Source: Patescibacteria group bacterium
Lineage (GTDB): Bacteria > Patescibacteriota > Minisyncoccia > Phycocordibacterales > BOKC01
DNA: 48,144 nucleotides
Direction of reading: 5' to 3'
NCBI GenBank assembly: GCA_016860785.1
Contig: BOKC01000005.1
Coordinates: 1-48,144, forward strand
A program made the translations under genes and the position numbers. Positions 1-48,144 of this stretch are shown in pieces. Within the stretch, counting starts at the first letter, position 1. Each line of letters begins with the position of its first letter. The notes under the pieces are model-generated. The model had not been told where the DNA came from, did not search any database, and saw nothing but the letters and a program-made list of their open reading frames with translations.

Positions 1-192
1 AATAGCTCCGGTTGAGAGATACTCAATCGCATTCACGATTAACATCAGGACGGCGACAAGTCCGGAGAGAAGCAGAAAGATATTGAAAGTGTCTAGGTTT
101 AGGGTGTAGGTTTCGGGTTGGGCGGAAACTGCCACGGGGAAAAAAGAAGTTGCTACGAAAAATAGTAAGGATGTTTTATTTTTTTTTGTCAT
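1..192 (-). CDS. membrane protein, C-terminus beyond the window
   Basis: A 64-codon open frame starts with ATG at 192 and is still open at the left edge. The protein begins with two lysine-rich turns and a hydrophobic stretch ending in VAVSAQ, which looks like a cleavable signal peptide (residues 1-26). A second hydrophobic segment (about residues 37-56, LLLSGLVAVLMLIVNA) is probably a membrane helix. The family is not recognisable from this fragment. The bases coding for residues 27-35 (about 88-117) resemble the CCTAAACCCTA-type repeat seen elsewhere in the window. Confidence 0.6.
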   Translation of the reverse strand, partial: MTKKNKTSLLFFVATSFFPVAVSAQPETYTLNLDTFNIFLLLSGLVAVLMLIVNAIEYLSTGAI

Positions 193-228
193 CAGTAAAA
201 TACAGGTTCATCTAAAATTTTAACATAA

Positions 229-255
229 AATCGCGGAGTTTATCTCTCCGCGATT
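229..255 (-). terminator. hairpin terminator of the small gene at 278-529
   Basis: A perfect 10-bp stem (AATCGCGGAG with CTCCGCGATT) encloses a 7-base loop. Read leftward it is followed by TTTTATGTT. It lies 22 bases beyond the stop of the 278-529 gene, which supports that gene being transcribed. Confidence 0.65.
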
Positions 256-277
256 CACCTGTCCTTGGTGATGGTCG

Positions 278-529
278 TTAGATCTCTTCCCAGTGATGGT
301 ACAACTTTGCCAGAGTATCCGCAGGAATCCCGCTTCTCTCAGCAAGAGTCTGACTGCAATCTTTGATTGCCGTAAGAGCCAAATCGCGACCGGTCAGATC
401 ACGATCGTGCAGGGTCAGGCAATCGTTCATTCTTCCATCCTCCAAGAATTGAATCAGCTTGCCCCTTTCCTTTCTGAGTGCCTTTTTTTCCCACTTTTTC
501 AGGCCGACTTTCCCAACATTTTCGGCCAC
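278..529 (-). CDS. small SD-led protein of unknown function
   Basis: This 83-residue protein is not one I recognise. A GTG start at 529 is chosen because AGGG lies about 7 bases upstream; the frame stays open to a TTG at 607, so a longer form is possible. The first part is basic (KKWEKKALRKERGK) and the second looks helical, ending in LYHHWEEI. Its base composition is more GC-rich than the flanking genes. A TTGCCG/GATAAT promoter with 17-bp spacing lies at 626-654 and a hairpin terminator follows, so it appears to be a one-gene unit. It resembles the genes at 8490 and 15863 in having its own promoter, a leader and a Shine-Dalgarno. Real as a gene is likely; function is unknown. Confidence 0.55.
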   Translation of the reverse strand: MAENVGKVGLKKWEKKALRKERGKLIQFLEDGRMNDCLTLHDRDLTGRDLALTAIKDCSQTLAERSGIPADTLAKLYHHWEEI

Positions 530-625
530 CGTTCCACCCTGAAGTTGCACTTGGCCCCCAATCCTTCTTTGGTTTGAGCCCGGTGAGCTTGAGACACAGC
601 GCCTCAAATAGTACTCTAAAAGTTA

Positions 626-654
626 ATTATCTCACCCAAACAAAAAACCGGCAA
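626..654 (-). promoter_or_regulatory. promoter for the 278-529 gene
   Basis: TTGCCG (649-654) and GATAAT (626-631) are 17 bases apart, read leftward. This gives a leader of roughly 90 bases before the GTG start. Confidence 0.45.
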
Positions 655-680
655 CAGTCTTATACACAACCAATGAAATA

Positions 681-708
681 TTAACAAACTCTTTAAAAAT
701 GATAGAAT
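681..708 (+). promoter_or_regulatory. thrS promoter, extended -10
   Basis: TTAACA (681-686), a 16-base spacer and TAGAAT (703-708), with TGA directly before the hexamer. Transcription would start near 715, leaving about six bases of leader before the ATG at 721. No Shine-Dalgarno is visible. Confidence 0.55.
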
Positions 709-720
709 TTCTTTAAATTT

Positions 721-2520
721 ATGGGGCAAGAAAATCTAGAAAACAAAAGACACTCTCTGGCTCACCTTTTAGCGTCAGTTGTTTTAAATCTTTATCCCGA
801 TACAAAAATGACTTTGGGGCCAACAATTGAAAACGGATTTTATTATGATTTTGAATTCTCTACCCCAATTTCAGAAAAAGATCTCCCGAAAATTGAAAAA
901 GAGATGAAAAAAATTCTGCCTCATTGGCAGACTTTTGAAAAATTTGAAGTTTCAGCCGACGAAGCCAGAAAAATCTTTCAGGGTAATGAATACAAACTCG
1001 AGTTGATTGACGAAATTGAAAAAAACAATGAGCAGATTACTCTTTACTACTCCGGAGAAAAAAAACAGCTACCAAAAATAAAAGACCTCCTAAACCCCTA
1101 TACCCTATACCCTAACTTCCTAGATTTATGTCGCGGAGGACATGTTGAAAATCCGTCAAAAGATATCGGCCCGGATACTTTTAAATTAGATAGAATCGCC
1201 GGTGCTTATTGGCGTGGAAACGAAAAAAATCAAATGTTGACTAGAATTTACGGATTAGCTTTTAATTCTAAAAAAGAACTCGAAGAATTTATAAAACAAA
1301 GAGAAGAAGCAATAAAAAGAGACCACAGGAAAATCGGTAAAGAGCTTAATCTATTTACTTTCTCTGATCTGGTTGGGGCTGGACTTCCGCTTTTTACACC
1401 AAAAGGACGGGCCATGCGCGACGCCATTGAAAACAAAATCGCCTCTATTCAAGAAAAATTCGGCTTCCAAAAAGTCTGGATTCCTCATATCACCAAACCA
1501 GACCTTTATAAAACCTCCGGTCATTGGGAGAAATTTGGTGACGAGTTGTTCAAAGTCAAAAGTCGAGAGTCCGACTTCGTAATGAAGCCGATGAACTGCC
1601 CACATCATACCCAAATTTACGCCAGCCAACAGAGAAGCTACAAAGATTTACCGGTACGTTTTGTCGAAACGACCACCGTATACAGAGACGAGCAATCCGG
1701 AGAATTGCTAGGTCTCTCGAGAGTCAGATCAATCACTCAAGATGACGGTCATATCTTCTGCGCGCCCGAGCAAATTCCTACAGAGATAAAAAATGTCATA
1801 GAAGTTATCAAAGAATTTTATTCTTCACTCGGAATGTGGAAGGACGGAAACTACCGCGTAATACTTTCAACTCGAGATCCAAAAGATCCCGAAAGATATC
1901 TAGGAGACGATAAAATCTGGCAAGAATCAGAAACAAATTTGAAAAATATAGCCGACAATGAGAATTTACCTTACTCGATAGAAAAAGGAGAAGCAGCTTT
2001 TTACGGCCCAAAACTTGATTTCAAATTTAAGGACGCAATTGGTCGCGAATGGCAACTAGCAACCATCCAGCTTGATTTTAATATGCCCGAACGTTTTGGT
2101 TTGGAATATACCGATAAAGATGGCTCTAAAAAAACTCCAGTCATGATTCACCGGGCGATTTCAGGTTCACTTGAAAGATTCCTGTCTGTCATAATAGAAC
2201 ACTTTGCCGGCGCTTTTCCTTTATGGCTTTCTCCGGTTCAATTAAAAATTTTGCCGGTCAGTGAGAAACATTTTGAGTACGCACGCGCTATCGGCCAAGA
2301 GTTAAAACAAAACAATCTCCGAATAGAGATCGACGAGAGTAACGAAAATTTAGGAAAAAAAGTCAGGCAAGCAAAGTTGGAAAAAGTTCCCTATTTTTTG
2401 GTTCTGGGTGACAAAGAAACCACGGAAAAAAATATTACGCTGGAGAGTCGCGATGAAGGAAATTTGGGAGTATTTAATATTGCTTCCCTTGTGGAATTTC
2501 TTAAAAAAGAAAGCGCTTAA
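721..2520 (+). CDS. thrS: threonyl-tRNA synthetase lacking the TGS domain
   Basis: Charges tRNA-Thr with threonine in the cytoplasm. The 599-residue protein starts directly at the editing domain: HSLAH (H11, H15) and CRGGH (C137, H141) form its usual metal-type motif. The N-terminal TGS/N1 domain of the roughly 640-residue bacterial enzyme is missing. The class II core follows: MNCPHH with zinc ligand C293, motif 2 with VYRDEQSGEL, motif 3 with RAISGSLERF, and a C-terminal anticodon-binding domain. The family motif CRGPH reads CRGGH here. Residues about 123-136 (NPYTLYP region) are encoded by a CCTAAACCCTA-like repeat and look inserted compared with other ThrRS. The 3' end nearly meets the convergent gene at 2534. 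Confidence 0.96.
   Translation: MGQENLENKRHSLAHLLASVVLNLYPDTKMTLGPTIENGFYYDFEFSTPISEKDLPKIEKEMKKILPHWQTFEKFEVSADEARKIFQGNEYKLELIDEIEKNNEQITLYYSGEKKQLPKIKDLLNPYTLYPNFLDLCRGGHVENPSKDIGPDTFKLDRIAGAYWRGNEKNQMLTRIYGLAFNSKKELEEFIKQREEAIKRDHRKIGKELNLFTFSDLVGAGLPLFTPKGRAMRDAIENKIASIQEKFGFQKVWIPHITKPDLYKTSGHWEKFGDELFKVKSRESDFVMKPMNCPHHTQIYASQQRSYKDLPVRFVETTTVYRDEQSGELLGLSRVRSITQDDGHIFCAPEQIPTEIKNVIEVIKEFYSSLGMWKDGNYRVILSTRDPKDPERYLGDDKIWQESETNLKNIADNENLPYSIEKGEAAFYGPKLDFKFKDAIGREWQLATIQLDFNMPERFGLEYTDKDGSKKTPVMIHRAISGSLERFLSVIIEHFAGAFPLWLSPVQLKILPVSEKHFEYARAIGQELKQNNLRIEIDESNENLGKKVRQAKLEKVPYFLVLGDKETTEKNITLESRDEGNLGVFNIASLVEFLKKESA
1086..1128 (+). repeat. CCTAAACCCTA-like repeat inside thrS
   Basis: The stretch reads CCTCCTAAACCCC, then TATACCC twice, then TAACTTCCTAGA. 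It closely resembles the non-coding tracts at 20381-20430 and 28504-28602, but here it is in frame and translated as part of the editing domain between ITLYYSGEK and FLDLCRGGH. Confidence 0.5.
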
Positions 2521-2533
2521 GATCAAAAATAAT

Positions 2534-3709
2534 TTAAAGGTCTTTGTTTCTCAAAAAACATTTTTCGACCTCGTCTTTGTCAACAACCGGCAATCTTTCT
2601 TCGCCGGGAATAGTTGAATAAGGTGGCTCTTTCATTTCCGAAACCACACAATCAAGACACTTGATGGCCTTATCAGAATCACCTTCCGATTTTTCAACTA
2701 GCAAATTAAGTGCATCAGCAGAAACCAGAACCTTTCTTTCTCTGGCTTCGGACTGAATTATCTCTGATATCTCTTTTTTATTTTTATCTTCAGGTGCTGG
2801 AAGTTTAATGCTTTCAGAATACGCCAAAGACATCTTCTGCCTTTCCGCTTTCCGCTGTTTTCTCAAAACCAAAACAAAAGACAAAAGTACGAGTCCGCCA
2901 ATAATCAAAATAAGATAAGAAAGAATACGCCAGTTTAAAGGGACAATTCCCACTTCTGGTAAATTATTAACAGAAGCCGAGCCAGAAACAACCGGAATTA
3001 CACCGCCTTTTCCTATTACATCAATTGAACAGTTGGCAGTGGTTTGCTTTTCGCCGGACGAGACAACAACTGTGGCAGTCTTCACTCCCATAGTTTTGTA
3101 GGAAATGGAAACCGATTCGGTCTGACCAGACAAATTATCCGAACCACTCCATGAATAAGAGCTTTTGTCTTTAAAATCAGAAGGAACCAAGGCGGTCCAA
3201 AGTATATTTTCTCCAATCTCAACAGAATCCTTGTTGGCTACACAACCAGCAATGAAAGGGTCCGCAATAGCCGATTCGCCTAAAACATGGCCATTAGCAC
3301 CTTGCACGCCCTGATTTGAAGCGTTAAGGCCAAGATTGCCGGATATAGAGACAGTCCCTGTCTCCACCACCACACTGCAATTTCTAAAAATTTGCTGACT
3401 GCCGGATCTTATTCTGACAGTAGCGGTTTTTATACCCGGAGTATTGTATACCTTGGTCACACTTGAATTTTGGCTATTTAGATTATCAGAACCAGACCAA
3501 AGATAGCTGTAGGAATAAAGACCTTCTCCGCCACCGACATCAACAAGCCATGTTACAGACTGTCCGACAATGATTGAAGACGGATTGGTAAAACAACTTC
3601 CGGAAAGCGCCGGACCGGCAGCCAGAGATTCAGAAGAAGCCAAAAGCAAGGAAATACTGAAAAGACAGAATATAATTGATATTGATTTTTTAAACTTTAA
3701 TTTATTCAT
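2534..3709 (-). CDS. membrane-anchored surface protein with two PKD-like domains
   Basis: The 391-residue protein has a signal peptide (residues 1-31, ending LASSESLAAG) and two Ig/PKD-like repeats with paired cysteines. Their shared pattern is a WSGSDNL turn followed by GxKTATVxxxSG and NCS (about residues 36-115 and 153-230). A membrane helix follows (about 258-280, LILIIGGLVLLSF), then a basic stop-transfer and a cytoplasmic tail. The tail (about 305-391, VSADALNLLVEKSEGDSDK) resembles the helical lid domain of clamp-loader AAA+ proteins; this is a resemblance only. Extracellular PKD domains usually mediate contacts between proteins or surfaces. A clear promoter at 3749-3777 makes this a single-gene unit convergent with thrS. 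Confidence 0.75.
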   Translation of the reverse strand: MNKLKFKKSISIIFCLFSISLLLASSESLAAGPALSGSCFTNPSSIIVGQSVTWLVDVGGGEGLYSYSYLWSGSDNLNSQNSSVTKVYNTPGIKTATVRIRSGSQQIFRNCSVVVETGTVSISGNLGLNASNQGVQGANGHVLGESAIADPFIAGCVANKDSVEIGENILWTALVPSDFKDKSSYSWSGSDNLSGQTESVSISYKTMGVKTATVVVSSGEKQTTANCSIDVIGKGGVIPVVSGSASVNNLPEVGIVPLNWRILSYLILIIGGLVLLSFVLVLRKQRKAERQKMSLAYSESIKLPAPEDKNKKEISEIIQSEARERKVLVSADALNLLVEKSEGDSDKAIKCLDCVVSEMKEPPYSTIPGEERLPVVDKDEVEKCFLRNKDL

Positions 3710-3748
3710 AAAAAAATAAAAAACGCTCGGTATTTAACATACCTTTCC

Positions 3749-3777
3749 ATTATACACTAAAAGAAAAAAATAGTCAA
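3749..3777 (-). promoter_or_regulatory. promoter for the PKD surface protein
   Basis: TTGACT (3772-3777), a 17-base spacer and a perfect TATAAT (3749-3754), read leftward. The predicted leader is about 33 bases with no clear Shine-Dalgarno. Confidence 0.75.
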
Positions 3778-3878
3778 TGTTTTGAGTGGTAATATCCAAG
3801 CATTTTTGACGCCCAAACATTCGCACACAAAACATTCGACTCAACCCGAGAATTCACTTGGGAAATGAGATTTTTTTA

Positions 3879-4735
3879 TTATTTCACCAAATGAACAGTT
3901 CTGGTTGGAAAAGCAATTTCAATTTTTTCTTTCTCAAGAATTGCTTTCAAACGCAAGTGAATTTCCTGTTGGACATTCATATAAGCGTTAAAGTCTGGAG
4001 ATTGGGTATAATAGACAACTTCAAAATCTAAAGACGAGTCACCAAATTTGTGGAAGTGCGCCCTATCAAATCGCGTCAGATCAATTGAATCAATAATCTC
4101 TTTTATAAAGTTGGGAATTTTTTCTAATTTATCGTTGGGCGTTCCATAAACAACACCAAAAGAAAAAGTAACCCGCCGTTCTTTCATTTTTTTGAAATTG
4201 TGAATCCGAGCGCTGGTTAATTCCTGATTGGAAATAACAATCTCTTCGCCCTGAAGAGCTCTCAAGCGAGTAGTTTTGATGCCAATGTGCTCCACTACTC
4301 CCATATCACTGCCAACAATAATAAAATCACCCGGCACAAACGGCTTGTCAAAATGAATTGAGAAAGAACTGAATAGATCGCTTAAAACACTTTGCAGAGC
4401 CAGAGCAATAGCAATACCACCAATGCCGAGGCCGGCCATAAGCGAGGTCACATTAACACCTAAGTTGGATAGAACAAAAAGAACAGCAATCACCCACAAA
4501 ACACCTTTACTTATCTTACCGATAAGTTTAATTGCGCCTTTGGTCCCCTCGGTTTTTTCTTTTCTAGTAAATTTCCTAACGGCGTAGTCAACTAAAATGT
4601 TTGAAGCCAACGCCGCTTGATAAACGACCCAGACTACCAAAACAACAGTCAAAAATTTCCAGAGTAATTCCTGAACTTCTATAAACCAAAGGGCAAAATA
4701 AAATGCCAAAAAGAAATAAAACGAAAATTCTGTTA
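3879..4735 (-). pseudogene. mscS-type channel, C-terminal part (split by IS)
   Basis: Encodes the downstream part of a small-conductance mechanosensitive (MscS-family) channel, which releases solutes on osmotic down-shock. Seen: membrane helices, the pore-lining helix with alternating small residues (LMAGLGIGGIAIALALQSVL), the beta domain (FVPGDFIIVGSDMGVVEHIG, then TTRLRALQGEEIVISNQEL) and a C-terminal alpha/beta domain. The apparent ATG at 4745 lies within the terminal repeat of the inserted IS and is not the native start. The missing N-terminus is at 5727-5953, on the far side of the IS. Independent translation of this fragment is possible but unproven. Confidence 0.85.
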
Positions 4736-5726
4736 TGAAGTGCAACTTTAATAGAATGAAGTTGTATGAAATACAAGCATTTGAATCAGTCCGATCGCGA
4801 TCGAATTGAAGTGATGTGGAGAGAAGGAATAAACCAGATTGAAATAGCCAAAGTGCTCAAGGTACACAAAAGCACTATCTCAAGAGAAATTGAAAAACAT
4901 AAGAGAATAAATGGCATATACGATGCCGATACCGCAGAGCATAAAGCCAGAGTGGGGAGAGGTAATTCCAAGTACCAGGGTATGAAGATAGAAAGAAATC
5001 AAGATTTAAAAAGAACCATCACCAAAGAGCTTAAAGAAGGAAGATCCCCAGATGAAATAGCAGGCAGGATGAAGAAAGAGAAAATCTATCCTAGAGTGAA
5101 CAAAGATGCTATCTATAAGTGGCTCTATAGCTCCTATGGAGAGCGATACTGCAAGTATTTGTGCACCAAGAGGAAACGCAAAAAGAAGCAGACCAAAAAG
5201 GTTAAAAGAGAGATGATACCGAACAGAATAAGCATATTTGAGCGCCCTATAAGGGGTATACACGCGGAAGGAGACACCTTCTTATCTCCAAGAGAAATCA
5301 GGGATGCTGTGGCGATTGTTGGTTTAAAGAAAGAAAAATATCTCTCTGCAATACGCATACCGAATCTCAAACCAGACACCATGAAAAAAGCTGTACGGGA
5401 GATAGTTTCAGAGATTGAGATTGATACGCTCGCTTGGGATAACGGAATTGAAAACAAAAAGCATGAGGAATTTGGAGTGCCATCATATTTCTGTGATCCA
5501 CATGCTCCGCACCAGAAACCATTCATTGAAAGTTCGATCGGACTCTTGAGGAGATGGTTCATTCCCAAGGGCACTGATCTAAGAGAGGTGAGCCAGGAAC
5601 AGTTGGGTGTTTATTTAAACATTCTCAATAACAAGTATAGAAAATCGCTCCAATATCGGAGCGCTTATGAGGTGGCTATTGAAAAAGGTATACTAAAGAG
5701 ACATTAATAGGATGGGTTGCACTTCA
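4736..5726 (+). mobile_element. IS30-family insertion sequence interrupting mscS
   Basis: A 991-bp element has perfect 11-bp terminal inverted repeats (TGAAGTGCAAC at 4736-4746; its complement at 5716-5726) and one transposase gene nearly filling it. No exact target duplication is seen: the flanking triplets are TTA on the left and CTA on the right. The element sits inside a leftward channel gene whose two halves match the two sides of one MscS protein. Confidence 0.88.
4766..5707 (+). CDS. IS30-family transposase
   Basis: The 313-residue protein has an N-terminal helix-turn-helix (HLNQSDRDRIEVM, then IAKVLKVHKSTISREI), typical of IS30 transposases. A DDE-type catalytic core follows: HAEGDTF supplies the first aspartate, TLAWDNGIEN the second and PFIESSIGLLRRWF the glutamate. 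The usual C-terminal NxxxRKxLxxxTP-like region reads NNKYRKSLQYRSAYE. The length is close to family norms and the frame is intact, so the element may still be active. It ends 19 bases before the right terminal repeat. Confidence 0.93.
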   Translation: MKYKHLNQSDRDRIEVMWREGINQIEIAKVLKVHKSTISREIEKHKRINGIYDADTAEHKARVGRGNSKYQGMKIERNQDLKRTITKELKEGRSPDEIAGRMKKEKIYPRVNKDAIYKWLYSSYGERYCKYLCTKRKRKKKQTKKVKREMIPNRISIFERPIRGIHAEGDTFLSPREIRDAVAIVGLKKEKYLSAIRIPNLKPDTMKKAVREIVSEIEIDTLAWDNGIENKKHEEFGVPSYFCDPHAPHQKPFIESSIGLLRRWFIPKGTDLREVSQEQLGVYLNILNNKYRKSLQYRSAYEVAIEKGILKRH

Positions 5727-5953
5727 CTAGAGAATTTACCAAAGGGCGGACGCAGTTTCTTTACAATGGAAATAAATGTCTCGTCCAAGTCGGTCTTGGT
5801 TTTTAAAGCCAGTTTTTCCAGCCATTTTAAAATAAATTTATTAAAAACCGAAAAAACAGCCAGTAAGATAAGAAAAACTGCTGCAGCCAACAGATAGTCA
5901 GAAACAAGACTTTCTCCCAATTTAAAATTCAAAATGTCTAAAAATCTCTCCAT
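5727..5953 (-). pseudogene. mscS-type channel, N-terminal part (split by IS)
   Basis: The first 75 or so residues of the interrupted channel start at ATG 5953 (MERFLDILNF). They contain a membrane helix (YLLAAAVFLILLAVFSVF) and the KTKTDLDETFISIVKKLRPPF segment that in MscS relatives precedes the next helix. The frame then runs into the IS. An extended -10 (TGCTATATT, 5961-5969) stands seven bases before this ATG, so the ATG at 5986 is less likely to be the start. Gene remnants on both sides of the IS are in good condition, which suggests a recent disruption. Confidence 0.8.
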
Positions 5954-5960
5954 TAAGAAA

Positions 5961-5969
5961 AATATAGCA
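5961..5969 (-). promoter_or_regulatory. extended -10 promoter of the split mscS gene
   Basis: TGC followed by TATATT, read leftward, ends seven bases before the ATG at 5953, predicting a leaderless transcript. No convincing -35 is seen. Confidence 0.45.
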
Positions 5970-6041
5970 AAAAAAACACAATTCACAAACCAAAAACTAA
6001 AATAGTTTGGCTAGAGGATGCCGTTTCGGCAACAAAATTAA

Positions 6042-6164
6042 TTAATGCTTTTTTTTGCCGGCCTGTCGCTTTGAGAGCATTTCATACTTTATCGCCAGTC
6101 GTTTTTTTGTTTTTTTGGAGCGAGATTTTTTTCTTTTCCCTACTCCGGTATCTCTTTTTCCCAT
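6042..6164 (-). CDS. 40-residue lysine/arginine-rich protein
   Basis: A short, strongly basic protein (starts MGKRDTGVGKRKKSRSKK, ends RQAGKKKH) of unknown function. The high Lys/Arg content suggests nucleic-acid or ribosome binding, which is inference only. It is supported as a gene by a good promoter (TTGATA, 16 bases, TATAAT at 6174-6201) placed so that transcription begins about three bases before the ATG. It lies just downstream of gyrB, whose 3' end overlaps the promoter. Confidence 0.6.
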   Translation of the reverse strand: MGKRDTGVGKRKKSRSKKTKKRLAIKYEMLSKRQAGKKKH

Positions 6165-6173
6165 ATTTTTAAT

Positions 6174-8272
<2,099 letters not shown>

Positions 8273-8394
8273 TCAGCCCGCCAAATAACAGCGGGTGAAT
8301 CTAAAACCTTTAGTTTTATTTTACCGCAAAAGGTCTGAAAAACAAAGGGAAAATATGCTTAAAAAGAGTTCGAGAGTTTTTTTAAACAATATAC

Positions 8395-8423
8395 TTGACT
8401 TTCTGTCTATTATATGATAGACT
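8395..8423 (+). promoter_or_regulatory. promoter with internal palindrome for the 51-residue gene
   Basis: TTGACT (8395-8400), a 17-base spacer and TAGACT (8418-8423). The spacer and -10 carry a perfect inverted repeat, GTCTAT at 8405-8410 and ATAGAC at 8417-8422 with six bases between, positioned where a repressor could bind. Confidence 0.65.
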
Positions 8424-8433
8424 ATCAAAAGAT

Positions 8434-8454
8434 GGGTGCGCGCAGGGCGCACCC
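8434..8454 (+). promoter_or_regulatory. leader hairpin 1 of the 51-residue gene
   Basis: An 8-bp GC stem (GGGTGCGC with GCGCACCC) closes a five-base loop, a few bases after the predicted transcription start. Confidence 0.6.
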
Positions 8455-8465
8455 ACAGGTACACA

Positions 8466-8482
8466 CTCCTTTCTAGTAGGAG
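8466..8482 (+). promoter_or_regulatory. leader hairpin 2 masking the Shine-Dalgarno
   Basis: CTCCT (8466-8470) can pair with AGGAG (8478-8482), the Shine-Dalgarno seven bases before the ATG at 8490. Pairing would hide the ribosome site, so translation could be switchable. This is a structural inference. Confidence 0.45.
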
Positions 8483-8489
8483 ACACACG

Positions 8490-8645
8490 ATGGCGTACCG
8501 AACCCGCAACTCGTCGGACAGTCGGTTCCGTAAGGGCCACAGAACGGATCGGTCACGGACAGAACCGTGGCTGACACCTCGAAGACAGCAGACCGTTCGG
8601 CCCACCGCCACTAAGTGCGGTGAGCAGAAGAGGGCGGGCAAGTAG
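8490..8645 (+). CDS. 51-residue arginine-rich protein, GC-rich locus
   Basis: A very basic protein (starts MAYRTRNSSDSRFRKGHR, ends GEQKRAGK) with no family I can name. It has a strong Shine-Dalgarno (AGGAG), its own promoter, two leader hairpins and a strong terminator. It is therefore a complete transcription unit between gyrB and the PheRS gene. Base composition is far more GC-rich than the neighbours, and the coding strand itself can fold (for example CACGG with CCGTG, and CACCGC with GCGGTG). It could alternatively be a structured RNA with a chance frame. The matched Shine-Dalgarno, ATG and stop just before the terminator favour protein. An RNA-binding or ribosome-associated role is speculation. 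Confidence 0.55.
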   Translation: MAYRTRNSSDSRFRKGHRTDRSRTEPWLTPRRQQTVRPTATKCGEQKRAGK

Positions 8646-8653
8646 CCCATACA

Positions 8654-8688
8654 CACCCCGACGTGAAAACGTCGGGGTGGATTTTTTT
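8654..8688 (+). terminator. strong intrinsic terminator
   Basis: An 11-bp stem (CACCCCGACGT with ACGTCGGGGTG) with a GAAA tetraloop is followed by GGA and seven T's. It ends the 51-residue gene. Confidence 0.92.
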
Positions 8689-8698
8689 GTCTCAAATT

Positions 8699-8730
8699 AG
8701 CCCCGCGCCGGCGTACGCTGGCGCGGGGCT
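8699..8730. repeat. 32-base GC-rich palindrome
   Basis: A near-perfect palindrome (AGCCCCGCGCC ... GGCGCGGGGCT) with one G-T mismatch lies between the terminator and the PheRS gene. It resembles the hairpins at 13234-13272 and 31138-31175, which share CCCCG/CGGGG arms. Confidence 0.7.
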
Positions 8731-8773
8731 TTCAACTTCCAAATTTAGATTGAATTTGATAATCTTTCTAAAT

Positions 8774-9910
8774 ATGAAAATAAAAGTAAACTCTCTGGAA
8801 GAAGTTAAATTAAAAGAAGAGTTAAAAAAACGAGAGGATCCGGAAGCTAAAAGAATGATTCGATTTCTAGAAATGCCGGATCTTTCAAGAACCTCGGGAA
8901 ACCCACTTGCCGAACTTGCTCAAAAAATAAAGGCGATGTCAGATTTTGAAGATTTTGACGAAGTTGAAGCGCCAGAAATCGTCTCAACTGAAATCAGTTT
9001 TGATTTATTTGATTTTCCCGCCAACCACCCAGCACGTTCAAAGTCGGACACTTATTTTGCAAACGATGATTTCATCCTCCGCACTCATACCACCGTTATG
9101 TGGTATTTTCACCTCAAACAGCAAGAGGTTAGGGAAAAAATTAATCGCGGAGAAAGTGTCGGGGCTCTTTCTCACGGCAAAGTTTACCGGAAAGACGAGA
9201 TAGATAGGAATCACATGAACATTTTTCATCAGATGGACGGCTGGTTTCTCTGTCGGCGTGAGGAAAAAAACATCGGGCGGGAAGACTTGGAGGATATTTT
9301 GAACAAAATTGTGAAAACAATTTTCGGTCCGGACATTGAATACCGCTTTAATCCCGACACTTTTCCTTACACTGATCCCAGCTTGGAGATAGAAGTTAAA
9401 ATCGGTGACAGATGGATAGAAGTCTTGGGAGCTGGTGTTGTTAGCGGAAAAGTTTTGGAAAATTTGGGAGTTGATTCAAAAGTTTGGAGTGGTTGGGCTT
9501 TCGGCTTCGGCTTGGAAAGATTGGCAATTTTAAGCATGGATCTGCCGGATATTCGCCTGCTTTGGTCAGAAGATGAACGTGTAAAAAAACAATTAAAACT
9601 AGGGGCTAAGTTTCAGGAAGTTTCCAAGTTTCCGCCTGCCCCGCGCGACATTTCCTTCATCGTTCCTAACAGTTTCGTACCTAACAACTATTTTGACCTG
9701 ATCCGAGATATTGGAGGTGATTTGATTGAAGAAGTTGAATTGTTGGATAAATATGAAAATGCTGAAAAATTTGGTGTTGAAAAAACAAGCTACACTTACC
9801 GAATTATTTACCGCTCAATGGACAGAACCCTAACTTCCGACGAAGTTGAAAAACTCCACAAAAAAATAGAAGAAGAAACCAAGCGACAATTTAGCGCTGA
9901 AATCAGATGA
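8774..9910 (+). CDS. single-chain phenylalanyl-tRNA synthetase
   Basis: Charges tRNA-Phe. The 378-residue protein fuses two parts normally found on different subunits. Residues about 40-275 are the alpha-subunit class II core: motif 2 is YRKDEIDRNHMNIFHQMDGW (138-157) and motif 3 contains GWAFGFGLERLAI with PDIRLLW. Residues 285-378 form an FDX-ACB domain (FPPAPRDISFIVP ... SYTYRIIYRSMDRTLT), usually the C-terminus of the beta subunit. This is the architecture of monomeric mitochondrial PheRS, not the bacterial alpha2-beta2 enzyme. ATG 8774 is chosen because the open frame upstream runs through the 8654-8730 hairpins. No pheT is in the window. Confidence 0.9.
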   Translation: MKIKVNSLEEVKLKEELKKREDPEAKRMIRFLEMPDLSRTSGNPLAELAQKIKAMSDFEDFDEVEAPEIVSTEISFDLFDFPANHPARSKSDTYFANDDFILRTHTTVMWYFHLKQQEVREKINRGESVGALSHGKVYRKDEIDRNHMNIFHQMDGWFLCRREEKNIGREDLEDILNKIVKTIFGPDIEYRFNPDTFPYTDPSLEIEVKIGDRWIEVLGAGVVSGKVLENLGVDSKVWSGWAFGFGLERLAILSMDLPDIRLLWSEDERVKKQLKLGAKFQEVSKFPPAPRDISFIVPNSFVPNNYFDLIRDIGGDLIEEVELLDKYENAEKFGVEKTSYTYRIIYRSMDRTLTSDEVEKLHKKIEEETKRQFSAEIR

Positions 9911-9939
9911 TCTTGAAAAAACTTACTTTTTAAAAATAG

Positions 9940-10278
9940 TTAGCTGGCAATATAATTTCCCTCTTTTTTACTTTTTACCCCAGAATATAAAAGACCGATC
10001 GGACCAAAGAGAATAATAACTATTGCTACCGTCGGCTCCAGACCGAGAAAAACAAGAGCTCCTATAAGTCCCAAAGTTGAAGTAATAATTGATCCTATAA
10101 ATCTGTTAGGATTTCGTCCACCGGAAATAACATAAATCATAGGCCAAGACAATAAAAGTGAGATCGCGCCGGCAATCAAAAAATCTTCGGACTGCTGTCT
10201 TCTGGAGACCAGCCAAGAAATCAGAAAGAGAGATGCTACATAAATTATCAGAAGAAAGATTAAATTGCCCTGTATCAT
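9940..10278 (-). CDS. small multi-span membrane protein
   Basis: The 112-residue protein has about four hydrophobic helices (residues 5-22, 33-51, 63-80, 84-101) and a basic tail. The N-terminal segment, a helix followed by SRRQQSEDFLIAG, resembles the start of sodium:solute symporters, but the protein is far too short to be one. It may be a diverged or shortened relative, or the likeness may be chance. Function is unknown. It is convergent with the PheRS gene and follows tRNA-Thr on the same strand. Confidence 0.6.
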   Translation of the reverse strand: MIQGNLIFLLIIYVASLFLISWLVSRRQQSEDFLIAGAISLLLSWPMIYVISGGRNPNRFIGSIITSTLGLIGALVFLGLEPTVAIVIILFGPIGLLYSGVKSKKEGNYIAS

Positions 10279-10312
10279 CTTATTATCCAGATTTTGTAGA
10301 AATTTACTTTGA

Positions 10313-10385
10313 AGCCGCCTCTCGGACTTGAACCGAGGACCTTCACTTTACAAAAGTGTTGCTCTACCAACTGAGCTAAGGCGGC
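10313..10385 (-). tRNA. tRNA-Thr (anticodon TGT)
   Basis: Reads ACA threonine codons. The 73-base cloverleaf has acceptor GCCGCCT/AGGCGGC, D arm GCTC/GAGC, anticodon loop TTTGTAA and T arm CTCGG/CCGAG with loop TTCAAGT. The first anticodon-stem pair is a mismatch (A-A). The CCA end is not encoded. Confidence 0.95.
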
Positions 10386-10418
10386 AGTATTTATCACCTT
10401 TCAATAAAAACAAAGAGG

Positions 10419-10805
10419 TTATTCTGGCTCCCTTTTGTTTGTCCTCTCTTCTTTCACTTTAGCAATTTCTTTTAAAAAATGCGAGGTGTGGGGTCGGTCT
10501 TTTTTAATCTTTAATCTACCTCGAATATAACTTCTAAGACGATCATAGTGGCCAGATGCTTTGGAGACTGCTTTTTCAAGTAATAAAAAGCAAGCGGATG
10601 GAAATTGAGAAAAAATAAAAATTCTGACTCCTTTATTTATTTCGTGACCTTTTCTAATCAAGAAAATAAAAAAACTTCTAACCCTTTCGTCCTGAGAGGA
10701 GAGTGTTCGACTAAGCCAAGATACCCTACCCTTTTTGATTTCCCATAACTTAAAGGTGACAAAACACAGCAAGAGAACAATTGATATTGTGAGAAGCCAA
10801 AACAT
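10419..10805 (-). CDS. membrane-anchored protein of unknown function
   Basis: The 128-residue protein starts with a membrane helix (residues 2-20, FWLLTISIVLLLCFVTFKLW) followed by a basic, probably cytoplasmic domain with short amphipathic helices and a charged tail (KVKEERTNKREPE). I do not recognise the family. It lies downstream of tsf on the same strand with a 45-base gap, so it may be at the end of the rpsB-tsf transcript. Confidence 0.55.
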   Translation of the reverse strand: MFWLLTISIVLLLCFVTFKLWEIKKGRVSWLSRTLSSQDERVRSFFIFLIRKGHEINKGVRIFIFSQFPSACFLLLEKAVSKASGHYDRLRSYIRGRLKIKKDRPHTSHFLKEIAKVKEERTNKREPE

Positions 10806-10850
10806 TTTGTTTTTTCTTCAAAACTAAAAACAGTGTACTAAAGACCGATT

Positions 10851-11429
10851 TTATATCGAAAACCGACTAAATCTTGAGATTCTGATTTTTTCGCCAAATT
10901 TCTGAACTGCTGATTCTATAAGTCCAACAATCTTGATATCAGGATTTTTAATAAATGGTTGTTCCAGTAAAATTTGCTCAGCAAAAAACGCGTCCAGCTT
11001 GCCAGACAAAATTTTTTCTTTTAATTCATCCGGCTTATCTGCAACCTCTTTAGAAAAAACTTCAGCGGCCTCTTTTTTGGCCTCTTGGCTTATGTCTTCT
11101 TTAGACAAATATTTCGGATTGGTGGCCGCAACCTGCATTGCCAAGTCATAAGCAAGATTCTTGAACTCTTCGTTCTTCGAAACAAAATCAGTCTCACAGG
11201 TAAGCTCAAGCATGGCTCCAACCGAACCGTTTGAGTGGATATATGCCTGAATCACACCAGCGTTCAATTCTCTGTCAGATTTTTTTTCGGCAACCGCCTT
11301 GCTTTGTTTTTGCAAAATGATTTGGGCCTTACCCATGTCGCCACCCGCTTCTTCGAGAGCTTTTCGACACTGCATTATAGAAATACCCGTCTTGTCTCTT
11401 AATTCTTTTACTTGGTCGGTGGAAATCAT
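10851..11429 (-). CDS. tsf: elongation factor Ts
   Basis: Recycles EF-Tu by exchanging GDP for GTP. The 192-residue protein has the N-terminal UBA-like domain (VKELRDKTGISIMQCRKAL) and the core with TCETDFVSKNEEF, the EF-Tu contact region. It is shorter than the roughly 280-residue E. coli form, as in many bacteria with a reduced second core subdomain. It follows rpsB with a 31-base gap, the conserved rpsB-tsf order, and probably shares its promoter. Confidence 0.95.
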   Translation of the reverse strand: MISTDQVKELRDKTGISIMQCRKALEEAGGDMGKAQIILQKQSKAVAEKKSDRELNAGVIQAYIHSNGSVGAMLELTCETDFVSKNEEFKNLAYDLAMQVAATNPKYLSKEDISQEAKKEAAEVFSKEVADKPDELKEKILSGKLDAFFAEQILLEQPFIKNPDIKIVGLIESAVQKFGEKIRISRFSRFSI

Positions 11430-11460
11430 TTTATAAAAACATTTTGTTTAACTTAATTCT

Positions 11461-12174
11461 CTATTCTGACTTTTGCTGTTTCCTTCCAATTTTTATCGCT
11501 TCGACAATCTGCTCAACAAAATACTTTATGCTGGCCATTGAAGCATCGTTTGCCGGAATAGAAAACTCAACCTGCTTTAGATCACAATCCGAGCCAGCCA
11601 AAGCGACAACCGGAATTTTCTTTCTTTTTGCTTCGGCAACAGCGGTTTTTTCTCTTCTTGGGTCAATAACAAATATAGCGGCTGGCAATTTCTTCATAGA
11701 GACCAATCCTGAAAACATCTTGTCCAAAGTTTCAATTTCCCTGTCCAAAAGCAATCTCTCTTTTTTTGTATATTTTGATAATTCTCCTTTCTCTCTCTGT
11801 CCCAGAAGATCCTGCAACCTATCTACTCTTTTTTTGATCTCTGGAAAATTAGTTATCGTCCCACCAATCCATCGGTTTGTCACATAAGGCATTTCCGCTA
11901 AATCCGCACCAGTCTTTATGGCATTTTTTGCTTCGCTTTTTGCTCCCACAAAAAGAATTTGACCACCATTAGCAACAATGTTTTTAACAAAACCCTTGGC
12001 TGATTCAAGAAGTGGCAAGGTTTTCTCCAAGTCAAAAATTTCGATGTTATTTTTAGAACCGAGAATAAATTCTTTTGCCGAAGGATGTCTTCTCGATTTT
12101 GAGTAACCATAATGAGCTCCTGCCGTAAGCAGGTCTTTAAGATCAGTGTCTTTTGAAATCATTCCGGTTGACAT
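11461..12174 (-). CDS. rpsB: 30S ribosomal protein S2
   Basis: Small-subunit protein that binds late in assembly and helps recruit S1. The 237-residue protein has the family hallmarks: LLTAGAHYGYSKSRRHP near the N-terminus, YVTNRWIGGTITNF in the middle, and PAAIFVIDPRREKTAVAEA followed by IPVVALAGSDCD. It is first in an rpsB-tsf operon. The promoter at 12215-12243 overlaps the end of the upstream RF1 gene and gives a leader of about 34 bases. Confidence 0.96.
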   Translation of the reverse strand: MSTGMISKDTDLKDLLTAGAHYGYSKSRRHPSAKEFILGSKNNIEIFDLEKTLPLLESAKGFVKNIVANGGQILFVGAKSEAKNAIKTGADLAEMPYVTNRWIGGTITNFPEIKKRVDRLQDLLGQREKGELSKYTKKERLLLDREIETLDKMFSGLVSMKKLPAAIFVIDPRREKTAVAEAKRKKIPVVALAGSDCDLKQVEFSIPANDASMASIKYFVEQIVEAIKIGRKQQKSE

Positions 12175-12214
12175 AAATTTAAAACGTATAAATCACAACA
12201 CAATACGAGTAGAG

Positions 12215-12243
12215 ATACTAACAAATATACTAAACTTGTGCAA
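12215..12243 (-). promoter_or_regulatory. rpsB-tsf promoter
   Basis: TTGCAC (12238-12243), a 17-base spacer and TAGTAT (12215-12220), read leftward, next to the 3' end of prfA. Confidence 0.6.
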
Positions 12244-12252
12244 ATTCCAGGA

Positions 12253-13215
12253 TTAAACCTTGGATTCTTGATTAGAACTGCTTAAATCTTCAATAATATC
12301 TTCAAGTTCTCCGGCAAGAATGTTTTCTATTTGCGACCAACTCTTCTTTATCCGATGATCGGTTATTCTATCTTGTAAAAAATTGTACGTTCTGATTTTT
12401 TCCGAACGATCGGCGGTACCTATCTGGCTCTTTCTTTGTTCGGAATATTTTTTTGCTTCTTGTTCTTCGTGTAATGCTTCGAGTTTGGCGGTTAATATGC
12501 TAAGAGCTTTTTCTTTGTTCTTAAGCTGGCTTCTCTCGGCCGTTGAGCGAACATCAATTCCGGTCGGCTTATGAATTATTCTCACTGCCGTCTCTACCTT
12601 GTTAACATTTTGGCCACCTGCTCCACCAGATCTGGAAGTTTCAAATTCCAAATCAGAAGGATTGATTTCAATCTTAGATATTTTCCTGATCGGTAATATC
12701 GCAACGGAAGCAGTTGAGGTGTGAACTCGACCTGACTTTTCTGTTGGGGGTACTCGCTGGATACGATGAACGCCAGTTTCAAATCTTAGTTTTTCAAATA
12801 CACCACGGCCCTTGATTTCAAAAGAAGCTTCTTTGTATCCTCCAAGTGTACTTCTTGATTCATCTATATTTCTAAAAGACCAGTTTTGTCTAACCGAATA
12901 TTCTTCATACATTTCAGCCAGACGCTTGGCAAAAAGCGCCGCTTCTTCTCCGCCAGCACCAGCTCGAACTTCAAGTATAATTTCATTGGGAAACTTCTCT
13001 TCGGACTCTTCCTCTTTGAGCAAATTTGTCATTTGTTGAAGAATTTCAAGTCTTTGATTTTCCAGACTACTTAATTCCTCCTCGGACAATTCCTTTAAAC
13101 CAGGGTCTTTTTCAAGCATTTCTCTCACTTCGCTACTCTCTTTTCCTAATTTTTCAAAAACCGAGAATAGGAAACTGGTTTTTGGATTATTTCGAAATTT
13201 TTCCAAGTCTTCCAT
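12253..13215 (-). CDS. prfA: peptide chain release factor 1
   Basis: Recognises UAA/UAG and triggers peptide release. The catalytic GGQ is in [11 protein letters not shown]. The stop-codon reading tripeptide is of the PxT type (PPT in [15 protein letters not shown]), as in RF1 and unlike the SPF of RF2. The protein has 320 residues against about 360 in E. coli; the loss is in the N-terminal helical domain. An extended -10 box (TGGTAAAAT) ends six bases before the ATG, so the mRNA is probably leaderless. It lies just downstream of the rpmE terminator. Confidence 0.94.
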
Positions 13216-13221
13216 GGTTTT

Positions 13222-13230
13222 ATTTTACCA
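13222..13230 (-). promoter_or_regulatory. prfA extended -10 promoter
   Basis: TGG followed by TAAAAT, read leftward, ends six bases before the ATG at 13215. The usual -35 position falls inside the rpmE terminator stem and shows no match. Confidence 0.5.
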
Positions 13231-13233
13231 AAA

Positions 13234-13272
13234 GACAGCCCCGTTCCGCCAGAAAAGCGGAACGGGGCTGTC
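13234..13272 (-). terminator. rpmE terminator
   Basis: A perfect 16-bp stem (GACAGCCCCGTTCCGC and complement) with a seven-base loop, followed leftward by TTTT. Its T-run runs directly into the prfA promoter. Confidence 0.88.
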
Positions 13273-13282
13273 ACAGAATAAT

Positions 13283-13564
13283 TTAAGATTCTTTTTTAGA
13301 TGACTCTCTTTTCTTTTTCTTGTCGGCCTTCTTTTCAGCTAAAGATTTTATCTTTTCGCTTTTAGCAGAAGCCCTCTTGGCTTTAAATTTCTCTACTCGA
13401 CCGGCAGTATCAAGAACTTTGTCCTGCCCGGTGTAAAACGGATGGCAATTATCGCAAATTTCAATACTCATCTTCTCTTTCGTAGAGCCGACTTTTATTT
13501 CTTTTCCGCACACACACTCAAAAACCGCTTTGGGAAAATATGGTGGATGTATATCTTTTCTCAT
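13283..13564 (-). CDS. rpmE: 50S ribosomal protein L31
   Basis: Large-subunit protein bridging the two subunits. The 93-residue protein starts MRKDIHPPY and has the zinc-type cysteines (CVCG and CDNCHPFYTG), followed by TAGRVEKF. The last 25 residues or so are a lysine-rich extension. It has its own promoter (TTGCAT/TATATT, 17 bases) with a 15-base leader and a strong terminator, so it is a single-gene unit. Confidence 0.95.
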   Translation of the reverse strand: MRKDIHPPYFPKAVFECVCGKEIKVGSTKEKMSIEICDNCHPFYTGQDKVLDTAGRVEKFKAKRASAKSEKIKSLAEKKADKKKKRESSKKES

Positions 13565-13585
13565 AATTTTTTATTAAACAGCATA

Positions 13586-13614
13586 AATATAGTGGAAAAA
13601 ATAGATAAATGCAA
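13586..13614 (-). promoter_or_regulatory. rpmE promoter
   Basis: TTGCAT (13609-13614), a 17-base spacer and TATATT (13586-13591), read leftward. Confidence 0.6.
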
Positions 13615-13688
13615 GTCTCTATATAATTTTCCAACTATGGGCCAAGACCAACGTGTCTAAAGGCAAAAAGCTCGAGGTATCCTAAAAT

Positions 13689-15056
13689 TTAGAAACTAAG
13701 CGGGTCAATCATTTCTTCTTGAATTCTTCTGGCATGAGCCATAACCTGATCACCATAAAAAGCATTCTGTGGTTTATTCCAATTGCCACCGGCATAATAC
13801 CTTAGAGCCGCCGTCCTCTCTGCGGTAAATCCTCCATTACCTGCCCCAAGTTCACCTAAATAAATCGATGAGGCCATAAAAGCATCCTGTGGATCCCAGG
13901 GGCTAACAACTGACTTTCCTAAAGCTGTTGCTACTTTTGATTTATAAATTTCCCAAGTTGTTGGAATAAATTGCGACGGGCCCATTGCTCCTCCCCAGCC
14001 ATTGCCCCACGGGCAAGACAAAGGCATTGAATCCGGATCAAGGCCAAGCTCGCTAGTAATTCTTAAATAGGCCGCTTGATCATTTCTTTTAGACCATCCC
14101 TTTGCAATGTCATCAGGTCCCGGCATTATCTCTCTCCACTTCAAAGTGTCTTGTGGTCGATTGCAGGTTCCGATATTCGCCCCCATGTTTGACTCTTGAG
14201 TAATAACCGCAAGTAAAAAGGCGGGGCGGACTCCGGTTTTTTGTTGGGCTGCTTCAGCATAACGTAGGGCATCACCAAAAGGAATCGCTGCCGTATCGCG
14301 CAAAGCAAACAAAGCCGCTCTTATCTGCGCCGCTTTTCTTTGTCTTTCAGCAACAATTTGAGCATAAGTTCGCTCTTGTGTTCTGTTAATTTCCAGAAGA
14401 TGTTTTTGCTCTGCTTCGTTCTGTTCTATTCTTCTCCTCTCTGCTTCGTTGGAAGCCCTTATATCAACCTCTTTATTTCTTTGGACACCAAGTCGTTCCT
14501 TTTCAATTTCCAATTGATTTTTGGCTTCTCGAATTTCAGTAAAAGATACCTGTAGAGCTTTATTGATTGATTCAAAATCATCCCAGTTAATTAAGAAATC
14601 TGAAAGATTTTCATTACTTAGCACAATTTCTACCAATGAAAAAGATTGTGCTTCGTCTGTTCGACGAATAAGCTGGGACAAGGATTCTTTGCTCCGTTCA
14701 ATTTTTGAGTCAAGCTCGTCTATCGTTTGAAGCCGGAAGTTTATCTCTCGGCCAAGTCTTTCTATTTCAATATTCCTAGCCCTAATTGTTGCTTGGGCTT
14801 CTTTTATTTTGGCATTTAAAATCGCGATGTCTCTCTCAAAAGAAGCCGATTGGTTTTGTTTTTGTTGTAATTCCTTTTGCCAGATTGCGATCTCTTTTTC
14901 TATATCAGACAGTTCAGATCGCAGTTCCGACTCCCTCCTTTCCAAGTTCTCACTTAATTGACCGAAAGTTGGTAAAGAAAAGACTGCTTGAGAAAAAACT
15001 AGTCCCACGACTAAAAAAATAGATAGATTTTTAGAAAATGATTTTAAATTAAACAT
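13689..15056 (-). CDS. secreted coiled-coil lytic transglycosylase
   Basis: Probably cleaves peptidoglycan glycan strands during growth or division. The 455-residue protein has a signal peptide (residues 1-32), a long coiled coil (about 35-250, rich in E/K/R/Q, EnvC/PcsB-like), and a C-terminal transglycosylase domain. The catalytic glutamate lies in AVITQESNMG, and GAMGPSQFIPTTW is the substrate-groove motif typical of MltB/SLT-type enzymes. The coiled coil in related hydrolases regulates activity through division proteins; that is family knowledge, not seen here. It follows the L25 gene on the same strand after 45 bases. Confidence 0.88.
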   Translation of the reverse strand: MFNLKSFSKNLSIFLVVGLVFSQAVFSLPTFGQLSENLERRESELRSELSDIEKEIAIWQKELQQKQNQSASFERDIAILNAKIKEAQATIRARNIEIERLGREINFRLQTIDELDSKIERSKESLSQLIRRTDEAQSFSLVEIVLSNENLSDFLINWDDFESINKALQVSFTEIREAKNQLEIEKERLGVQRNKEVDIRASNEAERRRIEQNEAEQKHLLEINRTQERTYAQIVAERQRKAAQIRAALFALRDTAAIPFGDALRYAEAAQQKTGVRPAFLLAVITQESNMGANIGTCNRPQDTLKWREIMPGPDDIAKGWSKRNDQAAYLRITSELGLDPDSMPLSCPWGNGWGGAMGPSQFIPTTWEIYKSKVATALGKSVVSPWDPQDAFMASSIYLGELGAGNGGFTAERTAALRYYAGGNWNKPQNAFYGDQVMAHARRIQEEMIDPLSF

Positions 15057-15101
15057 TAAACAGCGGTTATGACCAATAGGTCGGAGAACTCTCTTTGGGT
15101 A

Positions 15102-15758
15102 TTATTTCTCTTCTGCTGTTCCACCGCTTTCAGGAGAAGGTTCCTCTTCCTTCTTGCCTTTCTTTTCAACTTCAATCGAAGACAAATCAGGCGCGACGAC
15201 TTCTTCCTCAATTTCTTCTTTAGCTTCCTCTGTAAGCGCTATGACTTCCTCTGGTCCTTCAAGAAGCTCAACGCCCTCCGGCAACTTTATGTCTTTGGCT
15301 AATATCTGACTTTCAAAATCTTTAAGTGTGGAAATATCAATTTTTATTTCATGCGGTAAATCCTTCGGCATGGCTCTGATTTTAAGTTCGTGCAAAACTT
15401 TAACTAAAATTCCACCAAGTTCTTTAACTGCCGGCGAAACGCCCTCAAACACAAGCGGAACGTCAACTTCTAGCTTATGACCTTTTTCAAAAACATAAAA
15501 ATCTGCGTGTCTCGGTGTGTCAGTTACTGGGTCAAATTGAACATCTTTTATCAATGCCTGCTTCTGGCCACTTTCGGTCTCTAATATTACGACGGATGAC
15601 TCACCAGCTTCTTTCAAAACCTTGCCGAAAGCAACAGAATCAACAGCAATGGCTGTGGCTGGCTCTTTCTTGCCATAAAAAACCGCCAGCATCCACCCTT
15701 CTTTACGAAGGGTTTGATTGCCTTTTTTATTACGAATTTTGGCTTCTAAAGTAATCAT
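15102..15758 (-). CDS. rplY: 50S ribosomal protein L25 (CTC form)
   Basis: Binds 5S rRNA in the large subunit. The 218-residue protein has the two-domain CTC layout: an N-terminal 5S-binding domain (LRKEGWMLAVFYG, then QALIKDVQFDPVTDTPRHADFY) and a C-terminal beta domain (VPLVFEGVSPAVKELGGIL ... LPHEIKIDISTL). A highly acidic, probably disordered tail of about 45 residues closes it. A TATAAT-like box lies about 25 bases upstream without a clear -35. Confidence 0.94.
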   Translation of the reverse strand: MITLEAKIRNKKGNQTLRKEGWMLAVFYGKKEPATAIAVDSVAFGKVLKEAGESSVVILETESGQKQALIKDVQFDPVTDTPRHADFYVFEKGHKLEVDVPLVFEGVSPAVKELGGILVKVLHELKIRAMPKDLPHEIKIDISTLKDFESQILAKDIKLPEGVELLEGPEEVIALTEEAKEEIEEEVVAPDLSSIEVEKKGKKEEEPSPESGGTAEEK

Positions 15759-15862
15759 ATTTTTTTAATTGTCTAACTATTATATACAAAAAAGCTTCAA
15801 ATTGGCAAATTTAAAAAGAAACAGCTAAACACGCTTTTGGCATATCTAGCTGCAGACCAGCG

Positions 15863-16084
15863 CTAGCTGTTAGTTTTCCGAAGGCCCATTCTTTGGGCGT
15901 AAGTTAAACCAGTGTGAGCCGGCGGTGGCTTGTTCGGACTACATTCCGAGCAGAAATGTATTTCTGTTGGATCTTGAACACGCATCGGTTCACCGCATCT
16001 TGAGCAGAATGCTCTGAACCACCGGCTGCCGGGAATCTTATCGCCCGACTTGGTCCCGTCCGAAGCTTTTTTCTCACCAGACAT
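15863..16084 (-). CDS. small zinc-ribbon protein, SD-led
   Basis: The 73-residue protein has two cysteine pairs (CSRCGEP and CSECSP, about 18 residues apart) that should hold one zinc ion. Flanks are basic and proline-rich, ending LTYAQRMGLRKTNS. Function is unknown; small zinc ribbons often bind RNA or ribosomes. It has a strong Shine-Dalgarno (GAGGAG) and its own TTGACT/TAGGAT promoter with a leader of about 49 bases. It is more GC-rich than its neighbours, like the genes at 278 and 8490. Confidence 0.75.
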   Translation of the reverse strand: MSGEKKASDGTKSGDKIPGSRWFRAFCSRCGEPMRVQDPTEIHFCSECSPNKPPPAHTGLTYAQRMGLRKTNS

Positions 16085-16139
16085 ATTTAATCTCCTCAGT
16101 GAATGACTGCCACTTGCTTAACTACCCGCACTTTTAAAA

Positions 16140-16168
16140 ATCCTAGCATATATATCTTTAATAGTCAA
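16140..16168 (-). promoter_or_regulatory. promoter for the zinc-ribbon gene
   Basis: TTGACT (16163-16168), a 17-base spacer and TAGGAT (16140-16145), read leftward. Confidence 0.65.
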
Positions 16169-16182
16169 ATCAGATTTAATAC

Positions 16183-17151
16183 CTAAACCCTAACCACATT
16201 CGGCGGTTCTTGACCTTCAAAAAAGGTGATAATATTTTCGGCAGCCATTTCAGACATTTTGGAACGAGTTTCAAAAGTAGCCGAAGCGATGTGAGGAGTT
16301 AAAATAACATTCTGCAGTTTTTCTAGCCCGGGATAAACTTTTGGCTCTTCTTCAAAAACGTCCAGAGCGGCGCCGGCAATTACCCCGTCGCGGAGCGCTT
16401 CAAAAAGCGCTTTCTCATCCACCACCGGTCCGCGCGAGGTGTTTATGAGATAGGCGGTTTTTTTCATTTTCCGCAAGCGGTCGGCGTTAATTAGATGCCG
16501 AGTTGAATCCAAAAGTGGCACGTGAAGCGAAACAAAGTCGGCAACAGCAAGTAATCCTTCCACTGACGGATAAAAGGTTGCTACAAACTCTTTTTCAATT
16601 TCAGAATTCGGCTTGATGTCGTAATAAGCAATTTTCATCCCAAAACCATTCTTGCTCTGAAAAGCGACTTGCGAGCCGATTCTACCTGCGCCTAAAATTC
16701 CCAAGGTCTTACCTTTAATATCCGCGCCGAGTAGAAGCTCCGGCGCCCAGCCGACATATTTTCCATCGCGAACAAATTGGTCGGCTTCAACAATTCGGTG
16801 AGCAATTGCCATCACTAAAGCAAAGGTGTGCTCGGCAACAGAGTCGGTTAAAACATCTGGCGTATTGGTTATAACAATCCTGCGCTTTTTTGCTTCTTCA
16901 ATATCAATATTATTAAATCCAACAGCATAATTGGCAAAAATTTTAGCTGTCGGAACTGCATCAAAAACTTCCGCATCAATTTTGTCGGTTAAAAGACACA
17001 AAACCGCCTCATACGGCTTTTGTTTCAGAGCGGAAATCAACTCCGATTTTTCCAACACTCTGTCATGCGGGCTGACATCAATTTCATAACCCTTATCTTT
17101 TAAAAGACTTATTCCTGCTTCGGGAATTTTTCTCGTCACATAAATTTTCAT
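16183..17151 (-). CDS. D-2-hydroxyacid dehydrogenase (glyoxylate/hydroxypyruvate reductase-like)
   Basis: NAD(P)-dependent reduction of 2-oxoacids; glyoxylate or hydroxypyruvate are the likely substrates, by family. In the 322 residues, the Rossmann motif is GILGAGRIGSQVA, and the catalytic Arg/Glu/His triad is in NTSRGPVVDEKAL, DVFEEEP and ILTPHIASAT. The ATG at 17151 is preferred over longer upstream starts because an extended -10 (TGATACAAT) ends seven bases before it. It is divergent from the PfkB kinase gene across a 49-bp gap. The coding end contains CCTAAACCCTAACC, akin to the dispersed repeat. Confidence 0.92.
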   Translation of the reverse strand: MKIYVTRKIPEAGISLLKDKGYEIDVSPHDRVLEKSELISALKQKPYEAVLCLLTDKIDAEVFDAVPTAKIFANYAVGFNNIDIEEAKKRRIVITNTPDVLTDSVAEHTFALVMAIAHRIVEADQFVRDGKYVGWAPELLLGADIKGKTLGILGAGRIGSQVAFQSKNGFGMKIAYYDIKPNSEIEKEFVATFYPSVEGLLAVADFVSLHVPLLDSTRHLINADRLRKMKKTAYLINTSRGPVVDEKALFEALRDGVIAGAALDVFEEEPKVYPGLEKLQNVILTPHIASATFETRSKMSEMAAENIITFFEGQEPPNVVRV

Positions 17152-17158
17152 AAAAATA

Positions 17159-17167
17159 ATTGTATCA
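17159..17167 (-). promoter_or_regulatory. extended -10 of the hydroxyacid dehydrogenase gene
   Basis: TGA followed by TACAAT, read leftward, with seven bases to the ATG at 17151. Predicted leaderless. Confidence 0.5.
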
Positions 17168-17185
17168 TTAACGCGAATTTCTTTG

Positions 17186-17194
17186 TGATATAAT
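17186..17194 (+). promoter_or_regulatory. extended -10 of the PfkB kinase gene
   Basis: TGA followed by a perfect TATAAT (17189-17194), six bases before the ATG at 17201. Predicted leaderless, and divergent from the promoter at 17159. Confidence 0.6.
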
Positions 17195-17200
17195 TTCCAC

Positions 17201-18196
17201 ATGTCTAAAATTGATTTTTTGGCGATTGGCGATATTGTGACAGACGCTTTTATTGAGCTTGAAGAGGCCTGGATAGAAACCGACAACCCTGAAAAGAGTA
17301 AGGAGCTTTGTATGCGTTTCGGTGAAAAATTACCTTTCCGAGATGTGGTTATCGTGCCGGCCGTGGGCAATAGTCCGAACGCCGCTGTAGCCGCCCACCG
17401 CTTAGGACTTAATTCGGCCCTCCTGACAAATATGGGGAACGATTCTTATGGCGAAGAGCAACTGGCTCAATTAAAAAAAGAAAAAGTAGCGACAGATTAT
17501 GTGCAAGTTCATAAGGGGATGAAATCAAATTATCACTTTGTTCTACGCTACAAAGAAGAGCGAACAATTTTGGTCAAACACCAAGAATACGATTATAAAT
17601 TACCGGAAATAAATCCGGCGCCAAAATGGATTTATTTAAGCTCATTAGCTTCCAATTCCCTTCCGCATCATCTCGAGATTGCCGACTGGTTGCGAAAAAA
17701 TCCGGAAATCAAACTGGCTTTTCAGCCGGGCACTTTTCAGATTAAATTGGGTGCCGAAAAACTGAAGGACCTATACGAACTAACCGAGCTTTTCTTCTGC
17801 AACAAAGAGGAAGCGCAAAAAATCACAAATAAAAAAGGATCGGAAATTCCGGAACTCTTGAAAGCGATGCATGATTTGGGGCCGAAAATTGTCGTTATTA
17901 CCGATGGTCCGGAAGGTGCCTACACTTATGATGGTAAAGAAATCTGGCATATGCCGATGTATCCGGACCCTAAACCTCCGGTCGATCGCACCGGCGCCGG
18001 CGACTCTTTTTCTTCAACTTTTACCTGCGCCTTGATTTTGGGTAAATCAATCCCCGAGGCCCTCGCTTGGGGACCAATAAACTCAATGTCTGTTGTTCAA
18101 TACATCGGCGCCCAAGAAGGCCTTTTGGGCCGAGAAAAGTTGGAAGAATTTCTGGCCAAAGCGCCGGAAAATTATAAACCGGAACAGTTGGAATAA
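17201..18196 (+). CDS. PfkB-family sugar/nucleoside kinase
   Basis: ATP-dependent phosphorylation of a sugar or nucleoside. The 331-residue protein shows the ribokinase fold: VGNSPNAAVAAHRLG near the N-terminus, the NKEE segment, and the signature DRTGAGDSF, with D268 as the catalytic base. The substrate cannot be fixed from sequence. Nearby pentose-phosphate genes would suit a ribose or related kinase, which is inference. It probably forms an operon with the cyclopropane synthase gene, 18 bases downstream. Confidence 0.88.
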   Translation: MSKIDFLAIGDIVTDAFIELEEAWIETDNPEKSKELCMRFGEKLPFRDVVIVPAVGNSPNAAVAAHRLGLNSALLTNMGNDSYGEEQLAQLKKEKVATDYVQVHKGMKSNYHFVLRYKEERTILVKHQEYDYKLPEINPAPKWIYLSSLASNSLPHHLEIADWLRKNPEIKLAFQPGTFQIKLGAEKLKDLYELTELFFCNKEEAQKITNKKGSEIPELLKAMHDLGPKIVVITDGPEGAYTYDGKEIWHMPMYPDPKPPVDRTGAGDSFSSTFTCALILGKSIPEALAWGPINSMSVVQYIGAQEGLLGREKLEEFLAKAPENYKPEQLE

Positions 18197-18213
18197 ACTA
18201 TTGGAATAAACTA
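18188..18213 (+). repeat. tandem 13-bp duplication at a gene end
   Basis: TTGGAATAAACTA occurs twice in tandem. The first copy contains the last codons and stop of the PfkB kinase gene; the second lies just before the next ATG. Confidence 0.9.
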
Positions 18214-18214
18214 T

Positions 18215-19333
18215 ATGGATAAAAAACTTCAAAAGATTTTGGAAAAAGCCGACGTAAAAATAAATGGTGGCCGACCTTGGGATATTCAAGTCAACAACAA
18301 AAAAGTTTTTAGAAAAGTTAAACTCGGCGGACTAACCGCTTTGGGCGAGGCTTACGTCGACGGCCTTTGGGATTGTCAACAGATCGACAGACTATTGGAG
18401 CAACTAATAAAAGCCGACTTTTCTTTGGCTTTTAAAAATCATTGGACCACTTGGGGAATTTTTTTAAAAGAAAAAATTTTTAATCTGCAGAAAAAATCAA
18501 ATGTATTTAAACAGATCCGGCACCACTATGACATCGGAAATGATTTGTTTGAATTTATGTTGGATAAAAGAATGACTTATACCTGCGGTTATTGGAAGAA
18601 CGCCCAAAATTTGGACGAAGCTCAAGAAGCAAAATTAGATTTGGTCTGTCAAAAAATTGGCTTAAAGCCCGGAATGAGCGTTTTAGACATTGGCTGTGGC
18701 TGGGGCAGTTTTGTTAAGTTTGCGGCGGAAAAATACGGCGCCAAGTGCGTCGGTATCACCCTTTCAAAAAATCAAGCGGAATATGCCAAGAAATCGTGCC
18801 AGGGTTTACCGGTAGATATTAGAATCCAAGACTACAGAAAAGTAGATGAAAAATTTGACCGGATAATATCTCTGGGAATGTTTGAACATGTCGGGCATAA
18901 AAATTATTTGGAATATATGCAATCGGCTCACAAAAATCTAAAAGATGGAGGAATATTTCTGCTTCACTGCTTCGGTGGAATATATAAAACTCCAAATAAA
19001 AGACAGTCAGAAACCAGATGGGTTGAAAAATATATTTTCCCCGGCATGGCTTTACCTTCCTTGGGACAAATTTTTACCGCTACTGATAATCTATTTATCA
19101 CCCATGACCTCCAAAATTTCGGCAAATATTACGACCCGACTTTAATGGCTTGGTTTGAAAATTTTGACAAAAATTGGCCAAAAATAAAAGAAAAATATGG
19201 AGAAAAATTTTACCGGCTTTGGAAATATTATTTATTGATTTGTGCTGGAGCATTTCGGTCGGGTAAATATCAACTCTGGCAGATTGTCTTTAGTAAAAAG
19301 CCAATAGAAAAAGTTTACGAAACTGTTAGATAA
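18215..19333 (+). CDS. cfa: cyclopropane-fatty-acyl-phospholipid synthase family methyltransferase
   Basis: Adds a methylene bridge from S-adenosylmethionine to unsaturated acyl chains of membrane lipids. In the 372 residues, HHYDIGNDLFEFML and YTCGYW are family motifs. VLDIGCGWGS (about 156-165) binds SAM. GMFEHVGHKNYLEYM and the C-terminal HDLQNFGKYYDPTLMAWFENF are also characteristic. The gene is co-oriented with the PfkB gene. Its stop is separated by one base from the stop of the convergent transketolase gene. If the host lacks fatty-acid synthesis, as many of its kind do, it would act on scavenged lipids. Confidence 0.92.
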   Translation: MDKKLQKILEKADVKINGGRPWDIQVNNKKVFRKVKLGGLTALGEAYVDGLWDCQQIDRLLEQLIKADFSLAFKNHWTTWGIFLKEKIFNLQKKSNVFKQIRHHYDIGNDLFEFMLDKRMTYTCGYWKNAQNLDEAQEAKLDLVCQKIGLKPGMSVLDIGCGWGSFVKFAAEKYGAKCVGITLSKNQAEYAKKSCQGLPVDIRIQDYRKVDEKFDRIISLGMFEHVGHKNYLEYMQSAHKNLKDGGIFLLHCFGGIYKTPNKRQSETRWVEKYIFPGMALPSLGQIFTATDNLFITHDLQNFGKYYDPTLMAWFENFDKNWPKIKEKYGEKFYRLWKYYLLICAGAFRSGKYQLWQIVFSKKPIEKVYETVR

Positions 19334-19334
19334 T

Positions 19335-20333
19335 CTATTTTCTGTTTGTCACACGTTTTACAGCTTCTTTTATATGAGAGACTCCCATGCCGTAATGTTC
19401 AATAAGCTCTTCCGGCTCTCCGGATTGCCCAAATTTATCGTCAACACCCACAAATTCAATTGGCACCGGACAATTTTTGGCCAAACACTCTGCTACAGCG
19501 GAACCCATGCCTCCTCTTATTTGGTGCTCTTCAACTGTAACAATCGCTCCGCATTCTTTTGCCAGAGAAATGATAGATTCTTCATCAAGCGGTTTTATAG
19601 TTGAAAGGTTTAGCACCTTCACCGGAATTTCTTCTTCCAATTCCTTAGCGACAACTAAAGCTTTGTGAGTTAAAGCGCCAGTTGAAATAATTCCCACTTC
19701 CGGTTTTTTTCCGTTAGATGACGAATCCCAAAATATTTGCCCTTTACCGATTTCAAAAGGAGTTTCGAGGGTGGTAATTATTGGAGTTTTTTCGCGAGCT
19801 AGTCGAATGTAAGTCGGTGAGTCGGTTTTTGCGACTGCCATAGTCGCTTTTTCTGCCTCAATTGAATCACAGGGAGATAAAACAACCATTTTTGGAATAA
19901 CTCTCATAATAGCCATATCTTCAACCGCTTGATGAGTTCCGCCATCGGGACCGACAGAAATTCCAGCATGGCTTCCGGCAATTTTTACAGGTCGGTCGTT
20001 ATAGCAAATTGTCGTTCTGATTTGTTCCCAATTCCTGCCCGGAGAAAACATAGCGTAAGAAGTGATAAAAGGAATTTTTCCCATAGCCGCCATACCGGAT
20101 GCAACCGTTGCCAAATTCTGCTCGGCAACACCGATCTGAACATAGCGCTCCGGAAACTTATCCCGAAAAAGATGCATTTGGGTTGACTCGGTCAAATCTG
20201 CGCAAAGCCCAACCACCCTTTCATCCGCTTCGCCTGCAGCCAAAAGCCCTTTTCCAAATCCTTTTCTGATCGGTTCTTGCTCGACGTCCTTTTCAAAAAT
20301 ATGAGGATTCAATTTTACGTCTCTGTTTATCAT
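19335..20333 (-). CDS. transketolase, C-terminal half
   Basis: Carries the pyrimidine-binding and C-terminal domains of a split transketolase (non-oxidative pentose phosphate pathway). In the 332 residues, VGLCADLTESTQ, RYVQIGVAEQNLATVASGMA (with the thiamine-activating glutamate) and SHAGISVGPDGGTHQAVEDMA match the family. The partner N-terminal half is immediately upstream. Split transketolases are common in reduced bacteria and archaea. The two proteins should form an alpha2-beta2-type enzyme. Confidence 0.93.
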   Translation of the reverse strand: MINRDVKLNPHIFEKDVEQEPIRKGFGKGLLAAGEADERVVGLCADLTESTQMHLFRDKFPERYVQIGVAEQNLATVASGMAAMGKIPFITSYAMFSPGRNWEQIRTTICYNDRPVKIAGSHAGISVGPDGGTHQAVEDMAIMRVIPKMVVLSPCDSIEAEKATMAVAKTDSPTYIRLAREKTPIITTLETPFEIGKGQIFWDSSSNGKKPEVGIISTGALTHKALVVAKELEEEIPVKVLNLSTIKPLDEESIISLAKECGAIVTVEEHQIRGGMGSAVAECLAKNCPVPIEFVGVDDKFGQSGEPEELIEHYGMGVSHIKEAVKRVTNRK

Positions 20334-20380
20334 AAATTATTTCAAAACTTTATAATGCACATAGAATAACTTTCATTTTT

Positions 20381-20430
20381 CTAATTTCCCTAAACCCTAT
20401 TGGCTACACCATATACCCTACCTATTCATG
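20381..20430. repeat. CCTAAACCCTA-like tract at the transketolase junction
   Basis: The tract reads TTTCCCTAAACCCTATTGGC, then CATATACCCTACC. It spans the gap between the two transketolase genes and the 3' end of the first. CTATTGGCTA and CTAAACCCTA recur at 28504-28602. Confidence 0.55.
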
Positions 20431-21321
20431 TTCCCCTCTTATCTTCCCCCCCAAACTCCTTAAAGCTTTAAGCGCCACTTCTCCTTGTTTGTCTGCTGGA
20501 ATTTTATCAGTCGGACCTTTGCCGGGAGGCGCGCCATGCCAACGGAAATCGCGCTCAAATTCGGGTACACCTTTTCCGGGAATAGTATGAGCAATGATCA
20601 CCGTCGGCTTGTTAAACACGGCTTTACCTTGATTAACCGCATCCACAATCTCTTCAAAATTATGTCCGTCAACCTCAATTACATGCCAATTCCAAGCTTC
20701 CCATTTAGCTCGTAAAGGTTCTAGTGGCATAATATCTTCAGTAACGCCGTCAATTTGAATATTATTTCTGTCAATTATCGCTATTAAATTCCAAAGCTTT
20801 TCTTTTCCGGCAAGCATCGCTCCTTCCCAAGTGTTGCCGGCGTCCAACTCGCCGTCTGACATTAAGCAGTAGAAAAATTTTTGCGATGAAGTTCCGTTAT
20901 CAATTCTCTCAGCTAAAGCCATACCAACTGCTTGTGAAAGTCCTGAACCTAAAGGTCCGGAGCTGGTTTCAAGCGCCGGTAAATATTCTCTATGAGGATG
21001 TCCTTGCAGGTGAGAACCAAATTTTCTCAAAGTTTTAAGTTCCTCAACCGGAAAATATCCGGCATGAGCCATTGTCGCGTAAAGCACCGGACAAATGTGC
21101 CCGTTGGATAAAATCACCCTGTCTCGCTCTTCCCACTCCGGATTTTTAGGGTCATGTTTTAAGAGATGAAAATAAAGCCCGGTAAAAATGTCTGCCATTC
21201 CTAAAGGTCCGGCGGTATGTCCCGAGCCGGCTTCAATTAGCGATTCAATAATTGACTGCCTCACATTATTGGCAATCAATGCAAGCTCGTCCTTTTTTTG
21301 GTCAGTTAGTTTGTGAGACAT
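20422..21321 (-). CDS. transketolase, N-terminal half
   Basis: The thiamine-diphosphate-binding half of the split enzyme. In the 299 residues, GSGHTAGPLGMADIFTGLYF, SNGHICPVLYATMA and SDGELDAGNTWEGAM followed by IDRNN (the TPP/metal motif) are visible. AHTIPGKGVPEFE follows. It lies between rpe and the C-terminal half on the same strand, in a run of pentose phosphate genes. Confidence 0.93.
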   Translation of the reverse strand: MSHKLTDQKKDELALIANNVRQSIIESLIEAGSGHTAGPLGMADIFTGLYFHLLKHDPKNPEWEERDRVILSNGHICPVLYATMAHAGYFPVEELKTLRKFGSHLQGHPHREYLPALETSSGPLGSGLSQAVGMALAERIDNGTSSQKFFYCLMSDGELDAGNTWEGAMLAGKEKLWNLIAIIDRNNIQIDGVTEDIMPLEPLRAKWEAWNWHVIEVDGHNFEEIVDAVNQGKAVFNKPTVIIAHTIPGKGVPEFERDFRWHGAPPGKGPTDKIPADKQGEVALKALRSLGGKIRGEHE

Positions 21322-21330
21322 GCAAATATT

Positions 21331-22029
21331 TTAACCTAGATTTTTCAAATTCTCTATAGTACCAGAAATGTTTCCGCTTTCAAAAATCGCCGAGCCGGAG
21401 GCGAGGCGGGTTGCGCCGGCTTCTATCAAGCGAGGAGCGGTTTCCAAACTTACTCCCCCGTCAACACTAACGATCGCTTCCGGAAACTTCTGCTTAAAAC
21501 TTTTTATTTTTTCCAAAACTCTTTCATCAAACGGCTGGCCTTGAAAACCAATTTTGGCAATTCCCATAAACTGGACAAAATCCAGTTCAGGCACAAACGG
21601 ATAAACTTTTTCGTTCGGAGTGTCAATATCTAGCGCAAGTCCGAGTTCAATATGAAGAGCTGAATCACTGGCTGGAAGTTTTTCTTTAAAATTTTTTACC
21701 AAACTACCCAGATCTTCTGTTGATTCAACATGAAAAATAATTCTTTTAGCGCCGGCGATAATCCAATCAAACCAAACGTTTTCCGGCTGGCGAACCATTA
21801 AATCAACCTCAAAATCCAATTCTTCCCAAAAGGGAAACTCTTTTTCTTCTTTTTTTATTGCTACAAAATCAGTATTTTCGGAATTCAAATAGGGCCAAGA
21901 TGCTTCCGGAGTGAGTTTGCCATCCATAACGTCAATCTGCACCAGGGGTACGAGCCCTACAACTTGAGACATTTTCTCTTCCAAATCATGAAAACTTTTT
22001 GGAATTATTGCGGGAATGACTTTAATCAT
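21331..22029 (-). CDS. rpe: ribulose-phosphate 3-epimerase family protein
   Basis: Interconverts ribulose-5-phosphate and xylulose-5-phosphate. The 232-residue TIM barrel keeps VQIDVMDGKLTPE, IFHVEST, IVSVDGGVS and the phosphate-binding end LASGSAIFES. The usual MxVxPGxxGQ motif is changed to MGIAKIGFQGQPF, so it is a diverged member. Its ATG overlaps the rpiB stop by one base (TAATG), indicating translational coupling. Confidence 0.85.
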   Translation of the reverse strand: MIKVIPAIIPKSFHDLEEKMSQVVGLVPLVQIDVMDGKLTPEASWPYLNSENTDFVAIKKEEKEFPFWEELDFEVDLMVRQPENVWFDWIIAGAKRIIFHVESTEDLGSLVKNFKEKLPASDSALHIELGLALDIDTPNEKVYPFVPELDFVQFMGIAKIGFQGQPFDERVLEKIKSFKQKFPEAIVSVDGGVSLETAPRLIEAGATRLASGSAIFESGNISGTIENLKNLG

Positions 22030-22490
22030 TAGCTGTTAGCTTCTAGCATTTTTATTCGTCGGATATGTCTTTCGTCTTTTGAAAATGGCGTTTCCAACCA
22101 GAGCTTTACCGCCTCTTTGGCTTCTTCTTCGTTTAAGAAGCGTGCTCCTAGTGACAAAACATTAGCGTCATTGTGTTCGCGAGATAAAGAAATTATTTTT
22201 TTATCTCCGCCATAAAAAACTGCCGCCCTGACACTTTTAAATTTATTGGCGCAAATTGCCTCGCCCTGACCTGAACCACCGATCACGATGCCCTTAGCAT
22301 CGTGATCGCCCTGAGCTTGTCGAAGGGCTATTTCTTCTGCAACTAGTACAATAAAATCTGGGTAATCATCATCCGGATTCAATTCAAAGGCGCCTTTATC
22401 TTCCATCTCATATCCAAGCTCTTTCAAAAAAACTTTTAGTTTTTCTTTAAGTTCAAACCCGGCGTGGTCTGATGCAATAAAAATTTGCAT
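22029..22490 (-). CDS. rpiB: ribose-5-phosphate isomerase B
   Basis: Interconverts ribose-5-phosphate and ribulose-5-phosphate. In the 153 residues, IASDHAGFELKEKLK is the family N-terminus and GGSGQGEAICANK the anion/active-site loop. HNDANVLSLGARF follows. Between EEIAL and GIVIGGSG lies an unusual segment, RQAQGDHDAK, encoded by a hairpin repeat at 22280-22327. It is the first gene of the coupled rpiB-rpe pair and lies downstream of gap. Confidence 0.93.
   Translation of the reverse strand: MQIFIASDHAGFELKEKLKVFLKELGYEMEDKGAFELNPDDDYPDFIVLVAEEIALRQAQGDHDAKGIVIGGSGQGEAICANKFKSVRAAVFYGGDKKIISLSREHNDANVLSLGARFLNEEEAKEAVKLWLETPFSKDERHIRRIKMLEANS
22280..22327 (-). repeat. hairpin repeat inserted in frame in rpiB
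   Basis: A 12-bp perfect inverted repeat (CGATCACGATGC, five-base loop, GCATCGTGATCG; 22280-22308) is followed by CCCTGAGCTTGTCGAAGGG (22309-22327). From memory, the latter is a short repeat widespread in diverse bacterial genomes. Together they encode the extra RQAQGDHDAK residues. Confidence 0.65.
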
Positions 22491-22596
22491 ATTTATATTC
22501 TATCATAGTAATATTTTTAATTCTTATTCCCTCAACAAATATAATTTAAAAAATTTTAGACTATTTAGAAAAAATCTTAAACTCCCTAAAAATAAC

Positions 22597-22640
22597 ATAT
22601 ATAACCAATTCAACACGGCCGTGTTGAATTGGTTATATAT
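22597..22640. repeat. perfect 44-bp palindrome
   Basis: Every base from 22597 to 22640 pairs with its mirror position. The arm begins ATATATAACC and ends CAACACGG at the centre, with no spacer. Read leftward it is followed by GTTATTTTTAG, so it could end the gap transcript, but a zero-loop palindrome this long is unusual for a terminator. Confidence 0.92.
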
Positions 22641-22704
22641 TTTGTGTTTCTTTAAGTTCAAGCCCAACGCGATCGGATACGATAACAACTTTTTTATTAA
22701 AAAT
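22641..22704 (-). pseudogene. remnant resembling the RpiB N-terminus
   Basis: Read leftward, a frame encodes KKVVIVSDRVGLELKETQN and then hits a stop inside the 44-bp palindrome. It aligns without gaps with the start of the intact RpiB next door (MQIFIASDHAGFELKEKLK), sharing SD, G and ELKE. No start codon is present. It appears to be a decayed partial copy of rpiB. The match is short, so chance similarity cannot be ruled out. Confidence 0.5.
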
Positions 22705-22705
22705 T

Positions 22706-23746
22706 TTATTTGATATACTGACCAAGTTTTACTACATGCTCAATCAAAGTATGAACATACCCCATCTCGTTGTCATACCAAGCCAAAACTTTCACTAAGT
22801 TGCCGTCCACCACGCGGGTTAAATCCAGGTCGGCAATGGAGCCGTAAGGACTTCCTAAAATATCAGAAGAGACAAGCGGTTCTTTGGTAATTCCAAAAAT
22901 TCCCTTCCATCTTTCTTCTTTGGCGGCTTTTTCTAAAATTTTATTTACCTCTTCAACAGAAGTATTTCTTTTAGTGATAAAAGTTATATCGGCAATTGAG
23001 CCGGCCGGCACGGGAACACGCAGAGCGATACCATCAAATTTGCCCTCAAGCTCTGGAATAGCTTTGGTCGTAGCAATAGCCGCGCCAGTGGAGGTTGGAA
23101 TAATGTTTTGCGCCGCGGCGCGACCAAGCCGAAATTTTTTGCCATTTGGCGAATCAACGACACTTTGGCTCGCAGTATAGCCATGAACAGTGCTCAAAAG
23201 TGCTTTTTCTATACCAATCGTCTCGTTCAAAATTTGAATGACCGGGCTACCGGCATTTGTCGTGCAAGAAGCGTTAGAAGTAATGTTGCAGGTTTTTAAT
23301 TTCTCATCATTAATACCCATCAAAACTGTGGCCTGCGATTCATTAGACGGTTCGTCTTTTGCCGGCGCAGTGATAACTACGCGCTTGGCACCAGCTTCCA
23401 AATGAACTTTGGCTGTTTCAAATTTGGTAAAAACGCCGGTCGATTCAACGACAACATCAATATCAAGCTCTTTCCAAGGTAATTGCAGAGGGTCTTTCTG
23501 ACTAAAAAATAGAATTTTTTGACCATCAAGCGACAAGTGCTCCTGACGTTCGCCAATTTCTACTTCAAATTTACTTTTACCATAAACAGTATCGTATTTT
23601 AAAAGATAAGCGATGTTTCCTATATCGCCCAAATCATTGACCGCTACAATTTCTAAATCTTCTCTTTCCAAAGCTGCTCTAATAAACGATCGGCCAATAC
23701 GCCCAGCGCCATTTATAGCAACTTTTATCTTTTTTGTTTTAGACAT
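22706..23746 (-). CDS. gap: glyceraldehyde-3-phosphate dehydrogenase
   Basis: Oxidises glyceraldehyde-3-phosphate with NAD(P) and phosphate in glycolysis. The 346-residue protein has the NAD-binding start VAINGAGRIGRSFIRAAL, the active-site cysteine in SNASCTTNAGSPV, the HGYTASQSVVD segment, LRVPVPAGSI, and the C-terminal WYDNEMGYVHTLIE. The usual CTTNCLAP reads CTTNAGSP, so the second cysteine is absent. It starts eight bases after the ribonucleotide reductase stop, so the two are probably co-transcribed. Confidence 0.95.
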   Translation of the reverse strand: MSKTKKIKVAINGAGRIGRSFIRAALEREDLEIVAVNDLGDIGNIAYLLKYDTVYGKSKFEVEIGERQEHLSLDGQKILFFSQKDPLQLPWKELDIDVVVESTGVFTKFETAKVHLEAGAKRVVITAPAKDEPSNESQATVLMGINDEKLKTCNITSNASCTTNAGSPVIQILNETIGIEKALLSTVHGYTASQSVVDSPNGKKFRLGRAAAQNIIPTSTGAAIATTKAIPELEGKFDGIALRVPVPAGSIADITFITKRNTSVEEVNKILEKAAKEERWKGIFGITKEPLVSSDILGSPYGSIADLDLTRVVDGNLVKVLAWYDNEMGYVHTLIEHVVKLGQYIK

Positions 23747-23754
23747 TTTGCTGT

Positions 23755-26112
23755 TTAACTTTGCGAAACAGAAGGCGCAGTTTGAACGATTTCATCAACC
23801 TCACAAACTCCGGCAACACAAGCTAATTCTTTTTTAGCTTCAGTCTCGTCTTGCTTCTCATAAGTCATGATTTTTGAAAAATCAATATGCTCAAGACGTC
23901 CTGATATTTCCTTATATTTCTTCTCATCGATTTCTTCAAACGGAGCTAGTTGGTAAACATGGTTATCTCTCGGAAGAAAAGAAAGTCCGCCAATAATGTC
24001 CCAGTTTTTGTACAACCAGTTAGCTACCTCAATCCACTCGTTTTCACCAATTGAAACGGTTACTGAAGGATTGTGTTCGGTATAATTTTCCTTCACCAAT
24101 TTCCAATACTCAAGTTGCTCAATGGCAGATAAATCGTCTTTGAATATGTGCGAGCCGGCAGGCGCCTTAACTGGAAACTCAAAGACGAAAGTATAAGCGC
24201 TCTCCATCGTCTGACCAACCTCCGGCTTATAGGGCACGCCCTGATCGCGCAACATTTTGAAAAGAGAATCGGTAGCTGAAATTCTAATTCTCCTTATGTA
24301 GTATTTTGAATATCTAGGATGCATACCTGAAGCGCAATCAACCATCTGCGACAAAGTTCCTGACGGCTTGACACAAGTGATGCAGGTTGAAATGTTCACA
24401 CCAAACTTCTTAGCGTATTGTCGATTGATCTTTACCGCCTCATCCCGTAGGGCTTTCAAAACTTTGGCATCTTTCAGAGCCGGACAATCCCAGTGACCAG
24501 TAATTGAAACTCCGAGTAGTCTTTCTTTTTCACAATTTTCTTTCCATTTTTTTGAAAGATAAGAGAAATTGGTTAAGGTCGCTTGATAAGTACCAAGAAT
24601 GGTGGCCAAACGCATTTTTTTCAAAAGCGAATCTAGATTGTCTTCTTTTCTGGCTACAATTTCGGACAAGTTGCAGAATTGTTTAGATTGCAAGATTATT
24701 TCGCCGCAAGGATTAGTTCCAATACTTCCTATGATATTCTCTCCGGTGCTGTCAAAATAACTCTCTGGGCATTCTTTCAAGAATTTAATTCTTCTTTGGG
24801 GTAAAGTCTTAGCAAGTGACCCTCTGTTGAAAATCCCTCTCTCACCACTGCCAGACTTCATCAAAGCGATCCATTCTTCTAGAAATTCTGTGCTAGTCGG
24901 CTTATTGGTATAAACTGCTGAATTATTCGCCAAGCTCCTTTGCGGTTCGGTAATATAAAACTGACCTTTTTTCGCGTCTCTAATTTCCTGATCATCAAAA
25001 TCTGAAAGAGAAATCATGGCACTCCGTCGAACACCTCCGGAAACAACACAATCACCAACCATGCAGATAATATCGTGAACATCAATATTTGAAAGACGCT
25101 TGCCCTGTTTTTTCAGCATTTTGTCTCTGGTAAAGCTAAGCAATCTTCTCAATGGTTCAGGCCCAGAAGCTTTGCCCCCCATAGTTTTCAAGCGAGCGCC
25201 AGCGGGTCTTATTTTAGAATAATCAAATTCAATATCACTCCCTTCAGCCCAAGTCTTCATACCCAAAACAAAAGCGTTGCACCACCCTTCTTTACTATCT
25301 TCTATAACACAAGCCGGCAGCTTTTTACCAGTTTGGATTTTTATTTGCGGAAATTTTTGAACGTTCTGACTTTCAGCCGACCAACCAACTCCGGTGCCAC
25401 ACATCGAAACATACATTATCTCCGCCAAATCTTGAAAATTTTCTGGCGCGATGTATGAACAATTATAAGCGCAGACATTAGTTGAACGCGCCGCCTTACC
25501 AGCAAACTGCAACAAACGCATTGATGGCATCGCTTGGTGATTTAAAATTCCCTCCCTGACTTCCTGATATTCAGATTTGCTTAACTTGTCTCCAAGATTT
25601 TCTTTCATGAAGCCAACATAACGATCAACTGTCTCAATCCAAGTTTCTCTTCTCTGCTCTTCTTCAATCCAACGCGCATAAGTTCTGTAAAAGATAAATT
25701 CGGCTAAAGAATTTTTAAAATACTTCTTGCTTTCAGCAGCAAGTTTTCTGACTTTCTCCGGAACTTGCAAACCAGAAACTCTCATTTTGTTTCTTTGCTC
25801 ACGATAAAGAATGTAAGACTTAGCGGTTGCGACATATTCGGAGAGCATCAGTTCTTTTTCAACAGAATTCTGAATTCCCTCAACAGTCGGCAAAAAATTT
25901 GGATGTTTTTTGGAAATTCTCACCAAATCCGCTAAAACTTTATTCGCAACCATACCTGCTTCTTCAAAAGACCCCTCGCCGGTTGCCAACATGGCTTTGT
26001 AAATAGCACTTGAAACTCTTTCAATATCAAAATCAACAACTTCACCACTTCTTTTCTGAACTTTCTTTATAAGATTCGACCTTTTACCTTGCGGTTTTGC
26101 TGTTTTTACCAT
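23755..26112 (-). CDS. adenosylcobalamin-dependent ribonucleoside-triphosphate reductase (class II)
   Basis: Makes deoxyribonucleotides using adenosylcobalamin to generate the active-site radical. The 785-residue protein (from MVKTAKPQ) has an N-terminal ATP-cone (KRSGEVVDFDIERVSSAIY). The active-site triad is NPCGEI with C469, E471 and C480 in FCNLSE. The C-terminal redox pair is CVAGVC (CX4C), as in the monomeric Lactobacillus-type enzyme. Starts at 26154 and 26217 are also open in frame; 26112 fits the ATP-cone start best. The host would need imported cobalamin if it lacks synthesis genes. None are in the window. Confidence 0.92.
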   Translation of the reverse strand: MVKTAKPQGKRSNLIKKVQKRSGEVVDFDIERVSSAIYKAMLATGEGSFEEAGMVANKVLADLVRISKKHPNFLPTVEGIQNSVEKELMLSEYVATAKSYILYREQRNKMRVSGLQVPEKVRKLAAESKKYFKNSLAEFIFYRTYARWIEEEQRRETWIETVDRYVGFMKENLGDKLSKSEYQEVREGILNHQAMPSMRLLQFAGKAARSTNVCAYNCSYIAPENFQDLAEIMYVSMCGTGVGWSAESQNVQKFPQIKIQTGKKLPACVIEDSKEGWCNAFVLGMKTWAEGSDIEFDYSKIRPAGARLKTMGGKASGPEPLRRLLSFTRDKMLKKQGKRLSNIDVHDIICMVGDCVVSGGVRRSAMISLSDFDDQEIRDAKKGQFYITEPQRSLANNSAVYTNKPTSTEFLEEWIALMKSGSGERGIFNRGSLAKTLPQRRIKFLKECPESYFDSTGENIIGSIGTNPCGEIILQSKQFCNLSEIVARKEDNLDSLLKKMRLATILGTYQATLTNFSYLSKKWKENCEKERLLGVSITGHWDCPALKDAKVLKALRDEAVKINRQYAKKFGVNISTCITCVKPSGTLSQMVDCASGMHPRYSKYYIRRIRISATDSLFKMLRDQGVPYKPEVGQTMESAYTFVFEFPVKAPAGSHIFKDDLSAIEQLEYWKLVKENYTEHNPSVTVSIGENEWIEVANWLYKNWDIIGGLSFLPRDNHVYQLAPFEEIDEKKYKEISGRLEHIDFSKIMTYEKQDETEAKKELACVAGVCEVDEIVQTAPSVSQS

Positions 26113-26344
26113 GTCTCTTTTGGTTAAGTGAATAAAATTATTTTGCCCATACATTTTAACCCAAAAAAGTTTTCCACAGAACAGAAAAAAGCAGGTTTTT
26201 ATCGTTGGAGAAAACAAATCACAGACTTTGTAAAGACAAAATCCGTGCTCCCAAAAAAACCCTTGAAAAATAAGACCTGAATTTGGAAAAATTTAGCGAC
26301 AAGAAATGATTTTGAGGAGAGAAAACGGACGGTTGGGGAAAACT

Positions 26345-26830
26345 TTATTTCAATTCGGCCACGTCTCCGATTTTGACTGAATTTTCATCGAGAAATCCGG
26401 CATTTAATTCCAAAACATAAAGCGCTGGGCTTACTGGATAAAAAACTTCTGGAAAAGTTTCCGGTGCTACAGATTTTTTGAAATCAACGACTGATAAATT
26501 TTCATCTAACCACACAATATCGATAGCAAATTTCATTTCCTTCATCCAAATGCCGTAAAAATCCGGTTTTTCAAAGACAAAAAGAAGTCCATGACTGTCA
26601 TCTAGTCTGTCTCTACCTGACAAACCCTTAATCCTTGTTTCTGTCGTATCCGCTATCTCCAAACTTACCGTTGAATTGCCGATAAGCAATATGTTTTCTT
26701 TATAAAATACATCAGGGGTCGTATGTTTTTCGGTTGGAGATTCAAAAATTAAAATAAAAAATAAAATTGTGCCAATAAAAAAAATAACGGGCGTGATAAG
26801 AAAAATAAATTTTTTGTTTGCAAGATTCAT
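26345..26830 (-). CDS. DUF192 family membrane-anchored protein
   Basis: The 161-residue protein has an N-terminal membrane helix (residues 8-28) and a DUF192 domain. The motifs are VSLEIADTTETRIKGLSGR, GLLFVFEKPDFYGIWMKEM, IDIVWLDENLSVV and ALYVLELNAGF. DUF192 proteins are widespread small extracellular or periplasmic proteins without a settled function. The gene follows tRNA-Ser on the same strand. Confidence 0.88.
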   Translation of the reverse strand: MNLANKKFIFLITPVIFFIGTILFFILIFESPTEKHTTPDVFYKENILLIGNSTVSLEIADTTETRIKGLSGRDRLDDSHGLLFVFEKPDFYGIWMKEMKFAIDIVWLDENLSVVDFKKSVAPETFPEVFYPVSPALYVLELNAGFLDENSVKIGDVAELK

Positions 26831-26902
26831 TTAAAATTAATAATTTAACGATGTAAACAACCGGCCCAACAGCAAGGTCGAAAGGTGGGAAGTCTCTATC
26901 TG

Positions 26903-26987
26903 CGGAGGGTAAGGGATTCGAACCCTTGATGCCTTTCGACATACACGCTTTCCAAGCGTGCGCACTAGACCGCTATGCGAACCCTCC
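26903..26987 (-). tRNA. tRNA-Ser (anticodon GGA)
   Basis: Reads TCC/TCT serine codons. The 85-base tRNA has acceptor GGAGGGT/ACCCTCC, anticodon stem CACGC/GCGTG with loop TTGGAAA, the long variable arm typical of tRNA-Ser, and T loop TTCGAAT. CCA is not encoded. Confidence 0.96.
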
Positions 26988-27004
26988 TTATATATTCAAA
27001 AATT

Positions 27005-27607
27005 CTAGATAGAACTATAAACGATAAGACTAAGTAGTGCAAAAAATATTGAAAGATAGAGAAGGGTGGCGGCTAAAAACAAAATCCAAGGTATAGGAAA
27101 AACAATAAAAAGCAGAACCAACCCTACGCCAACAGACTGTAAAATCATTTTAACCTTACCCGGCAAGAGGGCTGTTATTGTTTTGTCGCCGCTTCTGATT
27201 TTTATAATAGCATTTAAAATCAAGAAGAGCTCTATGATGACAATAACCATCATCAAATAAAAACTCAAATAAATTGAAACTGCCACTGCGCCAACAGAAC
27301 CAATTAAAAGCTTGTCAGCCAAAGGGTCATGAAGTTTTCCCCAATCAGTAATCTGTCGCCTAGTCCGAGCTAAAGAACCATCAATCGCGTCAGAAAAAGC
27401 CGAGATTGAAAAAAGAATTATGCTCCAGCCATGGAAGCCAGAGAGCAAAAGATACAAAATTACAGGAATAGAAAGATAGCGAAAAGTCGTAACGTGATTC
27501 GGAACAATATTTTTTGGTATCAGCCACAGAAAAACTTTATCCAAAATTTTGTCAAAGAAGTTCGGATTTTCAGAAACAGTTGAATGAATTCTTAAATTTT
27601 TAAACAT
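27005..27607 (-). CDS. CDP-alcohol phosphatidyltransferase family protein
   Basis: Transfers a phosphatidyl group from CDP-diacylglycerol to an alcohol in the membrane, making phospholipid such as phosphatidylglycerol phosphate. The 200-residue protein has about five hydrophobic helices. The full catalytic signature, D(x2)DG(x2)AR(x8)G(x3)D(x3)D, is seen as SDAIDGSLAR followed by GKLHDPLAD (residues 73-98). The exact alcohol is unknown; PgsA-like activity is the usual guess. ATG 27607 is preferred, with GGGA just upstream; TTG 27613 is the alternative. It starts nine bases after htpX. Confidence 0.88.
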   Translation of the reverse strand: MFKNLRIHSTVSENPNFFDKILDKVFLWLIPKNIVPNHVTTFRYLSIPVILYLLLSGFHGWSIILFSISAFSDAIDGSLARTRRQITDWGKLHDPLADKLLIGSVGAVAVSIYLSFYLMMVIVIIELFLILNAIIKIRSGDKTITALLPGKVKMILQSVGVGLVLLFIVFPIPWILFLAATLLYLSIFFALLSLIVYSSI

Positions 27608-27616
27608 TCCCAAAAA

Positions 27617-28504
27617 TTATTTTTCTCCACGTAAAGCTCTGATTCTTTCTTGCGCTGGCGGATGAGTAGAAAAAAGTTTGTTCATAAAACCGACAAAGCC
27701 CTGTGAACCGAACGGATTGGAAATAAAGAGATGCGAAGTAGCGTGGCTGGCATGTCGCATCGGCCGGCTGTAATTTGAAATTTTCTGAAGAGCCGAGGCC
27801 AAACCTTCCGGGTAGCGAGTCAAAAGCGCGCCGGAAGCATCAGCTAAAAATTCTCGCTTTCGGGAAACTGCTAACTGAATAACTTTCGCGGCAATTGGCG
27901 CCAAAATTATGGCCACAATTGCTAAAATCATAAGCCAGCCAGCGCCTTTGCCATCTCGCCGTCCTCCACCAAAAAAAGCCATCCGCCAAGAAATGTCGGC
28001 TAGAATCGCAATAAATCCGACCAAAGTTACAGCAATAGTAGAAACCAGCATATCGCGATTGCCGATATGAGAAAGCTCGTGAGCAATAACCCCTTCAAGT
28101 TCCGTGCGCTCTAAAATTTGAAGCAGGCCGGAAGTGACCGCCACAGCAGAATTTTTTGGATTACGGCCAGTGGCAAAAGCGTTCGGCGCCGAGTCTTCTA
28201 CAATGTAAAGTTTCGGCATCGGTAGTCCGGCAGTTATGGAGAGATTTTCAACAATGTTCCAAAGCTCGCGGTGGCTTTCGCGAGAGATCGGCTTAGCTCG
28301 CGTCAATTTGATAACTATTGTGTCCGAATACCAGTAACTGAAAAAATTCATCAGAATAGCAAAAATGACTGCGATATAAAGAATGCCCGGTGAATCAAAG
28401 TACCAAGAGATCAACCAGCCGACGGCAATTACCACAACCAAAAAGAAAAACATTAAAAACCATGTCTTTCGGATATTTTTGTCTTGTTCCTTATATATAT
28501 TCAT
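27617..28504 (-). CDS. htpX: HtpX-type membrane metalloprotease
   Basis: Zinc protease of the M48 family for membrane-protein quality control. In the 295 residues, two N-terminal membrane helices precede the HExxH motif in VIAHELSHIGNRDM. Two further helices and the third zinc ligand region (SRKREFLADASGALL) follow, and the STHPPAQERIRAL tail is characteristic. It probably shares a transcript with the downstream CDP-alcohol transferase gene. Confidence 0.95.
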   Translation of the reverse strand: MNIYKEQDKNIRKTWFLMFFFLVVVIAVGWLISWYFDSPGILYIAVIFAILMNFFSYWYSDTIVIKLTRAKPISRESHRELWNIVENLSITAGLPMPKLYIVEDSAPNAFATGRNPKNSAVAVTSGLLQILERTELEGVIAHELSHIGNRDMLVSTIAVTLVGFIAILADISWRMAFFGGGRRDGKGAGWLMILAIVAIILAPIAAKVIQLAVSRKREFLADASGALLTRYPEGLASALQKISNYSRPMRHASHATSHLFISNPFGSQGFVGFMNKLFSTHPPAQERIRALRGEK

Positions 28505-28602
28505 AAGATTAGGGTCTAGCCACTAGGGTTTAGGGTTTAGAGAGGCGCGCAGAATTTTTCATTTCCTATTGGCTAGTGGCTAAACCCTATCCCCTAATTC
28601 AC
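28504..28602. repeat. TAGGGTTTAG / CTAAACCCTA inverted tract
   Basis: The intergenic sequence has a left arm containing CTAGCCACTAGGGTTTAGGG and a right arm containing GGCTAGTGGCTAAACCCTA. The arms can pair imperfectly around a short GC-rich centre. The right arm closely resembles the tract at 32941-32966, which suggests one repeat family. Confidence 0.65.
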
Positions 28603-29048
28603 CGATGTTTGATAACTAGCGTTTTAGCAATAATATCGTGAAGACCTTGCTTTTTCTTTGTCCAGCCAATCATAAAGTATCCGATAAACAAAATAAGGAT
28701 GGAAAGAATTTTTGCAAAATGCCTTCCGGTCGCTCGCCAAAAAGAAAGTTTTTTGCCTTCAATATCGGTAACCTGAAGACGTAAAACCATTTTGCCAAGA
28801 GTTGCCTGTTTGTTGGAACTCTCAAAAAAAGCAAAATAAAGCCAGCCGACTATGGTACCAAGAAATTGCATTGCTTCACCAAAAATAAAAGACAAGATTC
28901 CAGAAGCAACGGCTAAGATAACCATATCAATAATTCCGGCTCCAAAACGACGCCAGAAGCCGGCAAATTTTACTTCCGGCAGAGCCGCAACCGCGACTTG
29001 AGACTGCGGTTGCGACTGTCCTTCAACAAACGATTGGTTTTGCTCCAT
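28599..29048 (-). CDS. RDD family membrane protein
   Basis: The 149-residue protein has a Gln-rich N-terminus and an RDD domain, FAGFWRRFGAGIIDMVIL. Two or three membrane helices follow, with the family GKMVLRLQVTDIEGKKLSFW segment and a GLHDIIAKTLVI end. The role is unknown, possibly transport or membrane stress. It lies between the lemA and htpX genes, an association often seen for stress-related membrane genes. Confidence 0.85.
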   Translation of the reverse strand: MEQNQSFVEGQSQPQSQVAVAALPEVKFAGFWRRFGAGIIDMVILAVASGILSFIFGEAMQFLGTIVGWLYFAFFESSNKQATLGKMVLRLQVTDIEGKKLSFWRATGRHFAKILSILILFIGYFMIGWTKKKQGLHDIIAKTLVIKHR

Positions 29049-29115
29049 AAATTTAAAAAATTTTTAATTTAAATAATAAAGTATGAAGTAAGGGTCGGGG
29101 TCTTTCTGTAAATTT

Positions 29116-29688
29116 TTAAAAATTTACAGAAACTGGCTCTTTGGCCGCCGCCTCCCCTTCACCAAGTTCAAAAAAGTCTCTTTGAGAAAACTTAAACATT
29201 TTAGCGACAATGTTGGCCGGAAATGACTCGACAGCGGTATTTAGATCTCTAACATTGGTATTGTAAAACCTTCGGGCTGCTTGAATTTTATTTTCTGTAT
29301 CAGACAATTCTCTTTGAAGCTCCAAAAAATTTGTATTGGCTTTGAGGTCGGGATAATTTTCCGCCACGGCAAAAAGGGATTTTAGAGCGCCGGCAAGCAT
29401 ATTTTCACCTTGAGCTACTCCTTTTACATCGCCTTTGACTTCGGCGTTCATTGATCGAGTCCTTGCTTCAGTGACCGCTTCAAAAACTCCTTTCTCGTGA
29501 GAAGCATAACCTTTGACGGTGTTGACCAAATTCGGAATAAGGTCATAGCGCCTTTTGAGTTGAACATCAATGTCAGCCCAAGCTTCCTTGGCTCGATTAA
29601 TCAAACGAACAAAACGATTAAAGGCCATTATGACCCAGAGAACGGTGAGGACAATAAGTCCAATAAGAATATATGTGAATGCGTTCAT
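29116..29688 (-). CDS. LemA family protein
   Basis: The 190-residue protein has an N-terminal membrane helix and a helical domain with the family signatures WADIDVQLKRRYDLIPNLV, NTVKGYASHEKGVFEAVTEA and FYNTNVRDLNTAVESFPANI. The function is unsettled. LemA and HtpX genes commonly sit together, as here. An extended -10 (TGCTATAAT) about 40 bases upstream is a likely promoter. Confidence 0.92.
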   Translation of the reverse strand: MNAFTYILIGLIVLTVLWVIMAFNRFVRLINRAKEAWADIDVQLKRRYDLIPNLVNTVKGYASHEKGVFEAVTEARTRSMNAEVKGDVKGVAQGENMLAGALKSLFAVAENYPDLKANTNFLELQRELSDTENKIQAARRFYNTNVRDLNTAVESFPANIVAKMFKFSQRDFFELGEGEAAAKEPVSVNF

Positions 29689-29741
29689 ATTATTTTATAC
29701 GATTAATTTTATAGAGCTGTATTATAGCATTTTTTCCACCT

Positions 29742-30428
29742 TTACTGAATAAATTGAAAGGTCGGTGCCACTTCAAAAATCTTTGTACCAAAATCTATCC
29801 TTTCTTCCTCAGTATTCCCCCAGCCAAACATGGTAAATATATAGTTTTCACTCACAACAACAAAATTTATAAATCTACTACCTTGATTATTATCTGCATC
29901 AATAATAAATCCAGTTATACCATTTAGGTCCAAATGTTTTATGTTATTAACTATATAATCACGATACCTTATCGATCTAATTGATTGTTCTGAATTTGTA
30001 AAAATTATATCTGTTGGTTGATTAGAAATACCAAGGTGAATACCCGGCCTACCAGATGGATGGTCGCAACGAATCCCAAGAGAAAGAGGACAAAATTCAA
30101 CAATACCAATAGAACCTGGAAGATTAACAACATTACTTTTATTTAATTGTCGATCAAAAACTCTAAAATCATCCGGGTATTTTACTTCAAACCCAAATTC
30201 TTCGTTTCGATATGTTTGCCAATCTGAAGTATCAAAAGTTGTCTCTTCAAATTCAATCTGCGGTTCAATTACTTGAACCGGTCTTTCTGTATTCAAAGCA
30301 AGATACCCCGCAATAGTTCCGGCACCAAATAAAATTACGATTAAAACTATCGCCCAAATTAAAGGGCTTTTTTTCTTCGGAGAATTCACCTCCTGATTTT
30401 GATTCTGAAATTGATTTTCTGGGGGCAT
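29742..30428 (-). CDS. membrane-anchored protein with a PsbP-like domain
   Basis: The 228-residue protein has a Gln/Asn-rich N-terminus, a membrane helix (about 24-46, LIWAIVLIVILFGAGTIAG), and an external domain opening WQTYRNEEFGFEVKYPDDF. That motif resembles PsbP-like domains in surface proteins of related small bacteria. Two cysteines (CPLSLGIRC) may form a disulfide. Function is unknown. Confidence 0.65.
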   Translation of the reverse strand: MPPENQFQNQNQEVNSPKKKSPLIWAIVLIVILFGAGTIAGYLALNTERPVQVIEPQIEFEETTFDTSDWQTYRNEEFGFEVKYPDDFRVFDRQLNKSNVVNLPGSIGIVEFCPLSLGIRCDHPSGRPGIHLGISNQPTDIIFTNSEQSIRSIRYRDYIVNNIKHLDLNGITGFIIDADNNQGSRFINFVVVSENYIFTMFGWGNTEEERIDFGTKIFEVAPTFQFIQ

Positions 30429-30478
30429 AAAAATTAGTTAGTAGTAAGTAGTTAGTAGTTCTTAGTTTTTAAAAAACA
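30425..30478. repeat. TAGTAGTTAG-type tract, copy 1
   Basis: Low-complexity sequence containing GTAGTTAGTAGTTCTTAGTT just upstream of the PsbP-like gene. A nearly identical run is at 31076-31098. Confidence 0.7.
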
Positions 30479-30488
30479 ACCTAATAAG

Positions 30489-30765
30489 TTATTTACGTTT
30501 TCTGCGATAAACGCGGGAGCGATGGTCAACAACTACCACAATTATCCGATAAGCAGACCAGTTAACATCATAAATAACACGATAATCTCCAACTCTTAAT
30601 TTATAGAACCCTTTCCATTCTCCACCTAGTGGCGCCGGAGTTATTTCTGAGAAGTTCTTTTGCAACCAGTCAAGCTTCTCCAAAAACGTTCTGTCTGAAA
30701 GCTGATGAAATCTTTTCCAGGTCCCGAATAGCGTCCTTTTCAATCTCAATACGCCAATCCATCAT
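30489..30765 (-). pseudogene. RelE/ParE-type toxin with a one-base frameshift
   Basis: The frame from ATG 30765 encodes DWRIEIEKDAIRDLEKISS and FRQNV, then stops. The continuation, LEKLDWLQKNF then GGEWKGFYKLRVGDYRVIYDV and DHRSRVY, lies one base out of register. Removing one base from the five-A run at 30682-30686 (T run in the coding sense) gives a continuous 91-residue RelE-type toxin. These toxins cut mRNA on the ribosome. It is either a true disruption, slippage-controlled, or an assembly error in a homopolymer. It lies six bases after the antitoxin-like gene. Confidence 0.8.
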
Positions 30766-30771
30766 AAATCA

Positions 30772-30966
30772 TTAAGAAAAACGGCGCCTAACTTCAGACA
30801 GAGGGGTTAGCTGGTGTTTTTTCTTCCGGCGGTAATTGGTCAATTTTGAACGAACGGCCGGAGTTAATTCTAGTCCATAATCAGGGTCGGTTAGTGCATC
30901 ATGAACCGACTCGGCCACCGCTTTACGAACGGTTGCAATAATCTTTTTTTCCAATGCTTTGCTCAT
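30772..30966 (-). CDS. putative antitoxin paired with the RelE-type gene
   Basis: The 64-residue protein (starts MSKALEKKIIATVRKAVAE, ends PLSEVRRRFS) is helical and charged and sits directly upstream of the toxin gene, the normal antitoxin-toxin order. It would bind and block the toxin and repress the operon. The family assignment rests mainly on context. Confidence 0.6.
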   Translation of the reverse strand: MSKALEKKIIATVRKAVAESVHDALTDPDYGLELTPAVRSKLTNYRRKKKHQLTPLSEVRRRFS

Positions 30967-31057
30967 AAAAATAGTGTATCAAAAAGTCAGAGCAAATACC
31001 AATTTATTACATAGCTTGTTCCTGCTCTAAATTATTGAGTTGATTTTCCGGGAGCAT

Positions 31058-31108
31058 GAGTTTAGTTTATGGTTAGTAGTTAGTAGTTCTTAGTTTTTAG
31101 TTTAGCAG
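31058..31108. repeat. TAGTAGTTAG-type tract, copy 2
   Basis: Shares GTTAGTAGTTAGTAGTTCTT and the following AGTTTTTA with copy 1 at 30425-30478. It lies upstream of the antitoxin gene, so the two copies bracket the toxin-antitoxin locus. Confidence 0.7.
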
Positions 31109-31137
31109 GAAAATCTCATGATTTAGTAAGAGTTGTT

Positions 31138-31175
31138 AACAACCCCGCCCCGGCAAATGCCGGGGCGGGGTTGTT
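31138..31175 (-). terminator. GC-rich hairpin after groEL
   Basis: A perfect 18-bp stem (starting AACAACCCCGCC) with a two-base loop. It probably ends the groES-groEL transcript, although no T-run follows directly. Confidence 0.7.
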
Positions 31176-31214
31176 AGTTTCCAAATTTCTACCAATTTCT
31201 AGTTTCTATCTCTA

Positions 31215-32963
<1,749 letters not shown>

Positions 32964-32966
<3 letters not shown>

Positions 32967-33296
32967 TTTTATTACTGCTAATATACTTTCTTCTTTCAAA
33001 ATATAAAGTTCTTCGTCGTCAACCTTTACCTCATCATATCCGTATTTTGAAAACAACACCTTGTCACCGGCTTTTAATCGCATCGGCACCACTCTACCGT
33101 CTTCATACCTGCCTTCGCCGACAGCTAGAACTTCTCCTTGCTCTGGTTTTTCCTTATCAATCGTTTCTGGAATAATAATCCCGAATTGATTTTTCTTCCC
33201 GGTTTCTTCTTCCAAAAGAGGTCTTACTAAAACTCTGTCACCAAGAGGAATTACCTTTAAAGACGACCTTTTTGGGGGAAAATCTTTCTTGCTCAT
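32964..33296 (-). CDS. groES: co-chaperonin GroES
   Basis: Heptameric lid of the GroEL chamber. The 110-residue protein has IPLGDRVLVRPLLEEE, the mobile loop region (QFGIIIPETIDKEKPEQGEV), VGEGRYEDGRVVPM and KYGYDEVKVDDEELYIL. About 12 extra basic residues precede the usual start. It is first in groES-groEL; the promoter lies at 33357-33385 and no CIRCE (HrcA) element is visible. Confidence 0.96.
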
Positions 33297-33356
33297 AGGT
33301 TAAACAAAGAAAATAAGACTTATAAATGCGACCATTTTTAGTTATTAAGCGCAGTT

Positions 33357-33385
33357 AGTATAAACAATCAGATTGATCTGGTCAA
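33357..33385 (-). promoter_or_regulatory. groES-groEL promoter
   Basis: TTGACC (33380-33385), a 17-base spacer and TATACT (33357-33362), read leftward. The spacer and -35 contain CAGAT/ATCTG as an inverted repeat. The leader is about 54 bases. Confidence 0.7.
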
Positions 33386-33415
33386 TATCTAACGGTTTGC
33401 TTTATTTGTCAGCCC

Positions 33416-33424
33416 TGGTATAAT
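33416..33424 (+). promoter_or_regulatory. secG extended -10 promoter
   Basis: TGG followed by a perfect TATAAT (33419-33424), seven bases before the ATG at 33432. A weak TTTGCT lies 17 bases further upstream. Predicted leaderless. Confidence 0.6.
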
Positions 33425-33431
33425 CTGATAA

Positions 33432-33662
33432 ATGAGTCTAATACAGAGCTTATTACCTTTTATACAGGTCGCTTTATCAATCGCCATCATAGCCCTTGTT
33501 ATGCTCCAGCGTTCAGAAGCTGGGGTTGGCGGAGCTTTTGGCGGAGGAGACGGTAGCGGAAGCCATTTTGAAAGACGTGGGTTTGAAAAAACAATATTCA
33601 ACACTACTATTGTTCTAGCTGTTATTTTTGTTTTGGCTTCAATCTTGGCACTTCTGCTTTAA
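33432..33662 (+). CDS. secG: preprotein translocase subunit SecG
   Basis: Small membrane subunit of the SecYEG export channel. The 76-residue protein has two membrane helices (about 8-26 and 56-75) joined by the family loop MLQRSEAGVGGAFGGGDG followed by RRGFEKTIFN. Promoter and start agree closely. It is followed by a peptide-binding protein gene in the same direction. Confidence 0.92.
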   Translation: MSLIQSLLPFIQVALSIAIIALVMLQRSEAGVGGAFGGGDGSGSHFERRGFEKTIFNTTIVLAVIFVLASILALLL

Positions 33663-33706
33663 ATCTTCGAAATTAAAAGCGTCTAAACAATAGGCGGCTA
33701 ATTTTT

Positions 33707-35476
33707 ATGTTAAACAAAGCATCTATCTTATTGAAACAAAGTTGGGAATTACCCGGCGAGAAAAAAGTTGGAAAAGTTTTGGACTCTCTTTCTTTGACGG
33801 AAAAAGTTTTGGGGCTGTTCTTGATTCTCCTACTCTCAATCTCAAGCGCCACACTCCTATTACGAGCAAATTACGCTTTAACTGTTCCAGTACCAGCACA
33901 CGGAGGAACTCTGGTCGAGGGAATCGTCGGTTCACCCCGTTTTGCAAACCCTGTTTTGGCTTTGCCCGGCTCAAACGCAGATAGAGACTTGGTAGCACTT
34001 ATTTATTCTGGTCTCTTAAAATCTACACCGAAAGGAGAGCTTATTCCTGATTTAGCAGAAAGTTGGGAGGTCAGCGAGGACGGGCTTAAATATACCTTTA
34101 TCTTGAAAGACGAAATATATTTTCATGATGGGAAGCCAGTCACAACCGCGGATGTTGAATTCACCGTTCTCAAAATCCAAGAACCAAGTCTGAGAAGTCC
34201 GAGAAGAGCAAATTGGGAAGGTGTAAAAACAGAAGTAAAAGACAGCAAGACTATAAGTTTTATACTAAGCCAGCCATACGCCATGTTTTTGGACAATGCA
34301 ACTTTAGGCATATTACCCAAACACCTCTGGAATAACCTAAGTCAAGAACAATTTTCTTTCAGTCTATTAAATATAGAGCCCGTAGGTTCCGGACCATATA
34401 AAATAAAAAGTCTAAAAAAAGATTCGAACGGATTGCCAATTTCTTATCACTTAACTTCTTTTAGAAATTACACTTTGGGAGAACCGTTTTTAAAGAACGT
34501 AATTTTACGATTCTATACCAACGAAAATGAACTAATAGAAGCTTTTGAAAGAGGGGTGGTAGAGAGTGTATCCTCTATTTCTCCCGAAAAAGCTTCGGAT
34601 TTGATAGAAAAAGGGGCTTTGGTAAAAACAAATGTTCTACCGAGAATCTTCGGAGTATTTCTAAACCAGAACGAATCTTCAATCTTTACACAAAAAGAGG
34701 TCAGAAGGGCGCTTGATATGTCTTTAGACAAAGAAAGAATTGTTGAAGAAGTCCTCCTGGGATTTGGTCGGTCAATAAACAGTCCAGTCCCAATTGCCCA
34801 CCTACCGCAACCTGAACAAGGCAAAGACATTTCTCTAGATTCAAGTAGGATAGAAAAAGCAATTGAGATTTTGGAGAGTGGCGGTTGGAAGTTGGGAGAA
34901 GGAGAGAGTGTTAGAACAAGAAAGACCAAAGACGGCAATTCAGAATTAAGATTTTCAATTTCTACCGGCAACCTGCCGGACCTCAAAGCCGTCGCTACTA
35001 TACTACAAGAAGAGTGGAGGAAAATCGGCGCGGAAGTTGACATAAAATTTTTTGAGGCCAACGGAGATTTAAGTCAAAACGTAATTCGCCCGAGAAATTA
35101 CGAATCCCTGCTCTTTGGAATAAGCGCGGCTAGAGATTTGGACTTGTTCCCATTCTGGCACTCTTCTCAAAGAAATGACCCTGGGTTTAATATCGGACTT
35201 TATGCTAATATAACTACTGACAAACTTCTTGAAGAAGCCAGAGTCATCCTGAACAAAGACAAAAGGATGGAAAAATACATACAATTTGAAAAAGAAGTTT
35301 TGGAAGATTCTCCGGCAATATTTATTTATTCTCCGGATTTCATCTATGTCTTACCTCGAAAACTGAAAGAAGTCGATTTAGGTTTGGTATCACAAAGTAG
35401 TGACAGATTTCTAAATGTTCACAATTGGTATATTGAAACTGATAAAATCTGGAAAATTTTTGTTAAACAAAAATAA
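33707..35476 (+). CDS. membrane-anchored peptide-binding protein (SBP family 5)
   Basis: Captures peptides or similar ligands outside the cell. In the 589 residues, a cytoplasmic start, one membrane helix (about 36-53, GLFLILLLSISSATLLL) and a long binding domain are seen. Typical motifs are LVEGIVGSPRFANPVL, LAESWEVSEDGLKYTFILKD and HDGKPVTTADVEFTV, then GSGPYKIKSL. The usual lipobox is replaced by an uncleaved-looking anchor. No permease or ATPase genes adjoin it, so the transporter partner is elsewhere or absent. Confidence 0.88.
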   Translation: MLNKASILLKQSWELPGEKKVGKVLDSLSLTEKVLGLFLILLLSISSATLLLRANYALTVPVPAHGGTLVEGIVGSPRFANPVLALPGSNADRDLVALIYSGLLKSTPKGELIPDLAESWEVSEDGLKYTFILKDEIYFHDGKPVTTADVEFTVLKIQEPSLRSPRRANWEGVKTEVKDSKTISFILSQPYAMFLDNATLGILPKHLWNNLSQEQFSFSLLNIEPVGSGPYKIKSLKKDSNGLPISYHLTSFRNYTLGEPFLKNVILRFYTNENELIEAFERGVVESVSSISPEKASDLIEKGALVKTNVLPRIFGVFLNQNESSIFTQKEVRRALDMSLDKERIVEEVLLGFGRSINSPVPIAHLPQPEQGKDISLDSSRIEKAIEILESGGWKLGEGESVRTRKTKDGNSELRFSISTGNLPDLKAVATILQEEWRKIGAEVDIKFFEANGDLSQNVIRPRNYESLLFGISAARDLDLFPFWHSSQRNDPGFNIGLYANITTDKLLEEARVILNKDKRMEKYIQFEKEVLEDSPAIFIYSPDFIYVLPRKLKEVDLGLVSQSSDRFLNVHNWYIETDKIWKIFVKQK

Positions 35477-35508
35477 ATTAAAAACTGATAATTTAATTAT
35501 AAAAATAC

Positions 35509-35532
35509 GAACGAGGTCCTAATTTCTCGTTC
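35509..35532 (+). promoter_or_regulatory. hairpin in the RNase J leader
   Basis: GAACGAG pairs with CTCGTTC around a ten-base loop, 25 bases before the RNase J ATG and followed by a T-rich run. It could end the upstream transcript or act in control of the RNase J mRNA. Confidence 0.4.
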
Positions 35533-35557
35533 AGGTTTGTTTTTATTAATAATAGAC

Positions 35558-37465
35558 ATGAGACCAAAAGAAAAAAAGAATGCGGTTTTTGCTTCAATCG
35601 TAAAAGAAGAGGGGCAAAAAATAAACGTGGCTCAAGACCAGTCACAATTTCGAAAAGAGAGCGGAAGACACGGAGGTGGTGACAGAAGAAGAGTTAGACC
35701 TTCGTCCAATAGGAGACGCTTTGAAAAACCTAGAAATCGTCAGACTAGGGTGGCAATGCAAACATCCAAAGAAAGTTTTCCGCAAATACCACCAATTGGC
35801 GACAATCTTCGCATCATTCCGCTTGGAGGAGTAGAGGAGGTCGGACGCAACATGACAGCTATAGAATATAAAAATGACATAATTGTTGTTGATGCGGGGT
35901 TGCAATTCAAAGAAGAAAATACGCCAGGAATAGACTTTATAATTCCAAACATAAAGTATTTGATGAAAAACAAAGACCGAATAAAAGGTCTTTTCATCAC
36001 TCACGGACATTTAGACCATATCGGCGCAATTCCCTACATTATTGAACCGATTGGTAATCCGACGATTTATTCGCGGCAATTTGGCGCACTGATGATAAAA
36101 AAACGACAAGAAGAATTTCCCCATCTGCAGGAGTTAAACATAAAGATTATCGAGGGTAATGAAAAGTTTAGAGTAGGTGAACATTTCAAAATAGAATCAT
36201 TTCCAATCTCTCACACAATTCCCGATTCAATGGGGCTTATCATAGAAACACCGGTAGGAAAAATTGTCTTCATAGAAGACGTCCGCGTGGACAACATTGA
36301 ATCCAAACCAACTGAAGAAGAGGAGAAACAATACGAGCGATTCAAAAAAGAAGAAATTCTACTTCTAACAATGGACTCGACAAGTATAGAAAAACGAGGG
36401 TTTTCAATATCTGAAAGCGTTGTTGTAAAAAATATAGAAAAAATAATAAGAGATGTTACCGGACGTCTGATCATTGGCACTTTCGCCTCACAGGTTGAAA
36501 GAATTATAAGTATAATTAGCTTGGCTGAAAAATACGGAAAGAAAGTTGCTGTAGAAGGTCGGAGTATGAAATCCAATCTAGAGATAATAAAACAACTCAA
36601 TCTCCTTTCAGCTAAAAATTTGATTTCTGTAAACGAAATAAACAACTACGAACCAAAAAAGGTTGTCTTAATCGCTACCGGCGCACAAGGTGAAGAATAT
36701 GCGGCGCTCATGAGAATCGCCAATAAGACACACAAGAGCATAACCCTAAGCAAAAACGACACCGTCCTTTTGTCATCATCTATAATACCCGGCAATGAAT
36801 ATGCCATCACCAGACTCAAAGACAACCTATATCGCTCGGAAGCGAAAGTCATCACCTATCTTGATTCTGACATTCATGCTTCCGGTCACGGCAACCGCGG
36901 CGAGCTGGAATGGATTCACAAAAAAATAAATTACAAATTTTTCATGCCAGTTCATGGCCACCACTACATGCTAAGGCAACACGCCGAATTATCCCAGTCT
37001 CTTGGCACCCCAGTAGAAAATATTGCGATTCCAAATAACGGCTCAATCATCGAAATTTACGACAACGGTCAAAAAATGAAAATTCTCAAAGAAGAAGTTC
37101 CGAACAGTCCGATGATGGTTGAGGGGTACTCGGTTGGCGATATGCAAGAGGTTGTTATCAGAGACAGAAAAACTCTAGCTGAAGAAGGTATGTTTGTCAT
37201 TATCGCCAGCATTAACACCAGAACTGGAAAATTAAAAAAGTCACCTGATATCATCTCTCGCGGTTTCGTATATTTAAGAGAGTCCCAAGACTTACTGCAA
37301 CAAGCAAGACTGATAATCAAAAAAACAATTGAAGAATCGACTGTCAGCATGAATCCAATAGACTTTGAATATGTTAAGTCCAATGTCGCCGAGAACATCA
37401 GTCAGTTTTTGTTCCAAAAAACAGCCAAGCATCCGATCGTGATTCCTGTAATTTTAGGAGTTTAA
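35558..37465 (+). CDS. rnj: ribonuclease J
   Basis: Metallo-beta-lactamase-fold RNase with 5'-3' exonuclease and endonuclease activity in mRNA decay and RNA maturation. The 635-residue protein (from MRPKEKKNA) has a basic, disordered N-terminal extension of about 75 residues. The zinc motif HGHLDHIGAIPYI comes next, then FPISHTIPDSMG, the beta-CASP domain (GTFASQVERI, ASGHGNRGELEW) and HGHHYML. A TTG start at 35537 is also open. It is followed after 27 bases by an MFS gene. Confidence 0.95.
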   Translation: MRPKEKKNAVFASIVKEEGQKINVAQDQSQFRKESGRHGGGDRRRVRPSSNRRRFEKPRNRQTRVAMQTSKESFPQIPPIGDNLRIIPLGGVEEVGRNMTAIEYKNDIIVVDAGLQFKEENTPGIDFIIPNIKYLMKNKDRIKGLFITHGHLDHIGAIPYIIEPIGNPTIYSRQFGALMIKKRQEEFPHLQELNIKIIEGNEKFRVGEHFKIESFPISHTIPDSMGLIIETPVGKIVFIEDVRVDNIESKPTEEEEKQYERFKKEEILLLTMDSTSIEKRGFSISESVVVKNIEKIIRDVTGRLIIGTFASQVERIISIISLAEKYGKKVAVEGRSMKSNLEIIKQLNLLSAKNLISVNEINNYEPKKVVLIATGAQGEEYAALMRIANKTHKSITLSKNDTVLLSSSIIPGNEYAITRLKDNLYRSEAKVITYLDSDIHASGHGNRGELEWIHKKINYKFFMPVHGHHYMLRQHAELSQSLGTPVENIAIPNNGSIIEIYDNGQKMKILKEEVPNSPMMVEGYSVGDMQEVVIRDRKTLAEEGMFVIIASINTRTGKLKKSPDIISRGFVYLRESQDLLQQARLIIKKTIEESTVSMNPIDFEYVKSNVAENISQFLFQKTAKHPIVIPVILGV

Positions 37466-37492
37466 TAATTTAAAAACAGAGATAGCGGGAAA

Positions 37493-38686
37493 ATGTTTTT
37501 TCTTTCAAAGATAAATTCGTCGTTGAGATTTTTATTCTCAATCTTGGCTTCAAATTTTCTTCTCTCACTCCACTTTGCTCTCATAATCTACATAAACTCA
37601 ACGTTCCTTGAGCAATTTTTTTCTCCGGGCTCTTTAGGTTTTCTCTTTGCTCTAGGAGCGGTGTTAAATCTGTTTTTCTTACTCAGGGGACCAGAGCTAA
37701 TTTCCAAATTTGGAAATTACCGCCTAGTTCTTTTCTTTATATTCCTTGAATTTCTAGCAGTATTAGGGCTAGCTTTAACCGAAAACCCGCTGTTTGTCGC
37801 AATCTTATTTGTCTTGCATCAAGGAACAATAATGACCATTCTTTTTTGTTTAGACATTTTTCTAGAAAACTATTCAGACCAAAGAGAAAGCAAAACTGGT
37901 GGAATAAGGGGTATTTATTTGACCTTGGGTAATTTAGCATTTGTCATCTCTCCTGCATTGGCCGGATTAATACTGACAAACGGCGACTTTTGGAAGATTT
38001 ATCTGGTTTCAGCGACATTACTTATACCCTTATTCTTTTTGGCGAAGCGAGGGTTAAAAGTTAAGATTGAATATCCAAAAAAAAGCTCTTTGAAAGAAAC
38101 TTTTAAAAAAATTATTTCTGATAAAAATATTTTTGGAGTTTTCGCGGTACAATTTATACTGCAATTTTTCTTCGCCTGGATGGTCATCTATATGCCAATT
38201 CACTTGTCGCAAAATTTGCATTTTTCTTGGACCGAGATCGGCTTGATTTTTACCATTATGCTTCTGCCATTTCTCATTTTTGAAATTCCGATGGGGTGGA
38301 TTGCGGATAAAAAAACTGGAGAAAAAGAAATCATGACAATCGGTTTTTTAATAATCGCGTCAAGCACCGCAATAACGGCCTTTTTAAACAGTCCAGTTTT
38401 TATAATTTGGGCGCTAGTCCTTTTTATGACGAGAGTCGGAGCGAGTTTTACCGAAATCGCCTCGGAAAGTTATTTCTTTAAAAAAGTAAGAGCTGGAGAA
38501 CCAGATATCATAAGTTTCTTCCGGATTTCAAGACCGCTAGCTTTAATTGTCGCACCCCTAATCGCTGCGGGGGTTTTGACCGGTTTTGAAATTTTAAATA
38601 TTCAGTATAGCTTTTTGTTTCTTGTTCTCTCTATAATAGTCTTGTTTGGAATCAAATACAGCTTGAGTATAGAGGACACTCAATAA
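37493..38686 (+). CDS. MFS transporter
   Basis: A 397-residue secondary transporter with about 12 hydrophobic helices in two six-helix halves. The loop between helices 2 and 3 has GPELISKFGNYRLV, and the corresponding second-half loop has GWIADKKTGEKEIM, a usual MFS feature. The substrate cannot be predicted. It is probably co-transcribed with the RNase J gene. Confidence 0.88.
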   Translation: MFFLSKINSSLRFLFSILASNFLLSLHFALIIYINSTFLEQFFSPGSLGFLFALGAVLNLFFLLRGPELISKFGNYRLVLFFIFLEFLAVLGLALTENPLFVAILFVLHQGTIMTILFCLDIFLENYSDQRESKTGGIRGIYLTLGNLAFVISPALAGLILTNGDFWKIYLVSATLLIPLFFLAKRGLKVKIEYPKKSSLKETFKKIISDKNIFGVFAVQFILQFFFAWMVIYMPIHLSQNLHFSWTEIGLIFTIMLLPFLIFEIPMGWIADKKTGEKEIMTIGFLIIASSTAITAFLNSPVFIIWALVLFMTRVGASFTEIASESYFFKKVRAGEPDIISFFRISRPLALIVAPLIAAGVLTGFEILNIQYSFLFLVLSIIVLFGIKYSLSIEDTQ

Positions 38687-38811
38687 TAAAGGTTCCTTGG
38701 GGCAAAGAAGGTATTATCGGAACTTGCTTTACTCGGCCATTCGCGCGACAAAGCCACGCAGTATTAAACCTATATTAGCTCCTCGGCCGTTGGCACGACG
38801 GGGTCGGCTCG

Positions 38812-38840
38812 GAAATGTGAAAGCAAAGCTTTCACATTTC
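38812..38840. repeat. 12-bp inverted repeat
   Basis: GAAATGTGAAAG pairs perfectly with CTTTCACATTTC around CAAAG. It lies between the convergent MFS and small zinc-protein genes, in an otherwise gene-free GC-rich stretch (38687-38865). No T-run follows on either strand. Confidence 0.75.
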
Positions 38841-38865
38841 TCTTGCTCTACGTCGCTAATAAAAA

Positions 38866-39027
38866 CTACTGCGGATCTTTTGGCCTTTCTTCTGTCCTAT
38901 GATTCTCTGAAGTGTCGCAATCACAAAAAATCAACGGTTTATTGTGTTTTGAACAGCTTTTGTCTTGGCAAAGACCGGGGTTTTGCGACACCCCATTGCA
39001 ATCACCTGTACAAATATAGTGCTCCAT
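38866..39027 (-). CDS. 53-residue cysteine-rich zinc-binding protein
   Basis: A short protein (starts MEHYICTGDCNGVSQNPG) with metal-type pairs: CTGDC, LCQDKSCSKH and FCDCD followed by ENH. Seven cysteines and nearby histidines suggest one or two zinc sites. From memory, similar short proteins with a C..C...G.C....C..H...L..C.C pattern occur in other Patescibacteria; function is unknown. TAAATA/TATAAA-like sequence precedes the ATG, with no Shine-Dalgarno. Confidence 0.7.
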   Translation of the reverse strand: MEHYICTGDCNGVSQNPGLCQDKSCSKHNKPLIFCDCDTSENHRTEERPKDPQ

Positions 39028-39058
39028 TTTTATAATTATTTAAGTTGTGGATAAATAC

Positions 39059-39086
39059 TTGCTTTTAATTTTATTGGGGTTATAAT
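39059..39086 (+). promoter_or_regulatory. promoter-like sequence, rightward
   Basis: TTGCTT (39059-39064), a 16-base spacer and TATAAT (39081-39086). The transcript would start near 39093 and cross the hairpin at 39125-39156. It contains only a 24-codon frame (39107-39181). Confidence 0.45.
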
Positions 39087-39124
39087 TAAAAATAGGTTGT
39101 TCAAACATGATCTCTCTCTCCTCC

Positions 39125-39156
39125 AGCGGGGTGCTGTCTTACGACGGCGCCCTGCT
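39125..39156. repeat. GC-rich hairpin with 10-bp stem
   Basis: AGCGGGGTGC pairs with GCGCCCTGCT, including two G-U pairs, around a 12-base loop. Read leftward it is followed by GGAGGAG and an ATG (39109) of a 22-codon frame. Read rightward it lies just downstream of the 39059-39086 promoter. Its role is unclear. Confidence 0.5.
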
Positions 39157-39203
39157 TTATCTCTCTATAATCTCTTTTTAATCTCAATCATTAGGCAACA
39201 AGA

Positions 39204-39797
39204 TTAAAGCTCAATCCCTGAATCAGAAAAATACACTGTGATCTCTAGGGCGTCATCAAATTCGGGCAGTCCGGAAGGGTTACTTTTTTGTAAAATCAAG
39301 GAACCTCTTCGCATAAAATCCGGGTCACCCTCTTTATACGGATTTTCAAAATTAAGAGATGCTTTAAATGGCACAAATTCTTCCGTCATCCAGTCTCCAC
39401 CATCTGGCGGATTAGCGGTGGCATAGTGTTCAGCAATAATCAGTCCGTCCCAATTAGTCAAAACGACAGGAAATGTTGCTTCAAAAAACCAATTACCTCG
39501 GGCTTGGCCTGATATCTCAAGCGGACTTGTTATAAACTCCTCGGCTTTAGGCGAAATTAAAACGATCAAATCATCTCTTTCCAAAGGAGCCGGCTCTTCC
39601 AATACTTCAGTAAAGCTCCTGCCGTCCGGTGTCATACATTGTCTTGGGTGAGATTCCATCACCGGAAAACCATGCGTCAGACAATCCTCAAAGCTGTTTA
39701 TTTCATTTAAGATATTCTTTTCCTGATAGTAGAAAAAAACAGCGGCACCAAAAACCAAAAAAGATAGAGCGAGAATAATTATCAAGAAATTTTTCAT
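39204..39797 (-). CDS. membrane-anchored Gmad2-domain protein
   Basis: The 197-residue protein has an N-terminal helix (residues 4-24). A short cysteine motif follows, FEDCLTHGFPVMES then RQCMTPDGRSF. Next comes a Gmad2 immunoglobulin-like domain (ISPKAEEFITSPLEISGQA, NWFFEATFPV, GSLILQKSNPSG). Gmad2 was named from sporulation/germination proteins, but in such bacteria it is a common external domain of unknown role. It lies downstream of the antiporter gene with an 11-base gap. Confidence 0.82.
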   Translation of the reverse strand: MKNFLIIILALSFLVFGAAVFFYYQEKNILNEINSFEDCLTHGFPVMESHPRQCMTPDGRSFTEVLEEPAPLERDDLIVLISPKAEEFITSPLEISGQARGNWFFEATFPVVLTNWDGLIIAEHYATANPPDGGDWMTEEFVPFKASLNFENPYKEGDPDFMRRGSLILQKSNPSGLPEFDDALEITVYFSDSGIEL

Positions 39798-39808
39798 ATG
39801 TTAATATT

Positions 39809-40780
39809 TTAACCCGGTAAATACAGAAGCGAAAACACAAAAACTGCGTAAAAGAGCAGAAGAAAGATTGCTTCTTTCTTGGAAATCTGTCTGCCGGTTT
39901 TGACAAAAAACAGGAAAAACAGAGCACTCAAAAGCAGGAATATTCTGGCTAAAGTCAGATGTGCCAATTCTGAAGCCGGAATAACAATGGGTTGTATTAC
40001 AGAAATCAGACCAAGAACCATGGTCGAGGACAAAGCCACCGCCCCCATAAGTCCGCCCAAAATCATCCACGATTGACCTCTTTTAGCCAAATTAAAAGAT
40101 ATGTAGGTTTCGGGTAGGCCTGTTCCAATTGCAACAATCAAAAGTCCGACAAAGGGCACCGAGAATCCGAGACCTTCGGCAAAACCCAGAGAAGATCGAA
40201 TGATTCCTTCCGCTGACACCACAAGCAAGGCAAGACTTCCGATAAAAATAAAAATTTTTTTAAAGAATGTGTTAAGACCAACACTTGAAGACTCACTACT
40301 CTCATCTTGATAAATCTTGGAAAATCTTTCTTTTTTTGAGAACAACCAGACGGTAAAACCAGCAAAAGTAAGAATTAAAATCAATCCGTCAATTCTCGAC
40401 AAGGTTCCGTCTAAAACCATAATCAAAGGAAGAACCGCAGCAATAACCGCAAAAGTCGAACCAACCTTAACTGTTTGACTTTGTATTCTTATTCCCCCTC
40501 TTAAAACTAAAGCTGAGACGGCAACCGTCACGGTCAAAAGCAAGATATTCTGGCCAATAATATTGCCAAGCGACAACTCCGGGATACCGTGTAAGGCCGA
40601 AGAGATACCTATGAAAAATTCCGGGGCAACAGACCCCAAAGAAAAAGCAAAAAAAGCAACAACAAATTCCTTCCAGCCTAGGAAACGAGCTATATCTAAA
40701 AGAGAGGAGACAACCCACTTGCCGGCAAAAATTATCAATCCACAAGAGACTAGGAATAAAATTATTGGGGCGATAGACAT
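39809..40780 (-). CDS. sodium/calcium exchanger family antiporter
   Basis: The 323-residue protein has about ten helices in two inverted halves. The alpha repeats are FSLGSVAPEFFIGISSA with GNIIGQNILLL, and AIGTGLPETYISF with GGLMGAVALSSTMVLG. These correspond to the family GTSxPE and GSN motifs, with the acidic residue of each half kept. Substitutions (GQN for GSN) leave the ion preference uncertain. It is probably transcribed with the Gmad2 gene. Confidence 0.85.
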   Translation of the reverse strand: MSIAPIILFLVSCGLIIFAGKWVVSSLLDIARFLGWKEFVVAFFAFSLGSVAPEFFIGISSALHGIPELSLGNIIGQNILLLTVTVAVSALVLRGGIRIQSQTVKVGSTFAVIAAVLPLIMVLDGTLSRIDGLILILTFAGFTVWLFSKKERFSKIYQDESSESSSVGLNTFFKKIFIFIGSLALLVVSAEGIIRSSLGFAEGLGFSVPFVGLLIVAIGTGLPETYISFNLAKRGQSWMILGGLMGAVALSSTMVLGLISVIQPIVIPASELAHLTLARIFLLLSALFFLFFVKTGRQISKKEAIFLLLFYAVFVFSLLYLPG

Positions 40781-40854
40781 GATTTCTAAAATATAATATC
40801 AGAAATCTTTTTTCACTCCAATTTTTTTAATCACTTTAACAAAACAACAAAAAA

Positions 40855-41739
40855 TCATTTAAAATATTTTAACAAAGCATGTATCCCCAACAAATTTTTC
40901 TCCCATTCGATTGAGTCGTGCGTTTTAAGTTCAACTGTAATTGCTGGCACCCCAATTGAAGCCAGCCAACCCTCAACGTCACCAGTAATTTCATAAGCAT
41001 CAAATGAATCGACAGCCGGATATCCTGATGCTTGAGAGAAAGTATTCATTATTTGTCGAGTTGCGGGAAGAATTCCATTTTCACATTCAGACGCATAGAC
41101 TGCATCTGCACGACTGTGCCAAAAAATTGCTGCTGTGGGTTTGTTTTTTAAAACAAAATCGCGAATAGCTCGAGCTTCAGGTTCGGAAAATGGCGCAGTA
41201 CCGGCGCTTACTACGTTACCTTGCCACATACTCTCTGACTTCCACTTGCAATCAAAATTTCTGTTGAGATCAACACCGTTGGCGTTGAATCTTCCCGGCC
41301 TTGAATCTTCCCTGCTCACTTTCACATCCGCAAAACTGAAACGCCCTTCTTTACCAATCACCTTAAAAAGACCGTCGGGGTTGACGTTGGGAATGACTGT
41401 AACAGTCAAATTTGAAGTGACCGCTTCCGGATTATCAAAAAGATAATCCAAAAATCTATAAGCTAAAAGAACACTGTTCCATTCATAGCCACCGTGAATA
41501 CCACCGACAAAAAGCAAGTGATTTTGTCCATTGCCAAAAGTGTAAGATTTAATTTCGCGTCCTTCGACAGATTTACCGATAATTTCCTGTTTTGGTTTTG
41601 ATTCTTTCTCGGTAATCGGCCCTGGTTCCAGTATTTCCCGACCGCGATCAACAAAAAGTGCGGTCGCGCCGAAAATAATCGCTAGCACAACAAAAACAAT
41701 GAGGATTATTTTTGTTGTGCTAAATGAGAAATTCTGCAT
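40855..41739 (-). CDS. membrane-anchored M14-family carboxypeptidase, intact active site
   Basis: The 294-residue protein has an N-terminal helix (about 10-29) and an M14-like zinc peptidase domain. Expected key residues are present: H82 and E86 in GIHGGYEWN, the substrate-binding ANGVDLNRNFDC segment, H208 in FWHSR, and the probable catalytic E270 in AITVELKTH. It probably trims peptides or peptidoglycan stems outside the cell. It is directly downstream (5 bases) of a paralog that has lost most of these residues. Confidence 0.85.
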   Translation of the reverse strand: MQNFSFSTTKIILIVFVVLAIIFGATALFVDRGREILEPGPITEKESKPKQEIIGKSVEGREIKSYTFGNGQNHLLFVGGIHGGYEWNSVLLAYRFLDYLFDNPEAVTSNLTVTVIPNVNPDGLFKVIGKEGRFSFADVKVSREDSRPGRFNANGVDLNRNFDCKWKSESMWQGNVVSAGTAPFSEPEARAIRDFVLKNKPTAAIFWHSRADAVYASECENGILPATRQIMNTFSQASGYPAVDSFDAYEITGDVEGWLASIGVPAITVELKTHDSIEWEKNLLGIHALLKYFK

Positions 41740-41744
41740 TGATA

Positions 41745-42668
41745 TTATTGGTTTTCAGTATAGTGACCAAACATCGCCTGAATACCTTTGAGATTTTTAT
41801 CCCACTCCACAGCTTCGTGAGTTGTAAGGAGAACGCTTATCGCCGGCACGCCGATTTTAGCGAGCCAGTTTGTCATGTCGCCGGTAATTTCGTAAAAATC
41901 AAACTCTTCGTATGGCTTATAACCCGAAGCATTAGCAAAAACATTCACCAATTCTTTGGTTTCTGAAAGAACCCCCTCATGACAATTTGAGGCAAAAACT
42001 CCACCGACGGCGGAATACCAAACTAAGACAGCGCTTGGTCGATTAGTCTCAATGTATTTTTTGATGGCCTGCGATTCAGGTTCGGAAAAAACAGCGGTTC
42101 CGCCGCTAACTGTTCGTGTTTGCCACTTTCCTTCTGCTTGCCAATCACAGTCAAAATTTCTGTTGAGATCAACATTGTTGCCGTTAAATCGACCCGGAAT
42201 AGTTTGGGATTCGGACACTGGTACTGCAGAACGCGCAAAACGACCAGTAGTACCAACAACCTTATCCAATCCGTCGGGATTCAGAACGGGAACAACTGTA
42301 ATTTTCAAATTTTTTGCCAATTTATCTCTGTTCTCATTTAAGTAATCAATGAGTTCATAAGCAACAAGCGCCGTATTCCATGAATATCCTCCGTGGATAC
42401 CGCCGACAAAAAGCAGATGAGTATCTCCTGTGCCGTAAGTATAGGCATTAATGTCATTACCATTTGCAGATTTACCGATAACTCTTTGACCCTCTTCGGA
42501 TTGTCCAAGGTTTTTTTCTTCTGTTGTTGTACTTACTGTGTTCTCCTTTTCTACTGTTTCTTCTTGATTTTGATTCTCTGATTTTTCTTGGGATGTTTTG
42601 TTAAAAATAAAGAATCCCAGAATGGCAAGGACAACAATTGCAACGATGATTATTATTGATTTTTTCAT
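41745..42668 (-). CDS. membrane-anchored M14-family paralog, probably inactive
   Basis: The 307-residue protein aligns with the next gene along its whole domain, offset by ten residues. It has an N-terminal helix (4-22) and an acidic linker. Three of four expected active-site residues are replaced: E86 is S96 (HGGYSWN), H208 is Y218 (VWYSA) and E270 is L280 (ISVLLTTH). H92 and NNVDLNRNFDC remain. The fold should be intact but metal binding and catalysis lost. It may bind substrate or assist its partner. Confidence 0.82.
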   Translation of the reverse strand: MKKSIIIIVAIVVLAILGFFIFNKTSQEKSENQNQEETVEKENTVSTTTEEKNLGQSEEGQRVIGKSANGNDINAYTYGTGDTHLLFVGGIHGGYSWNTALVAYELIDYLNENRDKLAKNLKITVVPVLNPDGLDKVVGTTGRFARSAVPVSESQTIPGRFNGNNVDLNRNFDCDWQAEGKWQTRTVSGGTAVFSEPESQAIKKYIETNRPSAVLVWYSAVGGVFASNCHEGVLSETKELVNVFANASGYKPYEEFDFYEITGDMTNWLAKIGVPAISVLLTTHEAVEWDKNLKGIQAMFGHYTENQ

Positions 42669-42730
42669 ATGTTATTAGATTAGGGTTTTTAACGGCTACA
42701 CCTCTAATATTAACATAAATATCCAAAAAA

Positions 42731-42742
42731 CAGAGCGCTCTG
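42731..42742. repeat. 12-bp palindrome CAGAGCGCTCTG
   Basis: A perfect palindrome lies about 13 bases upstream of the -35 box at 42755, where a regulator could bind. No function is known. Confidence 0.5.
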
Positions 42743-42754
42743 GAATATTGAATA

Positions 42755-42783
42755 CTGACCCGCTTAGAGTGAGAATTTATGAA
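42755..42783 (+). promoter_or_regulatory. promoter for the predicted RNA at 42790
   Basis: CTGACC (42755-42760), a 17-base spacer and TATGAA (42778-42783). Confidence 0.45.
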
Positions 42784-42789
42784 TAAAAA

Positions 42790-42912
42790 GAAGGCTAGCA
42801 GGTGGTTTCGTGCACACAGCCGATGATTGTCGTCTTGCCTTTTTTGACGTAACGTCAGGGCAGACCTCCGGCACACAACTCTACGACCACATGGTCGTAG
42901 CTTTTTCTTTTT
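42790..42912 (+). ncRNA. predicted stand-alone structured RNA
   Basis: An antisense-oriented transcript of about 120 bases runs between two leftward genes. It can form GGCT/AGCC closing a GTG/CAC hairpin (42793-42821), a stem GTCTTGCC with GGCAGAC (one bulge) enclosing GACGT/ACGTC (about 42832-42864), and a strong terminator. Only a 15-codon frame is present, from an ATG at 42779 that lies in the -10 box. No rightward gene follows, so it is unlikely to be a riboswitch. It does not match tRNA, tmRNA or SRP RNA patterns that I know. Confidence 0.5.
42881..42912 (+). terminator. strong intrinsic terminator, rightward
   Basis: CTACGACC pairs with GGTCGTAG around ACAT, followed by CTTTTTCTTTTT. 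No T-run exists in the other direction, so a rightward transcript is implied. Confidence 0.88.
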
Positions 42913-42925
42913 GAAAATCTATATT

Positions 42926-43297
42926 TTAGTCACCCACTACAACCTCAAACCCTCCGTAAGCAAAGCGCTTCATATCAAAAGGCATCGCCATATCTTTTTT
43001 GCTGTATTTTTTGTCAAAATACGCCATAACCTTTTTATTCACCGCGTCGCGGTGCCGGCGGGATTTATAGACTATAAAAGAAAACCAAACAGCTTCACCG
43101 GGCTTTGTCTTCGCCATTTTTGGAAATGTAAAAGTTACAAATTTCGGCTTTACGTCGTCTATCATGCATTCTTTATAATCAAGAGCGCCAAATTTCTTCC
43201 AAACCTTACTGGCCTCTTGTGCCATTTTTTTGTACTTAGCGGTATTTTTCTTAGGAACTGATAATACAAACCCGTCAACATATTTTGCTTTAGCCAT
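42926..43297 (-). CDS. DUF1428 family protein
   Basis: The 123-residue protein has the family start YVDGFVLSVPKKNTAKYKKMA, the middle WKKFGALDYKECMIDDV, and the end MPFDMKRFAYGGFEVVV. It has a ferredoxin-like (dimeric alpha/beta barrel) fold. The biochemical role is unknown. The family is commoner in larger free-living bacteria, so transfer into this genome is possible. Confidence 0.9.
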   Translation of the reverse strand: MAKAKYVDGFVLSVPKKNTAKYKKMAQEASKVWKKFGALDYKECMIDDVKPKFVTFTFPKMAKTKPGEAVWFSFIVYKSRRHRDAVNKKVMAYFDKKYSKKDMAMPFDMKRFAYGGFEVVVGD

Positions 43298-43320
43298 AAT
43301 TTTATTAATATTTTAAAAAA

Positions 43321-43593
43321 CTAGAGATGCTTTTTAAGACGGTCGACGTCCTGCCACGAGAGCTTGCCTTCGGCTTTGAGTTTGTTAATGCCGTCCAGTG
43401 CTTCCTTTTTAGAAAGCCCGCTTGACTCAAAGATTTTTCCTTCTAAGTGACCAGAAATTAAATTTGCTTTGTTTTTATTTGTACTTCCAACTGCTCCCTT
43501 TAAGGCCTTATTGAAACCTCTTGCGCTCTTATAATTTCCCCGACCAAAAATTCCTCCCGGAGTGTTGTTTGTTGGTTTACTGGGTATTTTAAT
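43321..43593 (-). CDS. small conserved-looking protein without a standard start codon
   Basis: The frame reads as a convincing protein, with NNTPGGIFGRGNYKSARGF, then SGHLEGKIFESSGLSKKEAL and KLSWQDVDRLKKHL. It is bounded upstream by an in-frame TAA (43603-43605) and has no ATG, GTG or TTG before the conserved-looking part. An ATT at 43593 is the first rare-start candidate. Either it uses a non-standard start or a mutation has removed the start and it is a fresh pseudogene. About 90 residues. Function is unknown. Confidence 0.55.
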   Translation of the reverse strand: MKIPSKPTNNTPGGIFGRGNYKSARGFNKALKGAVGSTNKNKANLISGHLEGKIFESSGLSKKEALDGINKLKAEGKLSWQDVDRLKKHL

Positions 43594-43629
43594 TTTATCA
43601 AGTTATTAATATCTTTATATTAACATATT

Positions 43630-43929
43630 TTAAAACAAGAAAAAGAGAGTGAGAGAAATTAAGAATGTTATCAGGGCAAACATTCCAACTGTGGAGAGGA
43701 AAAGATTTACGGCTTGTTTCTTTTGTCCGTCAATGTAAAGGAGAATCGGCTCTGCAACAAAAAGATAAGCCATCACTGCGGCAGAAATGACAAAAAGCGA
43801 GAGCATAATTATGGGAATAAGTATTGTTTCAGGCAATTCAGTCATTTTTTCGGTATATTGAATAACCGACACTATAACCACAATATACAGCTCCGCCAAA
43901 AGTGCCTTTGTTAATGCTTTTTTAATCAT
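43630..43929 (-). CDS. small three-helix membrane protein
   Basis: The 99-residue protein has three hydrophobic helices (about 12-24, 36-64 and 78-98) and short polar loops (QYTEKMTELPE, DGQKKQA). The family is not recognised. An extended -10 (TGTTACAAT) lies exactly six bases before the ATG, so a leaderless mRNA is predicted. The promoter is directly downstream of the typA terminator. Confidence 0.65.
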   Translation of the reverse strand: MIKKALTKALLAELYIVVIVSVIQYTEKMTELPETILIPIIMLSLFVISAAVMAYLFVAEPILLYIDGQKKQAVNLFLSTVGMFALITFLISLTLFFLF

Positions 43930-43935
43930 AGATCT

Positions 43936-43944
43936 ATTGTAACA
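43936..43944 (-). promoter_or_regulatory. extended -10 of the three-helix protein gene
   Basis: TGT followed by TACAAT, read leftward, six bases before the ATG at 43929. Confidence 0.5.
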
Positions 43945-43970
43945 AAAAACCGCCCCAAAGGCAGTTTTTT
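43944..43970 (-). terminator. typA terminator
   Basis: AAAAAAC and GCC pair with GGC and GTTTTTT (one internal mismatch), giving a stem that ends in six T's read leftward. Confidence 0.8.
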
Positions 43971-44008
43971 AATTTTATTAAGGGATTTCCTTAGTGTTGG
44001 GTTTCTAA

Positions 44009-45811
44009 TCAAGCTTTTGTTTTATTTCGTTTTGCTTTTACCCTATCAGTCTCTGTCAGTTCTTTTTTTCTCAAACGCACACTTTTTGGAGTAATTTCTA
44101 AATATTCATCTTCAGACATTATTTCAATAGCACTCTCAATAGTCAGCCGAAATGGCGGAGTGAGCATTATATTTTCATCAGAACCAGAAGCTCTCATATT
44201 GGTCAGCTGTTTCCCTTTTGTAGGATTTGCGATCATCTCTTCACCCTTAGAAGTGCTACCGATAACCATACCTTCATATATCTCGTCACCAGGACCAATA
44301 TATAAAACACCGCGAGTTTGTAGATTGTCGAGAGAAAAACCAAGAGCTTTACCCGTCATCATTGACGTCATAGAGCCATGTAGTCTTTTTTGAATTTCTC
44401 CAGCATAAGGACGGAAGCCAATAACTCGACTAGCCATAATTCCTTCTCCTTTTGTATCAATAATAAATTGCCCTCGATAGCCCAAGAGTCCTCTGGTTGG
44501 ACATTCAAAAATTAAGCGAACATTATTTACATCTTGCTTCATATTCATCATATTTGCACCGCGCTTGGAAAGCTTTTCCATTATAACTCCTTGAAATTCA
44601 GACGGTGTGTCTATAGTTATCTCTTCAAACGGCTCGCTTTTTATTCCATCCCCTGGCGTAAGATAATCTTTTATAATTACTTGCGGTTGAGAGACTTGAA
44701 GCTCGTAACCTTCTCGACGCATATTTTCCAAAAGAATAGCGATGTGAAGCTCCCCTCGCCCAAAAACTTTCATTGTTTCTCCTGAAAAATCAACTTTCAA
44801 ACCAACGTTTACCTCAAGTTCCCTTTCCAAACGCTCGCGAATCTGGCGTCCTGTCACAAATTTTCCTTCTCGGCCGGCAAACGGTGAATTGTTAACCAAA
44901 AAATCAAGAGTAATCGTGGGTTCATCAACTTTAATAGCTGGTAGACTTTCGACGTCTGAAGAATTGGTGATTGTATCGCCAATAAAAATATTCGGGAGAC
45001 CGGCAATCAAAACAATGTCGCCCGATTCAGCTTCTTTTACCTCTTTTCTTTTAAGTCCTTCGAAAGTAAAAAGATTGGTAATTTTTCCTGTTTCAACTTC
45101 GCCTGTGGTTTTTTTGATAAAAACAGTGGTACCAACCTTAAGAATACCTTCATATATACGCGCAACAGCTAGCCGTCCAAGAAAATTGTCATATCCAAGA
45201 TTAAAAGGTTGGGCTAGAACAATGCCATTATCTTTTTTTCCGGCAGATGGCACTTTTTCTAAAATCTCATCAAGAAGTGGCGATAAATTTTTATGAGGAT
45301 CTTCAAGAGATCGTATTGCCACCCCTTCCCGAGCAATGGAATAAATAGTGGTGAAATCTAGCTGTTCATTATTTGCTCCGAGATCCATAAAAAGTTCCAA
45401 CACCTCATCATGGACTCGCACAGGGTCGGCCGCCGACTTATCAATTTTATTTATCACAACGATCGGCTTATGACCAATTTCTAAAGATTTTTTCAAAACA
45501 AAACGAGTCTGGGGCATCGGGCCTTCTTGGGCATCCACCACAAGTAAAACCGAATCGATTGATCTAAGCACTCGTTCTACTTCTGATCCAAAATCAGCAT
45601 GACCGGGCGTATCTACAATATTTATTTTTACACCTTTATAAGTTACAGAAGCGTTTTTGGCATAAATAGTTATTCCTCGTTCTTGCTCTATGGCGTTAGA
45701 ATCCATGGTAACCCCTTCTTCAACAGCTCCTGTCTCACGCATAATAGCATCGGTCAAAGTGGTTTTACCGTGGTCAACATGCGCAATAATTGCAATATTT
45801 CTGATTTCCAT
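44009..45811 (-). CDS. typA: ribosome-associated GTPase TypA/BipA
   Basis: Translational GTPase that aids 50S assembly and stress adaptation. In the 600 residues, the G motifs are [25 protein letters not shown] and NKIDK. EF-G-like domains follow, and the BipA-specific C-terminal domain includes [12 protein letters not shown] and [28 protein letters not shown] promoter (18 bases) places transcription start about two bases from the ATG. Confidence 0.96.
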
Positions 45812-45815
45812 AAAA

Positions 45816-45845
45816 ATTATATAAACAGCAACAATGAGAAAACAA
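45816..45845 (-). promoter_or_regulatory. typA promoter
   Basis: TTGTTT (45840-45845), an 18-base spacer and TATAAT (45816-45821), four bases before the ATG at 45811. Confidence 0.55.
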
Positions 45846-45883
45846 TATACCTTACTTGAGTTTTTCTTGCACTAAAAGGTAAA

Positions 45884-46054
45884 TTATCTTTCCCGTATCA
45901 GATTTAAACATCTAAGACATTCTTTCTGGTTTGGTCTCGTTTTTATATATTTATTACCACACTTACAAATAATAATTTTAGAACGAGTGACTCTTTCAAC
46001 CCATTTACCCTTCTCTTGGTATATCTTCTTTGGTGGAGTTTGAAACGATTTCAT
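45884..46054 (-). CDS. 56-residue zinc-ribbon-like protein
   Basis: A short basic protein (starts MKSFQTPPKKIYQEKGKW) with cysteine pairs CKC and CLRC about 13 residues apart (ICKCGNKYIKTRPNQKECLR). A single zinc site is likely. The ATG begins one base after the stop of the DEAD-box helicase gene, so the two are almost certainly co-translated. A role alongside the helicase in RNA handling is inferred from this arrangement. Confidence 0.7.
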   Translation of the reverse strand: MKSFQTPPKKIYQEKGKWVERVTRSKIIICKCGNKYIKTRPNQKECLRCLNLIRER

Positions 46055-46055
46055 A

Positions 46056-47270
46056 TTATTCAATAAATGTTAACGCTTTACCAAGTTTATTGGCTCGACC
46101 GGTACGGCCGATTCTATGAACATAATCTTCATATGTTGCCGGAAGATCGTAGTTTATAACATGACTTATATCCATAATATCTAAACCACGGGCTGCAACG
46201 TCTGTAGCTACCAAAACCTGAACCACATTATTTTTGAAATGCTGTAGAGCCCTCTGTCGTTGCGAATGACTTTTATTGCCATGGATAGACTCCGCTTTAA
46301 ATCCTCTCTCAATGAGAACTCTGGAGAGCTTTTCTACTTCATGTTTTGTACGTCCAAAAATGAGAACTTTGTTAAAATCTTTTATTACCAAAAGATCATG
46401 GAGAACATCAATTTTTTTCCTAGAAGCAATTTTAATAACATTTTGGTCAACATTCTTTGAAGTATGACTGGATTTTACAGAAATTCTTATTGGATTTCTT
46501 AAAAATTCACTTATCAGTTTTTCTATTGCTGGTGAGATGGTGGCTGAAAAAAACAAAGTTTGTCTATCTTTTTTCATTCCGGACATCAAAAACCTAACTT
46601 CAGAAATAAAACCCATATCAAGCATTCTGTCCGCTTCATCAAGGACTATTGACCCAAATTCAGAAAGAAAAAGTTTTTTTCTATTTGTTAGGTCTCTAAG
46701 TCTTCCGGGAGTTCCTATAATAAAATTGTTTTGATATCGCAAATCTGATATTTGTTTTCCGATACTAACTCCTCCCACACAACAAACTGAAAACACCTTT
46801 ATTCCAACGGTTAAGTCTTTTAATTCCTGATTTATTTGTATCCCGAGTTCTCGAGTCGGAACCACAATAAGAACTTTCTCATTTTTGTTTAGTAGGACTT
46901 TGTTTATTAAAGGAATAAGAAAAGCGGCAGTTTTTCCAGTACCGGTATTTGCTATTCCGACAATATCATTTCCATTCAGAATATGCGGAATGGTTTTATC
47001 TTGAATGGGTGTGGGGGTTAAATATCCTTTATTTTTTATAACATTCTTTAGTTTGTCTTCTATTTTAAAATCTCCAAAAAGGTTTTCTGGCTTGGAATTT
47101 CTTGTTTCGTCTTCTATATAATCAGCTTTATTTACAAATTTTACTGGGTCTATATACTGGCCAAACTTGTAACTCTTAGGTCGAAAACGCCCCGGTTGGC
47201 TGCGCCTGTTTTGAAAAGAAGACTGACGAAAAGACCTGTTCGGCCCACGATGGAACTTATTTTTATGCAT
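46056..47270 (-). CDS. DEAD-box RNA helicase
   Basis: ATP-dependent RNA remodelling, for example in ribosome assembly or decay at low temperature. The 404-residue protein has a basic, disordered N-terminus of about 55 residues (RRSQPGRFRPKSYKFGQ), the Q motif (LTPTPIQDKTIP), Walker A NTGTGKTAA, PTRELGIQ, TPGRL, VLDEADRM, FFSAT, VATDVAARGLD and YVHRIGRTGRA. It ends right after motif VI with almost no C-terminal extension. The mRNA leader is about 140 bases from the 47417-47445 promoter, unusually long here. Confidence 0.95.
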   Translation of the reverse strand: MHKNKFHRGPNRSFRQSSFQNRRSQPGRFRPKSYKFGQYIDPVKFVNKADYIEDETRNSKPENLFGDFKIEDKLKNVIKNKGYLTPTPIQDKTIPHILNGNDIVGIANTGTGKTAAFLIPLINKVLLNKNEKVLIVVPTRELGIQINQELKDLTVGIKVFSVCCVGGVSIGKQISDLRYQNNFIIGTPGRLRDLTNRKKLFLSEFGSIVLDEADRMLDMGFISEVRFLMSGMKKDRQTLFFSATISPAIEKLISEFLRNPIRISVKSSHTSKNVDQNVIKIASRKKIDVLHDLLVIKDFNKVLIFGRTKHEVEKLSRVLIERGFKAESIHGNKSHSQRQRALQHFKNNVVQVLVATDVAARGLDIMDISHVINYDLPATYEDYVHRIGRTGRANKLGKALTFIE

Positions 47271-47416
47271 TACTTTATCTTGATAACTCCCAGTCTTTAC
47301 AGTAAAAGTGACTAGTCAGTCTCGTCAGTTTTTAGATAAAGTCTTTTAAAAGCTTCAATACTTTCTGAATCTTAAATTCAAAAGAAAAACTTATGAGATT
47401 TAGTTATACATCTTAT

Positions 47417-47445
47417 ATGATATACCGAATATATTTTTTTGTCAA
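47417..47445 (-). promoter_or_regulatory. DEAD-box helicase promoter
   Basis: A perfect TTGACA (47440-47445), a 17-base spacer and TATCAT (47417-47422), read leftward. It is about 140 bases from the start codon. Confidence 0.7.
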
Positions 47446-47463
47446 ATCTGCTGTGTTTGTTAG

Positions 47464-47496
47464 AAAAAGAGCCTCCGGCGAAAGTTCGCGCGGAGG
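47464..47496 (-). terminator. terminator of the GIY-YIG gene
   Basis: CCTCCG and CGAA pair with TTCG and CGGAGG (small bulges), followed leftward by CTCTTTTTC. It lies about 85 bases beyond the GIY-YIG stop. Between them is a second hairpin, CCAAC and GCGC with GCGC and GTTGG (about 47541-47564). Confidence 0.7.
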
Positions 47497-47578
47497 TTGA
47501 GTTGCGAACATTCTGCGCCTCGCAGTGCTCGCTCGGCACCAACTGCGCTCGCGCTTGTTGGCTGCGGGACTTAGAATC

Positions 47579-47818
47579 TCACTTTTTAAATAAAGTCATT
47601 TTCTTCTCTCTTCTCCAGCTTTTGATTTGCGCTTCTCTTTTCAGGGCAGAGCTACGATCCGAGTGTTCTTCCGTATACACAATCTTTGAAACTTCTTTTG
47701 AACTTGTATAGTGACCTCCCCTTCCGTTTTTGTGCTCACTGAATCTACGATCCACGTTAGTGGCTATGCCCGTGTAGAGGGAACCATCTTTGCACTCAAT
47801 TATATATACAAAATACAT
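47579..47818 (-). CDS. GIY-YIG superfamily endonuclease-like protein
   Basis: The 79-residue protein is a single GIY-YIG domain: YFVYIIECKDGSLYTGIATN carries the GIY-YIG pair, followed by RRFSEHKNGRGGHYTSSK and SALKREAQIKSWRREKK with the metal-binding glutamate. It belongs to the short YhbQ/UPF0213-like group. These are thought to cut or process nucleic acids; the target is unknown. Confidence 0.92.
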   Translation of the reverse strand: MYFVYIIECKDGSLYTGIATNVDRRFSEHKNGRGGHYTSSKEVSKIVYTEEHSDRSSALKREAQIKSWRREKKMTLFKK

Positions 47819-48144
47819 AATAGCGGTCCTTTGATAAGTTTAGAACATCGTCCACAGGAAACTGGAGCAACTTTTAATCTCGGTCCCTCTTCGCTTCGCT
47901 CATTCGGGATACTGAATTTTTATAGTCGTTGCACTCGTTAAAAATTCGTACTGTGTCTCCTGAACAAAATCCGAACTTTTTACCAAAACAATCTGGACGA
48001 GAACTAATCTGCGCGCCTCGTCCGCTCCCTTCGGTCGCGGGAGCAAAAACCAAAAATTTTCCTTACCTTTCTTATTTTCCTCGGCGGGGGGTGTGGGGGG
48101 AGCCGACAAAAAATGGAAAGGAAATTTTTGGTTTTGCTTCGCCG
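47819..48144. other. 326-base stretch without a supported gene
   Basis: No convincing coding region is seen; the longest frames have poor composition. It holds GC-rich hairpins (for example GCTCCC with GGGAGC at 48024-48044). It also holds a large imperfect inverted repeat: GCAAAAACCAAAAATTT near 48043-48060 against AAATTTTTGGTTTTGC near 48122-48138. Runs such as CGCTTCGCTC are low complexity. Confidence 0.6.

Follow-up and report, generated by a model that had tools for sequence, protein, structure and literature searches.

The segment from positions 8395 to 8688 of the window (i.e., the whole stretch of DNA analyzed here; 48,144 nucleotides of contig 5 of a 574-kb Patescibacteria genome) probably represents an autonomous single-gene transcription unit encoding a 51-residue, very basic, and probably unfolded protein that is old in its genus and was not found outside it; we assign this reading a probability of approximately 60%. 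The unit lies between the divergent gyrB gene (6191 to 8260, minus strand) and the co-directional pheS gene (8774 to 9910, plus strand), and both its promoter and its terminator belong to it alone. An initial annotation of the sequence had proposed a complete small-gene locus in this interval. All of the elements that it listed exist where it had placed them, and the proposal of a self-contained transcription unit is supported. Candidatus Paceibacter sp. BE2012_4_43_20 (G001/L008/L132), the sole congener compared, carries an orthologous unit at the same gyrB-pheS position, consisting of a promoter, a leader hairpin approximately 10 bases after the −10 hexamer, an AGGAG motif, an Arg-rich frame (58 codons), and a terminator. 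The computations support the frame, the synteny, the leader hairpin, and the terminator, while the stabilizing and binding roles proposed below are what we infer.

Coding evidence and distribution of the Arg-rich frame

The open reading frame at 8490 to 8645 (plus strand; MAYRTRNSSDSRFRKGHRTDRSRTEPWLTPRRQQTVRPTATKCGEQKRAGK) contains 51 codons, as the initial annotation had reported, and 11 of them (about 20%) encode Arg. Its product (~6 kDa) has a net charge of about +10.6 and a pI of 11.8 (11.7 in the congener). Chance alone would produce a frame of this length in 20% of transcripts shuffled at the same composition; therefore, the length itself is no evidence of coding. The initial annotation looked to homologs for conservation of the frame and for compensatory changes in the hairpins. 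With respect to the frame, the congener retains it in this comparison of two sequences: when all frames were translated, the in-frame peptide pair scored 63, while every other frame pair, same-strand or antisense, scored 41 or less. None of the 5,000 peptide shuffles reached the observed alignment score. Identical residues were encoded by different codons in 13 of 17 cases, and identities at the three codon positions were 22, 24, and 15 of 47. Since the score is frame specific, is not attained by the shuffles, and is accompanied by synonymous change, we regard the frame as coding; this assignment is supported by two sequences, with purifying selection judged from 47 codons and with an Arg-rich low complexity that inflates similarity. 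An antisense ORF (8321 to 8695) was rejected on the basis of the antisense frame-pair scores.

The two peptides share a conserved core (SDxRxR(K/R)GxR...xEPxxxPRR) and are 46% identical over 24 amino acids without gaps. Their overall identity is about 36%, compared with 81% for the N-terminal part of GyrB and 87% for PheS. As judged from this pair of sequences, the gene evolves fast. AlphaFold yielded no confident fold (pLDDT, 59; pTM, 0.14; a prediction resting on two sequences), and this low confidence fits a disordered basic peptide. On the basis of its charge, we infer that the product probably binds nucleic acid or ribosomes. In its pI (near 11.8), Arg content (~20%), and mass (~6 kDa), it resembles small basic nucleic acid- or ribosome-binding proteins (i.e., small ribosomal proteins and nucleoid-associated peptides); unlike these, it has no match among the Pfam, NCBIfam, or PHROGs profiles and no credible sequence match in the PDB.

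A profile built from the two peptides recovered nothing credible from 397 genomes of the order (weak matches down to an E value of 5e−4). Seven open or near-open weak matches were inspected and lacked the anatomy of the unit, and stop codons interrupt several of the best remaining matches. Searches of GTDB contigs with the peptide returned nothing credible, and the two-sequence profile found nothing in viral contigs; among phage records, there was a single chance match (E = 0.4) inside a terminase. No family could be named in the initial annotation, and these searches did not yield one either. On present evidence, which covers two species, the Arg-rich gene is genus restricted.

The initial annotation left the choice between a small protein and a structured RNA carrying a frame. 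The whole transcript is predicted to fold at −114 kcal/mol (z = −5.2), and the mRNA of the ORF has z scores of about −2.2 and −2.0 to −2.2 in the two species relative to its own codon shuffles, values as low as those of 8.7% of control segments. The ORF mRNA is thus somewhat more structured than its codon shuffles, which leaves room for a function at the RNA level. Together with a third-position G+C content (GC3) of 0.71 that both species retain despite an AT-rich genome, these values speak for a reading in which the transcript is mainly a structured small RNA, with the frame incidental or secondary. We consider this dual-function or structural RNA unlikely, however, since the leader and terminator hairpins probably explain much of the whole-transcript z score, frame-specific amino acid conservation with synonymous change is unexpected for an RNA gene, the spacing of the AGGAG motif is conserved, and no Rfam family reaches threshold. 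The small-protein alternative is therefore the one favored by the frame-specific conservation.

Promoter, leader, and terminator

The unit begins with a predicted sigma-70-type promoter (8395 to 8423, plus strand), in which TTGACT (8395 to 8400) and TAGACT (8418 to 8423) are separated by 17 nucleotides and TATGA lies just 5′ of TAGACT. It scores 9/12 with a TG before the −10 hexamer, whereas shuffles yield 0.6 such sites per region. The orthologous promoter in the congener reads TTGACA-17-TAGTAT, also with TATG, and the stretch ATATGATAG and the subsequent TA..AAAAGA of the promoter region are kept there. The TTGACT/TAGACT promoter of the initial annotation was thus recovered, is of the extended −10 type, and has a counterpart in the congener.

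Overlapping the −10 hexamer is a near-perfect palindrome, GTCTATTAT/ATGATAGAC (8405 to 8422), formed by the inverted repeat GTCTAT/ATAGAC (8405 to 8410 and 8417 to 8422), which extends to 9 + 9 positions with one mismatch. Perfect repeats of at least 6 positions occur at 12% of the promoter-like sites across both genomes, and 13% of shuffles contain them as well; therefore, the repeat alone is not significant. We searched for the palindrome over the −10 hexamer of the orthologue and found it absent there. The operator-like repeat that had been noted is indeed present in the window, but an operator role is not borne out, and the palindrome is probably fortuitous.

Downstream of the promoter, a leader hairpin (8433 to 8455, plus strand; hairpin 1) begins approximately 10 nucleotides 3′ of the −10 hexamer. 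Its arms (8433 to 8441 and 8447 to 8455) are 100% complementary and form 9 bp around the loop GCAGG, one more than the 8 bp previously given for this GC-rich hairpin. Hairpin 1 is fully paired in both species; between them, one base pair differs by a double change from G-C to A-U and another by a change from U-A to U-G. Hairpin 1, the only hairpin for which compensatory changes were counted, thus shows one such double change, from two sequences. A strong hairpin near the 5′ end is accordingly conserved in both species, with the transcription start taken from the position of the −10 hexamer. Hairpin 1 would act as a stabilizer of the mRNA rather than as a switch.

The ribosome-binding region contains a second predicted hairpin (8466 to 8482, plus strand), in which CTCCT (8466 to 8470) pairs with AGGAG (8478 to 8482). 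The distance between AGGAG and ATG (7 nucleotides) is the same in the window and in the congener. The pairing itself is not conserved: CTCCT is absent from the congener, where a separate GGCCUAAAAGGCC hairpin lies upstream of an AGGAG that does not pair with it. The "hidden" Shine-Dalgarno (SD) sequence of the initial annotation therefore stands as a pairing within the window but not as a conserved feature. The locus resembles SD-sequestering leaders (i.e., RNA thermometers and translational switches) in the pairing of CTCCT with AGGAG and differs from them in the lack of conservation in the orthologue and in the extent of the pairing (only 5 bp; about −5.9 kcal/mol).

These two elements underlay the description of the locus as regulated. 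In such a gene, the GTCTAT...ATAGAC palindrome would be the target of a repressor and/or the CTCCT:AGGAG pairing would gate translation (e.g., as an RNA thermometer). The window contains both elements, and the palindrome pair occurs only once in the genome; however, since the palindrome and CTCCT are absent from the congener, the elements suggesting regulation fail the comparison, and a comparable repeat is as frequent at other promoter-like sites as noted above. We regard regulation by these elements as quite improbable, and this part of the initial annotation was not upheld.

The strong GAAA-loop terminator was confirmed as an intrinsic terminator (8654 to 8687, plus strand), consisting of an 11-bp stem with a GAAA loop (stem-loop, 8654 to 8679) followed by T7; the congener has a GC-rich counterpart. 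A second GC-rich hairpin, AGCCCCGCGCC...GGCGCGGGGCT (8699 to 8730), lies outside the gene and is a recurrent terminator-like element. Hairpins of the form AGCCCCGCG...CGCGGGGCT were observed at this site, at G000 C2:69132 and C3:21904, and at G001 C5:3965 and C9:63209, and they probably serve as bidirectional terminators. Within the window, only tRNAs reached the Rfam gathering score, with no family for the 8395-to-8688 transcript. At E values of up to 10, the matches were all below threshold, and the best ones fell on the 8699-to-8730 hairpin.

Composition and other small-gene units of the genus

The initial annotation described the composition as GC rich and unlike that of the neighbors, and the difference is real. 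The small ORF has a G+C content of 0.63 and a GC3 of 0.71, while the GC3 of six other window genes checked (i.e., gyrB, pheS, tsf, rpsB, prfA, and a bL31-like gene) is 0.31 to 0.40. The value of 0.71 recurs in the orthologue, notwithstanding the AT-rich genome. Expression-driven codon choice was ruled out as the cause, since the GC3 of tsf and rpsB is only 0.34 to 0.40. Recent acquisition of a foreign gene from a phage, a plasmid, or another mobile element might also produce such a composition outlier in the form of a single-gene unit complete with promoter and terminator, and relatives in the order carry different small units beside gyrB. However, the gene occupies the same site in both species, the two peptides have diverged until about 36% of residues are identical, and its GC3 is equally high in both; therefore, the acquisition was not recent. 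Moreover, no relative was found in viral contigs, PHROGs, phage records (apart from the chance match), or GTDB contigs. We thus judge recent foreign origin to be very unlikely, and a recent, not-yet-ameliorated import is no explanation for the high GC3 either.

The GC-rich pattern is common to some other small genes of the genus. In two further orthologous pairs, both species show a hairpin shortly downstream of the promoter: a small membrane microprotein pair (G000 C2:68881-69120 [L045] and G001 C8:1020, minus strand [L072]) and a pair of basic proteins of ~100 amino acids (G000_C3:66997, minus strand, and G001_C17:25684). In the G000 members, the leader hairpin is weaker or is not the predicted minimum-energy fold. 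The leader hairpin of the microprotein pair is UCCCGGCCAAUGACGGCUGGGA (weaker in G000), and its SD sequence is exposed in the loop of a second hairpin, which both species retain. A strict scripted scan detected leader hairpins in 4 of 14 GC-rich small units (5 when the congener's own unit is assigned its complete leader), compared with 1 of 41 long genes, in a small sample that is not independent and in which orthologues are counted twice. Both genomes were represented by sequence stretches, with G001 C2, C3, and C15 covered up to 730, 496, and 125 bases from their ends, respectively. Additional single-gene units that are GC rich and carry promoter-like sites together with purine-rich ribosome sites were observed in G001 (C6:14763, minus strand; C17:25684; and C18:1970).

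Visual inspection suggests that, in other families of the order, the divergent side of gyrB is often occupied by a different small-gene or small-RNA unit that has a promoter and a terminator of its own (L010, L012, L014, L015, L020, L027, L029, L032, and L033). A fold-based scan beside gyrB detected 4 of 25, versus 25 of 794 control genes (P = 0.01), in a comparison that includes the congener and was chosen post hoc; a strict scan for units beside gyrB missed several of those visible by eye. The enrichment is a hint only.

These observations raise the idea that the genus keeps a set of mini-units, each consisting of one GC-rich small ORF with a promoter, a 5′ hairpin, and a terminator, in which high GC3 and mRNA structure are actively maintained despite the AT-rich genome, with the mRNA functional beside the peptide. 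We hold this idea as speculative and rather doubtful. Equally tentative is the suggestion that messages from such units might, for instance, persist unusually long in an ultra-small cell. The gyrB-adjacent Arg-rich unit would be the clearest example of a mini-unit seen here.

Two other features of the window were observed. An IS30-like transposase (4766 to 5704, plus strand; HTH_38) is flanked by a frame for the C-terminal portion of an MscS-type channel (3879 to 4745, minus strand) and by a 97-amino-acid membrane-type frame (5693 to 5986, minus strand), which looks like an IS30-like insertion splitting an MscS-type channel gene (3879 to 5986). At 15863 to 16084 (minus strand), a 73-amino-acid zinc ribbon-like protein with two CxxC motifs (G+C content, 0.52) is preceded by the promoter TTGACT-17-TAGGAT; its matches to Pfam zinc ribbons are all below threshold.

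Proposed expression of the unit and relation to known systems

In the autonomous small-protein gene that we favor, the extended −10 promoter would produce an mRNA with a strong hairpin near its 5′ end. Hairpin 1 would hinder 5′-end-dependent decay, as the 5′ stem-loops do in the ompA and papA mRNAs; AGGAG, 7 nucleotides before the ATG, would drive translation; and the GC-rich stem with T7 would end transcription ahead of pheS. Constitutive expression would be the most economical reading of such a gene. Stabilization of mRNA by 5′ stem-loops is established for ompA and papA of Escherichia coli and for the aprE leader of Bacillus subtilis (papers listed in PMC3997798). At the sequence level, the unit resembles these mRNAs in having a strong predicted 5′ hairpin upstream of a good SD sequence. 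With orphan bacterial small-protein genes, it shares its short length, its own promoter, SD sequence, and terminator, the absence of detectable homologues beyond a narrow clade, and fast evolution. It differs from them in a GC3 that greatly exceeds that of the other genes checked and is retained by two diverged species, in its leader hairpin, and in its very high Arg content.

The unit adds a genuine, possibly unannotated, genus-restricted small-protein gene to a reduced genome, and it illustrates that a single congener can suffice to support a frame and a leader. What might raise the interest of the locus is its conserved GC-richness, a trait that a few similar units share. Should the GC-rich units with leader hairpins turn out to form a class, they would provide a handle on lineage-specific genes and on mRNA stability in ultra-small symbiotic bacteria.
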